This document shows positions 1 through 42,082 of a DNA stretch of 42,082 nucleotides, piece after piece. The stretch comes from a virus. Under the pieces are notes generated by a model, which saw only the letters and a list, made by a program, of their open reading frames with translations, was not told where the DNA came from and did no database searches. The first letter of the stretch is position 1; every line of letters begins with the position of its first letter. The DNA lies in the IMG/VR virus record IMGVR_UViG_3300047586_000340, positions 1 to 42,082 of that record; one strand, written 5' to 3'. The position numbers and the translations under genes are program-made.

Positions 1-75
1 TATATTCTGATCTGGTCTGTTGTGACGATTCTGATTCTGGGTGCTTTTGTCAGGCGAAACTTAATATGCGACAAA
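1..75 (+). pseudogene. Host gene fragment, upstream part of interrupted gene
   Basis: Frame 1 is open from the window edge and encodes a hydrophobic, membrane-helix-like stretch (ILIWSVVTILILGAF) followed by the basic segment VRRNLICDK. The frame then runs into phage end repeats. The codons TGC GAC AA recur at 41892-41899, and there the same frame continues for about 25 residues to a TAA stop. The two pieces together make a credible C-terminus of a host membrane protein: last helix, then a basic cytoplasmic tail. The protein family is not recognisable from this fragment. Confidence 0.55.
65..74. repeat. 10-base direct repeat at left prophage edge
   Basis: TATGCGACAA here is repeated exactly at 41890-41899, at the other edge of the prophage. 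It is a candidate target-site duplication, or contains one. Mu-family duplications are normally 5 bases, so part of the identity may be chance or belong to the phage end. Confidence 0.5.
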
Positions 76-115
76 CAAAAAGATAATCGGCGACACATTA
101 ATGAAATCGGCGACA
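68..115 (+). repeat. Array of three GCGACA-core sites (probable transposase binding sites, phage right end)
   Basis: GCGACA occurs at 68-73, 90-95 and 110-115, spaced 22 and 20 bases apart, each preceded by an AT-rich stretch. The inner two extend to ATAATCGGCGACA and GAAATCGGCGACA. The last is a perfect 13-base inverted match to TGTCGCCGATTTC at 41844-41856 near the other phage end. Short repeats in inverted orientation at the two ends are what transposases of the Mu/TnsB type bind. Function is inferred from position and symmetry. Confidence 0.6.
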
Positions 116-215
116 ACCTGACGAACTCAGGCTGCAGAGCGCAAAAATCCTGCCGGATATATTTACTTTTTAAAAACAGTCGATATCCGTCAGGATCCTG
201 CCAATGATCATCGAG

Positions 216-263
216 TAAATCGATCGATTCATCGATGGTAAGCACTTCAACTAAATCGATCGA
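216..263. repeat. Direct repeat of TAAATCGATCGA
   Basis: TAAATCGATCGA is present at 216-227 and 252-263, in the roughly 190-base gene-free stretch between the end repeats and the methyltransferase. ATCGAT also occurs between them. It could be a protein binding site near the phage end. No function can be assigned. Confidence 0.35.
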
Positions 264-265
264 CC

Positions 266-295
266 GCCGGCGCTTTAAACCGGCTCGTAATTCAT
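266..295. repeat. 30-base direct repeat, copy 1 (3' end of methyltransferase gene)
   Basis: Begins GCCGGCGCTTTAAACCGGCT and matches 1247-1276 with two differences in 30 bases. This copy contains the last codons and the stop of the methyltransferase gene. GCCGG...CCGGC within it could form a small hairpin. Confidence 0.7.
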
Positions 296-1054
296 GATAA
301 GCAGCTCGTTTACCCGCTTCCTTTTGTTGGCTCCAGCCGCCGAATAAGATGTTGATACTGTCTCGATGCGGAAGCTTTGGAACAGATCCCGGATATGATC
401 CACGTCGTTGATCGACAGAATAAATTTTCCGGCGACCCTGGCCAGGATATCCCGGAGCTTCATAAAGTCGCTTCGATCAAAGATGCCGTCCCCATAATAA
501 TCTTCATACCCATAGTAAGGTGGATCGATATAGAAGAACGTGTCCGGCTTGTCAAAGCGGGCAAATACCTCTGCATATGATCGGTTTTCAATATAGACCC
601 GAGATAAGCGAAGGTGGACCGCAGATAGTTCCTCTTCGATCCGAAGTAGGTTCAAACGAGGCCTTGCAGTTGTGACTATGTTAAACGACGGATCTTTGAT
701 CTTGGCCGCATAGCCCAGCTTCAGGAGGTAGTAAAACCGCACGGCTTTTTGAATATCCGTCAGCGTTTCCGGGGATTCCTTCCGGAATCGGTAAAACTCA
801 TCTCGCGAGACCAGTATCCATTTGAAATAGCGGATAAACTCCTCCAGATGATGCTTCACGACCCGGTAGAGGGTAATTAGATCCAGGTTGATGTCGTTGA
901 TGATCTCCACGTCAGAGGTGGTCTCTTCCTTCTTAAAAAGCAGCCATGCCGCGCCCGCGAATACTTCCACGTAGCATTTGTGATCTGGGATCTTCGGAAT
1001 GATTTTCCTCGCCAGTAATGATTTGCCGCCCATATACGCTAAAAAACTGTTCAT
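275..1054 (-). CDS. DNA adenine methyltransferase (D12 class, Dam-like)
   Basis: This 259-residue protein should methylate adenine N6 in phage and host DNA using S-adenosylmethionine. The family signatures are visible: an N-terminal YMGGKSLLARKI segment (residues 7-18), EVFAGAAWLLF around 30-40 (SAM-binding FxGxG-like motif, slightly degenerate) and the catalytic FFYIDPPYYGYEDYYG around 172-187 (DPPY motif). Length is typical of the family (about 260-280). It is the last gene before the phage end, where Mu carries its own DNA modification gene mom, so protection of phage DNA from host restriction is a reasonable inference. The start is supported by AAAGGGAGGACCACG before the ATG. Target specificity cannot be read from the sequence. 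Confidence 0.9.
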   Translation of the reverse strand: MNSFLAYMGGKSLLARKIIPKIPDHKCYVEVFAGAAWLLFKKEETTSDVEIINDINLDLITLYRVVKHHLEEFIRYFKWILVSRDEFYRFRKESPETLTDIQKAVRFYYLLKLGYAAKIKDPSFNIVTTARPRLNLLRIEEELSAVHLRLSRVYIENRSYAEVFARFDKPDTFFYIDPPYYGYEDYYGDGIFDRSDFMKLRDILARVAGKFILSINDVDHIRDLFQSFRIETVSTSYSAAGANKRKRVNELLIMNYEPV

Positions 1055-1246
1055 CGTGGTCCTCCCTTTGATTTATGGGAGTAACCCTGCTATAGACTGC
1101 CTCATTCTCGTGGGGCGGATGGTAGCAGGTTATCCCGTCGGGCGTATTTGCGCCTGGTCTGGGGAGGTTGTGCTCCCTGGAATACTGTCCGCCTTCTTAT
1201 AACCAATTGGATGGCCATACCGGATTCTCCGGGGCTAACCGTCATG
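1055..1246. other. Gap between methyltransferase and Cys-rich gene
   Basis: This stretch of about 190 bases has no convincing gene. On the minus strand there is an open frame of about 47 codons (from the ATG at about 1245 to a TGA near 1105) whose arginine-rich, non-repetitive product I do not recognise. It lacks the cysteines expected of a Com-like regulator. A promoter for the methyltransferase may lie here, but no clear -35/-10 pair was found. Confidence 0.3.
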
Positions 1247-1276
1247 GCCGGCGCTTTAAACCGGCTTGTAATTTAT
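1247..1276. repeat. 30-base direct repeat, copy 2
   Basis: Second copy of the sequence at 266-295, overlapping the stop codon of the Cys-rich gene. Read on the minus strand it still spells a near-copy of the methyltransferase C-terminus (INYKPV-stop against MNYEPV-stop). This suggests a relic left when the methyltransferase segment was gained or exchanged. Confidence 0.65.
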
Positions 1277-1746
1277 CTAATCTCCACACTCACTGGTTTC
1301 TTTGGGACACATATCCCTAAACCATTGTCCTGCATCTGCCACACCTGATAACTTGGACAACAATTTGCTCCCTGCGCGGCAACACAACAGTTCGATTGAT
1401 CGGCAGAAAGGAACTTCCCAACAGGACAGCAATTGAATGGGGACACGACGTAAGAACCATCGGCACAACATGGATCACTCTCATTGACAACACAGCAGTT
1501 CCCGTCTGGTTTCATGATGGTTCCATTGGCACAGCAGTTAATGTTATCAGGGGCCAGCCATGATCCATCGGGGCAACAGTAGAGGCTATCCATCTTATCA
1601 ATGTGGTATCCCTCTACACAGGCTTTATCACAGTTGATTGTTGCAACAAGACCAGGCGGAAGGGGCGGTTTGCCAGGGCAGTTCTGGGCGGAAACACTTC
1701 CCGCCCAGAAAATGATCATCATCGCCAGATAGAGATATCTACGCAT
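1273..1746 (-). CDS. Secreted protein with repeated paired cysteines
   Basis: The 157-residue product starts with a clear signal peptide (MRRYLYLAMMIIFWAGSVSA, likely cleaved before QNCPG). The rest holds 18 cysteines, mostly as CC pairs separated by 8-16 residues: LYCCPDG, INCCANG, GNCCVVN, DPCCADG, FNCCPVG, SNCCVAA, ANCCPSY. Several units read CC-x-x-G followed by a hydrophobic residue. The pattern recalls granulin-like disulphide stacks, but I cannot assign it to that family. Export to the periplasm or outside would allow disulphide formation. It lies one base after the preceding secreted protein gene (1748-2059), so the two are probably co-expressed. Role unknown: a cell-surface or superinfection function, or a virion part, are possible. 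Confidence 0.75.
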   Translation of the reverse strand: MRRYLYLAMMIIFWAGSVSAQNCPGKPPLPPGLVATINCDKACVEGYHIDKMDSLYCCPDGSWLAPDNINCCANGTIMKPDGNCCVVNESDPCCADGSYVVSPFNCCPVGKFLSADQSNCCVAAQGANCCPSYQVWQMQDNGLGICVPKKPVSVEIR

Positions 1747-1747
1747 A

Positions 1748-2059
1748 TCACTTCACCACCTTCAGCCCAACAGGCGCGGTCGGGATGAACTTGGTGAAGT
1801 CCAAAGGGTTTGCGGCATCGCCACACCCCCAAAAGCCACAGGCTTTTACATTCAGCAAATGGGTTCCGACGGGAATAGTTGCAAGATCAATTTTCAGTGA
1901 TCCGTCTTCCTGTGCCGCAATCTGATCTGGGAAGTAAGGATCACCTGTGATCGAATACCCAATCACTCCCGCCTGCGGAGCACATTCAAGGAATGGTGAT
2001 GCGGATACCACTCCGACAAACATGAAAATCATAACGATCGACAGTAATAGTTTTTTCAT
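1748..2059 (-). CDS. Small secreted protein, unknown function
   Basis: The 103-residue product has a typical signal peptide (MKKLLLSIVMIFMFVGVVSA, then SPFLECAP). The mature part contains a segment like a beta-sandwich edge (LKIDLATIPVGTHLLNVKACG...), similar in style to fibronectin-type domains, and ends in APVGLKVVK. It has three cysteines. A good ribosome site (AAGGAGG) precedes the ATG. It is directly followed by the Cys-rich secreted protein gene, suggesting a two-gene secreted cassette between the tail genes and the methyltransferase. No family recognised. Confidence 0.7.
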   Translation of the reverse strand: MKKLLLSIVMIFMFVGVVSASPFLECAPQAGVIGYSITGDPYFPDQIAAQEDGSLKIDLATIPVGTHLLNVKACGFWGCGDAANPLDFTKFIPTAPVGLKVVK

Positions 2060-2072
2060 AACTCCTCCTTGT

Positions 2073-2681
2073 TTAATTTATTTTGCCTTTTACATCTTCT
2101 TTTGTTTCTTTCAGGTCGGACGACACTTTCTCCGTCTTTTCAATCAGGGCATCCAGTTTTTCAATGGTGACGTAGGGGTCACCTTCTATACCAGCCAATT
2201 CCTTACAGGTCGCATAGATGCTTCTTTTATGGAAGTACCCTGGCCACACCGCCACTACCCCAAACTTTGACCATCGACGCGCAAAATCTTTCGCCTTCAC
2301 AGTGGGTACTATGAGCGAAGTAGGGATGTGCGGATGATAGGATTTGGAAAACCTCATCGTGTCAATAGAATCACAATAAGCGTTAATCTCAAGATAAACT
2401 AAAGCTGCAATCCATTTAGTCACGACAGGGTCACTATCAAAACATGAGAAATAGTCGTGAACAAGTCCCCCGCGCTTGTTTCTCCCCCGAACAATAGGCA
2501 CAGACTCCCCGTCCTGAGTAAAACCTATAAGAATCCTGATTCTTTCCGGGTGTTCCTTGTTACTGGACTTATACCCATACTTTTTCAAGACATTGCTCTC
2601 AAACTCAAATATTGATATGACCATTATCCATCGGTCATTATCAAGATTCTGAGTATTGAATGGCGTCAGGATTCTGGTCAT
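2073..2681 (-). CDS. DUF1353-like phage protein with C-terminal coiled coil
   Basis: The 202-residue product carries a core reading IGFTQDGESVPIVRGRNKRG followed by GLVHDYFSCFDSDPV, which resembles the DUF1353 family of small phage proteins (T-D-G-S-P ... H-D-Y pattern) found near tail and lysis genes. The last 35 residues are charged and heptad-like (EKLDALIEKTEKVSSDLKETK), suggesting a coiled-coil tail. It overlaps the preceding gene by ATGA, so translation is probably coupled. The function of DUF1353 proteins is not established. Residues DGES and HDY could form a metal site, but this is not proven. Confidence 0.6.
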   Translation of the reverse strand: MTRILTPFNTQNLDNDRWIMVISIFEFESNVLKKYGYKSSNKEHPERIRILIGFTQDGESVPIVRGRNKRGGLVHDYFSCFDSDPVVTKWIAALVYLEINAYCDSIDTMRFSKSYHPHIPTSLIVPTVKAKDFARRWSKFGVVAVWPGYFHKRSIYATCKELAGIEGDPYVTIEKLDALIEKTEKVSSDLKETKEDVKGKIN

Positions 2682-2881
2682 GGCTCTACCCCCGTACTTT
2701 TCTCACAGTCTGCATATTCCCCTGCTTCCTTAAAATGCTCGCACTTATCAGTAATTGTGCCGGATCCAACGACCATAAAGAAGCAGATTTGATTAATGGG
2801 GCAGTCTTCATATTTATAGGCCACCACCATAGGATTTGACCGATTTTCGTCTACTGCAAATTTATCAGGATCAATTCTCAT
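2678..2881 (-). CDS. Small hypothetical protein (67 aa)
   Basis: Short hydrophilic protein with four cysteines (DCPINQIC, DKCEHF, ADCEK), possibly metal- or disulphide-linked. No family recognised. It starts 3 bases after the preceding gene ends, with GGTAAGGG before its ATG, and overlaps the next gene by ATGA. This tight packing is the main support for it being real. Confidence 0.55.
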   Translation of the reverse strand: MRIDPDKFAVDENRSNPMVVAYKYEDCPINQICFFMVVGSGTITDKCEHFKEAGEYADCEKSTGVEP

Positions 2882-2884
2882 CCC

Positions 2885-3115
2885 TTACCTCCCGAACTGT
2901 TCAGGTGTCAGAAATCGACAATTTACGAACATGAGGATCATCAAACCGACAATAGGCATTTTAAGCACCCTTCGCGCCTTATTAAACCAGGTCTTTTGAA
3001 TCCTGAACCTAATCCATTTACACGGGATAAAATATAGGACTGCCTTCATTCCGGCGATATGAATTTCAATCCGCGAATTGGTAATCTGAATGAATTTCAG
3101 CATGGAAATAGGCAT
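2885..3115 (-). CDS. Small hypothetical protein with one membrane segment (76 aa)
   Basis: I start it at the ATG at 3115, preceded by AAAGGAGCATAAA. A longer open frame upstream overlaps the LamG gene and lacks such a site. The product is basic, with a hydrophobic stretch near the C-terminus (MPIVGLMILMFVNC) that could span a membrane. Unknown function; it lies in the tail-fibre end of the operon. Confidence 0.55.
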   Translation of the reverse strand: MPISMLKFIQITNSRIEIHIAGMKAVLYFIPCKWIRFRIQKTWFNKARRVLKMPIVGLMILMFVNCRFLTPEQFGR

Positions 3116-3135
3116 TTTATGCTCCTTTGAGTCGC

Positions 3136-3894
3136 CTACATTATCATTGCAATCCTTGGTGTAAAACCACTCGGGGGTGTTGGTGGCGCCGCCCCAGACC
3201 CTAATGGCCACAACAGTGATTCAAACATGCAATATGGAGCTGCATAAAGAGAGGCAATTTCACCGACGGTGAGGGCACGGTTATAGATCAGGACGGAGAA
3301 GATGAGCCCACTGAAAGGAGTAGATTGACCGAACCCAATTCTGGCAACATCAGTCAGGCCGGTCAAGGTTTTAAGCCCCAGACTCTCGCCATTATGATAT
3401 AATTCAAGCGTGGAACCGCTTTTTGTTAATGCAAACATTCGTAATGCCAACGATAATGTAGAGGAATATTGCCAATTTACCTGTCCACCAGGATATCCAC
3501 AATAAATCGACCCACTGTTACCATAAAAGAAACCTATATAAGTTGTTGATCCGCTTGCCCCCAAAAGTGGGCGGTCACCCGTAGCCGTGCTTCGTAACCA
3601 GACAATATATGTCATTGCCGGACCAGCCGCGATCGCAGACGCAAGCGCCACATAATCATTGCTATAGTCAAAACATAACGCCCCTCCGTGAGCGTCCGCT
3701 TGCCATCCACTTGTTAAACCCTGAGCCGTTACACCTGTGATGGTGCCGTGATTGCTTTGCCCGGAATAATCAAATACCTTGTCTCCGGACATCTCATTGA
3801 ACAGCCAACATCCGATGAGTCCCTTCGCCAGACGGTGTCCGTAATTAAGTCGGGAACCTATTGGCGGTTTTGGATGATAGGAAGAAACTATCAT
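3136..3894 (-). CDS. LamG/concanavalin-like tail-associated protein
   Basis: The 252-residue product has the hallmarks of a LamG-like jelly-roll domain across about residues 25-215: GLIGCWLFNEMSGDKVFDYS near the start (the usual W-x-F-N-E...D-x-S-G...H-G-T opening), GGALCFD-YSNDYV, and the closing FSVLIYNRALTVGEIASLY. Such domains bind carbohydrate or fold as fibre heads in phage tail proteins. Its start codon overlaps the stop of the upstream gene 3894-4535. The same pairing (215-residue protein followed by a surface-type protein) is seen again at 18991-20444. Receptor binding or decoration of the virion is inferred. Confidence 0.7.
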   Translation of the reverse strand: MIVSSYHPKPPIGSRLNYGHRLAKGLIGCWLFNEMSGDKVFDYSGQSNHGTITGVTAQGLTSGWQADAHGGALCFDYSNDYVALASAIAAGPAMTYIVWLRSTATGDRPLLGASGSTTYIGFFYGNSGSIYCGYPGGQVNWQYSSTLSLALRMFALTKSGSTLELYHNGESLGLKTLTGLTDVARIGFGQSTPFSGLIFSVLIYNRALTVGEIASLYAAPYCMFESLLWPLGSGAAPPTPPSGFTPRIAMIM

Positions 3895-4535
3895 TAATCT
3901 GCTCCACTCGCTGTCTGATAGGCTATTTCACAGTTTGCTATTGTTGCATCCAATATGAAGATGTTTTTACAAACATGATTCAAGTTTGAGGCAACTGGAT
4001 TATTGATAGGAATCACCTTCTGCCCGGCGGCGGCGGTAGATAACACGTCTGTCTTGAACGCCGTCAAACCCGCGCAACTTACGAGTCTGCACCATTCCGT
4101 CCATTCATCGACCGTGGCCTCTTTGCGGATCTGCACCAGGATCTCCGTCCCCAAATGCGCCGTGATGCCTACGATAGCAATATCAACATGAAGCGTCGCC
4201 GCATAAACTGCCGTGAGGTCGATTTCAGCACTTTCAACATAGGTGGCCAGAGCTACGGATGTCCATTCAAGAGGCTGAGTGTTTTGTGTTTTTGCCAAAG
4301 TATCTATGCCTGTCAATGCTGTAAGACGAAGCCTCGCGACGATGGTCGACCCCGTCGCTCCGTAATTGTTATTGATGATTACTCTTGCCCCAGACACATC
4401 GGGTGGGAGAGTGATGGCATGGGTTTTTACAGATTCCCCTGCCATACTGTCAGCATGAACGGTATAAATATCTGCTGTGTTCAAATGCTCAAATTGTAAA
4501 TTATCAAGAACTTCTATCGTATCTTGGGCTGCCAT
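3894..4535 (-). CDS. Phage structural protein, paralogue of 19797-20444
   Basis: This 213-residue protein is clearly homologous over its full length to the protein at 19797-20444: both share IEVLDNLQFEHLNTADIYTV, GARVIINNNYGATGS, YVESAEIDLTAV, HLGTE, and AAAGQKVIPINNP or the close variant. The sequence is beta-rich with no known motif. AAAGGAG stands before the ATG. The two copies lie 15 kb apart, one after head/connector genes and one among fibre-like genes. The copy here is less GC-rich. A virion component is likely; function unknown. Confidence 0.65.
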   Translation of the reverse strand: MAAQDTIEVLDNLQFEHLNTADIYTVHADSMAGESVKTHAITLPPDVSGARVIINNNYGATGSTIVARLRLTALTGIDTLAKTQNTQPLEWTSVALATYVESAEIDLTAVYAATLHVDIAIVGITAHLGTEILVQIRKEATVDEWTEWCRLVSCAGLTAFKTDVLSTAAAGQKVIPINNPVASNLNHVCKNIFILDATIANCEIAYQTASGAD

Positions 4536-4562
4536 GTCTTTTCTCCTTTTCTAATTCTATAT

Positions 4563-5510
4563 TTACGGTAATTGGAAAACCATTTCGATGATCAATCCCT
4601 TCGGGGCAGTAGTTGAAACAGCATCAACATCTATGGCAAGAACGTCCCCGGTTGCCACATCGTCATGGGCCGTGTCGATCGTCCCAGGGGTGGCAGAGCT
4701 ACGGGTGCTGGTCTCGCCAGTCTCAATGGCCATGTTCGCACTCAGCATTTCCTGAGAGTCCGTCACATTGCGAATTGCGACTGTGGTAGTGTTCGTCGTA
4801 CCCGCCGTAATAACCGTTGCCGCTACCCGTACAAGATTCATCCCATTCATTTCATCGGGCACGATAAAATAGAACTTTCCCTCACCGACAGCGACATCAG
4901 TGGCAAAGTCAAAGATCACTAATTCGACGGACTTTTTCCCCACATCTCCCGCGCCTGGGATCGTTACTACGCTTTTATCCGCCCCAGCGTCGTCTGTGAC
5001 TGTTACTCCAGCCCCTACGAAGTCCATGTATGTTCTTGCCGTCTTACTGGCCCCTTCATCCTGGATGGTATGCCCCCCTATTGACGCCGCGTTTTTTAAG
5101 GGCATATATACCGGGTAATACTCGTCACTTGCGGCGTTTCGATATCCCAAAACGATCCGGTTATAGGCCAGGAAATTCGAGACTGAACCTGTCGTGACGG
5201 AGGCTTTGGAAACGGTCAGCGCCGCATTGTTGGTTTCGGATAAATCCACATAGGCAAATTCGCCGTCGGAAATGGCAATGTTCCCGGCGGCGATCGTGTT
5301 CAAGCAGGCAAGCCCGGCTGCGGTATTAAAATGAATCCGCAGTGTATCCGACCAGGTGAGCGTCCCGGTACTCCAGGTGACCGTCCCATCGGCACTCACG
5401 ATGATGTTTTTGAGATAGGTGATCGCCTTGTCCAACGATTCAAAGGGGATGTTCATGTGGGTGTATTTCCACAAGGTCGCTGTGGTCAATAGATTGAAGA
5501 AATTTGCCAT
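4563..5510 (-). CDS. Probable tail fibre/spike-like protein
   Basis: 315 residues, rich in Ala, Thr, Val and Ser and predicted to be beta-rich. The N-terminus (MANFFNLLTTATLWKYTHMN) is followed by short repeated beta-type segments. The middle GGHTIQDEGASKTARTYMDF resembles linker sequences common in phage fibres, and the C-terminal 120 residues look like an independent beta-sandwich ending in GLIIEMVFQL. It lies between a small coiled-coil protein and the paralogous structural protein, downstream of the tail hub, where fibre genes usually are. No enzyme motif seen. Confidence 0.6.
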   Translation of the reverse strand: MANFFNLLTTATLWKYTHMNIPFESLDKAITYLKNIIVSADGTVTWSTGTLTWSDTLRIHFNTAAGLACLNTIAAGNIAISDGEFAYVDLSETNNAALTVSKASVTTGSVSNFLAYNRIVLGYRNAASDEYYPVYMPLKNAASIGGHTIQDEGASKTARTYMDFVGAGVTVTDDAGADKSVVTIPGAGDVGKKSVELVIFDFATDVAVGEGKFYFIVPDEMNGMNLVRVAATVITAGTTNTTTVAIRNVTDSQEMLSANMAIETGETSTRSSATPGTIDTAHDDVATGDVLAIDVDAVSTTAPKGLIIEMVFQLP

Positions 5511-5512
5511 GA

Positions 5513-5746
5513 TTAAGATCCCCCTTTCGTCTTATTGAGCGCATCCAGCATATGCTGGGGAATCATCCCCTTCAAAGCGCCCAGGGCGTTATTCATCTGG
5601 TCTTGGTGTGATTTAATGACAACCTCTGCCGTGGTCTGTGATTGAACTACCCTGGAATTTAATTCCTTGAGTTCGGCCAGAATCTCCTCATGGGATTTCT
5701 TGAGTTCCGCCAGGATCTGTCCCAGTAATAATGCGATGTTCTCCAT
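5513..5746 (-). CDS. Small coiled-coil protein (77 aa)
   Basis: Start chosen at 5746, where AAGGGGAAGAAAA precedes the ATG. The product is mostly helical with heptads (LLGQILAELKKSHEEILAEL) in the first 40 residues. It may be a trimeric or dimeric helper of the fibre protein encoded next to it, which starts 2 bases after this stop. No family recognised. Confidence 0.6.
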   Translation of the reverse strand: MENIALLLGQILAELKKSHEEILAELKELNSRVVQSQTTAEVVIKSHQDQMNNALGALKGMIPQHMLDALNKTKGGS

Positions 5747-5759
5747 TTTTCTTCCCCTT

Positions 5760-6812
5760 TTAGTTGGAATAACAAATAATTGAGGCCAAGGCAGCAATTG
5801 CTATATTTTGATGCAATGTAAATTGGAAAAGGACATAATCAGTGGTACCCTTGGTATATGTAAAAGTAGTGGTTACAAAGATACCCGTGCGATTTGCGGT
5901 AGCTCCTGCCTCTCCGTCTCCTGTTAATGTGCCATCGTCATCATTTAGAAATTCTGCATCCAAGACATACGGTGCCGCAGAACTTATGGGCACACCATAC
6001 TGATCCAAAATTGTTACGGTAATTATGGATTCGGTGTCGCTCAAATGGAGGTGATCCGGGGCCAGGCTGACCGACAACGTCGTGGCGACGGGTGTTGAAT
6101 ATTGGCCGCCGATGTTGGAACCATTGATCACAATCGTCCCCGCATTGACAACGATATAGGATCCTACCTGGAGGTGGCCGCTTGTCAGGGTCGGATACAC
6201 AGGGGTGGTTTGAAATGGTGTTCCTTCTACATAGTGTAGTACGCCATCCGCTCCCACTTCAACGGCGTCATACCGGAAATATTGTGCTGCAGGAGCCGCC
6301 GGCACTGCAAAGGCGCCCGCAATCGTCCCGATAAACCCGCCCATCGACGCGGCATAGACGTCGGAGTCGCACGGGATGGCATCCAGGACATACACAACGC
6401 CCCCAATACGGAAGGTACCGACCTTAACCAGAACGACCATCTGCGGATCGTTCAAGGCGGGGGTGAGCTGGCATCCGGTGAGGATGCAATCCACAGGAGT
6501 TGATGCATCCGGAGCATTGCCTCCCGCAACGGCGGTCGGGACAATCAATCCGTGACCGACAACCTCGATCCGCCCACGCAGCCCGCCGGTATGCATGATC
6601 TTCACGGCATTGCCGGGTTTCAGCCAGTTGGGCGTTTTCTGCCAGTTTTCAGGATAATAGGCGACGATGCTTCTGGAGCTCCCCTGGATCCGCACGTGAC
6701 AAGCCTTGTCCGCCGGCACCACGCTCCACAAAATGGCATCCGTCGTTTCCGATGACTGGGATATCTGTTTGCTAACCCCCGTTTTCAGGAAGCGTTTCCG
6801 ATACAGTTTCAT
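5760..6812 (-). CDS. Tail tip-associated protein with C-terminal Ig-like domain
   Basis: 350 residues from the ATG at 6812, which overlaps the stop of the hub gene (ATGA). Residues about 1-110 include a small beta-barrel-like region (KPGNAVKIMHTGGLRGRIEVVG). Residues about 255-340 read like a bacterial Ig-like (invasin-type) domain, with LSVSLAPDHLHLSDTESIIT, VTILDQYGVPI and a closing TTTFTYTKGTT segment. The location right after the hub gene suggests a baseplate or tail-tip part that contacts the cell surface. Exact role unknown. Confidence 0.6.
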   Translation of the reverse strand: MKLYRKRFLKTGVSKQISQSSETTDAILWSVVPADKACHVRIQGSSRSIVAYYPENWQKTPNWLKPGNAVKIMHTGGLRGRIEVVGHGLIVPTAVAGGNAPDASTPVDCILTGCQLTPALNDPQMVVLVKVGTFRIGGVVYVLDAIPCDSDVYAASMGGFIGTIAGAFAVPAAPAAQYFRYDAVEVGADGVLHYVEGTPFQTTPVYPTLTSGHLQVGSYIVVNAGTIVINGSNIGGQYSTPVATTLSVSLAPDHLHLSDTESIITVTILDQYGVPISSAAPYVLDAEFLNDDDGTLTGDGEAGATANRTGIFVTTTFTYTKGTTDYVLFQFTLHQNIAIAALASIICYSN

Positions 6813-9800
6813 GACGTCAGACACCACCCCTCAATTTCATCGATGCAGGAAGCCTCTTCATTCCCCGGGCCCTCGGGGACATTGTATTTCCGGGTCAGGT
6901 CGGTGATAAAAACATCCATCGTCTGGCCGGAGGCGGGGTGGACGATCGTAATCGTGTCCCCTTCTTCATCCTGCAGGTGGGAGATCTTGGAAAATTTGAT
7001 CCTCTTTCTCTGCGCCTGGGCGACGTCCCTCTCATGGTTTGCGACCATCTGGCAGTCGGCCGCCGTATAACAAAGGGGCTCCTCAATCTTTTTGGTGACG
7101 ACCTTCCCGATCGTATTCTGACCATCGTAATCGTCCGCCGTGGCTTGCAGGGATCTGCGGACGTATCCGATCGGGCAGGCCCAGATCTCAAACTGGAAAT
7201 TGCCGACAGAGGCCAGGATACTGAGGATGACAAACAGGGCAACGGCCTGAAGAAATGTACCAACTCGGATTGTAAATCCTTCGACAATATTGAAAATAAA
7301 ACCTTCGGCAACACCTATAACCAGATCCGGAACAAGATGAAATAATGCCCAAGCAATAATCGCGATGACCAATGCCGGGACCAGATCCGGCCCGATGACC
7401 GTGATCACGCAATACAGTTCATTGGGATCGGTGAAGCTCAGCGCCTCACTCACCCCTCCCGCCATTGTAAACGCGATACTGCTCGCCGACTCCAGGACGA
7501 CCAGCCGGGGAAAACGGGCTCTCCTCGACTTGTCGTCCGAGTAGTACATGGGAAAATCGTTTTTATATCCCCACCAGCCGCAAGTTCCGTTCAGTGCATT
7601 AATCCGTTCCTCCGGATAGAGCACCTCTATATAGGTGCGTTCCTGTCCCACTACGATGATCCGGTTGGTGAAATCGGAAAAGGTGTCGTCCGGCGTAAAC
7701 TTCAACAATTGGATGTTGCTCGGATAGATGTGGTTGACGGCGTTGTCCAGCGCGATCTTGGCCGCCGATATTTTATTATCCCGATCGATCTTCAGGAAAT
7801 ACCCGTATCGGTCGAGGACCTGGTAAACGGCGTCCAGCAGGGGGGTATCCATCCACTGATGATACAGGATCGTTTTATTGTCGATGGCCGGCCAGGAAAA
7901 GTCGCCGGCGTCCAGAACCTCATCAAAATCTTCCAGCAGATCCTCGATGATGTCCGTCGGGTCGTCTTCATAGGCCTCGGAGGCCACAATGCCATGAAAT
8001 TGCCATAGCGTCCTCATATCCTCGGCCGTGATTTCCATCGTCGGCACCTGCCCCCGCTGGTAGCCGGACATTCTCCGCTCCGTGATGACGTAGGTTCCCT
8101 GGTTCTCCCAGCGCGGGGTCCCGTCGACGAGTTCACCCAGGCGGACGGATATCTTCCGGCCCTTTTCCGCATACTTTTTATACAGGGATGCTAAATTGAA
8201 TGGGTCAAACAGATGACCGTGTGAGAGGGTGAATTCGAGCGTCCCCGGGTTGGCGTCTACAGTCCATTTGAGCGCCAGGTCCGTGTTCCTGACCCAAAAC
8301 GGGCCGAAATCGAACGCCGGCGCTTCCGTGTCCCACCAGATCGATGTTTCATCCGTGATTTGCTCGACCCCGAAAGCATACAGGATACCTGCCTCGTCAT
8401 CCATTGCAGCGAACAGGTCATAGATATTGTTATCCAGCACCATGTTGTCGCGTTCGCCCCAGGACCAGGCGCCGTCGATGTAATTGCCGATTTTATATTG
8501 AGTCTGTTTGAATCCTCCATAAACCGATACGGCGATAGCCCCATAGACCGCGGCTGCCGGATCCCCCAGTCCCGAAAATACCAGCTCATTGGTTTCGTCA
8601 TATTCCACTAAATAAAACCAATCCGAGAAAGGGGTGGTCCACCCGGGGTTATTGGCATTGTTGTAATTTAGCCAAGTGTTTGCTACCGGGTCGAAAATAA
8701 CGAGTGCATAAATGTTCGATGAAATCAAGAACCGGCCATCGTCCATCACCTTGATGTCGTTGAATCCATAGTCATTAACCGTCGCAAAAGTCGGCCGCTG
8801 AAAGGAAACGGCATCGGTGGCCAGATCCAGAACCATCATTCCATAATTGCTGCCCTGACTATATGCTGTCGAATAAGGAAATCCGCCATACAGTTTGTTG
8901 CCGACAATCTCCGCGCAGGTCAACCCGAGTGCCGGGAAATTTGGATAACCTGCCGCAGAGTATTCCTTGATCAAAGCCCCGGTCGATAGTGAATAAATAC
9001 AGGCGAACCCTGTCCCGGGACCGTACCCGTCATGATTATATCCATAGACCAAAATCATATCCGAGGCGGGATACACCTTCATGTAAATGTCTTTGTTCGC
9101 ATTCCAGTGAGAAAAACTTGCATTAGTAAACAACTGCGTATAAGTAAAATTCTCACTCTCGCCCGTCTCGCTAAACGGGATGTATCCGACGGCAAAATAT
9201 CCTTGAGAATCCGACCCGGCACCCGACAGAAACCAGACCTTATCGCTGACCAAATCGATATGAATGCCCAGCAAGGAAAGATTAGTATAGGGATAGGAAA
9301 TCGATGAGGTTACATTTTGCGTGATGCCGTAAGTGGGTTGAGCCCCGAACGCATAGGATCGGAAAATACTGCCCTCGTCGCCATCCAGGATTTGGACAAA
9401 GGCTGTCGGCATCATCTGATAGGTCCCGATGGCGGTGTACTTTGAGACGTTTCCGATCTTTGCCATTTTCTGGCTATAGGGCCACAAACAAGTTCGCTTT
9501 GCATTAAAGATCGCATGAAAATCCGCATTGAGAGACGACCAGGCTTCATCTATGGACCAGGTATCGACATCGACTTTCATGACGGAGACGCCGACGTTTC
9601 CAACCGATGTAACGTACAATTTCCGGGTCGCCGCATCGAAGTGGACGTTCCCGATAATTCCTGTTTCCCCAGGACCTGATGTGACAAGCGGCGGTTCCCA
9701 CCCATCCGAAAGATAATTGACGATCAATGACTTCTTTTCCTCATTGAACATCGCATACATCTGTGTAGCCGATTTCAGGACGGACCGGCCGTGATTACCC

Positions 9801-10618
9801 ACCGTGTCGAAACTATCGTACTCCGTGAACGCAGCAGGTGCGCCCCAGGTGGTTCCGTCGGCCGAGGTGGTAGAATAGACATTGGTCAGCTCCTCGCCGT
9901 TGGACCCCGTGTCATCCAGGGCCGTGAACCACAACCATATTTTCGCTCTTTCCGGGTCGTACATGAGCGACGGGGAAGAAAGCTTCTTGGTCGTTGTCAC
10001 CGTGGCGATGACTCCCCGCGCCCCCCAGGTTACAAAATTGGTCGACGTTTTCGTGAAAATCTCGTAGTTGGGAGAGGTTCCTATGCCCGCCCGGACAACC
10101 AGATAATTGTTGGCCGCAGGGTTATAAAGGACGGAAACGCCGTTCGAATATAAATCATGCGACCAGGAATCGATTTCCCCCGCAGAAGATTCCACACCCA
10201 GGACGGAAACGATCCGGTATTTGATCCGGTAAAGATGATTGGCAACGTCGTTCTCCAGATAGACGACGGCGATTTTGCCGTCCGTCATCTCGCAGATGGA
10301 TACGTCCTGGATGACAGGAAGTCCGTTAAGTCCCAGATCCACGATGGTAACGGAAGTTTTGCCCGTATCCGTGTAGAAGAATTTCAGGGAGTAGCGGGCA
10401 AGCGTTTCATAGGTGTATGGTCCATAGATGTAGCAGCCGACCATGCGCCCCAGGGAATGGATCAAAACGGCGGGAGCATTTTCGTTGACCGTCTCGGCCG
10501 TCAATATCGATCCAGCCATCGGGATCGCATCGGTCGGATCGATGGACATCAATTCGACCAGGGGCGTCCGGCGGTTGCCGTCCTGGTTCGCCTGAAGATA
10601 TTCGTTTAACGCCCTCAC
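6809..10618 (-). CDS. Large tail hub / tail-tip protein
   Basis: 1269 residues, read from a GTG that overlaps the preceding stop (GTGA). The first ~750 residues are beta-rich with repeated W/Y/F-containing strands (for example DDGRFLISSNIYALVIFDP), like a beta-propeller. Residues ~790-1050 hold a segment typical of siphophage tail-hub proteins (GTYVITERRMSG, EDDPTDIIEDLLEDF, DRYGYFLKIDRDNKISAAKI). Unusually, residues ~1069-1138 are strongly hydrophobic (LVPALVIAIIAWALFHLVPD, then FLQAVALFVILSILASV). The C-terminus resumes hub-like sequence (TITIVHPASGQTMDVFITDL). It follows tape measure and distal tail genes in the usual order. Tail-tip assembly and cell contact are inferred. Confidence 0.75.
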   Translation of the reverse strand: MRALNEYLQANQDGNRRTPLVELMSIDPTDAIPMAGSILTAETVNENAPAVLIHSLGRMVGCYIYGPYTYETLARYSLKFFYTDTGKTSVTIVDLGLNGLPVIQDVSICEMTDGKIAVVYLENDVANHLYRIKYRIVSVLGVESSAGEIDSWSHDLYSNGVSVLYNPAANNYLVVRAGIGTSPNYEIFTKTSTNFVTWGARGVIATVTTTKKLSSPSLMYDPERAKIWLWFTALDDTGSNGEELTNVYSTTSADGTTWGAPAAFTEYDSFDTVGNHGRSVLKSATQMYAMFNEEKKSLIVNYLSDGWEPPLVTSGPGETGIIGNVHFDAATRKLYVTSVGNVGVSVMKVDVDTWSIDEAWSSLNADFHAIFNAKRTCLWPYSQKMAKIGNVSKYTAIGTYQMMPTAFVQILDGDEGSIFRSYAFGAQPTYGITQNVTSSISYPYTNLSLLGIHIDLVSDKVWFLSGAGSDSQGYFAVGYIPFSETGESENFTYTQLFTNASFSHWNANKDIYMKVYPASDMILVYGYNHDGYGPGTGFACIYSLSTGALIKEYSAAGYPNFPALGLTCAEIVGNKLYGGFPYSTAYSQGSNYGMMVLDLATDAVSFQRPTFATVNDYGFNDIKVMDDGRFLISSNIYALVIFDPVANTWLNYNNANNPGWTTPFSDWFYLVEYDETNELVFSGLGDPAAAVYGAIAVSVYGGFKQTQYKIGNYIDGAWSWGERDNMVLDNNIYDLFAAMDDEAGILYAFGVEQITDETSIWWDTEAPAFDFGPFWVRNTDLALKWTVDANPGTLEFTLSHGHLFDPFNLASLYKKYAEKGRKISVRLGELVDGTPRWENQGTYVITERRMSGYQRGQVPTMEITAEDMRTLWQFHGIVASEAYEDDPTDIIEDLLEDFDEVLDAGDFSWPAIDNKTILYHQWMDTPLLDAVYQVLDRYGYFLKIDRDNKISAAKIALDNAVNHIYPSNIQLLKFTPDDTFSDFTNRIIVVGQERTYIEVLYPEERINALNGTCGWWGYKNDFPMYYSDDKSRRARFPRLVVLESASSIAFTMAGGVSEALSFTDPNELYCVITVIGPDLVPALVIAIIAWALFHLVPDLVIGVAEGFIFNIVEGFTIRVGTFLQAVALFVILSILASVGNFQFEIWACPIGYVRRSLQATADDYDGQNTIGKVVTKKIEEPLCYTAADCQMVANHERDVAQAQRKRIKFSKISHLQDEEGDTITIVHPASGQTMDVFITDLTRKYNVPEGPGNEEASCIDEIEGWCLTS

Positions 10619-10992
10619 GATTCAACCTCGCTCATGATCAGGAGCGTCATTTTCACATCTTTACGCAAGGCCCTGTCGTCGACGCCCAGGTTCACATGAT
10701 ATTCGCCCGTCAACTCCAAAATCTCGACGTTGAAGGTCAGATCCTCTTCATCCTGGGGATCGAAAACCACCTGCTCGCAGGCGTCGGATAGCGCCATCAA
10801 CGAATCGTATTGGCCGGCGGTCATTTTATCCCACGTCAATTCCAGCTTCTTGCCCGCGTAGGAGGCCCCCCAGTCGAAATAGGCGACGGAGGTATAGGTC
10901 CGGACCGAGGCATTGTCCTTTTCCTTCTGGATGAGCGTCATCGCGTTCGGATTCGCGGCAAAGGTATAGGTTCCCAGGACCATATTAGCCAT
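10615..10992 (-). CDS. Distal tail-like protein (125 aa)
   Basis: A small beta-rich protein between the tape measure and hub genes, the usual place for distal tail proteins or minor tail adaptors. Recognisable features are few: VLGTYTFAANPNAMTL at the start, KKLELTWDKM in the middle, and a charged C-terminus. It overlaps both neighbours by a few bases. Assignment rests mainly on gene order. Confidence 0.55.
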   Translation of the reverse strand: MANMVLGTYTFAANPNAMTLIQKEKDNASVRTYTSVAYFDWGASYAGKKLELTWDKMTAGQYDSLMALSDACEQVVFDPQDEEDLTFNVEILELTGEYHVNLGVDDRALRKDVKMTLLIMSEVES

Positions 10993-13783
10993 TGGCGTAT
11001 TTTCTCACGATGGAAACAACAGCGGCTTCCAGTTCATTCTTGAATTCCGACGTCCATTTTTTCCCGCCCTCCCTCGCGCTGACGGAAACGGGAACGTTGA
11101 CGCTGATATTGTCTCCGCCCGGTGCAACCTTTTGCGCCAGTTCATAAAACCGTTTCTGCTGTCCGGGGGTCAGCGTCATCTCATCGTCGGTCGTGATGCT
11201 CAACCTCTCGCCGGGGCCGAGGCCCTTGTGATACCTGGGCAGCCTATCCAGGTTGGGGACAATGCGGAAAAACGACGGTTCGTCCCCCATCCCTCCGGAA
11301 TGCGATCCCTGCGCCGTAAAAGGTGTATAACTGGCAAACCCACTGCTCCCTATCGTGGTCTGGCTCGATCCGCCGCCGGCTGCCGGAGACCCGCCGAGCA
11401 GACTTCCGAGCAGGCTGCTCAACCCGCCCGACAAGGGACCCGTGATGCTCGCCTGGATTTGGATCTTGATCAGATCCCGGATGATGGATCTGGCCAGGTC
11501 GGCAAAACTGTCCTTCCCCGTCATGACGAAGTCGGTAAGCGTATCGGCCAGGCCGTCGAAGGCCTTTTTGAACGAGTCATACAGCTTTTGGCCGGTGTCT
11601 TTCGCCTCCGCGGCGACGTCCTTGAGCGCCAGGGTAATGGAGCCGAGGGGCGTCTTCATGGCGGCAATTCGGCTCGCCAGGTTGTCGTAATATTTATTGA
11701 CGGCGTCGATGTCTTCCTGGGTATAGCCGGAGGTTTTTTCGACTTTCAACAGGGCGCGGGCGCGCTCGATTTCCAGCGAGCGCTTCTGCATGTCGTACAT
11801 CGTCTGGTAATCGCCCGTGGACTTCGCCAGCTCCTCCCGCAACTTATAGGTGTTCACCAGGCGTTCCCGGTCGGTATCCAGGGTCTTTTCGTCGGATTGC
11901 TGCTGTTTTAACTTCTCGGCGGTTGCAAACTTCTCGCTGCCGAGCAGATCATCGAGCAGAGACAATTGGTTTTTCAGTTTCGCATCTTCGTCATCCGTCA
12001 GGCCGCCGGCGACGATCTTTTCTTCGGTCTGCTGCCGCTGCAGCTCCAGGATCGACCGGTTGCCGGCGAGTTCCGCCGCCGTTGCCGCCGATTCCGTCAT
12101 GCCGCCACGCTCGACCTGGAGGATGTTCAACTGCGTGCGCAATGTCACCAGTTGCTGGAGAAGGCTCAGCTCCCCTTCGCGGGTGACGTCGGCCATCTTT
12201 TGCCTGCGCTCGATGGCATCGATGTCGTTTTTCTTCTCGGCAATCGAGAGATCGATCCGGGCCTTGGCGATTTCGCCGTCGAGCCGGAGCATTTCCTTCT
12301 TCCGCTCCGCGGCGAGCTTGTTGCGTTCCTCGTCATTACTCTCATTGGGCAAGACAGCGCCGATCATGGCGCTATAGCGGATCTGCGTGGCCTTTTTTTC
12401 CTTTTCCAGGGCGTCCAGGGTGTCCGTCAGACCGGCCTTTTCAAGTCGCTGCTTTTCAGCGATATATATGCTCTCCGCGTCCAGGCCGTCCTTGTAATGC
12501 TCCTCGGCCATCGCATCCTGGAGTTTATAGCCCTCCTTGGCCGTCTCCAGGCCGCTCTTGATCCCCTGGACGTCGGCCTGCAGGAGACCACGCTGGGCCT
12601 CGATGAAAGACTTGCTCATGCCCATTTTCTTCCATTCGGCCATGAGCTTCTCATTGTCGGCTTTCGCCTTGGCAGCCTCGGCGTCAAGCTCCGCCTGACT
12701 TCCGGCTTGACCTTCAATCGTCGGCGTCGGAATGCCTGACGGCAGCATACCCAGATCCTTCAATCCCGCCCTGCCCATCGTTCTGGCCTGCGACATTAAT
12801 GCTTCCTGCTGGCTCCAGGCCTGATCCGCCAGATATTTCTTGTTCTGCCAATCGGCGAACATTTTATTGCGTGCATCGGGCGTCGCTGTTGCGCCAAAAA
12901 GGTCATATTGATTTTTTGCCTGATTGCTCGATAATTCCAGTTTTGCCGCTTGTACGGCCCGCATTCCGGCGGCCATTGCAAGCCAACCGGCAGCCGATAC
13001 TTTCAGAATATCCCATAGCTTTTCGAGCGCTACAATAATGCCCTTCCCGAGCTCTTCTTTTAGTGCCACCACTTCGGCCTTGAATCTCTGAACGGCGATG
13101 GCGGCATTGTTGGTTTCAATGCCCATTTTGGCCGCCTGTATTTTTGCATTGTTCAGCACCAGGTCGAGGAGGTTGAGATTTTCCGCGCCGGAGGCGACGG
13201 CTTTGTTGAAGGCGTTGAATTCGTCTTTGGTGACCAGGCCGAAACGGCGCAGGCCGCGGGGCATCTGGTTCGCAATGGAGTCGATAAGCCCGTCGGCTAC
13301 ATTGATAATGTCTTCGCCGGATTTGACGGCGCCGACCCGGGCGGCCTCGAACAGTTGCGGGATCTTGTTGGGGTCCACATCCTGGGCCATCCCCTTCAAG
13401 GCCTTCTGCATCAGGTGGGATTCATCAATGGTTCCGGCGGAGGCCTTCTTCATGGTGTCCAGCATCTGGTCGGCGTTGACGTCCAGACTGTCAGCAGTTT
13501 TTTTGAAGGCGTTTTCCGCCTGAAGAGCCTTCGCGCCCAGATCGACGTACTCCATCGCCTTCTGAATGGCCATCCAGACCGCCACGGCGACGGCTGATAA
13601 GGCGAGCCAGCTCTGCTTCAACCATTCAAGCTTGGTGCCGTGGCTGTCTAAGCCCTTGTTCATGTCGGCCGTGGCGCCCAGGGAGGAGGTTTTCGTGTTT
13701 TGAATCGCCTTCTCCAGGGAAGAAAAAGCGTCCTTCGTTTTGTCGTACGCCTCGATGATGAGCTGGATTTTATTGTCAGGCAT
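10985..13783 (-). CDS. Tail tape measure protein
   Basis: 932 residues, largely helical with long charged coiled-coil stretches (about residues 410-690) rich in Glu, Lys, Gln and Ala. There is a hydrophobic segment near residues 60-80 (ALSAVAVAVWMAIQ) and a Gly/Ser-rich C-terminal part (SLLGSLLGGSPAAGGGSSQ) after the typical DLARSIIRDLIKIQIQ motif. These are family traits. It sets tail length during assembly and is thought to leave the tail during DNA ejection. It follows the chaperone pair, as in lambda-like tails, and overlaps the end of the frameshift extension. Confidence 0.9.
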   Translation of the reverse strand: MPDNKIQLIIEAYDKTKDAFSSLEKAIQNTKTSSLGATADMNKGLDSHGTKLEWLKQSWLALSAVAVAVWMAIQKAMEYVDLGAKALQAENAFKKTADSLDVNADQMLDTMKKASAGTIDESHLMQKALKGMAQDVDPNKIPQLFEAARVGAVKSGEDIINVADGLIDSIANQMPRGLRRFGLVTKDEFNAFNKAVASGAENLNLLDLVLNNAKIQAAKMGIETNNAAIAVQRFKAEVVALKEELGKGIIVALEKLWDILKVSAAGWLAMAAGMRAVQAAKLELSSNQAKNQYDLFGATATPDARNKMFADWQNKKYLADQAWSQQEALMSQARTMGRAGLKDLGMLPSGIPTPTIEGQAGSQAELDAEAAKAKADNEKLMAEWKKMGMSKSFIEAQRGLLQADVQGIKSGLETAKEGYKLQDAMAEEHYKDGLDAESIYIAEKQRLEKAGLTDTLDALEKEKKATQIRYSAMIGAVLPNESNDEERNKLAAERKKEMLRLDGEIAKARIDLSIAEKKNDIDAIERRQKMADVTREGELSLLQQLVTLRTQLNILQVERGGMTESAATAAELAGNRSILELQRQQTEEKIVAGGLTDDEDAKLKNQLSLLDDLLGSEKFATAEKLKQQQSDEKTLDTDRERLVNTYKLREELAKSTGDYQTMYDMQKRSLEIERARALLKVEKTSGYTQEDIDAVNKYYDNLASRIAAMKTPLGSITLALKDVAAEAKDTGQKLYDSFKKAFDGLADTLTDFVMTGKDSFADLARSIIRDLIKIQIQASITGPLSGGLSSLLGSLLGGSPAAGGGSSQTTIGSSGFASYTPFTAQGSHSGGMGDEPSFFRIVPNLDRLPRYHKGLGPGERLSITTDDEMTLTPGQQKRFYELAQKVAPGGDNISVNVPVSVSAREGGKKWTSEFKNELEAAVVSIVRKYANG

Positions 13784-14156
13784 GCTTTATCGCTTTCAGC
13801 TTTTTTTCACAGTGTGCGCAGGCCCATTCGAAATATTCGCCGAACTGGGCTTTGCAATGCGCTGTCTCTTTTGCGGTGCATTTCCCGCCGCCGCCGGCGT
13901 CTTCCGACCCCACGCCCAGCAGGGCAAGGATCGCCTCCCGGTACAGGACTTCCCGCATCCGGTATTTCAGGTACGGCTCGCATTCCTTCCGGGTATAGCC
14001 CCGGAGGATGGCGTCGCGCCGGGTGATATCTCCGCCCGCGAGGAGGACGCAGAGATGGGTGATATAATCTACTTCATCGTCATCGCGACCCCGATCTGCG
14101 CCGTCATGCTCTCGAACCGCTTCAAGAGCGAAGCAATCGGGTTCAGTGCGAAAAAA
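13776..14156 (-). CDS. Tail assembly chaperone, C-terminal extension made by candidate -1 frameshift
   Basis: The minus-strand -1 frame relative to the chaperone gene is open from 14156 down to 13776. Only its last 60 codons have an ATG, yet the sequence before that ATG is protein-like (VLLAGGDITRRDAILRGYTR, then EPYLKYR). No usable start codon precedes it. At 14150-14156 (RNA sense T TTT TTC) lies an X XXY YYZ slippery heptamer in the correct frame. A -1 slip would join residues 1-107 of the chaperone to this extension, giving a product like lambda gpG-gpT. The extension ends in a Cys-bearing, Lys-rich segment (ACAHCEKKLKAIKHA) and overlaps the tape measure start. Confidence 0.6.
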   Translation of the reverse strand, partial: FFRTEPDCFALEAVREHDGADRGRDDDEVDYITHLCVLLAGGDITRRDAILRGYTRKECEPYLKYRMREVLYREAILALLGVGSEDAGGGGKCTAKETAHCKAQFGEYFEWACAHCEKKLKAIKHA

Positions 14157-14470
14157 TGGTCGATGACCTCCAGCGTCTGGTCCAGCGTGATGGAACCTTC
14201 CAGCTTGCCGGCGCGGGCGGTCAAAGTATTTTTACCCGACCATTTCCGAATGAAAGCCGTCAGCCGGGGAAAAAAATGAGGCTGCTCCTCCAGGATGAGG
14301 GCGAGGGCAACGGGCACTTTTTCCCCCAAGGCGTCGATGATTCCAACGGGCCCGGAACTCAGCGGTATATTAAAGTCTTTCAGCAGGGCGATCAGCTCCT
14401 TGATCTGCGCCAGTGTCAACGGCCGCTGGATATAAATGTCCCCGCCGATTTCATATCTCTGTTCTTCCAT
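14069..14470 (-). CDS. Tail assembly chaperone (G-like)
   Basis: 133 helical residues, with AAAGGAGATTT before the ATG. It sits between the tail tube and the tape measure, which is the standard place for the tail assembly chaperone. Features: an N-terminal YEIGGDIYIQRPLTLAQI segment and a helical DQTLEVIDHFFALNPIASLL region near the C-terminus where the slippery site falls. Some ribosomes probably shift into the -1 frame to make the longer form. Product binds the tape measure by analogy with lambda. Confidence 0.65.
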   Translation of the reverse strand: MEEQRYEIGGDIYIQRPLTLAQIKELIALLKDFNIPLSSGPVGIIDALGEKVPVALALILEEQPHFFPRLTAFIRKWSGKNTLTARAGKLEGSITLDQTLEVIDHFFALNPIASLLKRFESMTAQIGVAMTMK

Positions 14471-14489
14471 AAATCTCCTTTGTTTTCCT

Positions 14490-14507
14490 GCGGGGGCCCG
14501 TCCCCGC
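14490..14507 (-). other. Hairpin between tail tube and chaperone genes
   Basis: A perfect GCGGGG/CCCCGC stem with a 6-base loop lies in the 50-base gap after the tail tube gene. It has no T-run, so it is more likely an mRNA stabiliser or partial attenuator than a terminator. It may help keep tail tube expression higher than that of the chaperone. Confidence 0.4.
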
Positions 14508-14520
14508 CGCGTAGCCGCTC

Positions 14521-16020
14521 TTATGCCGCGTAGGCGGTGACTTTATTTCCCACTTCCACGATGACGGACCCATAGGTGTCGTCCTGGAGGACAACCAGGT
14601 CCCCCGCCTCGGCCAGCACCTTCCCCGATACGGTAATCGGGGCGGTCAGGACGTTGCAGCGCGGAAAGACGATATCCAGGTAGTAATTCTTCCCGGTCTC
14701 GAATTCCGCACCCGTCGCCGTCAGGCGAACCCCGAAATACTCGTTATCCTTGATCCGCTGCTGGAGGATGAAATCCCGCGCCTGGCGGTTCAGTTTCAGC
14801 GTCTGCACCCGGCCGTTGCGAAGCGCATAGTTCGCATAGCTGCCCGTGCCGCCCACCCGGAACTCCACGCTTAGGTTGTTATTGATCGCATACTCGACCG
14901 ATTCGATCTCGTTGGACATGGCATGCCCACCGAGAAACGAGGTCCCGTCCCACTTTCCGCCCAGGTTCAGGACCAGGTCGGTCACCCGCAACGGCGGTTC
15001 GGAAACCCGCGCGGGAAACGTACACCAGGCCGCCTCGGTCGGGACGTAGAGGATCTCGAATACCGCATCGGAAGCGTTTATGATGGTTCCGGGATCCGTT
15101 GACGGAGCATAGGCATCCGTGTACGCCGAGGTGTCGATGGGGATGGAAAACGTATCGTCGCCGATTTTGGTGATGACATGTGTCGCATTCAGCGCCGACC
15201 ATTCCGCCTGCGTGATTCCGGCGATGGTCACCTCGTCGTCGTCCGCCAGGCCGTGCCCTATCCAGGACACGACGCAGACCAGGGCTTTGGAGAGACCCGC
15301 GATGGCGACCGCCGTGGTGGGCGGAGTGATCGTGAGTATGGCAGGCGTCGCCCCGGAAACCGCAGTCACCGCGACGTCCTTATATTCGCCGGTACTCGGA
15401 ACGAGGACACGGACTTGGTGGACGTTGTCCAGCCGGATATCGGCGTCGCCGCCCTCAACGCCGTTGGCGGCCAGCGTCAGCGATGCGGCGTTGAAAGCCG
15501 CGGTCTTCAATTCGGTTTCCATATTGTCGGTGTATTTTCCCGTCCCCTTCAGCGCCAGGACGAGTTTTGCCCAGGCGTCCTTGGCAAATGTCGCCGTGAG
15601 CTGGTCCACGTGCATGGAGGCGAAGAGGCGTTTCATGATGGTCTGTCCCATCCTCGCGCCCAGGGTAAATGAGGGCAGGAACATATCCGCCGTGGGCGTG
15701 AAGGCGTGCTTATAGCCGGTTCCCCAGGCATCGGCATCCCGGTCGCCCAGGGCGTAGGCAAGGCCGAATCCGAAGTGCTGCGCCTGCGCCTTCTCGAAAT
15801 CCATCGACATGGAAGCCAGCGCCCCCAGGTCGTAAACGGTATCAGCCTCTTCCTTGCCCGTCAGTTCATCTTTATTGTCCTCCCGGCGGGGCTCCAGGGC
15901 GGGGAGGTTGCTCTTGGACACGAGCAGCGATGTGTCCAGTGTCTGCTCCGTGTTGAGTGCCGTTTCCTTTGCATTTGCCGAGACGGCCACCAGGTCGTAA
16001 TCGGCCAGATAATTCCTCAT
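14521..16020 (-). CDS. Major tail tube protein with inserted Ig-like domain
   Basis: 499 residues. N-terminal and C-terminal parts look like a siphophage tail tube protein (GFGLAYALGDRDADAWGTGYK, SVEFRVGGTGSYANYALRNG, RQARDFILQQRIKDNEYFGV). Between about residues 249 and 315 lies a small beta domain (GHGLADDDEVTIAGITQAEW, then TKIGDDTFSIPIDT) of the type often inserted in phage virion proteins, probably exposed on the tail surface. Gene order (connectors, tube, chaperone, tape measure) supports the call. No sheath gene neighbours it, so the tail is probably non-contractile. Confidence 0.7.
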   Translation of the reverse strand: MRNYLADYDLVAVSANAKETALNTEQTLDTSLLVSKSNLPALEPRREDNKDELTGKEEADTVYDLGALASMSMDFEKAQAQHFGFGLAYALGDRDADAWGTGYKHAFTPTADMFLPSFTLGARMGQTIMKRLFASMHVDQLTATFAKDAWAKLVLALKGTGKYTDNMETELKTAAFNAASLTLAANGVEGGDADIRLDNVHQVRVLVPSTGEYKDVAVTAVSGATPAILTITPPTTAVAIAGLSKALVCVVSWIGHGLADDDEVTIAGITQAEWSALNATHVITKIGDDTFSIPIDTSAYTDAYAPSTDPGTIINASDAVFEILYVPTEAAWCTFPARVSEPPLRVTDLVLNLGGKWDGTSFLGGHAMSNEIESVEYAINNNLSVEFRVGGTGSYANYALRNGRVQTLKLNRQARDFILQQRIKDNEYFGVRLTATGAEFETGKNYYLDIVFPRCNVLTAPITVSGKVLAEAGDLVVLQDDTYGSVIVEVGNKVTAYAA

Positions 16021-16081
16021 GATATGTTACCTCCTTTTCTCTTCAATCCGTACATTTTGGTTTTCCTTTCACTTTTATCCA

Positions 16082-16561
16082 TTACGATTCATATTCGAGC
16101 GCGCAGAGGCGCAGCTCCGCATAGTGGCACAGGACGTTTCCGAACATCCGTTCCTCGCTCAGGTCGATCTGCACTCCCGCCAGGCCGGCCATCGGTCCCC
16201 AGTCCGGGATGGTGGTCAGGCACGACCCATTCAAGTCGATATGTTCCTCGAACTTCTCCTCGATGGCCGTGAGCAGATCGTCGAAGAGGATCCCCGTCGC
16301 CTGATCGTCCCTCAGACCCATGATCGCCCGGAACAGGATGACATGCGCCTTCTCCTGCGGAGCCCCGCCGATCGTCGTGATCCGCTTGGCCGTCTTTTCC
16401 CGCGCGAACATGACGGTATTGATCCGCCCGTCGGTATCCTTGAACAGCGCCAGCATTTTCCCGTAGTCAACCGCCAGGCGGTTATAATCGAAAACGACGC
16501 CGATGCCCGGCACGCCGGAGAGGATCGTTTTGATCTGTTCGCGAATCGCGGGAAAATTCAT
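16082..16561 (-). CDS. Tail terminator / minor tail protein-like
   Basis: 159 residues, start overlapping the upstream stop (ATGA). The pattern AIREQIKTILSGVPGIGVVF ... GYNR-like segment, then FDDLLTAIEEKFEEHIDLNG and a C-terminal beta strand CHYAELRLCALEYES, fits tail-completion proteins encoded just before the tail tube. Assignment rests on size, position and fold-like pattern rather than a diagnostic motif. Confidence 0.5.
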   Translation of the reverse strand: MNFPAIREQIKTILSGVPGIGVVFDYNRLAVDYGKMLALFKDTDGRINTVMFAREKTAKRITTIGGAPQEKAHVILFRAIMGLRDDQATGILFDDLLTAIEEKFEEHIDLNGSCLTTIPDWGPMAGLAGVQIDLSEERMFGNVLCHYAELRLCALEYES

Positions 16562-17046
16562 GTACCCACCGCCTTGACAATATCAGCGGGGATCTGCCCC
16601 AGAATGCCGAGCACTTGCGCCCGTTTCTTTTCCAGGGTATCGGTGAACATTCTCCGGGGTTTCGTACCTCGCTTCGAGATCGCCCTGGCGATCAGGAAAG
16701 CGACGGATTTCGCCTCTTTTCCGGTCAAGCCCATCTGCTTTTCAACCCAGTACTGAATCGGCGCCACCGGCGGGAAGTGGGGTCTTGTCCCCAGTTCCAC
16801 CGCCTCCCCGTATTTAGCCGGGGTGGAGACCATGCCCCAGACCGGCACGCCGATATTGACCTTGTGAAAGATCATATCCCGCAGGTGGACGGGGCCCGCA
16901 CCGACCGGTGTGGACGCTTTAACCGCCGCTTCCAGCAGCAGCAGGGACTCGGTGATTCTGGAGATCTTCGCCGCACGGGCCGCCTCCGGATATTTCTGAA
17001 CCAGGCGTTCAAAGGGTTTGAGGTCGAAAGATATCTTGAGTTCCAT
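16558..17046 (-). CDS. HK97 gp10-like / Mu gpG-like virion morphogenesis protein
   Basis: 162 residues with family-like core: STPVGAGPVHLRDMIFHKV (residues ~46-64), KYGEAVELGTRPHFPPVAPI (~78-97), then YWVEKQ and a C-terminal helix. The VE-x-GT-x-P-H-F motif is characteristic of head-tail joining proteins of this group. Overlaps neighbours at TAATG and ATGA. It probably completes the neck or tail end. Confidence 0.7.
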   Translation of the reverse strand: MELKISFDLKPFERLVQKYPEAARAAKISRITESLLLLEAAVKASTPVGAGPVHLRDMIFHKVNIGVPVWGMVSTPAKYGEAVELGTRPHFPPVAPIQYWVEKQMGLTGKEAKSVAFLIARAISKRGTKPRRMFTDTLEKKRAQVLGILGQIPADIVKAVGT

Positions 17047-17813
17047 TATCGGGTCCTCCGGCCGTGGGTCGCCTTTTCCGTTCCCCAGCTCCCCGTCGAT
17101 TTCTGCGCTTTCGTGGCGCCGGCGGGGAGAACGTCGCCTTCCTTCACGCCGATATGGCTATAGTAATTTGCGCGGTATGTTCTCGCCTTCGACGCGTATT
17201 CGGATGCTTTGCTCTTGTGGTCCACGCTGTCCGCCTGGATGGTGCTGTCCTGCGTCTGGGCGTAGTAAGTTGCCAGCATGTCGCAAAAGACAGAGGCGGC
17301 CAGCATCTGCAGGGCTTCCTCGTCGATCGCCGGAATGGTGCAGGCCGCGTCGGTACAGGTTTGCAGCGACGTATAGGCGATCCGCATGGATTCTGCGGCC
17401 AGGGGTTTCTCCGTAAGAAATCTCAGGTATTTCCCGGCCGGTTTTTCGTAAATTGTCCACTCGTCGGAATCCAGGAGCTGCGCTTCATAGACCGTATCGT
17501 CCACGGGATACTCGACCGTTTTGATGGCGGAAAACCCGTCGATCCAGTCCGCCAGGAGCGTCAGGGCATAATCGAAGCCGCCGTCGCCGGCTTCGTCCTC
17601 GGTCACGATCCGGGGCTTATAGCCGGAATAGGTCTTGACGGCCTTGTTGATGGAAAATATCTTCTCCGCCTCGCCCAGGGGCAACTCGCCCCCGACCAGG
17701 TTCCCGATCGCCGTGATGTAATCCTGCCGTGTGCTCGTCGGGACAGCGACGGCAACGGGCGCCACGGGAGGCGCGACAGGTGTGCCCGTTCCTGATCCGG
17801 TCCAGTCGCTCAT
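17046..17813 (-). CDS. Head-tail connector-like protein
   Basis: 255 residues. After a Pro/Ala/Val-rich N-terminus, the segment RQDYITAIGNLVGGELPLGE followed by AEKIFSINKAVKTYS looks like an adaptor protein of the gp6/gp16 type, and a helical middle (EEALQMLAASVFCDMLATYY) contains several aromatic residues. Gene order just before the gp10-like gene supports a connector role. Overlaps the upstream gene by ATGA. Confidence 0.55.
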   Translation of the reverse strand: MSDWTGSGTGTPVAPPVAPVAVAVPTSTRQDYITAIGNLVGGELPLGEAEKIFSINKAVKTYSGYKPRIVTEDEAGDGGFDYALTLLADWIDGFSAIKTVEYPVDDTVYEAQLLDSDEWTIYEKPAGKYLRFLTEKPLAAESMRIAYTSLQTCTDAACTIPAIDEEALQMLAASVFCDMLATYYAQTQDSTIQADSVDHKSKASEYASKARTYRANYYSHIGVKEGDVLPAGATKAQKSTGSWGTEKATHGRRTR

Positions 17814-18994
17814 GCGTGAGTTACCTCCGTATCCGGGTTGATGAAATCATCTCCCGTCTTGAACCTCCATAAATACACCGTTGTCCCCGCCGGTAGATTC
17901 GGGTAGAAAGTAACTTTCCCGAGCGCGTTGGTGGTCCCCTGATGAATCGGATTTGCCAGGAGACTGTCCGTGGACATGATGACCAGGGCGTCCGCGCAGG
18001 GCGAGCCGTCCACCGTCAGCGTATATTCGTGCGCTACCGGCCCGGTTCCGACTCCGCCGATCGCAGTTAGGATGGCCGCCAGCCTCGTGCTGTTCGTGTC
18101 CATCTCCTGCCGGATTTCCACAACCGTGGGTGCCGCGCCGCCGGTCGGGGCCTCTTCCAATGCGTTCGCCGTCAGTCTGCGCACGCCGCCGTCGTCTTCA
18201 GTCATTTCCCAGAGATGATCGAGCTTTGATCCGTCGGCTTCCAGCGCCGTCTTGATCGCTGCCGTGTCAGGCGGAGCCGTATTGGCGTAAGTCACCTTTC
18301 CATTGGCGTCCGTGACAATCTTCTGAGACGGAGTGACGAGCACAAGTGCCGCCGTTGCCGCCGGAATTGCTGCGTCGGAGATTGCCGTATCGCATTGAGC
18401 GTTCACATCCGCCGCCGAGAGATCATTCAGTCCGGTCAGCCCCGTTCCCTTTGCGAGAACGATATTCGTCCCTGCGGTCAGGAGCCTGATTGCCGCCCCC
18501 CATACCGCCGCTGCCATATCGGAAACGAGAGTGCCGAAGGATTGGATGCTGGCCGGCGTCGCCGCGTTCAAGCTCAATTTCTGCAATGCCCCAAAATCAA
18601 TATTCGCCTGCTCGACAACGGAAACATCCAGTTTGTCCGCCCCGAAAAGGGAGTCCCAAACCTGAGCGGGCACCACCAGAAACACCCGCCAAACGGAGAG
18701 GTACGTTGTCGGTTCCGAGTGCATGACCATGAGTGTGCCGAGCGTGTTAGTGTCTACCGCACTTAACGAGACCTTAAAAAAGCCATGCGCGTCATAGGTG
18801 GATGCAACAAAATTTGCTCCTTGTTCCCTGATCGTCGCCGCACCGCCGTTCTTGCTCAGGAGGATGCCCGTTGTTGCGTGGTCGATTGAGGTGATGATCC
18901 CCGCGCCGGTCTGCAAGGTGACGCCGTCCCCTTTGGAAAGGAAAGGTCCGAAGGTGATGACACGCACCGTTCCCTGTTTCAGCCATTGGCTCAT
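17810..18994 (-). CDS. Virion-associated protein with C-terminal carboxypeptidase-regulatory-like domain
   Basis: 394 residues from the ATG at 18994 (AGGAGG before it, ATGA overlap with the upstream gene). Residues ~1-90 (VRVITFGPFLSKGDGVTLQT, GAGIITSIDHATTGILLSK) form a beta-domain found in other phage neck or baseplate proteins. The middle is Ala-rich helical. The last ~85 residues (EYTLTVDGSPCADALVIMST ... GKVTFYPNLPAGTTVYLWRF) look like a transthyretin/Ig-type beta-sandwich. Probably a surface-exposed virion part; function not known. Confidence 0.55.
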   Translation of the reverse strand: MSQWLKQGTVRVITFGPFLSKGDGVTLQTGAGIITSIDHATTGILLSKNGGAATIREQGANFVASTYDAHGFFKVSLSAVDTNTLGTLMVMHSEPTTYLSVWRVFLVVPAQVWDSLFGADKLDVSVVEQANIDFGALQKLSLNAATPASIQSFGTLVSDMAAAVWGAAIRLLTAGTNIVLAKGTGLTGLNDLSAADVNAQCDTAISDAAIPAATAALVLVTPSQKIVTDANGKVTYANTAPPDTAAIKTALEADGSKLDHLWEMTEDDGGVRRLTANALEEAPTGGAAPTVVEIRQEMDTNSTRLAAILTAIGGVGTGPVAHEYTLTVDGSPCADALVIMSTDSLLANPIHQGTTNALGKVTFYPNLPAGTTVYLWRFKTGDDFINPDTEVTHA

Positions 18995-19800
18995 GCGGCA
19001 AGCCTCCTGTAATGGTTCATAAATATAGGGACAAGATTGCTCCCCATCATCCACACCGGGAAAGCCGTCTCGTCGACTATTTCATAGGTATAAAATTCGC
19101 TGATGTAGGAAAACCCAGGCTGTTGATACGCCCAATTGAATATATTCCCGTCTCTTTGTGAGACGATGGTGACGCCGGTGGCGGAGGGAGCGAGGACTTG
19201 TTTTGCCGTAAAATTATCAACCGTACCGTTCCAGTTCGTAGTACCATAACATCCGGAATAGCTAGCGGAGGCAGAAACAATCATTTTATAACCAGAATAA
19301 GTCCCTGGAGTAATTACGTAACCACCCGAAACAACATAATTATCCATTACGATTCTTACCCCAGTTCCAGAAACATGCGACACTAAATCCATGCCCCACT
19401 TCAGTAACCAGCCAAACGCTCCGAAATAAGCCTGTCTTAGATACTCCATGTTGTTATTAACAGCGACCGCAACCCCGCCGGTAATGGTCCAAAGACCGAA
19501 TCTTGTCCATGCTGTTCCGGGAGGTTCATCTGTCGTCATGTTCGGATTGGCAAACAATTCTCCATCGTTTAGCGGACCGCCGGTAGTGGCAAGCGTTTCC
19601 CCTGTTCCCGCTTTCGCAATCCATCCCTGAAGCATCTTGCCCGTATTGTCTTTAATGCAGAGCAACTTTCCTATCTGGTTGGTCAGAACATTGGGCACGC
19701 CGAAATCAACAAAAGCCACGCCGTTCGCCGCGGAGACTTTCGCCGCAGCCAGCAAGACTCTCCCGGAATAAACAGTAAAAGGATTAAAAACTTCAATCAT
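18991..19800 (-). CDS. Virion surface-type protein downstream of paralogous protein
   Basis: 269 residues, rich in Gly, Tyr, Trp and Asn, predicted all-beta (IGKLLCIKDNTGKMLQGWIA, MDNYVVSGGYVITPGTYSGY). The C-terminus ends PIFMNHYRRLAA. No diagnostic motif, though the composition suggests a carbohydrate-binding-type beta-sandwich. It follows the 215-residue paralogue directly, mirroring the arrangement of paralogue plus LamG protein at 3136-4535. ATGA overlaps join it to both neighbours. Confidence 0.5.
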   Translation of the reverse strand: MIEVFNPFTVYSGRVLLAAAKVSAANGVAFVDFGVPNVLTNQIGKLLCIKDNTGKMLQGWIAKAGTGETLATTGGPLNDGELFANPNMTTDEPPGTAWTRFGLWTITGGVAVAVNNNMEYLRQAYFGAFGWLLKWGMDLVSHVSGTGVRIVMDNYVVSGGYVITPGTYSGYKMIVSASASYSGCYGTTNWNGTVDNFTAKQVLAPSATGVTIVSQRDGNIFNWAYQQPGFSYISEFYTYEIVDETAFPVWMMGSNLVPIFMNHYRRLAA

Positions 19801-20444
19801 GCGTCTGCTCCACAGGCCGTCTGGAAGGCGATTTCACAATTTGCGACTGTTGCATCCAAAATGAAGATGCTTTTGCAAACGTGGTTGAGGTTTCCCGCCG
19901 TCGGATTGTTAACCGGGATGACTTTCTGTCCAGCCGCCGCCGTACTCAAAACATCCGTTTTGAATGCCGTCAAAGTCGAGGCAAGCACGAACCTTCGCCA
20001 TTCCGTCCACTCCTCCACGGTCGCTTCTTTCCGGATCTGAACGATGACTTCCGTGCCCAGATGCGCCGTGTTTCCCGTGATCGCAACATCAATATGCAGG
20101 GTCGCTGCGAGTACGGCGGTAAGGTCGATCTCGGCACTTTCCACGTAAGAGCCCAAAGCCACCGGCGTCCATTCCAGAGGCTGGACGTTCTGCGTTTTTG
20201 TCGGAGGGTTGCCCGCCACAGTCAGGGCCGTGAGTTTTACCCTTGCGTGTATCTGTGAGCCGGTCGCACCGTAATTGTTATTAATGATAACCCTTGCGCC
20301 GGAGGCATCCGGGGGTAGCGTCACCGCCTGCGTTTTTACCGACTCGCCGGCAACGCCATCGGCATGGACGGTGTAGATGTCCGCCGTGTTGAGATGCTCA
20401 AACTGTAGATTGTCGAGGACTTCAATGGTGTCGATGGCTGCCAT
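19797..20444 (-). CDS. Phage structural protein, paralogue of 3894-4535
   Basis: 215 residues, homologous over the full length to 3894-4535 (shared LDNLQFEHLNTADIYTVHAD, ARVIINNNYGATGS, EWTEW, AFKTDVLSTAAAGQKVIP). It lies in the connector region and is more GC-rich than the other copy, so it looks like the older resident. Family unknown. The sequence pattern suggests a beta-rich capsid or neck decoration protein. Confidence 0.6.
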   Translation of the reverse strand: MAAIDTIEVLDNLQFEHLNTADIYTVHADGVAGESVKTQAVTLPPDASGARVIINNNYGATGSQIHARVKLTALTVAGNPPTKTQNVQPLEWTPVALGSYVESAEIDLTAVLAATLHIDVAITGNTAHLGTEVIVQIRKEATVEEWTEWRRFVLASTLTAFKTDVLSTAAAGQKVIPVNNPTAGNLNHVCKSIFILDATVANCEIAFQTACGADA

Positions 20445-20445
20445 G

Positions 20446-20718
20446 CTAACCTCCCGCCTTTATTTCGGTCGCCGCCTTCTCGTCCGTGGCGTTTAGTTTC
20501 GCCAGACAGGTGTCGATGAAATCCAACTCGGCCGTTTTTTTAACCTGCCATTCATCCCGCGCTTTCATGGCCGCCTGGATAAAGACATCCTGTCCTTTGG
20601 CGTCGGACCTTGCCCGCATCGAGAAAGTGTGCTCTCCGGCCTTATCCGTCCATACCCCCGTGATCGTAGCTTCCCCGGTCGTATCCGCATCATCCGCTAT
20701 GGTGATTTGCCAGCTCAT
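20446..20718 (-). CDS. Small hypothetical structural-region protein (90 aa)
   Basis: N-terminal half is beta-like (WQITIADDADTTGEATITGV ... HTFSMRARSD), the C-terminal half helical and charged (MKARDEWQVKKTAELDFIDT). Unknown family. Starts after a 50-base gap and ends one base before the next gene. The gap upstream contains a very basic open stretch without a start codon, which I do not call. Confidence 0.5.
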   Translation of the reverse strand: MSWQITIADDADTTGEATITGVWTDKAGEHTFSMRARSDAKGQDVFIQAAMKARDEWQVKKTAELDFIDTCLAKLNATDEKAATEIKAGG

Positions 20719-20769
20719 TTCTTTTTCCTCTTGGCCTTTCGTTTGAGGCGCTTCTCTTTCTCCGCGGCC

Positions 20770-21237
20770 TCAATTTTTAAAAACGCCGGTTATCGAAAAC
20801 GTGTACGACGTCCCGCCGACCACATATTTGATTCTCAGGTAATTCCCGAAATTCGTGATGGCCTGCCGGTATTGACCGGTAGCCGTGATCTGGGTGACCG
20901 CCGTATGGGTGTACCAGTTGATATTGTCCGGAGAGACCTGGACCGTCACGTCCAGCGTCGAGGTGCTCTCTTCGACGGTTACATTGACGAAGATCTGCCC
21001 TTCGGCATAAGCGGAGACATCGAAGGCCGTGGAATAACCCGTGGCGGCGGTATAGATTCCGCTCGAAAGGAAGCCGACAACCCTGGTTTTGTGGTCCTGG
21101 GCCCGTCCGGCGCCCGGTACGATCGCTATGATGAAAATAACGGCCAGGAAACAACACAGAATCAATCGTGCGGCGCGATCCCGCCCTGGGACGCCTCTGT
21201 GGCCGAATAATCCAAAAATGCCTTTTAAACGCTTCAT
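20770..21237 (-). CDS. Signal-peptide-bearing phage protein (155 aa)
   Basis: Start at 21237 (GGGAGGGCAAA before it, ATGA overlap with the O-antigen-ligase-like gene). An unusually long N-terminus with a basic stretch precedes a hydrophobic segment (LILCCFLAVIFIIAIVPGAG) and RAQDHKT, a good signal-peptidase site. The mature domain (STLDVTVQVSPDNINWYTHT ... GNYLRIKYVVGGTSYTFSIT) resembles small beta proteins common in phage neck regions, which normally lack signals. Export is inferred; role unknown. Confidence 0.6.
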   Translation of the reverse strand: MKRLKGIFGLFGHRGVPGRDRAARLILCCFLAVIFIIAIVPGAGRAQDHKTRVVGFLSSGIYTAATGYSTAFDVSAYAEGQIFVNVTVEESTSTLDVTVQVSPDNINWYTHTAVTQITATGQYRQAITNFGNYLRIKYVVGGTSYTFSITGVFKN

Positions 21238-22334
21238 TTTGCCCTCCCTTCGTTTTGCCCGGCAGTTTCCCGGGTCCACATCCCCAGCCAGGCGACTCCC
21301 AGCAGCGCCGTCGGCGCGATATGCAGGTTATCAAATCCAAAACACCCCACCGCCAGGGCGGAAACGCCGGCGGCAACCTCCGGGGAAACCGAGTTTCGCC
21401 AAACGCAAACGGCGACAGAAATTAAAAATGCCGCAATCAGAATGATGCCGGGCAGGCCGATTTCAAACAGGACCCGGACATATTCGTTGTGGGCGTGCAT
21501 GAAAATGTTTTCGCCGATCAACATCCCGCCGATATCGACCACCTTTCCGGCAGCCGGATCCCCGGAGGCCAGGAGCGGGAAGACGGTCGGCCAGCTCTCG
21601 ATGCCGCGGCCGAACGCCTCCGACCGGAGCGACCAGAGGGCATGTTTCCAGGCAACCCAGCGGACGTTGTCCATTAGGGCGCCCAAGGCTTTGACCTTCC
21701 AGAACCAGGCCGCCGCGGCAAACCCGGCAGCGCCGCAGGACGCCATGAAAACCCGGCGGTTTTTTACGGCCATGAAGAGATAGACCAGCACCGCGGCCAG
21801 GGCGGCGAGCATGCCCGTCGTCGTCTTTGCCACCACAATCCCCCAGAGGATCACCGGGACCATGAGCAGCCACCAGCCGGACAGAAACGCCGGCAGGCAT
21901 ATGGCCAGGAAGATTCCCCCTGTATCGGGATTGAATGGCCCCGCGTTCTGTGGAGCAAACCAGGTCTTTGCGATTCCTGTTTCCTGCAGGCAGATCCAGC
22001 AGATCAGCGCGAGCGCCGCCAGACGTATCACAACCAGGATACGGCGTTTCTCGATCCGGCTGAATCCCTCTGCAGCAGCCAGGAAAATAGCGATCATCAC
22101 CAGTCCCATGTAGGCGTCATAGGCCGGCGGCAGGTATCGGGTTTGCACAACCAGGCAGACCAGCCAGAAAGCGGCATGCCAGGGGCTGGCCAGGAGGGAG
22201 GCAAACGCCAGCCCTCCCAGCCAGATGGCCGCGAGCTGCCAGGACAGGCGGAACTCGAACCCCGGGATGGGCATGATACAGAACATCAACCCGGGGATCG
22301 CCGCCAGTAATATCCATTCAGAAACTCTTGTCAT
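21234..22334 (-). CDS. O-antigen ligase/polymerase-like membrane protein (Wzy_C type)
   Basis: 366 residues with about 9-10 hydrophobic membrane segments. A large loop ends in MHAHNEYVRVLFEIGLPG (residues ~279-296), the H-N-x-Y...E-x-G-x-x-G signature of the WaaL/Wzy superfamily. The loop includes conserved-looking RGIESWPTVFPL. Such enzymes join or polymerise lipid-linked glycan on the periplasmic side of the inner membrane. Shorter than typical WaaL (about 400). It sits inside the virion gene cluster between two signal-peptide proteins and is translationally coupled to the downstream one. Seroconversion (altering host surface glycan to block superinfection) is the natural inference. Confidence 0.75.
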   Translation of the reverse strand: MTRVSEWILLAAIPGLMFCIMPIPGFEFRLSWQLAAIWLGGLAFASLLASPWHAAFWLVCLVVQTRYLPPAYDAYMGLVMIAIFLAAAEGFSRIEKRRILVVIRLAALALICWICLQETGIAKTWFAPQNAGPFNPDTGGIFLAICLPAFLSGWWLLMVPVILWGIVVAKTTTGMLAALAAVLVYLFMAVKNRRVFMASCGAAGFAAAAWFWKVKALGALMDNVRWVAWKHALWSLRSEAFGRGIESWPTVFPLLASGDPAAGKVVDIGGMLIGENIFMHAHNEYVRVLFEIGLPGIILIAAFLISVAVCVWRNSVSPEVAAGVSALAVGCFGFDNLHIAPTALLGVAWLGMWTRETAGQNEGRAK

Positions 22335-22358
22335 CTTGCCTTCACGTTTTAGTCTGCT

Positions 22359-22829
22359 TTAATAGCCCGCCCCTGGGCTGGCAGCCGGAAATGTTTTCAC
22401 GTAATAAGTCGTCGAGGTCGCTGCGTTTGCCGCACCCGGCATGACCCATCCCATGATCTGAGGATAGGTCGGCGCCGTCGTTGTAAAACCGCCGCCGGAA
22501 GCATAGAGTCGTGAACCAGGGGATGCCGGCGTCATACCGGTGATAATCCCCTCAACGACGATCTCTACCGTGGCCGCTGCCGCACCGCCCTTGCCGATAG
22601 CGCCGACGGCGGGACGAAGGGTCGAAGAGGTCATATCCACTTTATATGCCTTGCCGTCTGAAGGGCTGATGCAGACAACATTGCCTGTGGCCAAAAGTTC
22701 CCCGGCCGTTGCCGCGAAGCGCGTGGTTTTCGCTTTCCATGCCGCCGCTCCGAAAGCGGATGTGACGAAAAACATGATCATCATCAGAATCAGCGTCATC
22801 ATGATCCCGATATTTCTTGTTCTTTTCAT
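22359..22829 (-). CDS. Signal-peptide-bearing capsid-decoration-like protein (156 aa)
   Basis: Start at 22829 with AAGGAGGAAAGACCT before the ATG. The N-terminus (MKRTRNIGIMMTLILMMIMF, then FVTSAFGAAAWKAK) is a strong signal peptide. The mature part (FAATAGELLATGNVVCISPS ... DGKAYKVDMT) resembles small beta-barrel capsid decoration or DUF2190-type proteins normally encoded right after the capsid gene, as here. A secretion signal on such a protein is unexpected. It may be virion-derived but repurposed for the envelope. Confidence 0.6.
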   Translation of the reverse strand: MKRTRNIGIMMTLILMMIMFFVTSAFGAAAWKAKTTRFAATAGELLATGNVVCISPSDGKAYKVDMTSSTLRPAVGAIGKGGAAAATVEIVVEGIITGMTPASPGSRLYASGGGFTTTAPTYPQIMGWVMPGAANAATSTTYYVKTFPAASPGAGY

Positions 22830-22873
22830 AGGTCTTTCCTCCTTGAATCGTCTTATCGTTTTATCCCTGGGGT

Positions 22874-22908
22874 GGGGCCGGGTCACGGTCATCATGCCGC
22901 CCGGCCCC
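22874..22908 (-). other. Hairpin directly downstream of capsid gene
   Basis: Perfect 9-base inverted repeat (GGGGCCGGG and CCCGGCCCC) with a 17-base loop, 20 bases after the capsid stop codon. No T-run follows, so it is more likely a 3' stabiliser or partial attenuator that raises capsid mRNA over downstream genes. Confidence 0.45.
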
Positions 22909-22928
22909 GCTGTTTGTCCGTTTATTAT

Positions 22929-24494
22929 TTACACAACGACCGCTTTGTACCCGGGCCGGTAATCGATCTCCGCGCCTGCATACTCGTGGCGGATCTTGTA
23001 CCGGGTCTTGTCGGCGATGAACACCTGCTCCGACTGCGGAGAGTCGGCCAGGAAAAGCTCCGGCTCCTGGCGGCCGTTCAGGTATCCCATCTCCACGATA
23101 TCCGCGATGGTGGGCGGCAGAATCAGGCCCCAATCGTTGGCATCCGTGAAAAGGGGATTGATGACCGGGTTGACCTTTCCCGCCAGCGCATTTCGGATCT
23201 TCGTGGTCAGATCGTTGGCGGTAAAATAAAACTCGTCGTTGGCGATGCCCATGATGGTGGGCATCAGATCGATGGGGCCCACCAGGTTCGGCTTCACCGA
23301 CGGATCGGCCAGAAGCCCCACGCGCTCGCCACTGTCTTTTTCCGTCATTTTGCCCAGGGCGATATAGGCAATCAGGGCGGTGGCGAAACCAAGCGCCGTG
23401 GAACCGAGATTCCCGTGCCCCGCCGTAAACCACGCCGTCCCATCCGAACAGTTGGCGTTATCCATGTAGAAGCTCCAGACGTACTTGGCATGGGTGCGCC
23501 GCGCCGACCTGGACAGTCCGTTGACGAGACGCTGGATGATGGAGATATCGTCATTGATGATCGTCTTGCGGGTGATCGTCAGGATATTCCCCCTCTGTCC
23601 GAGTGAATAGGTGGACTCTTCGTCGGTCACCCCGCCGATTTCCTGATAATCCGCCGCTTCCGGATCGACCGGAGCCAGGTCGGAAAACCCTCCGACCAGG
23701 ACGGCTTCCTGCTGGCGGAAGTCTTTGACGGGCTTCCGGACGGAAATGAGCAGCTCCTCCTGGAACCGGTATTCGCCGTACAGGGAGACGAGACGCCGGG
23801 CCAGCGTATTCCCCAGGACGTAGGAGAATGTCCCGCTGTTGATGTCCATCGAGCTGCGGAGCTCCGCCGGCAGGTTCTTCCGGTTGAACCGTCCGCTGAC
23901 CTCGTGATCGCCCGTGAAGTAACTGTACATCTCACGGAGGCTGGTGAAAGCCGGGACCTTGTCGAAATCGCTGTAATCCTGCACGTTCCGCATGTCTGCG
24001 AAGACGGGTTGGTGATCGAGGCGCTCCATGCCCGCCAGGGCGATCGCCTGATCCTTTTTGATATTGAAGAGGCGGTCGACGGCCATACAGGCCCGGTCAA
24101 GGCTACCCAGGCCGACCTGGAAATGGATGCCCGCGGGGACGCCCTCTCCGGGGTTGGGCTGCGGGTTGATCTTCGCCAGATAATCTTTCTCGTCGGCGAT
24201 GACCTTGTCCAGATCCGCCGCCTGGAATACCCGGCCCTCGAATGTCTTTTTGATCCGCTCTTTCGCCAGCTCCGGCAGGTCGCTTTTGACCAGGCCGTCC
24301 TTGAGCGCCATTTCGCAGCGGAAAATGGCCAGATCGTCTTTCGAGGCCAGTCCCGTCAGATCGGCGGGCTTTTCCGGCTCCATTGCCATCCTGGCCAGGG
24401 TCTCAATCTCCTGCTCGGAAATCGTTGTCAGATCCTTCCCGGTCAGGAGGGCCGGCCGCTTTTCTTGAATCATCTTCAAAAGCTTTTCCTTCAT
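22929..24494 (-). CDS. Probable internal-start product: scaffold-capsid form (521 aa)
   Basis: Within the 751-codon gene, ATG at 24494 is preceded by AAGGAGGATAAC, among the best ribosome sites in the window. It would give a 521-residue protein lacking the protease domain. Overlapping protease/scaffold products from internal starts are known (Mu I/Z, lambda C/Nu3). This would supply capsid subunits in excess of protease fusion molecules. Confidence 0.6.
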   Translation of the reverse strand: MKEKLLKMIQEKRPALLTGKDLTTISEQEIETLARMAMEPEKPADLTGLASKDDLAIFRCEMALKDGLVKSDLPELAKERIKKTFEGRVFQAADLDKVIADEKDYLAKINPQPNPGEGVPAGIHFQVGLGSLDRACMAVDRLFNIKKDQAIALAGMERLDHQPVFADMRNVQDYSDFDKVPAFTSLREMYSYFTGDHEVSGRFNRKNLPAELRSSMDINSGTFSYVLGNTLARRLVSLYGEYRFQEELLISVRKPVKDFRQQEAVLVGGFSDLAPVDPEAADYQEIGGVTDEESTYSLGQRGNILTITRKTIINDDISIIQRLVNGLSRSARRTHAKYVWSFYMDNANCSDGTAWFTAGHGNLGSTALGFATALIAYIALGKMTEKDSGERVGLLADPSVKPNLVGPIDLMPTIMGIANDEFYFTANDLTTKIRNALAGKVNPVINPLFTDANDWGLILPPTIADIVEMGYLNGRQEPELFLADSPQSEQVFIADKTRYKIRHEYAGAEIDYRPGYKAVVV

Positions 24495-25184
24495 GTTATC
24501 CTCCTTGTGATGGGCCGGCATGCCTGCCACAGCCCGGTTGAATTTCCCGCCGGCGGCGGGTCTCGTTACGATATCGACGGAATTGACCTCCTTGAACGCA
24601 TCAATCCGCAAAGTCGATCTGCCCTCAATGACGGCTTTCGTGCCGCGGATCAGGCAATCCCATGACAAACCGTAAACTTCCGCACCCTGGGACATGGCGT
24701 CCATGAGGTTGCGCCCCAGCGATTTTGCGCTGTCCAGAAAGTGCAGCACGCCCTGGAGACCTTTCCCGGCTGCATACCGGACGTTGTCGATCCAGCCGAC
24801 CTTGTTGCGGATCAGCAGCGATTTAAGGTCGAAGAGCGGCTCCGGAATATGGGAAGCGCCTTCCGGCAGCTCATACATATTGACATCCACGCCCTCGAAC
24901 AGGGGCGCCGACTGGCGGAGCAACTCGTCGGGGATATAGGAATTATTCAGGGTGAATCCCGGCTCGCAGATCGTGACGTCCCAGGCGCTGCCCTCGGGAT
25001 TTTTGGCCTGGCCGAGGCGCATAATCAGGCTCAGATCCCCGTCCGTCACTTCCGGCGCTGCTTCTTCCGTAGCCATTCGGACCACCAGGTTCTTGACCTC
25101 GTCGTCTGTTATGGTCTCGAATTCCTTACCGGTCAGAAGTTCCGGCCGGACGGACATGATTTTGTCCCAGAGCGTTTTTTTCAT
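22929..25184 (-). CDS. Fused prohead protease-scaffold-major capsid protein (gpT-like)
   Basis: 751 residues covering three jobs usually encoded by separate genes. Residues ~85-225 look like a prohead maturation protease: GLQGVLHFLDS (candidate His 148), YGLSWDC (candidate Ser 174) and the typical KEVNSVDIVTRPAAGG near 198-213. Residues ~231-345 are helical and charged, scaffold-like. Residues ~355-751 resemble the Mu gpT major head subunit (DINSGTFSYVLGNTLARRLV, AWFTAGHGNLGS, a long C-terminal domain). The first 38 residues are repeated at 231-268. A strong ribosome site sits before Met 231, so a second start is likely. Catalytic residues are inferred. Confidence 0.75.
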   Translation of the reverse strand: MKKTLWDKIMSVRPELLTGKEFETITDDEVKNLVVRMATEEAAPEVTDGDLSLIMRLGQAKNPEGSAWDVTICEPGFTLNNSYIPDELLRQSAPLFEGVDVNMYELPEGASHIPEPLFDLKSLLIRNKVGWIDNVRYAAGKGLQGVLHFLDSAKSLGRNLMDAMSQGAEVYGLSWDCLIRGTKAVIEGRSTLRIDAFKEVNSVDIVTRPAAGGKFNRAVAGMPAHHKEDNMKEKLLKMIQEKRPALLTGKDLTTISEQEIETLARMAMEPEKPADLTGLASKDDLAIFRCEMALKDGLVKSDLPELAKERIKKTFEGRVFQAADLDKVIADEKDYLAKINPQPNPGEGVPAGIHFQVGLGSLDRACMAVDRLFNIKKDQAIALAGMERLDHQPVFADMRNVQDYSDFDKVPAFTSLREMYSYFTGDHEVSGRFNRKNLPAELRSSMDINSGTFSYVLGNTLARRLVSLYGEYRFQEELLISVRKPVKDFRQQEAVLVGGFSDLAPVDPEAADYQEIGGVTDEESTYSLGQRGNILTITRKTIINDDISIIQRLVNGLSRSARRTHAKYVWSFYMDNANCSDGTAWFTAGHGNLGSTALGFATALIAYIALGKMTEKDSGERVGLLADPSVKPNLVGPIDLMPTIMGIANDEFYFTANDLTTKIRNALAGKVNPVINPLFTDANDWGLILPPTIADIVEMGYLNGRQEPELFLADSPQSEQVFIADKTRYKIRHEYAGAEIDYRPGYKAVVV

Positions 25185-25196
25185 GGTTGCCTCCCG

Positions 25197-25457
25197 TTAT
25201 TCCTTCGCCTTTCCGGCGATCACCTTGCGCTTTGCCGCTGCCGGGTTGATCCCCGTAATGGCGATATCACCCAGCGGCGCGGGTTTGTCACCCTCTTTGA
25301 AGCGGACCTTACTGCCGCCGTTCGTGACGATCACGACCTCTCCGGTCTCTTCGTTGAAGGCGCTGTCCAGGACAAACTTTTCGTCAATCCCGTAGGCTTT
25401 CAACGCCGCGGCGAGAATCTTGTCGCCGATTTCATTTTCCGTTTTCTTCTTTGCCAT
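25197..25457 (-). CDS. Small hypothetical protein (86 aa)
   Basis: Basic, with a helical N-terminus (KKKTENEIGDKILAAALKAY) and a beta-type C-terminal half (GEVVIVTNGGSKVRFKEGD). AAAGGAGAAATCAAA stands before its ATG. It lies between the F-like and capsid genes, so a head-assembly role is plausible. No family recognised. Confidence 0.6.
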   Translation of the reverse strand: MAKKKTENEIGDKILAAALKAYGIDEKFVLDSAFNEETGEVVIVTNGGSKVRFKEGDKPAPLGDIAITGINPAAAKRKVIAGKAKE

Positions 25458-25487
25458 TTTGATTTCTCCTTTCTCTCGTTAGGGTTA

Positions 25488-26297
25488 TTATTGATTCCAC
25501 TCGGCCATATAGGGCGCCGAATAACATTGACAGTTGATGTTGTTTCTGGGATCGCTCCCGCCGCGGGGATACATCAGCGCCTCGCCGCCGACATTGAAGG
25601 GCTGATCGGCATCGCGGATCTGGCCGTCTGCGATCATGTGGGTGACTCTCGGCTGAATCCGGTGGGCCGCGCCGTAAAGCCATTGCTTTTTCATCCCCGG
25701 CACAACCTCCGCCGCTTTTTCCAGACGCGCCTGCGACGCCGCCTCCAACGCCCTGCCGCATTCCTGCCGGGTAATGGTCTCCGCACGGACGGCAATGCTT
25801 TTGAAAACGGAAGGATCCTTGAGATTCTTCCCGACCGCCTCCATGACCTCAAAGGGCGTTTTCTTCCCGATCATGCCCAGGGCCATTTCATTGTAGATTT
25901 TGGCCGCCGCCTCCTGCCCCAGACTCTTGACCAGGTGTCGGGAGTAGTCTTGAAAAGACACCAGCAGAGCCGTATCGATGGCGGGGATCAAAGCCGTGAT
26001 CCCGACCTCCCGCAGCGGAATATCCACCTTGTTCACGCCGTCGCTCCAGAATTGCCCCTGGGCGGCGTTGATCTGCATGCCGTATTGCCAGGCAAATGCC
26101 TGCAGGGCGCGATCGATGGCCGCCTGCAACTGCGGCAGATGATAGGCCTGCCAATCCGTCGCAGCGACCGAGGCGGCGACGTCCGTCCGGGCCTGGGCCA
26201 GCAGGCGGATGGTATCGACGACCGCCGTATCCTCCGCTTTCTGCGCGGCCTGGATCAGGGATTTGACTTTTTTGTCGAATTCTTTCGCCTTATCCAT
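25488..26297 (-). CDS. Mu F-like / SPP1 gp7-like minor head protein
   Basis: 269 residues from the ATG at 26297, overlapping the portal gene end. Helical N-terminal two thirds, then the family core around residues 170-260: AVRAETITRQECGRALEAAS, KKQWLYGAAHRIQPRVTHMI, and the C-terminal DPRNNINCQCYSAPY, where the N-C-x-C/R-C motif is diagnostic for minor head/morphogenesis proteins. The family acts inside the portal vertex during capsid assembly. Position after the portal gene is standard. Confidence 0.85.
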   Translation of the reverse strand: MDKAKEFDKKVKSLIQAAQKAEDTAVVDTIRLLAQARTDVAASVAATDWQAYHLPQLQAAIDRALQAFAWQYGMQINAAQGQFWSDGVNKVDIPLREVGITALIPAIDTALLVSFQDYSRHLVKSLGQEAAAKIYNEMALGMIGKKTPFEVMEAVGKNLKDPSVFKSIAVRAETITRQECGRALEAASQARLEKAAEVVPGMKKQWLYGAAHRIQPRVTHMIADGQIRDADQPFNVGGEALMYPRGGSDPRNNINCQCYSAPYMAEWNQ

Positions 26298-27798
26298 TCG
26301 CTGCAACCTTCTTAGTATCCTCAATAACGGCCGGTTTCCCGGCAGCAGTCGCCTCTTTCAATGCGGTCTCCGCGTCTGTCAACAACTGGTCGTAATTTGT
26401 ATTGTCCGGAGTCGGTTCGCTTTTCTCCTCCTCGAGGACTTTGTCGATTTCCGCCTGGGCGTCCACCTCATAACCGAGATAGCCGCATATCCAGGAATAG
26501 ATCCGGGTGGCCGTTTCCCGTGTCTGGAGTTTATTGGTCACCGCCAGAACAAGGGCCGCAGCCAGTTGCGGAAGGCCGTTGACCATTTTGGAGACATCCT
26601 TTTTCGACACTTCCGGCATGGACACGGTGAAGCCCGCCGCCGCCTTTTCCGCCGACAGGCGGCCGGCGATGACGGCCTGGTCGAGGACAAACTGGATCAC
26701 GTATTCGATATTAAACCGGTGTAAATCCTGGCGCTGCTCCATATCGGCGATCGGAACCTGCCCGAATTGATCGGCTTCCGTCTGGTAGGCCTTTCCTCCT
26801 TCGCCGAACCAGGAAGCGGGCCGGCCCGCGGCGCCCATCACGAAGGACTTGCCCAGATCGAACCCAGCCTTATTGTCCACGTTCTTCAGGTCCGGAGCCA
26901 CCGCCTCCCATGTCACGTTCTCATTATGGGCGCGGACGGAGTTGGCCTCCGGCGGGGGATTCTTCCGCTGCCATTCGTCGATCTGCTCCTGCGTCATCCC
27001 TTTCAGCGTGACATCCCAGATGAAATTCATGATGTATTCGGAGCGATCGAGGCAGTTATACCCGTACCTCTCGACGGCATCGATCCAGTCAAAGAGCGTC
27101 AGATAATCGCTGCGGCCCCGCGGCGAATTTGGAGGATGATTGATGGAAAAGAAAAAGCAGTCTCCCACCAGGCGGTCATAGGTCTTGGAATTGAAATTGT
27201 AATCCTTGCGTATGACGGCATACCGGTCGCCCATGCGCCCGGTCAGTCCCATCGTTTCGACCTGCATGATCTGCTTCACGTTCATGGGATTGACGTAGAT
27301 ATCCTTGATCAGCGACGGGTCCATGTAGCCCAGCCGCACCTGGCCGTTATAGGGATTGACCGTAACCGGCCAGCACTGTTCGCCCAGGAAAGAGAGCCAC
27401 ATGGCGCTTTCCGGATAGTTCAAATCCATTTTGTTTTCCGGATCGTTCCAGAATTTGGTGATGATGTCCTGGACGTCCGCATCCTCAGAGGTCACCTTGA
27501 TGCGGCCCGAAAACAGGAAGCTGCGATCGAGGATCCCCAACCTGCGGAACATGGCGGAGGCGTCGAACATATAATAGGCGATCTCGAACATCCGGGACTG
27601 CTGCATGGGGAAAAGATTGCGGGTCAGCATGCTGTCGCCGTATCTCCGGTATCCTTCGTTTTTCGGGTCGATATTGGCCATGATCGGAAAATCCATCTTC
27701 GCCCGCCGGATCTCCTCGGCGACGAGGGTGCGGATCTCGGCGTCTCCCTTCAATGCCGGCGCGATAATCTTTGCGATCGTCTCCCGTATACTCATCAT
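26290..27798 (-). CDS. Portal protein (Mu gp29-like position)
   Basis: 502 residues immediately after the terminase (ATGA overlap) and before the F-like gene, the invariant place of the portal. Sequence pattern fits: a mixed N-terminal part, MDPSLIKDIYVNPMNVKQIM around 179-198, a wing region with NSPRGRSDYLTLFDWIDAVE, a long helical stem and an Ala/Glu-rich C-terminus. It forms the dodecameric DNA channel. It is not an obvious DUF935 match by eye, so the family is uncertain. Confidence 0.75.
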   Translation of the reverse strand: MMSIRETIAKIIAPALKGDAEIRTLVAEEIRRAKMDFPIMANIDPKNEGYRRYGDSMLTRNLFPMQQSRMFEIAYYMFDASAMFRRLGILDRSFLFSGRIKVTSEDADVQDIITKFWNDPENKMDLNYPESAMWLSFLGEQCWPVTVNPYNGQVRLGYMDPSLIKDIYVNPMNVKQIMQVETMGLTGRMGDRYAVIRKDYNFNSKTYDRLVGDCFFFSINHPPNSPRGRSDYLTLFDWIDAVERYGYNCLDRSEYIMNFIWDVTLKGMTQEQIDEWQRKNPPPEANSVRAHNENVTWEAVAPDLKNVDNKAGFDLGKSFVMGAAGRPASWFGEGGKAYQTEADQFGQVPIADMEQRQDLHRFNIEYVIQFVLDQAVIAGRLSAEKAAAGFTVSMPEVSKKDVSKMVNGLPQLAAALVLAVTNKLQTRETATRIYSWICGYLGYEVDAQAEIDKVLEEEKSEPTPDNTNYDQLLTDAETALKEATAAGKPAVIEDTKKVAANG

Positions 27799-29321
27799 GC
27801 CGCCTTTCTGAATCGTCCGAAAAACCCGCCCGGGGTCTTTCTCCTGTAATCGCGGCCCGTGGGCGTCTCGTGCTTCTCCGGATCTTTGCCCGTGGAATAG
27901 GCCGTAACATTCGATGATGCCGCCTGGACAACCAGTGCCTTTGCCCAGAAGTGATCGGCGTGGCCCGTTGCTTCCGTCCGCTCGGCGTCGAACCGGAAAT
28001 GCTTCGTCGTCGTGGCGTATTTCTTGACGCTGTGGAGGGAATTGCGGACCGTATGGCTGGCCGGCAAAACGCTTCCCCGGTCTTCAAGGTTGTGTTTCAA
28101 TCCGACGGCCAAGGTCTCTTTGCTCTCGGGGGTGAAGGTAATGCCTTCCACCTTGGTGGATCCGTAAACATCCTGGGCGCCCTCGCATAATTGCGCGCCG
28201 ATCCCCGTCTCGTCTACGCAGGCGCGGCGCATTTCCTTGATGGCCAGAATCGTATGCAGCACCTGTTTCTGCACGAAGAACGGTTGCCGCTTCAGTTCGA
28301 TGACCGCTACCGGGTGCAGTACGTTTTGGATCTTCTGATCCAGCCAGATCACGGAGAGATCCCGTTTGCGGCCGATGTCCATCCCGGCATAAAGCTCGCC
28401 CAGGAACACCACGTTGGAGAGGATATCCAGAGGCAGGGGCGGCTCGATCTTGCTGCGCTTGAATTCGATATAATTCGTTTCCGCGGCTTTGATCAGCATG
28501 TCCGCCCAGACCGGTGACGCATCGGCCCTTACATCCTCGCAGGAGGAAATCAGCTCATGGGTCAGGAAAGCGGAGACCTCGTCGGAGGGGATGCACTCGT
28601 ATTCTTCCGCCCAGGCGTCGTCATCGTTCAGGGCCAGGCGGAGATCCTCGGGATCGCAGGGTTTGCCCTTATCGTCTTTGAGCTCCAGCCCCATCTCGAC
28701 GGCCTGATAAATATTAACGAAATGCTTCGACCAGCCGCCTTTCTCGCCTTTGAATTCGTAATCTTTGCCGTTGTAGCTTTGCAGCGTCGGCGCGCCGAAA
28801 AACAGCTCGTAGAACTTGTTGATCTTTCCCTTGAAGGTCGAGATCACGCGAATCTTGTAGCCGCGTGTGACCGTCGGGAAAAGCGCCTTCCAGATCTCCC
28901 GGCTGTCCCGATGCAAGGCAAACTCGTCCAGGATGATATTGGCGGACCAGCCGCGGGCCGTGTCCGGATTTGCGGGCAACCCGATGATGCGGGTGCCGTC
29001 GGGCAATACGATCTCAAGCTGCTTGTATTTCGTGTCTTTATCGACAATGAAATCCGACTCCAACTCCTGGATTGCCAACCCGTAAGCACGGGCATGCATG
29101 GCGCATTTATTGATGACTTCCTTCGATTGCCGCTCGCCGACGGAGAGGATTACCCACATGGTTTTATGCGCCATGCCGTCGTCCACGGCTTCCAGCGCGG
29201 CCTCGAATGATTTTCCACCCTGGCGGGTCAGGACGCCGATCTTAAACCGGCTCTTGTCGAGCACCCAGTTTCGCTGGTATTCGGTTAATGGGACGGCGGG
29301 CTTAGGTTTAGACGATGCCAT
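27795..29321 (-). CDS. Terminase large subunit (Mu gp28-like)
   Basis: 508 residues with ATPase and nuclease halves. Walker A-type LTRQGGKS at 31-38, Walker B NIILDE near 128-133, and a coupling-type STFKG around 161-165. The nuclease half has acidic residues in AGMDIGRKRD (Asp 315), CVDETGIG (Asp 370) and TGHADHFW (Asp 456), the RNase H-like triad pattern. It drives DNA into the prohead and cuts it; Mu relatives package by headful from host-linked ends. Overlaps the gp27-like gene by 14 bases. Confidence 0.9.
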   Translation of the reverse strand: MASSKPKPAVPLTEYQRNWVLDKSRFKIGVLTRQGGKSFEAALEAVDDGMAHKTMWVILSVGERQSKEVINKCAMHARAYGLAIQELESDFIVDKDTKYKQLEIVLPDGTRIIGLPANPDTARGWSANIILDEFALHRDSREIWKALFPTVTRGYKIRVISTFKGKINKFYELFFGAPTLQSYNGKDYEFKGEKGGWSKHFVNIYQAVEMGLELKDDKGKPCDPEDLRLALNDDDAWAEEYECIPSDEVSAFLTHELISSCEDVRADASPVWADMLIKAAETNYIEFKRSKIEPPLPLDILSNVVFLGELYAGMDIGRKRDLSVIWLDQKIQNVLHPVAVIELKRQPFFVQKQVLHTILAIKEMRRACVDETGIGAQLCEGAQDVYGSTKVEGITFTPESKETLAVGLKHNLEDRGSVLPASHTVRNSLHSVKKYATTTKHFRFDAERTEATGHADHFWAKALVVQAASSNVTAYSTGKDPEKHETPTGRDYRRKTPGGFFGRFRKAA

Positions 29322-29823
29322 AGATCTCCTCCCGGATGATCCGGAGCGTCTCCGGATCCAGAGACTTTTTGCCGCTTTTTGTTTTTTCCTCGATATTCTG
29401 GAGGGCCTGTTTTGCTTTGCCCTTCACCTCGGCCATCCATTTTTTCTGGCTTACAGCGGCGTGGGAGAGCCGCGCGATCATGGTCCCCATTTTCGGCAGG
29501 TTCGCGTCGTCCTGCGTTTTGATAAGCACGTCATATGCTTTCTTCTGGATAAGCCGGATAAGTGCTTCGCTCATGGCGCCCTCTTCATCACCGGCTGCCT
29601 CTACTACAGCCTTCGCCTGTTCGGTGGCCACTTTGATGGCAAAAATTTTCTCCTCGAACTCCTGGCCGTAGTTGTGGATTGCCGACCGCGATATCTCAAA
29701 TCCCAGCTCCTGGAGCCACACCTCAAGGGCCGAATAACCGGAGAACGCCGACGCTTGGAGTCGCCTGTTGAGCTCCGCCCGGATGTCCTCCGGAAGACAT
29801 TTTATTTTCGATCTTGCCGGCAT
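29308..29823 (-). CDS. Mu gp27-like DUF3486 protein (probable small terminase role)
   Basis: 171 residues from the ATG at 29823. The opening matches DUF3486 closely: KCLPEDIRAELNRRLQ, then FSGYSALEVWLQELGF and ISRSAIHNYG, a helix-turn-helix DNA-binding region. The rest is helical with coiled-coil character. In Mu this gene precedes gp28, and DNA recognition for packaging is the proposed role. The upstream longer open frame lacks a ribosome site and overlaps the gp26-like gene. Confidence 0.85.
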   Translation of the reverse strand: MPARSKIKCLPEDIRAELNRRLQASAFSGYSALEVWLQELGFEISRSAIHNYGQEFEEKIFAIKVATEQAKAVVEAAGDEEGAMSEALIRLIQKKAYDVLIKTQDDANLPKMGTMIARLSHAAVSQKKWMAEVKGKAKQALQNIEEKTKSGKKSLDPETLRIIREEIYGIV

Positions 29824-29827
29824 CTCG

Positions 29828-30130
29828 TCACCACTTCCTCGGTCTTGCGATTCCGGGATGGCATTCCACGGTATATTCCACGATATCGAGCCCGCGATGA
29901 TTGATTTTGGCAAACCAGACCGCCCTGTTTTTTTCGAGGGTTATTAAACTGCGCTCCGCCAGGTAGTCCAGCTCGCGCCGGACGTCCATCTCCGTAACGT
30001 CGAAGACAATATACGAAATCACGTTGCAGACGATTACCTCGGACGTGCCGATCGGCTGAGCTGCTCTCAGGGCTGACAATATCAGCCAGCGCATTTCCTC
30101 TCGTCTGGCCCGTTCCATGTCGATATTCAT
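29828..30130 (-). CDS. Mu gp26-like winged-helix protein
   Basis: 100 residues. Reads as a compact winged helix: EEMRWLILSALRAAQPIGTS, DVTEMDVRRELDYLAERSLI and the C-terminal DIVEYTVECHPGIARPRKW. This pattern is conserved in small proteins encoded between gp25- and gp27-like genes of Mu-like phages. Role unproven; DNA binding in packaging or regulation is plausible. ATGA overlap with the upstream gene. Confidence 0.7.
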   Translation of the reverse strand: MNIDMERARREEMRWLILSALRAAQPIGTSEVIVCNVISYIVFDVTEMDVRRELDYLAERSLITLEKNRAVWFAKINHRGLDIVEYTVECHPGIARPRKW

Positions 30131-30438
30131 GATTTTTTCTCCCGCAGTGCCTCCACAACCAGATCGCGGAGTTTATCCAGTTTGTTGTTAATGACGACGT
30201 CGAACCTGATAAAATCCTCCCGCCGCACATAGGTGAGCGGCATATCCGCTTTTAAGTCCAGGAGCTCACGCTCCAATTTTGCACAGGCTTTTTGCGTCTC
30301 TCCGAAGGTCTCCACCTTTTCTTCGAGGCCCTGCAACGACCGGGTAAACATGATTCGCAACGACGCGATGATAACGATGCTCCAGGCCGCCACCAATCCG
30401 GCGAGCGCTAAAAATATCTGCCAGTGTTCATTCGCCAT
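30127..30438 (-). CDS. DUF2730-like membrane coiled-coil protein (Mu gp25 position)
   Basis: 103 residues: one N-terminal membrane helix (WQIFLALAGLVAAWSIVIIA) followed by coiled-coil sequence (LQGLEEKVETFGETQKACAK). This architecture and position match DUF2730-type proteins in Mu-like phages. A spanin-like lysis function has been considered for such layouts, but nothing here proves it. Confidence 0.65.
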   Translation of the reverse strand: MANEHWQIFLALAGLVAAWSIVIIASLRIMFTRSLQGLEEKVETFGETQKACAKLERELLDLKADMPLTYVRREDFIRFDVVINNKLDKLRDLVVEALREKKS

Positions 30439-30649
30439 GACGCTCCTTCCGCTCCTTTATTTCCTGACAATCCAGGCACCGGACAGCGTTGGGCAGCGCC
30501 TTCAGGCGCGCCGGCGCGATCTCATCACCGCAATCGATGCAATCCATCACCCTTTCCTCTTGACCCTTGGACCTGCCCGCGAAATGCTCCCTGAGCGCCA
30601 ATTCGCGGAAAAGCTGATCGTTCTCCTGGGCCCGGTCGAAAACGTCCAC
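30428..30649 (-). CDS. TraR/DksA-family C4 zinc finger protein
   Basis: 73 residues read from a GTG with AGGTGGTGA before it. Four cysteines in CIDCGDEI (37, 40) and RCLDCQE (58, 61) form the DksA/TraR zinc finger. The N-terminal helix DRAQENDQLFRELALREHF fits the short TraR form. Members bind the RNA polymerase secondary channel. It heads the packaging gene group just after the lysis terminator, so tuning of late or host transcription is plausible. Confidence 0.8.
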   Translation of the reverse strand: MDVFDRAQENDQLFRELALREHFAGRSKGQEERVMDCIDCGDEIAPARLKALPNAVRCLDCQEIKERKERHGE

Positions 30650-30693
30650 TCACCACCTGTAACCTACGTTGATAATGGCCTTGCCGTCTCCCG

Positions 30694-30741
30694 TTTAAAA
30701 GAGGCCCCCGACCGGCGTCTCAGTTCGGTACGGCCGGGGGC
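30694..30741 (-). terminator. Intrinsic terminator after endolysin
   Basis: An 11-base stem (704-714 with 731-741, one mismatch) with a 16-base loop, followed on the minus strand by CTCTTTT. It starts 14 bases after the endolysin stop and should separate the lysis genes from the packaging genes. Genes further left then need their own promoter or read-through. Confidence 0.7.
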
Positions 30742-30754
30742 GCACGCAAGATAT

Positions 30755-31228
30755 TCATATTTGAAAATGCGGCCGGTCGGGCTTCGGAAACCGACCTCCC
30801 CATTTCAATCCTACGGACTCCCCGATCTGTCCGGCCTCGTTATAGTCGGGGATGTCGTTTTTGTTCACGTTGACCTTGAGATCCCACACCGGCATGCCAT
30901 ATTTCAGGATGGCGATATCGAAGGCGCGGGCTTTATCATTGTCGGGATTGCCGTCGTCCAGGTCGATGATGTGTTTGGAGGCGAGCGTCCAGGTGACATT
31001 GTGGCAGTTTTCCGTGAACGGAATCGGCGACAACCCGGCAGTTCGCCGCAGGAAATTGACTACGTCGAGCGGTTGCCTTCCCTGGCTATAGAGGGCGACC
31101 TGTTCATTGACGAAGCAGGCGACCCGGGTAAGCATGAAGGGAATACCGGCGGTGCCCATCTTCACGGAAAAGAGGTGATATTTTTCCTGGAGTTCGGGAA
31201 CGCCGTCTTCAATTTTACGGCTGGACAC
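30755..31228 (-). CDS. Endolysin, M15-family peptidase (VanY/L-alanyl-D-glutamate type)
   Basis: 157 residues read from a GTG preceded by AGAGGTG. The C-terminal half carries the zinc-peptidase set: SKH (His 86), ARAFDIAI (Asp 104), IGESVGLKWGGRF (Glu 137) and PDRPHFQ (His 154). This is the pattern of phage M15 endolysins that cut peptide cross-bridges in peptidoglycan. The usual SxHxxxxAxD spacing is expanded by about 11 residues between His and Asp. No signal peptide, so export depends on the holin encoded just upstream (14-base overlap). Confidence 0.85.
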   Translation of the reverse strand: MSSRKIEDGVPELQEKYHLFSVKMGTAGIPFMLTRVACFVNEQVALYSQGRQPLDVVNFLRRTAGLSPIPFTENCHNVTWTLASKHIIDLDDGNPDNDKARAFDIAILKYGMPVWDLKVNVNKNDIPDYNEAGQIGESVGLKWGGRFPKPDRPHFQI

Positions 31229-31397
31229 TGGTCACCTCTTTGTTGCTGTAAATATCGCAAAGTAAATGGTAGATGGTGATGATGGAAAATAAAAAAGTCA
31301 AAAAGACATGGACGGAGACCATGACGACCGCCGCAATGAGGATAAAAGGGAGGGCGATAAACTTTCCGAGTTTCAGGATGTAGACTTTTACTTCCAC
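31215..31397 (-). CDS. Probable holin (60 aa)
   Basis: Short protein whose residues ~12-47 are almost entirely hydrophobic (FIALPFILIAAVVMVSVHVF then LTFLFSIITIYHLL), enough for two membrane helices, with a charged C-terminus. It overlaps the endolysin gene by 14 bases, the classic holin position. The start is a GTG close behind the strong terminator at 31413-31473, with only a weak ribosome site. Pore formation timing lysis is inferred. Confidence 0.65.
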   Translation of the reverse strand: MEVKVYILKLGKFIALPFILIAAVVMVSVHVFLTFLFSIITIYHLLCDIYSNKEVTSVQP

Positions 31398-31412
31398 TCC
31401 GTATCGGGCTCC

Positions 31413-31473
31413 AAAAAAAAAGCGCCCAACCCGCTGCCCTCCTCCGTAAAGGAAGGAGCGGTTCGGACGCTTT
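31413..31473 (-). terminator. Strong intrinsic terminator before the holin gene
   Basis: A long stem pairs 419-435 with 457-473 of this kilobase (RNA sense AAAGCGTCCGAACCGCT with AGCGGGTTGGGCGCTTT, two mismatches), with further pairing inside. It is followed by nine T residues. It is the strongest terminator in the window. It ends the early operon or the short transcript from the promoter at 31568-31595, and stands directly before the lysis genes. Confidence 0.85.
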
Positions 31474-31561
31474 GGGCATGTCCCGGTCTTATTTTCGCCG
31501 GGCCCTCTCCGGTGCGACTACCACTTCTCTCTCAAGAACCACAATGGATGGTGTTTAAGTG
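31413..31561 (-). ncRNA. Candidate small RNA or attenuated leader
   Basis: From the predicted start near 31561 to the terminator T-run is about 150 bases with no supported gene. It contains one internal hairpin (482-502 of this kilobase: CCCGG, 11-base loop, CCGGG) and then the terminator. This is the layout of a phage small RNA. It could equally be a leader whose terminator must be overcome to express the holin and endolysin. No similarity to a known RNA is claimed. Confidence 0.45.
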
Positions 31562-31567
31562 CCTGCT

Positions 31568-31595
31568 ACAATACAATATGTTGTGTATTTGTCAA
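31568..31595 (-). promoter_or_regulatory. Sigma70-type promoter with overlapping inverted repeat
   Basis: On the minus strand: -35 TTGACA (31590-31595), 16-base spacer, -10 TATTGT (31568-31573). Between them is a perfect inverted repeat AATACA-N8-TGTATT (31570-31589), a likely operator. It fires leftward toward the terminator at 31413 and the lysis genes. Confidence 0.65.
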
Positions 31596-31612
31596 GAAAT
31601 ATTTTTGCAGTC

Positions 31613-31744
31613 TCATTTCCAGTAAACCCAAAAATTCAGAAACTCCCGGATCCAGTCCGGCAGGAATACGATCATCTCCGCCGTATAGACGCCCAGGAAG
31701 GCCGCGAGAAAAAATAACGTAATCCGTCTTTTAACGGCGTTCAT
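31613..31744 (-). CDS. Small membrane protein (43 aa)
   Basis: Too short for standard calling but convincing. It starts 2 bases after the upstream stop and encodes a basic N-terminus (MNAVKRR), a hydrophobic helix (ITLFFLAAFLGVYTAEMIVF) and an aromatic C-terminus (FLNFWVYWK). Last gene of the early operon before the 31.6 kb promoter. Function unknown. Confidence 0.6.
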   Translation of the reverse strand: MNAVKRRITLFFLAAFLGVYTAEMIVFLPDWIREFLNFWVYWK

Positions 31745-31746
31745 GA

Positions 31747-32352
31747 TTATGACACGATCCCATTGACCCGCACGGCGATCTCGACGGTCAGGCGCAGCGT
31801 GACAGGGATGATGGTCTGCTGTTCGGTCGCCTCCAGGAGCACGCCCCTTTCCAGCCTTTCTCCAATCTTCCCTACTATCTCCGTACCGATGTTGGGAAGG
31901 GCTGAGGGTGAGGCGGAGCTTTTCCGCGGCCTTCCTGGCGTTCTTCCCGAAAGATTGTTTCTTTTGATCTCACCGCGTTCGATTTTCCCTTTGATCGTCG
32001 CCAGCGCGGCTATCAGTTCATCACCCGATTTGCCCCTGCCCGCTTTTGCACAAACAGAACAGCGCCCCTTCTCCACTACAGAAAGAACCCTTTTACAATT
32101 CTCACAAGGCTTTCGTACGCCCATGTTCATTCCCTCTCCCTCCTTTTTGAGATCATTTATGGTTTGCGGGGGAACGGCTTCGATTGCATCCCGCACAGTT
32201 CCGTCCTCGTCCACCCTGATCGGCGCCGGTCCACCGGGCCACCGGTTGCCGCAGATCCGGCAGGCGACATACCAAATCCCGTTAATATAATCTTCATCCG
32301 GGTAAAGACTCTTCGCTCTGCACTGGCCGCAAATTAATTTCGGTTTGCTCAT
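31747..32352 (-). CDS. Double zinc-ribbon protein (201 aa) with possible internal start
   Basis: Two cysteine clusters: CGQC (8-11) with CRIC (32-35), and CENC (83-86) with CSVC (98-101), each a zinc-ribbon pattern. The C-terminal third is helical and ends in TLRLTVEIAVRVNG. The first ATG has AAAGG almost touching it. By contrast the in-frame ATGs at codons 75 and 77 follow AAGGAGGGAGAGGGA. A 127-residue form with only the second ribbon is therefore likely too. Probably nucleic-acid binding; unknown family. Confidence 0.6.
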   Translation of the reverse strand: MSKPKLICGQCRAKSLYPDEDYINGIWYVACRICGNRWPGGPAPIRVDEDGTVRDAIEAVPPQTINDLKKEGEGMNMGVRKPCENCKRVLSVVEKGRCSVCAKAGRGKSGDELIAALATIKGKIERGEIKRNNLSGRTPGRPRKSSASPSALPNIGTEIVGKIGERLERGVLLEATEQQTIIPVTLRLTVEIAVRVNGIVS

Positions 32353-32402
32353 CCTTTGTAGGGGTGCCCGATATTGCCGCCTCGGAGCCGGGCGATGGAG
32401 GT

Positions 32403-32990
32403 CTATCCGATCTTGTTGAGTTTGTTGTTCATAGTGATCGTCTTGATCATATCCTTCAGCCGTTTGCGATTCTCTTCGATCTGCGCCTCGGTGAGATTCC
32501 CCGCCGGCATGGATTTCAGTGGCGATGCTTCAACCTGCTCACCCGGGATGGGGTATCGTTCGCCGGACATTAGGCCCTTTTCTTTTTTCCGGAGATCCCG
32601 CTCGTCCTGCTTTCCCGCCGCTGCGGTTTCCTTTTCGCTGATCCCGATCATGACCTTCTTCAAATAATTATGATTCTCCAGGGGGTCGGTAAAATACCTG
32701 TGGACAACGACGTTCAGGGCTTCGACGATTCCCGCGTGGCTGATCGCATATTTCTTTTTTTGGTAGTGGAATGCCTGTGCATCAAAGAGCGCCTTCATCT
32801 CTTCCAGGAGAACCCGCCACTTTTTTGTTTTGGATTTCAGCGGGCGCAGGCCGAAGAGCTGCGTATAGGCGGCAACTACGTTACTGTGCCTGCCAAACGT
32901 CCCCAGCATTTGGATGATGGCATACAGATCGCTGTCATGTGACAATTCCATAAAATCAAGATCCTTTCCGCAATAAGGGCAGTTGAACAT
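32403..32990 (-). CDS. Early-region protein with N-terminal zinc-ribbon motif (195 aa)
   Basis: Start chosen at MFNCPYCGKDLDF (32990), giving an N-terminal CPYCGK knuckle; only one CxxC pair is seen. The rest is helical (LYAIIQMLGTFGRHSNVVAA, EEMKALFDAQAFHYQKKKYA), with a charged tail. A longer in-frame start at 33104 would overlap the preceding gene by ATGA, but it would read through the small gene at 32993-33070. Similar-looking proteins occur in early regions of Mu-like phages; role unknown. Confidence 0.6.
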   Translation of the reverse strand: MFNCPYCGKDLDFMELSHDSDLYAIIQMLGTFGRHSNVVAAYTQLFGLRPLKSKTKKWRVLLEEMKALFDAQAFHYQKKKYAISHAGIVEALNVVVHRYFTDPLENHNYLKKVMIGISEKETAAAGKQDERDLRKKEKGLMSGERYPIPGEQVEASPLKSMPAGNLTEAQIEENRKRLKDMIKTITMNNKLNKIG

Positions 32991-32992
32991 CT

Positions 32993-33070
32993 TTATAAAA
33001 CTCCCTTTCCTCTCAAAAAAAGCCAAGCGGCTATGATGAAGGCGATCATTAAAAGAATGCAATCGGTCAT
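32993..33070 (-). CDS. Tiny membrane peptide (25 aa)
   Basis: GGAGGGACGGCC precedes an ATG for a 25-residue product that is nearly all one membrane helix (CILLMIAFIIAAWLFL) plus a short basic end. It ends 2 bases before the next start. It is in a different frame from the possible longer N-terminus of that gene, so only one of the two is likely translated at high level. Confidence 0.45.
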   Translation of the reverse strand: MTDCILLMIAFIIAAWLFLRGKGVL

Positions 33071-33100
33071 GGCCGTCCCTCCAAGCTTTCCTTTTTTTCT

Positions 33101-33325
33101 TCATTTAATTTCAAGGTTTATCAGTCTGACGATCAGCCCGCAGCAGTCACAACCCTTGTAGGGCTGAGGGCGCCACCCCTCTTTATTTATGGGCTTATCG
33201 TTGAACGCTTCAAAAGCTGTATCCTTTATCTTGTCGTCACGGACCGTTGTGGTTACCCGCAGCCAGACGTTCGCAGCCGGCGCCGTTTTCTGCTTTTCAC
33301 GTCCCTTTTGCGTTATACCCGGCAC
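33101..33325 (-). CDS. Small hypothetical protein with C-terminal Cys cluster (74 aa)
   Basis: GTG start with a perfect GAGGAGG site 8 bases upstream. Basic, with GCDCCG near the C-terminus (three cysteines), which could hold a metal. It overlaps the upstream membrane protein gene by 13 bases. No family recognised. Confidence 0.5.
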   Translation of the reverse strand: MPGITQKGREKQKTAPAANVWLRVTTTVRDDKIKDTAFEAFNDKPINKEGWRPQPYKGCDCCGLIVRLINLEIK

Positions 33326-33513
33326 CGATAGGCCTCCTCGATTTCCCTGATCAGCTCATGCCTGTAAATTTTTTTCCCGCACAGCCAACGCAGGAATAGT
33401 TGAAAAGTTACAACGGCAAGCGCCATCACACCGGCGATCCACGGAAGGGCATAGAACAGGGCGACATTGATCAGCCACAGGTCTTGCCTCAGCATCAGAT
33501 AAATCTTATGCAT
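33313..33513 (-). CDS. Small membrane protein (66 aa)
   Basis: AGGAGGCCGCG precedes the ATG. Residues ~12-44 contain one long or two short membrane helices (DLWLINVALFYALPWIAGVM, then ALAVVTFQLFLRWL), with a charged C-terminus (HELIREIEEAYRCRV). Unknown; part of the run of small early membrane proteins. Confidence 0.55.
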   Translation of the reverse strand: MHKIYLMLRQDLWLINVALFYALPWIAGVMALAVVTFQLFLRWLCGKKIYRHELIREIEEAYRCRV

Positions 33514-33531
33514 CGCGGCCTCCTGATATTG

Positions 33532-33627
33532 TTACGATGACCGTTTTCCTGCGACAAGCAGCGACATAAAATAGGCGCCGATCACCATGCCGAGAAAAAG
33601 TCCGAGGATAAATAGAATGATGGCCAT
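33532..33627 (-). CDS. Tiny membrane peptide (31 aa)
   Basis: Encodes one helix (MAIILFILGLFLGMVIGAYF) with a short basic tail. The ribosome site AAGGAG lies inside the last codons of the upstream gene, 8 bases after which the ATG follows, implying coupled expression. Too short to assign. Confidence 0.5.
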   Translation of the reverse strand: MAIILFILGLFLGMVIGAYFMSLLVAGKRSS

Positions 33628-33632
33628 GCCCG

Positions 33633-33833
33633 TTACTCCTTCGGCCACGCTTTAGGTGCCAATGTCTTCTCATAATCGCGCCGGAAATCGTTCACATCGA
33701 TGCCCTTTATGTCTGCATAGGCTTCCGTCAGTAATCCATAACTTTCGGATAATGGACAAATGATGTAGGCCAGTCGACCATCCTTGCGAATGCGATTAAT
33801 TAAATGCAGTACTGCTTTTTCTGCGTTTGTCAT
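33633..33833 (-). CDS. Small hypothetical protein (66 aa)
   Basis: Start at 33833 with AAGGAGTGAGCACC before it. A compact helical protein (NAEKAVLHLINRIRKDGRLA ... GIDVNDFRRDYEKTLAPKAW), with no cysteines of a metal site and no membrane helix. It follows the Gam gene closely. Unknown. Confidence 0.5.
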   Translation of the reverse strand: MTNAEKAVLHLINRIRKDGRLAYIICPLSESYGLLTEAYADIKGIDVNDFRRDYEKTLAPKAWPKE

Positions 33834-33838
33834 GGTGC

Positions 33839-34327
33839 TCACTCCTTTTTCAGATCGTAGCTGAACTCCTCTTTCGGTTTCCGCTTGGCGCCGATCAGGA
33901 AGAGCCGCGCATCCGGCCATTGCTCGACGGCTTCCCGGTCCAGGGATTTCGCGATCTTCACGACCTCGTCAAAGCCCAGCTCCTCGCATTTAGCCAGGGC
34001 GTCACGTGGGATGCTGACTTTGTCGGCGACGCTGTGGATCAGACTCCCGTGGGGGAGGTTGACGACGTCCGTACCGTCGAAAAGGATTTTTTTATTGAAC
34101 TTCATTGTCTGCATGAGCGCAGTAACTGCCGATTTCAGCAGCACATCTCTTGCGTCAATTCTGAGCGCATACCGTGCCTTTGCCTCTTGTATGGCCGCTT
34201 CACATTCAGCGTGCAGCGCCTCAATATCGGCGGTGCGGATGGCAATTTCGCGCAGATAGCCATTGGCTTGCTCCTGGATTCCGGCCTTCGCCGGATTGAC
34301 ATCTGATGATTTACGCGGCTTCATCAT
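33839..34327 (-). CDS. gam: Mu Gam-like host-nuclease inhibitor
   Basis: 162 residues. The N-terminal half is a helical coiled coil (AIRTADIEALHAECEAAIQE). The C-terminal half has the Gam core: FDGTDVVNLPHGSLIHSVAD, KVSIPRDALAKCEELGFDEV, and ARLFLIGAKRKPKEEFSYDL. Mu Gam binds double-stranded DNA ends and shields them from RecBCD-type exonucleases; it is related to Ku. Position in the early operon near gemA fits Mu-like phages. GGAGGG lies just before the tandem ATGs. Confidence 0.85.
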   Translation of the reverse strand: MMKPRKSSDVNPAKAGIQEQANGYLREIAIRTADIEALHAECEAAIQEAKARYALRIDARDVLLKSAVTALMQTMKFNKKILFDGTDVVNLPHGSLIHSVADKVSIPRDALAKCEELGFDEVVKIAKSLDREAVEQWPDARLFLIGAKRKPKEEFSYDLKKE

Positions 34328-34715
34328 CGCCGCCCTCCATGTTGATGCAGAGCTGCCCCAGGTAATTGGGCAGGGATATTTTTTTGATCTTCGAGTTGCG
34401 CCCGAGAATCTTCAGTGCCCGGCGCTCATCCCGGCGCAGGTAATTGGCCACCTCGCTCCCCGCTGCCGGCAGGTAATAGCCGCCGCCGCTGGACGTGGCG
34501 ACGGAGCAGATCGGGACGCCCTCCTCGCGGAAAATGGTAATGAGTATCCGAAGCGCACGGGTATCGTTGATCCGGTGCTCCCAGGGGCGGTCAAAGACGG
34601 CTTCGTAGAGGGCCGCCATGCCGATGGCGTTCGCTTGACCGATATGGCTGGTCAGCGTGGCCAGCGTCCGATTGCGGTGTTCCTGCGTGTCGATTTCCGT
34701 GATCTTTTCTCTCAT
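34311..34715 (-). CDS. Probable winged-helix DNA-binding protein (134 aa)
   Basis: AAAGGAGACGAAGCG precedes the ATG. The middle reads like a winged helix: INDTRALRILITIFREEGVP followed by ICSVATSSGGGYYLPAAG, where the G-G-G-Y-Y-L segment is a wing strand, then NYLRRDERRALKILGRN. Such domains occur in small phage regulators. Overlaps the upstream gene by ATGA. No Mor/C-type signature, so a middle-gene activator role is only a guess. Confidence 0.5.
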   Translation of the reverse strand: MREKITEIDTQEHRNRTLATLTSHIGQANAIGMAALYEAVFDRPWEHRINDTRALRILITIFREEGVPICSVATSSGGGYYLPAAGSEVANYLRRDERRALKILGRNSKIKKISLPNYLGQLCINMEGGDDEAA

Positions 34716-34885
34716 CGCTTCGTCTCCTTTGTTGGTATCAGGTGCGACATTCTTTTGTAGATCTCCGCCGTTTCTTCCGGCGTCGCCTCAACCAGGCGTA
34801 GATGGTCCTTTTCCACGGCCAGGCCACTGTCTTTCGACCAGAAAATGCTCTCGCCGCAATTCATGGTTCCTATAAATGTCCACAT
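34712..34885 (-). CDS. Small hypothetical protein (57 aa)
   Basis: Start at 34885 with AAAGGAGTCGAAGCG before the ATG. Beta-type N-terminus (MWTFIGTMNCGESIFW) then a helical, charged C-terminus. No family recognised. ATGA overlap with the next gene. Confidence 0.5.
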   Translation of the reverse strand: MWTFIGTMNCGESIFWSKDSGLAVEKDHLRLVEATPEETAEIYKRMSHLIPTKETKR

Positions 34886-34946
34886 CGCTTCGACTCCTTT
34901 ATTAATGATGCCCGTTACTCCCGCCACGGCGCCGGGCGGCGAGGGA

Positions 34947-35435
34947 CTATTGTTCCGTTTCCTTTATCTTTCCCAGCACGGCCAGGAGCCGTTCCAGCTT
35001 GCCCGCGTCTTTGCACCAGGTAAGGGTGGAGACGCCGCAGATCTTCAGGGCGAGACCGGCCAGGCGCTTTTCGCCGTTCGGGATCCCGTTTGCCGGATCC
35101 ACGCAGCGGCGGCACAGGGCGGCCAACTGCTCAGGCGATTGCTCTTCCCGGAAGTTGCGGTTTTTGCGCGGCTTGAATCCGTAATGCTTGAGCAGCTTCA
35201 CCATGTTTTCCAGTTGCCTCAGCGTCATGTCGGCCGCCGTGCAGACTTTGAAACTTTTCAGGATCATTTCGTATTCTCCGGCGTTCAGGCCCATCTGCTG
35301 CTTGGCGATGTGGATCTTCGCCAGCAGGCCCCGGCGCTGCTGTGCCTGGGCGTCCGTCTTCAGGGGCGGCGAACCTTTGCGTTCATAGACTTTGAAGGGA
35401 TGATCAGTCCCCGGGATGGTTTGCGGCGTATTCAT
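34947..35435 (-). CDS. gemA: GemA / Mu gp16-like regulator (DUF1018)
   Basis: 162 residues from the ATG at 35435. The conserved DUF1018 core is visible: RRGLLAKIHIAKQQMGLNAG, EYEMILKSF, TLRQLENMVKLLKHYGF, and the C-terminal ALCRRCVDPANGIPNGEKRL then LTWCKDAGKLERLLAVLGKI. The family is common in Mu-like early regions. In Mu, GemA modulates host gene expression and replication. Exact target here unknown. Confidence 0.8.
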   Translation of the reverse strand: MNTPQTIPGTDHPFKVYERKGSPPLKTDAQAQQRRGLLAKIHIAKQQMGLNAGEYEMILKSFKVCTAADMTLRQLENMVKLLKHYGFKPRKNRNFREEQSPEQLAALCRRCVDPANGIPNGEKRLAGLALKICGVSTLTWCKDAGKLERLLAVLGKIKETEQ

Positions 35436-35439
35436 TTCA

Positions 35440-35652
35440 TCACCGATCAATCGTCTTGATAAAGGCGGTGCATTCATCATCTAATAATCCTTGCTCCATC
35501 CATTCCCTGGCGAGATTATAATTCTCTTCAGGAAAAGGCGCGCCACTCGATGTAAGTAGAAAATTCGTATGAGTGTTCGATTCTTTTTGCCTTATGGTCA
35601 CGGCGAGAAACGATAAGGTCGTCGGGATGCCCTTCACTGTAAGGTTGCTCAT
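35440..35652 (-). CDS. Small hypothetical protein (70 aa)
   Basis: A soluble, mixed protein (SNLTVKGIPTTLSFLAVTIR ... LAREWMEQGLLDDECTAFIK). ATGA overlap with the upstream gene supports it. No family recognised. Confidence 0.5.
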   Translation of the reverse strand: MSNLTVKGIPTTLSFLAVTIRQKESNTHTNFLLTSSGAPFPEENYNLAREWMEQGLLDDECTAFIKTIDR

Positions 35653-36143
35653 TTCATCACCTCCAGGCGGAAACGATCCCGGTTGGGAATATGATATTGC
35701 CGCTCCGCTCCGGCGCCGTGGGCGCAGAGCCGTCGGCCGACGATCTGGATCATGCCCGATTTGAGCAGCTCCCTGATGAGCCGCAGTACGTATCCCGTCT
35801 CCCCGGTCTCCACCAGCCTCCGGATCTCCGGCGCCGTAAAACTGACCGAGACGTACATGGCCTTGTAGATTTTGTCCGCGACCGGCTTGGGAATGGTCTT
35901 CTTCCAGTAATGGTTGTACCGATACCGTTTTCCAGGTTGTCGCCGAATTCGTTTGTCTACAACGATGGAGATTTCACCTCTTTTGATGAAATCAGGAATG
36001 GCTTTTCCAACCTTGTCCCGTTCCTTCCCCCGCGGTATTGCCAAACTGCTGCAAACCATACCGGCGCTGAAGAGGCGGCTGCACCCCTTCATCCAGTCGC
36101 GCATGCGAACGGCCAGGCCGGTTTTAGGCGTTTTTGAGGACAT
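35649..36143 (-). CDS. Hypothetical protein with probable winged-helix domains (164 aa)
   Basis: Basic, with two segments resembling winged helices: GKAIPDFIKRGEISIVVDKR and, later, VSFTAPEIRRLVETGETGYV followed by LIRELLKSGMIQIVGRR. Overlaps the MuB-like gene by 20 bases. Probably DNA binding; role in transposition or regulation not known. Confidence 0.5.
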   Translation of the reverse strand: MSSKTPKTGLAVRMRDWMKGCSRLFSAGMVCSSLAIPRGKERDKVGKAIPDFIKRGEISIVVDKRIRRQPGKRYRYNHYWKKTIPKPVADKIYKAMYVSVSFTAPEIRRLVETGETGYVLRLIRELLKSGMIQIVGRRLCAHGAGAERQYHIPNRDRFRLEVMK

Positions 36144-36813
36144 CTTTCACCATCTCCAGGGTCATCTCGTCGAGACTCGACGCTTTCATGGACCGTTCCA
36201 GGGCGGCAGCCACGGTCAGGACCGGCCGCCAATCGCCCCCACTGTGCTTTAAAATGAGCCCGATCGCTTCCGGATCGGTCTTGACGTCCATCGCCTTCTG
36301 GAAAAAGAAGGCGATGTCTCGCTGGTGGATGGGGCCGAAGTCCATCTTGCGCCGGATCCGGCTGGCCAGGCGCCGGCGGGAGGCGATCCGCCCCTTCAGA
36401 TCATCCTCGCCGATCAGCAGGATCGGGCAGGCGAAGCGCTCGTTGACGTTGCGCAGCATCTCCAGAACCTTCATCTCGAGCAGGTCCGCCTCGTCGATCA
36501 TGATCAGCCGGCGGTGCTTCGCCATCTCCTCGCCGATGACGGCCAGGCAGGCGTCCGACCGGTTGGGCCGCACCTTCGCCAGCTCGAAACTGATCTCGCG
36601 CAGCACCATCGCCGGACTCCGGATGTTCATGGGCGGGAGATAAATCGCCTCGGTATGCACGGCATAATGACGCGCCGCTTCGGTTTTGCCGCGTCCGGCG
36701 GGACCGGTGACCATCGCCAGAGACGGCCCGATCATGGACGTGCCCGACGTCAGCTCGTCGCAAATCTCATCGAATATCCCTGTGTTTCCTGTCGTAATAA
36801 ATTCCTGTTTCAT
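36124..36813 (-). CDS. MuB-like AAA+ ATPase, transposition activator
   Basis: 229 residues from the ATG at 36813 (GGGGGGAATC before it). Walker A GPAGRGKT at 37-44 and Walker B LIMIDEAD at 103-110; arginine-rich RIASRRRLASRIRRK follows the sensor region, and the C-terminal part (MDVKTDPEAIGLILKHSGGD) is helical. MuB-type ATPases coat target DNA, stimulate the transposase and give target immunity. It is shorter than Mu B (312) and lacks an obvious N-terminal DNA-binding domain. Encoded downstream of the transposase, as expected, but two small genes intervene. Confidence 0.85.
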   Translation of the reverse strand: MKQEFITTGNTGIFDEICDELTSGTSMIGPSLAMVTGPAGRGKTEAARHYAVHTEAIYLPPMNIRSPAMVLREISFELAKVRPNRSDACLAVIGEEMAKHRRLIMIDEADLLEMKVLEMLRNVNERFACPILLIGEDDLKGRIASRRRLASRIRRKMDFGPIHQRDIAFFFQKAMDVKTDPEAIGLILKHSGGDWRPVLTVAAALERSMKASSLDEMTLEMVKDVLKNA

Positions 36814-36850
36814 GATTCCCCCCAATTATGATGTGCGCTACTTGTTGAAT

Positions 36851-37198
36851 TTATTTGCATGTAAATAAAACATCGTACGCCGAAGATACATCTATAACTG
36901 CCGACAAGAATTGCCGAAACCTTAAGATTACTAAGGGATTATGTTCTGGCGGAATGTCGGTTCTCAACATTTTTCCTTCACCAGAAAGGAGCCAGGTGGC
37001 ATCAATGCCCAGCTTCATAAAATTTACGATCACTCCACAACCTGGCTCCACAGTTCCTTTATTTTCGTAGACCTGAAGATTTCGAACATGAATTTTCAGT
37101 ATGGCTGATAATTCTAATTGGGTCATGCCAAGCGCTTTCCGTGCCTTTTTGAACCGTTTACAGATTTCCTCAATATTCACTTCTTTCCTATTACTCAT
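36851..37198 (-). CDS. XRE/CI-type HTH regulator
   Basis: 115 residues from the ATG at 37198, overlapping the upstream stop by ATGA. Residues ~14-70 form a helix-turn-helix of the CI/Cro type (FKKARKALGMTQLELSAILK, IHVRNLQVYENKG, MKLGIDATWLLSGEG). The C-terminal 35 residues have no protease domain. The position between transposase and MuB genes is unusual. As the only XRE-type regulator in the phage, it is the best candidate for the lysogeny repressor. Confidence 0.75.
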   Translation of the reverse strand: MSNRKEVNIEEICKRFKKARKALGMTQLELSAILKIHVRNLQVYENKGTVEPGCGVIVNFMKLGIDATWLLSGEGKMLRTDIPPEHNPLVILRFRQFLSAVIDVSSAYDVLFTCK

Positions 37199-37488
37199 GA
37201 TTTCCCCTCGGTTGCGATGAATGTGTATTTGTTGACTATTTTTAGGTGGTAAGGACGGTCTCCGAAAAGCTTCCGCGCCACCCTGTCGGCGGCCAGTTCT
37301 GTCCCCGATGTACAGGACGCCGTTTTCCCGTTCGCCCGGGCGATATACGTTTGACCGTAGGACCGGACGATGATCACATGCTCTTCCAATAACCGGAAAT
37401 TCCCCTGGCAATATGAATTCGGGCAGCGCGACAAGACCGCATAGGTATAAAAGATTCCACAGCCTTTTTCGCAAACGTATCTCAGCAT
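37195..37488 (-). CDS. Small zinc-ribbon-like protein (97 aa)
   Basis: GAGGGGG precedes the ATG. Cysteines in VCEKGCGIF (6, 10) and RCPNSYCQG (22, 28) may bind a metal. The remainder is beta-rich (VIIVRSYGQTYIARANGKTA). No family recognised; it lies just downstream of the transposase and overlaps the XRE gene. Confidence 0.5.
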   Translation of the reverse strand: MLRYVCEKGCGIFYTYAVLSRCPNSYCQGNFRLLEEHVIIVRSYGQTYIARANGKTASCTSGTELAADRVARKLFGDRPYHLKIVNKYTFIATEGKS

Positions 37489-37502
37489 AGGATTCCCCCT
37501 CG

Positions 37503-39857
37503 TTATAATTGTCCCGCCTCCGCCGCTTGGTATCCGCGCTCAAATTCCCAGCGCTCCCGGGCGGACGGGCTCATCTGTTCTTCATGTTTCAGCATCCAGG
37601 CGCGATCGTCCTCATTGATGATTCCGGCGACGGCCGCCTGAATGCACCATTGATGGCGATAGGCGTCGGAGATCCAGGAGCCCGGCCGCGGCGGTACCGT
37701 GGCGGCCTTTTTTGCGACGGGCAGGCGGTTCAGCACTTCGAGCTGCCGCACGCCTTCATCCAGTTCCGCCTGGGTCAGCGGCCGGTTCTTTTCCTTGTAT
37801 TCGATCTCGCGCGCCCGGCGATCGTCGGCGATCTGCGCGGCGGAGCGCTCCAGGTTCGATTCCGGATAGTTCCGCAGATCCGGAAGCCCCGCCGTCATCT
37901 CACGCACCTGCAGGGCGATGCGGCTGCGGCGTTCCCGTTTCTGGACGATCTTTTGCCGTGCGATCCCCATTTCTTTCATGCTGGAATAGGACACGGGCGT
38001 TGCCGTGCAGAGGTACTCGCTGCCGAGGAAAACCAACAGGACGTCCTCGCCCAGCGGATCGGAGCCGACGGCAACCTGCGCGCCGTGGTAATCCAGCAGA
38101 GCGTCATGCTCGTACCAGTCGTTCTGGTACTGGACGCGGCCCTTGCTGACGATGCGCTTTTCGCGCTTCATCAAAAGGGCGTCGATGGCGTCGGTGGTCA
38201 GAAAACGGGACCGCCAGCCGTCGTTGCAGCAGGCCACCAGGCAGTCCAGGGGCGACGTCCGAGCCGGCTTCTCTCCCCAGATCCATTCCCGCGCCACGCC
38301 GCGATGGTGCTGCTGATTCAGGTAATAACAGGCCTGCATGGCCATCGCCGCGAATTCAGACAGATAAGGCAGGCGGCCTTTCTCGGACAGCGCCTTGACT
38401 TCCGCCTGGTCGACGTCCTGCTCATGAATGTCGCCGTGCAGATCCTTGACGTAGCCGGGCAGGCGGATGAAGTTGACCAGGGCGCGCTCCACTTCCTGGA
38501 AATACCGCTCGATGAGCTTACTTTTGGCGTTCTTGACGACGGCCTTTTTGTGGGTGCCCGGCATGAGCACGCAGGGATTGACCTCGTCGCCGTCGTAATC
38601 GATCACGTCCATCGGGACGTCGATGGTCTGCGCCCATTCGAGGCCGAGGCTCCGCATGGTGGCGAGGATGCCGGTGATATGCTTCGACAACTCGGGCTTG
38701 CCGTTGTCGGTGAAGATGGAGCCGAAAGCGCCCCAACTTTTGAGGCCGTGGCGCAGGGCCTGGGCCATCAGGTGGGCGTCGTATTTGCGGTCCGTGGCAA
38801 TGCCGTAGGCGATGCGCGTCCGCAGATCCACCCAGAGATAACATTCGGGCCGGACCGTCTGCAGGGTGTCGTCGTCGATACACCAGAAATCGAACCGGTG
38901 CTGGTCGCCGACAAGAATCTCGAAGGGCGCCAGGTCGGAATAGTCGCGCAAGACCGGCGGCAAAAGATTGTCCAGGGCGAGCATGCCGCCCTTTGCGTAG
39001 GCTGCCATGAGGGGCGTAACTTTTTTATGGTACCACCAGGAGGCCGATTCGACGGTGCCGATCTCCCAGCCGCGGCGGTCTGCCTCGATCACGAGCTCGG
39101 CATAAAGGATTTTGCGGTCCATCTTCCGGTGCTCCCGCTTCAGGACGAGCCCGCACCAGTAATCGATGGCCTCGGGCGTCCATTTCTTCGGCTGATTTTT
39201 GGATGCGTTGGTATGGCGCAGAGCAACCAATCCCTTTGCCTTGACCTTGCCCTCCATCCGGTAGCACTGCTGCCAGGAGACCCGGTGCTTTGCCGCGACG
39301 GATTCCACCCACTTGCGGCGGCCCAGCTTCCAGGAGACCGGCATGCCCTCCATGTCCCGCAGGATGGCCATGCGCGCGCAGAATTTGTTGTTCTGCAGGT
39401 CGAAGTGATTGATGGAGTTTTCATTGATGGCGATGGGCTGCGCGGCGGCAGCCATGAGGTTGCCGTAATTTGCGGGGAAGCCGAAGACCTCCAGGGGGTT
39501 GGCCGGGGCCAATGCGTCGAGGACCGTGGAGGCGGCGGCAGGAGAAACGACGGCCAGTTGATCCAGGAGTTTTCCCGTTGGTTCGAATGCGCCGGCCGGA
39601 TTTACCCTGGGGGGATTTTCCCCGGATGGCGAAATTGTATCCTTATTAGTATATGACTTATCATCATATAGCAGGATGGCCGACTGGATGTCCGAGGGCA
39701 GGGAGGCGAGGGGGTATTTCTTAGTTTTGCCGTTCTTCCCGTTGCCGTTCTCTAAATTAAACGTCCAGCATTCTCTTTTCGCCCTGATCTCTATCGCCCT
39801 GGTAGATTTGCCCGTCATCTCCGCTATTTGCTTCGCTGTGTAGTTTTGATCCGTCAT
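37503..39857 (-). CDS. Mu-type DDE transposase (MuA-like)
   Basis: 784 residues from the ATG at 39857, which overlaps the upstream stop (TAATG). The N-terminus is a helix-turn-helix (YTAKQIAEMTGKSTRAIEIR) like the Mu DNA-binding domain. The RNase H-like core has Asp 318 in LVGDQHRFDFW, Asp 384 in IFTDNGKP and Glu 450 in KLIERYFQE: a full DDE set. The beta-barrel that follows (~570-630) is of the Mu C-terminal kind (YQNDWYEHDALLDYHGAQVA). It cuts and joins phage ends into target DNA for both integration and replication. Length is somewhat above Mu A (663). Confidence 0.92.
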   Translation of the reverse strand: MTDQNYTAKQIAEMTGKSTRAIEIRAKRECWTFNLENGNGKNGKTKKYPLASLPSDIQSAILLYDDKSYTNKDTISPSGENPPRVNPAGAFEPTGKLLDQLAVVSPAAASTVLDALAPANPLEVFGFPANYGNLMAAAAQPIAINENSINHFDLQNNKFCARMAILRDMEGMPVSWKLGRRKWVESVAAKHRVSWQQCYRMEGKVKAKGLVALRHTNASKNQPKKWTPEAIDYWCGLVLKREHRKMDRKILYAELVIEADRRGWEIGTVESASWWYHKKVTPLMAAYAKGGMLALDNLLPPVLRDYSDLAPFEILVGDQHRFDFWCIDDDTLQTVRPECYLWVDLRTRIAYGIATDRKYDAHLMAQALRHGLKSWGAFGSIFTDNGKPELSKHITGILATMRSLGLEWAQTIDVPMDVIDYDGDEVNPCVLMPGTHKKAVVKNAKSKLIERYFQEVERALVNFIRLPGYVKDLHGDIHEQDVDQAEVKALSEKGRLPYLSEFAAMAMQACYYLNQQHHRGVAREWIWGEKPARTSPLDCLVACCNDGWRSRFLTTDAIDALLMKREKRIVSKGRVQYQNDWYEHDALLDYHGAQVAVGSDPLGEDVLLVFLGSEYLCTATPVSYSSMKEMGIARQKIVQKRERRSRIALQVREMTAGLPDLRNYPESNLERSAAQIADDRRAREIEYKEKNRPLTQAELDEGVRQLEVLNRLPVAKKAATVPPRPGSWISDAYRHQWCIQAAVAGIINEDDRAWMLKHEEQMSPSARERWEFERGYQAAEAGQL

Positions 39858-40012
39858 TATCCGCCGCACCTCGCCAGACCGTTCAGTGCGATCAACCCGA
39901 AATAAATCACCGCGAGTCCGGCCAAAACCACGCATCCGCGGTCAAACCAGGGGCTTTTCATCATTTGTTCAAACCAGTCCAGGGTGCGGTCTCTGATGAT
40001 TTCCGGTGTCAT
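39857..40012 (-). CDS. Tiny membrane protein before transposase (51 aa)
   Basis: Starts by ATGA overlap with the upstream gene and ends by a one-base overlap with the transposase ATG, so it is firmly embedded in the operon. Residues ~28-47 form one membrane helix (CVVLAGLAVIYFGLIALNGL). Its translation may couple the transposase to the upstream gene. Function unknown. Confidence 0.6.
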   Translation of the reverse strand: MTPEIIRDRTLDWFEQMMKSPWFDRGCVVLAGLAVIYFGLIALNGLARCGG

Positions 40013-40491
40013 GGTGTTCCCTCCATTTCCTGCATGAACATCTTGATTTTTTTTATTTCCCTGTTGGCCTCGTCCCGCTTCTCCATCTTCCGCGCCAGTT
40101 CCGCTCGCAGCACGTCGCGATCCGGCATGGTGAAAATGCCGCTCTTCCTGGCCAGAAATGTGATGGGTTGGTCGCTGCCGACGGCGATGCAAAAGGCCGG
40201 AAGAAACTCCGCCGGAAAGCGGTGCTTCTGTTTTGCCGACGAAGTCCAGGAATCCAGCATGCAGCGGGTTATCTGGTGGCCTGTAAGTTCTGTCATTCGT
40301 CCGGCGATGATGTCCCGCGATACGGGACACTGGCCGATGCATTTGTCGATGATTTCCTGAAGCTGGAGAGTGACATTCAATGTCCCCGTTTTTGGTTCCT
40401 GCTGGATGCGCTCTTCGTGCTGTTGTCTGACCAGGTCGAAAAGGCTTAACTGCGTTGGGTCGGTGTCAGTTCTTTTTCGCAACTTAGACAT
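40009..40491 (-). CDS. Hypothetical early-region protein (160 aa)
   Basis: Start at ATG 40491 (AGGTG six bases before); a GTG nine bases upstream is an alternative. N-terminal QLSLFDLVRQQHEERIQ, central RDIIAGRMTELTGHQITRCM (possible helix-turn-helix) and a coiled-coil C-terminus (AELARKMEKRDEANREIKKI). Genes of this look often precede transposase genes in Mu-like phages; I know no established function. DNA binding is plausible. Confidence 0.55.
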   Translation of the reverse strand: MSKLRKRTDTDPTQLSLFDLVRQQHEERIQQEPKTGTLNVTLQLQEIIDKCIGQCPVSRDIIAGRMTELTGHQITRCMLDSWTSSAKQKHRFPAEFLPAFCIAVGSDQPITFLARKSGIFTMPDRDVLRAELARKMEKRDEANREIKKIKMFMQEMEGTP

Positions 40492-40531
40492 TGAAAACAC
40501 CTAAAAACTGGTTTATAAGAAGGCTGTAAAG

Positions 40532-40909
40532 CTAAATTGTTCTCCCGATTCCGTACTCAAGCAACCGCCCCATCCGGGCACTTTTATAAAAACGGTGGAT
40601 CGCCGACCTGGATACATGTTTTTCTGGATTGTCCGGGTATCTGTCGCGGATGGTGGTCGCAATCTCGGTGTATTGATGGCCTTGCTTTCTAAGTTCCATA
40701 ACCATCTTCCGGACAACCGGGTCCCGGAACCCGCCGATGAGCTTGTGGCTGAAATGCTTTCCCTTCCCCATCGGGTTTGGGCGAAGGCGTTTTTCCGGAA
40801 GGGCAGGTTTGTTGTCCAGGCGGGCATTAATTTGATTCAGGGTGAGGTGTATGTCGGAAATCTCTTTTTTAATGGTTTTGATCTCGGCGCTGATCTGGTC
40901 TTTTTTCAT
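40532..40909 (-). CDS. Hypothetical protein with coiled coil and HTH-like C-terminus (125 aa)
   Basis: AAGGAAGG lies before the ATG. Residues 1-35 form a heptad-rich helix (ISAEIKTIKKEISDIHLTLN). The C-terminal half (VMELRKQGHQYTEIATTIRD ... HVSRSAIHRFYKSARMG) looks like a recognition-helix domain, similar in its last part to the gp27-like protein at 29308. Likely an early DNA-binding regulator; family unknown. Confidence 0.5.
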   Translation of the reverse strand: MKKDQISAEIKTIKKEISDIHLTLNQINARLDNKPALPEKRLRPNPMGKGKHFSHKLIGGFRDPVVRKMVMELRKQGHQYTEIATTIRDRYPDNPEKHVSRSAIHRFYKSARMGRLLEYGIGRTI

Positions 40910-40919
40910 GGGATTCCTT

Positions 40920-40935
40920 CCTTATATATATAAGG
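40920..40935. promoter_or_regulatory. 16-base perfect palindrome in early operon
   Basis: CCTTATATATATAAGG is its own reverse complement and lies in the 43-base gap between the Ner-like gene and the next gene, touching the ribosome site. It may be an operator or an mRNA hairpin controlling that start. TATATAT could also serve as a -10 element. Confidence 0.45.
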
Positions 40936-40952
40936 ATACGCGGATGCCGGTT

Positions 40953-41237
40953 TTAGGCCGCTTTTCGATGCCAGTTTTTCCGCGGGCGTCCGATCTTCGG
41001 CTCACGTCCCGGGATCAGGTACAGATCCGGCCAGATCCGGCGGATATCGACGCCGATTGCCTCGGAGATAGCCTCATGAACCCGCCGCGACATCCGCTTG
41101 CCGTCGATGACGTAAGAAATATGCACAGGAGTAAGCCCCAGTTCCCGGGCGATGGCCGCCTGGTTAAGGTTGGCATTATGGAGGGCGTTCCGGATCTCCA
41201 GAGGGGTCATGCCGCTTTTCGCTTTTTCTATTTTCAT
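40953..41237 (-). CDS. Ner-like HTH early regulator
   Basis: 94 residues from the ATG at 41237, with GAGGAGATCAACCC before it (the longer frame from 41315 lacks such a site and would start at the promoter). The region MTPLEIRNALHNANLNQAAI, ARELGLTPVHISYVIDG and HEAISEAIGVDIRRIWPDL follows the Ner/Nlp winged-helix pattern, including the terminal I-W-P. Mu Ner represses the early and repressor promoters. It is the first gene after the early promoter, as in Mu. The basic tail (RKNWHRKAA) may help DNA binding. Confidence 0.75.
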   Translation of the reverse strand: MKIEKAKSGMTPLEIRNALHNANLNQAAIARELGLTPVHISYVIDGKRMSRRVHEAISEAIGVDIRRIWPDLYLIPGREPKIGRPRKNWHRKAA

Positions 41238-41286
41238 GGGTTGATCTCCTCTTTTTTTGTTTCGGGTGTAACGGGAATTTAGAAAC

Positions 41287-41315
41287 GTTATAAACCGATA
41301 AAATGTCCATGTCAA
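41287..41315 (-). promoter_or_regulatory. Early promoter (sigma70 type) with operator-like inverted repeat
   Basis: On the minus strand: TTGACA (41310-41315), 17-base spacer, TATAAC (41287-41292), about 50 bases before the Ner-like ATG. Arms AAACCGA (41292-41298) and TCGGTTT (41324-41330) form an inverted repeat spanning the promoter, a likely binding site for the phage repressor or Ner. Confidence 0.75.
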
Positions 41316-41410
41316 GAATTATTTCGGTTTCGCTGTTATTTTTCCTTAAAAACATATTAAGTATAGAGTAAATATATGAATATAAAAGCTATTGTGACAT
41401 TTTCGGAGTG

Positions 41411-41431
41411 TTTCGTAGTTCGTTTCGTAGT
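41411..41431. repeat. Tandem TTTCGTAGT repeat
   Basis: TTTCGTAGT at 41411-41419 and 41423-41431, a 12-base period, just upstream of the cargo gene start. It may be a regulatory site or an internal transposase site. Function unknown. Confidence 0.35.
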
Positions 41432-41452
41432 GAGAGGTGCAACAGCGAAAAT

Positions 41453-41818
41453 ATGTATGAGATAAAAAATCCGCCAGATATAGGTTTCCACATAGAAACA
41501 AACGTTAATTTAATTAATGACAAGGTTGAAAATATTACCATTTATTTCAGTGCTGATGATGCTGATAAAATGCTTAATTTATTGAAAAAAAAATACGGCA
41601 AACCTAAAGAATTCTCCACTGGTTCTGTTCAAAATCGGATGGGCGCAAAATTTAATAGAGTCAGTGCGATATGGGACATAAAAGACTGTGAGATCTTTTT
41701 AATACAGAGATTATCTAAGATTGATGATGGATATTTATTTATCGACTCAAAAAAATATAAGTCATATAAAAACGAGCAAAAAAATAAAGTAGCCAAAGAC
41801 GCATTGGATAAGTTGTAA
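41453..41818 (+). CDS. AT-rich cargo gene of unknown function (121 aa)
   Basis: The only phage-side gene on the plus strand, lying between the early promoter and the phage left end. The start at 41453 lacks a well-spaced ribosome site (AGAGG is about 15 bases upstream); a GTG at 41408 is open in frame. The core (VENITIYFSADDADKMLNLL, KKKYGKPKEF, QNRMGAKFNRVSAIWDIKD) is familiar from small hypothetical bacterial proteins with an L-x-x-K-Y-G-x-P segment, which often carry a signal peptide that is missing here. Base composition is far AT-richer than the phage body. It may be a moron gene or a 5'-truncated import. Confidence 0.6.
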   Translation: MYEIKNPPDIGFHIETNVNLINDKVENITIYFSADDADKMLNLLKKKYGKPKEFSTGSVQNRMGAKFNRVSAIWDIKDCEIFLIQRLSKIDDGYLFIDSKKYKSYKNEQKNKVAKDALDKL

Positions 41819-41843
41819 TTGAACTCCTTTTTGACGATAATTA

Positions 41844-41856
41844 TGTCGCCGATTTC
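41844..41856 (-). repeat. Inverted end repeat (phage left end)
   Basis: TGTCGCCGATTTC is the exact reverse complement of GAAATCGGCGACA at 103-115 near the other phage end. It is a probable transposase binding site. Only one clear copy is visible on this side. Confidence 0.55.
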
Positions 41857-41889
41857 GTTTCTCTATTATAGGGTTTTAGAAAAAGATAT

Positions 41890-41899
41890 TATGCGACAA
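41890..41899. repeat. 10-base direct repeat at right prophage edge
   Basis: TATGCGACAA, identical to 65-74. It marks the probable junction where the host reading frame resumes. Confidence 0.5.
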
Positions 41900-41972
41900 G
41901 ACCGTTAATAGTTTCCATGATTTTCAACGCGAACAGCGCGGCCAAAAAAATAAATATCTCCTTAATCCTTAA
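41890..41972 (+). pseudogene. Host gene fragment, 3' end of interrupted gene
   Basis: Reading TGC GAC AAG from 41892, the frame stays open for CDKTVNSFHDFQREQ and further to a TAA at 41970-41972. It joins in frame with the membrane segment at 1-75 if the prophage and one repeat copy are removed. It is convergent with the host gene at 41984, with an 11-base gap, which is normal gene packing. Confidence 0.5.
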
Positions 41973-41983
41973 TTAAATTCAAT

Positions 41984-42082
41984 CTATCCCAATAAGTACC
42001 GTCCGGGATAGTGCCGCATTAACCAGTCAAGTCCCGATTCATTTCCTTTGTCACCGATTATCTTACTCCCTTCAATCGGTAC
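41984..42082 (-). CDS. Host gene, C-terminal fragment (partial)
   Basis: The minus strand is open from the window edge to a TAG at 41984-41986 and encodes about 32 residues, including GNESGLDWLMRHYPGRYLLG at the C-terminus. It has no phage-like context and convergent arrangement with the split host gene. Family not recognisable from this piece. Confidence 0.55.
   Translation of the reverse strand, partial: VPIEGSKIIGDKGNESGLDWLMRHYPGRYLLG

Follow-up and report, generated by a model that had tools for sequence, protein, structure and literature searches.

The window, by which we mean the whole stretch of DNA analyzed, is a viral contig of 42,082 nt (IMG/VR virus record IMGVR_UViG_3300047586_000340, positions 1 to 42,082). 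It matches the MuA C-terminal domain, an AAA protein, Gam, GemA, Gp27 and gpF, and so contains the set of proteins (MuA-type transposase, Gam, GemA, Gp27 and gpF) by which a Mu-like transposable phage is recognized. The head genes lie on the minus strand in the order terminase, portal, gpF-like gene, a small gene and a fusion of protease and major capsid protein (22929..25184; Phage_capsid_4, 2.8e-28). Downstream of the fusion gene, on the same strand, are DEC (22359..22829), encoding an exported protein of 156 aa with a predicted capsid-decoration fold; WZY (21234..22334), encoding an O-oligosaccharyltransferase-like polytopic membrane protein of 366 aa with a Pfam Wzy_C domain; and a gene for an exported DUF6385-domain protein of 155 aa (20770..21237). 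Four further minus-strand genes specific to the window (17810..20718), which are absent in the sister phage L012, come before a connector-like gene (17046..17813, minus strand). The latter is named for its position, is without a Pfam match and is the next gene after this slot in most complete relatives.

A preliminary description of the locus had read these three minus-strand genes as encoding an exported protein, a Wzy_C membrane protein and a second exported protein, the last two genes being coupled by ATGA. This was borne out by the sequence and by Pfam. An n-region, a hydrophobic core and a signal-peptidase-I-like site can be recognized in each of the small proteins, and the ATG of the DUF6385 gene (21237; stop at 20770) overlaps the stop codon of WZY. 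The description had also placed the genes between capsid and connector genes, which is right for the slot as a whole, but the connector-like gene is not directly next to them. Compared to L012, all genes are under purifying selection, with dN/dS values of 0.28 for DEC, 0.24 for WZY and 0.12 for the DUF6385 gene.

Relatives of the capsid protein were found in MAGs named Syntrophobacterales, Deltaproteobacteria, Desulfomicrobium, Desulfonema, Verrucomicrobiales and Spirochaetes. One relative, G422, is integrated as a prophage within a 388-kb contig, in a genome from the order to which the Syntrophobacterales MAG belongs. At the genome end of the window, positions 275-1054 encode a D12-class adenine methyltransferase with 80% identity to that at the end of the G422 prophage. 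A tblastn search of 50,697 phage records with WZY, DEC, the DUF6385 protein and a Wzy_C protein from a further prophage (L162, below) gave zero matches.

Signal peptide and fold of DEC

The likely start of DEC is the ATG at 22829, which has a strong ribosome-binding site, AAGGAGG, in front of it, and the stop is at 22359. The start given in the list of open reading frames (178 aa, 22895) lies upstream of this likely start. From the sequence, the first 27 residues (22749..22829, minus strand) are predicted to form a Sec-type signal peptide with putative cleavage between AFG and A. No in-frame ATG, GTG or TTG is found between codons 20 and 45, so that the whole domain could not be made in a cytoplasmic form from a conventional start. 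Signal-peptide-like N-termini were called in 73 of 76 DECs by a simple rule on hydrophobicity and cleavage site, which is an untrained predictor. Only L116 and L127 are clearly without one; they share a branch of the capsid tree, lack WZY and have weak matches to PHROG head decoration or Pfam Phage_cement_2. Elsewhere in the window, near the fibre end (1273-2059), two more small proteins have signal-peptide-like N-termini.

The mature domain of 129 aa (22362..22748, minus strand) was modeled with AlphaFold2 from 62 sequences and reached a pLDDT of 92.7. An earlier model, for which 8 sequences were used and the signal peptide was kept, had a pLDDT of 54 and was discarded. The closest structures were from Adjutor (Z 13.1; 3.2 A over 114 residues), Patience (Z 12.9) and HFTV1 (Z 12.6), followed by the decoration proteins of T1 (Z 9.5), Pam3 (Z 9.4) and XM1 (Z 9.2) and, as distant neighbours, P21 SHP (Z 6.4) and lambda gpD (Z 5.9); values over the set ranged from Z 13.1 to 5.5. 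By this confident model, mature DEC has the capsid decoration (cement) fold. The gene also lies directly 3' of the major capsid gene, as do the genes for decoration proteins. Decoration proteins are made in the cytoplasm without a signal peptide, and DEC departs from them in this respect. A predicted export signal on a protein modeled with a decoration fold is the surprising fact of this locus. The preliminary description had set homologues among virion proteins against its own proposal; the modeled fold of DEC goes that way, but its export does not. The closest solved relative by sequence is the C-terminal domain of gp82 (profile match 2e-6, residues 133-226), the virion neck fibre of Anabaena phage A-1(L) (PMC10966104).

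DECs differ in length among the relatives. The long forms have extra domains added at the C-terminus and resemble multi-domain fibre proteins. One locus, L070 (12212-13754), has tandem DEC genes, one long and one short, and is without WZY. The heads of tailed phages are put together in the cytoplasm, and an exported decoration protein would need a hypothetical step after lysis to reach them. That step would be unnecessary if the exported proteins, though derived from decoration proteins, stayed out of the virion and worked in the periplasm or on the cell surface, for example as adhesins or decoys, with WZY glycosylating them there. The signal peptides of nearly all DECs and the fibre-like appearance of the long ones fit such a role, and the mature domain is under purifying selection (dN/dS 0.25), a result compatible with either reading. 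We nevertheless consider it distinctly unlikely, because both the fold, that of a decoration protein, and the position of the gene, the canonical one directly after the capsid gene, favour binding to the capsid.

The Wzy_C protein

WZY matches Pfam Wzy_C (PF04932) at 4.1e-10, with 40.1 bits against a curated cut-off of 31.7, and carries the AHNEYVRVLFEIGLPG motif. Wzy_C was the only Pfam family common to 25 of 25 WZY relatives (E ≤ 0.1), and the PglL_A and Wzy_C_2 domains had no match among them. On these sequence matches, we regard the Wzy_C membership of WZY as firm. One Arg (WaaL R288, PglL R298) and one His (H338, H349) are functionally important in PglL and WaaL (PMC3643930). Arg225 of WZY (21660..21662, minus strand), kept in 25 of 25 relatives, and His282 (21489..21491, minus strand), which lies in an AHNEY motif and is kept in 24 of 25, align with these conserved residues. 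The Arg and His conserved in protein O-oligosaccharyltransferases are thus both present in WZY in the alignment to 9rmk. At the column of the second family Arg (WaaL R215, PglL R224), where the alignment is weak, the WZY family has Ser or Thr. The oligosaccharyltransferase 9rmk was the sole PDB match, and a weak one (1.2e-6), of a profile built from 6 WZY sequences. A profile of 25 sequences matched no PDB chain and did not reproduce it, so the match is a lead only. The NCBIfam TfpM family (NF058641) matched one of 25 members, at E 0.012 and 14.7 bits compared to a cut-off of 600, and NCBIfam did not separate ligase, transferase and polymerase for WZY.

It is the gene context that suggests a protein-glycosylating enzyme. 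Protein-specific O-oligosaccharyltransferases adjoin their one exported acceptor and WZY directly follows an exported gene, which is why we favour protein glycosylation. The same context, as far as it can be read from the sequence, argues against O-antigen ligase (WaaL) activity. Wzy_C domains are common to ligases, polymerases and protein transferases, and WZY could instead be O-antigen ligase-like or polymerase-like and alter the surface glycan of the host, giving lysogenic conversion or superinfection exclusion, with the exported proteins helping or blocking receptors. A Mu-like temperate phage with an integrated relative, G422, would be a suitable carrier for such a function. Even so, it appears rather unlikely here. 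WZY lies within the late head operon, where no promoter of its own was found, and no GtrA, GtrB or acetyltransferase match was seen among the Pfam-scanned window proteins. Several Wzy_C proteins are already present in host genomes. A change of surface glycan would also leave unexplained both the tie of WZY to one form of DEC, described below, and the decoration fold itself, and it fits the strict pairing and the fold less well than protein glycosylation does. The preliminary description had proposed a late-expressed or operon-internal cassette for envelope remodelling. What is kept of this is a predicted glycan-transferring membrane protein with exported partners in a late head operon; remodelling, with seroconversion, has become the main alternative instead of the best reading.

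The WZY gene was irregular in a few loci. In L078 (4408-4986), WZY has only 193 aa, and in L053 the extended frame of the WZY match is interrupted by one in-frame stop; either could be due to decay or to a misassigned start. In L051 (8155-8751; same contig as L007), the place of WZY is filled by a TPR protein with an N-terminal membrane segment, with DEC and DUF6385 genes on either side.

Pairing of WZY with short DECs

Viral contigs were scanned with WZY as anchor, giving 16 loci, and with DUF6385 as anchor, giving 29 loci. A capsid-anchored scan, blind to the content of the slot between capsid and connector genes, gave 79 viral and 9 genome loci, and the slot was then classified with profiles built in this analysis. 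Conservation of the gene order in other phages, which the preliminary description had put forward as a check, was found, with DEC and WZY together in 27 non-redundant loci. The association was assessed in the 59 non-redundant capsid-anchored loci with a complete DEC, a short DEC being one of up to 210 aa. Short DECs were accompanied by WZY in 23 loci and lacked it in 7, while none of the 29 long DECs had WZY (Fisher p = 1.7e-10, n = 59). The WZY trait changed at least 12 times on the capsid tree. In eight independent, well-supported pairs of loci differing in WZY, a short DEC was concordant in 7.4 on average and discordant in 0 (median p 0.016). Adding five loci found through WZY or DUF6385 gave the same picture. 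Every WZY in the capsid-anchored set directly follows an exported DEC.

DEC and WZY also diverged together. Among the 23 WZY-bearing loci, the correlation of distances was 0.56 for DEC and WZY, compared to 0.06 for DEC and capsid, 0.09 for WZY and capsid, and 0.67 for capsid and connector. Given the capsid distances, the partial correlation of DEC and WZY was 0.55, a value reached in 0 of 2000 permutations. Linkage alone can make adjacent genes co-diverge; however, the capsid gene also adjoins DEC and does not co-diverge with it, which runs counter to linkage alone. These results bear on whether WZY is hitchhiking cargo at a recombination hotspot, functionally unlinked to DEC. The slot after the capsid gene is a hotspot, many relatives have other cargo beyond the DUF6385 gene, and the TPR membrane protein in L051 shows that the place of WZY can be taken by another gene. 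Cargo is very unlikely all the same, given that WZY occurs with 0 of 29 long DECs, always comes directly after an exported gene, shows co-divergence with DEC and none with the neighbouring capsid and connector genes, and recurs in other prophage contexts.

The DUF6385 protein had been proposed as the third member of a three-protein system. Signal-peptide-like N-termini were found in 33 of 36 DUF6385 proteins, and the family had no PDB match. Its gene was not associated with WZY among the capsid-anchored loci (10/21/13/15, p = 0.30), and a three-gene system was rejected on this ground. Since WZY occurs only with short DECs and DUF6385 is unassociated with it, the unit is DEC plus WZY, two genes that are swapped against a long multi-domain DEC. 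They form a conserved cassette that has been repeatedly exchanged between phage backbones.

The region downstream of the DUF6385 gene is variable. Besides the four genes absent in L012, other cargo was found at the same place in L008, L025, L027, L084, L067, L036, L054 and L058, and window positions 19797-20444 are an 80% identical paralogue of 3894-4535. Judged by these sequences, the stretch beyond the DUF6385 gene is an insertion hotspot.

Wzy_C genes in other prophages

Two prophages outside this group also have a Wzy_C gene immediately downstream of that for an exported head-region protein. L161, a more distant Mu-like prophage, has the order capsid, exported 150-aa protein, Wzy_C, connector, and its exported protein shares homology (2e-17) with the domain that some long DECs have at their C-terminus. 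In L162, a prophage with a P22-like portal and Phage_capsid_3, the capsid gene is followed by a 194-aa gene, then by one for an exported 256-aa protein and then by Wzy_C; scanning viral sequences with this Wzy_C protein brought up no relative. A third, prophage-like locus, L175 (G729:C59:17000-27000), encodes, with predicted starts, three proteins of interest: an exported one of 289 aa, a Wzy_C protein and one of 395 aa. Residues 75-371 of the last match the major head protein phrog_9953 (8e-24), and its first 74 residues, taken from the predicted start, resemble a signal peptide plus a membrane segment. Nearby is an 841-aa fibre-like protein with a predicted signal-peptide-like start.

The tail of short DECs

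After its last strand, DEC has a disordered C-terminal tail of low pLDDT. In short DECs paired with WZY, the tail ends in a motif like P-x-[ST]-x-G-A-G-Y, with the conserved Ser or Thr about 5 residues from the end and almost always Tyr, Phe or Trp as the last residue. In the window, the tail reads P-A-A-S-P-G-A-G-Y, and Ser151 (22377..22379, minus strand) is the candidate O-glycan acceptor. Of 26 short DECs paired with WZY, 24 had a Ser or Thr at this column, compared to 1 of 6 unpaired ones, a contrast that is only suggestive because the sequences are related. Long DECs carry their additional domains at the same C-terminal place, and thus the tail of a short DEC should face outward. No such motif is present in the exported partners in L161 and L162, and this speaks against an acceptor site common to all.

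Discussion

The decoration fold of the DEC model, the signal peptides, the Wzy_C domain, the pairing with short DECs, the co-divergence and the recurrence in other prophages were all obtained by computation. We tentatively favour, as the most plausible account of them, an acceptor-enzyme cassette in which WZY glycosylates the exported decoration protein, much as TfpO modifies pilin. DEC would be a decoration protein that gained a Sec signal peptide and leaves the cytoplasm via Sec. WZY, as an O-oligosaccharyltransferase-like enzyme in the inner membrane, would take a host-made glycan linked to lipid (undecaprenyl-diphosphate) and, at the periplasmic face, pass it on to exported DEC, where the most likely site is the conserved Ser or Thr of the flexible C-terminal tail. 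Protein glycosylation, the acceptor residue and assembly after lysis are what we infer from the gene context, the tail and the export signal.

For several phages, it is established that decoration proteins join expanded heads after assembly. Glycosylated DEC could likewise meet mature, expanded heads at lysis and clad them; alternatively, it could stay in the envelope. The full scheme is possible but doubtful: Sec-secreted decoration proteins would be O-glycosylated in the periplasm with a host lipid-linked glycan and laid on finished heads at lysis, virions would wear host sugars, and in related phages an extra domain would replace the enzyme. In the titles and abstracts searched, among which subscription journals were thinly covered, neither signal peptides on decoration proteins nor periplasmic glycosylation of capsid proteins was described.

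Several points count against glycosylation of DEC by WZY. The activity of WZY and the glycoprotein nature of DEC are predictions from sequence. The second Arg of WaaL and PglL appears to be replaced by Ser or Thr, and the conserved Ser of the tail is not terminal. Of 30 short DECs, 7 lack WZY. The pairing could reflect cassette linkage alone. The failure of the larger profile to reproduce the oligosaccharyltransferase match, the TfpM score far under its cut-off and the tail-less partners in L161 and L162 also argue against it, as does the hypothetical step after lysis that an exported decoration protein would need.

An exported decoration-fold protein conflicts with head assembly in the cytoplasm and raises the question of whether the particles of a tailed phage receive, once the cell has lysed, a coat of protein that was processed in the periplasm. 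Its pairing with WZY suggests a phage route of protein glycosylation that uses the lipid-linked sugars of the host. In a large group of Mu-like phages, where a decoration-fold protein with a predicted secretion signal is paired with a membrane enzyme from a family that attaches sugar chains, this may mean that a part of the coat is exported for sugar-coating. If this is true, DEC and WZY would be a new acceptor-enzyme pair outside pilins, with the short tail as a possible glycosylation site, and virions could carry the surface sugars of their own host, with consequences for adsorption and stability.

Compared to known systems, DEC and WZY look like a variant on the theme of a protein O-oligosaccharyltransferase and its acceptor, a variant for which the literature searched, seen in part, gave no published precedent. 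TfpO, TfpM and PglS are encoded beside a single exported acceptor, and TfpO and TfpM, which are without PglL_A and Wzy_C_2, use a C-terminal Ser or Thr of that acceptor (PMC12645811; PMC3643930). The phage locus resembles TfpO/PilO, TfpM and PglS in having a single Wzy_C-type enzyme beside one exported putative acceptor with hydroxyl residues near its C-terminus. The domain make-up of WZY is that of TfpO and TfpM, which is also that of WaaL, and all 25 members differ in this from PglL and PglS. Unlike TfpO, TfpM and PglS, WZY is phage-encoded, lies in a head operon and reaches no NCBIfam family cut-off, and the putative acceptor has a predicted decoration fold rather than a pilin fold and a conserved Ser or Thr 5 residues from its end rather than at it. 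WaaL shares the Wzy_C domain and the residues aligned with Arg225 and His282, but WZY lies outside an LPS cluster, is tied to an exported phage protein and has Ser or Thr at the R215-equivalent column.

Like the seroconversion cassettes (gtrABC, wzy-alpha, oac), WZY is a phage-encoded enzyme of the envelope-glycan type. In contrast to them, it sits in the head operon, paired with DEC, and no gtr genes or O-acetyltransferase were among the scanned window proteins. The likeness of A-1(L) gp82 to DEC is confined to its C-terminal domain, whereas DEC consists of a signal peptide and a single, free-standing domain. Finally, DEC resembles the decoration proteins (the minor capsid proteins of Adjutor and Patience, those of T1, XM1, Pam3 and HFTV1, lambda gpD and P21 SHP) in its modeled fold and gene place, and differs from them in its predicted Sec-type signal peptide and its Wzy_C enzyme partner.
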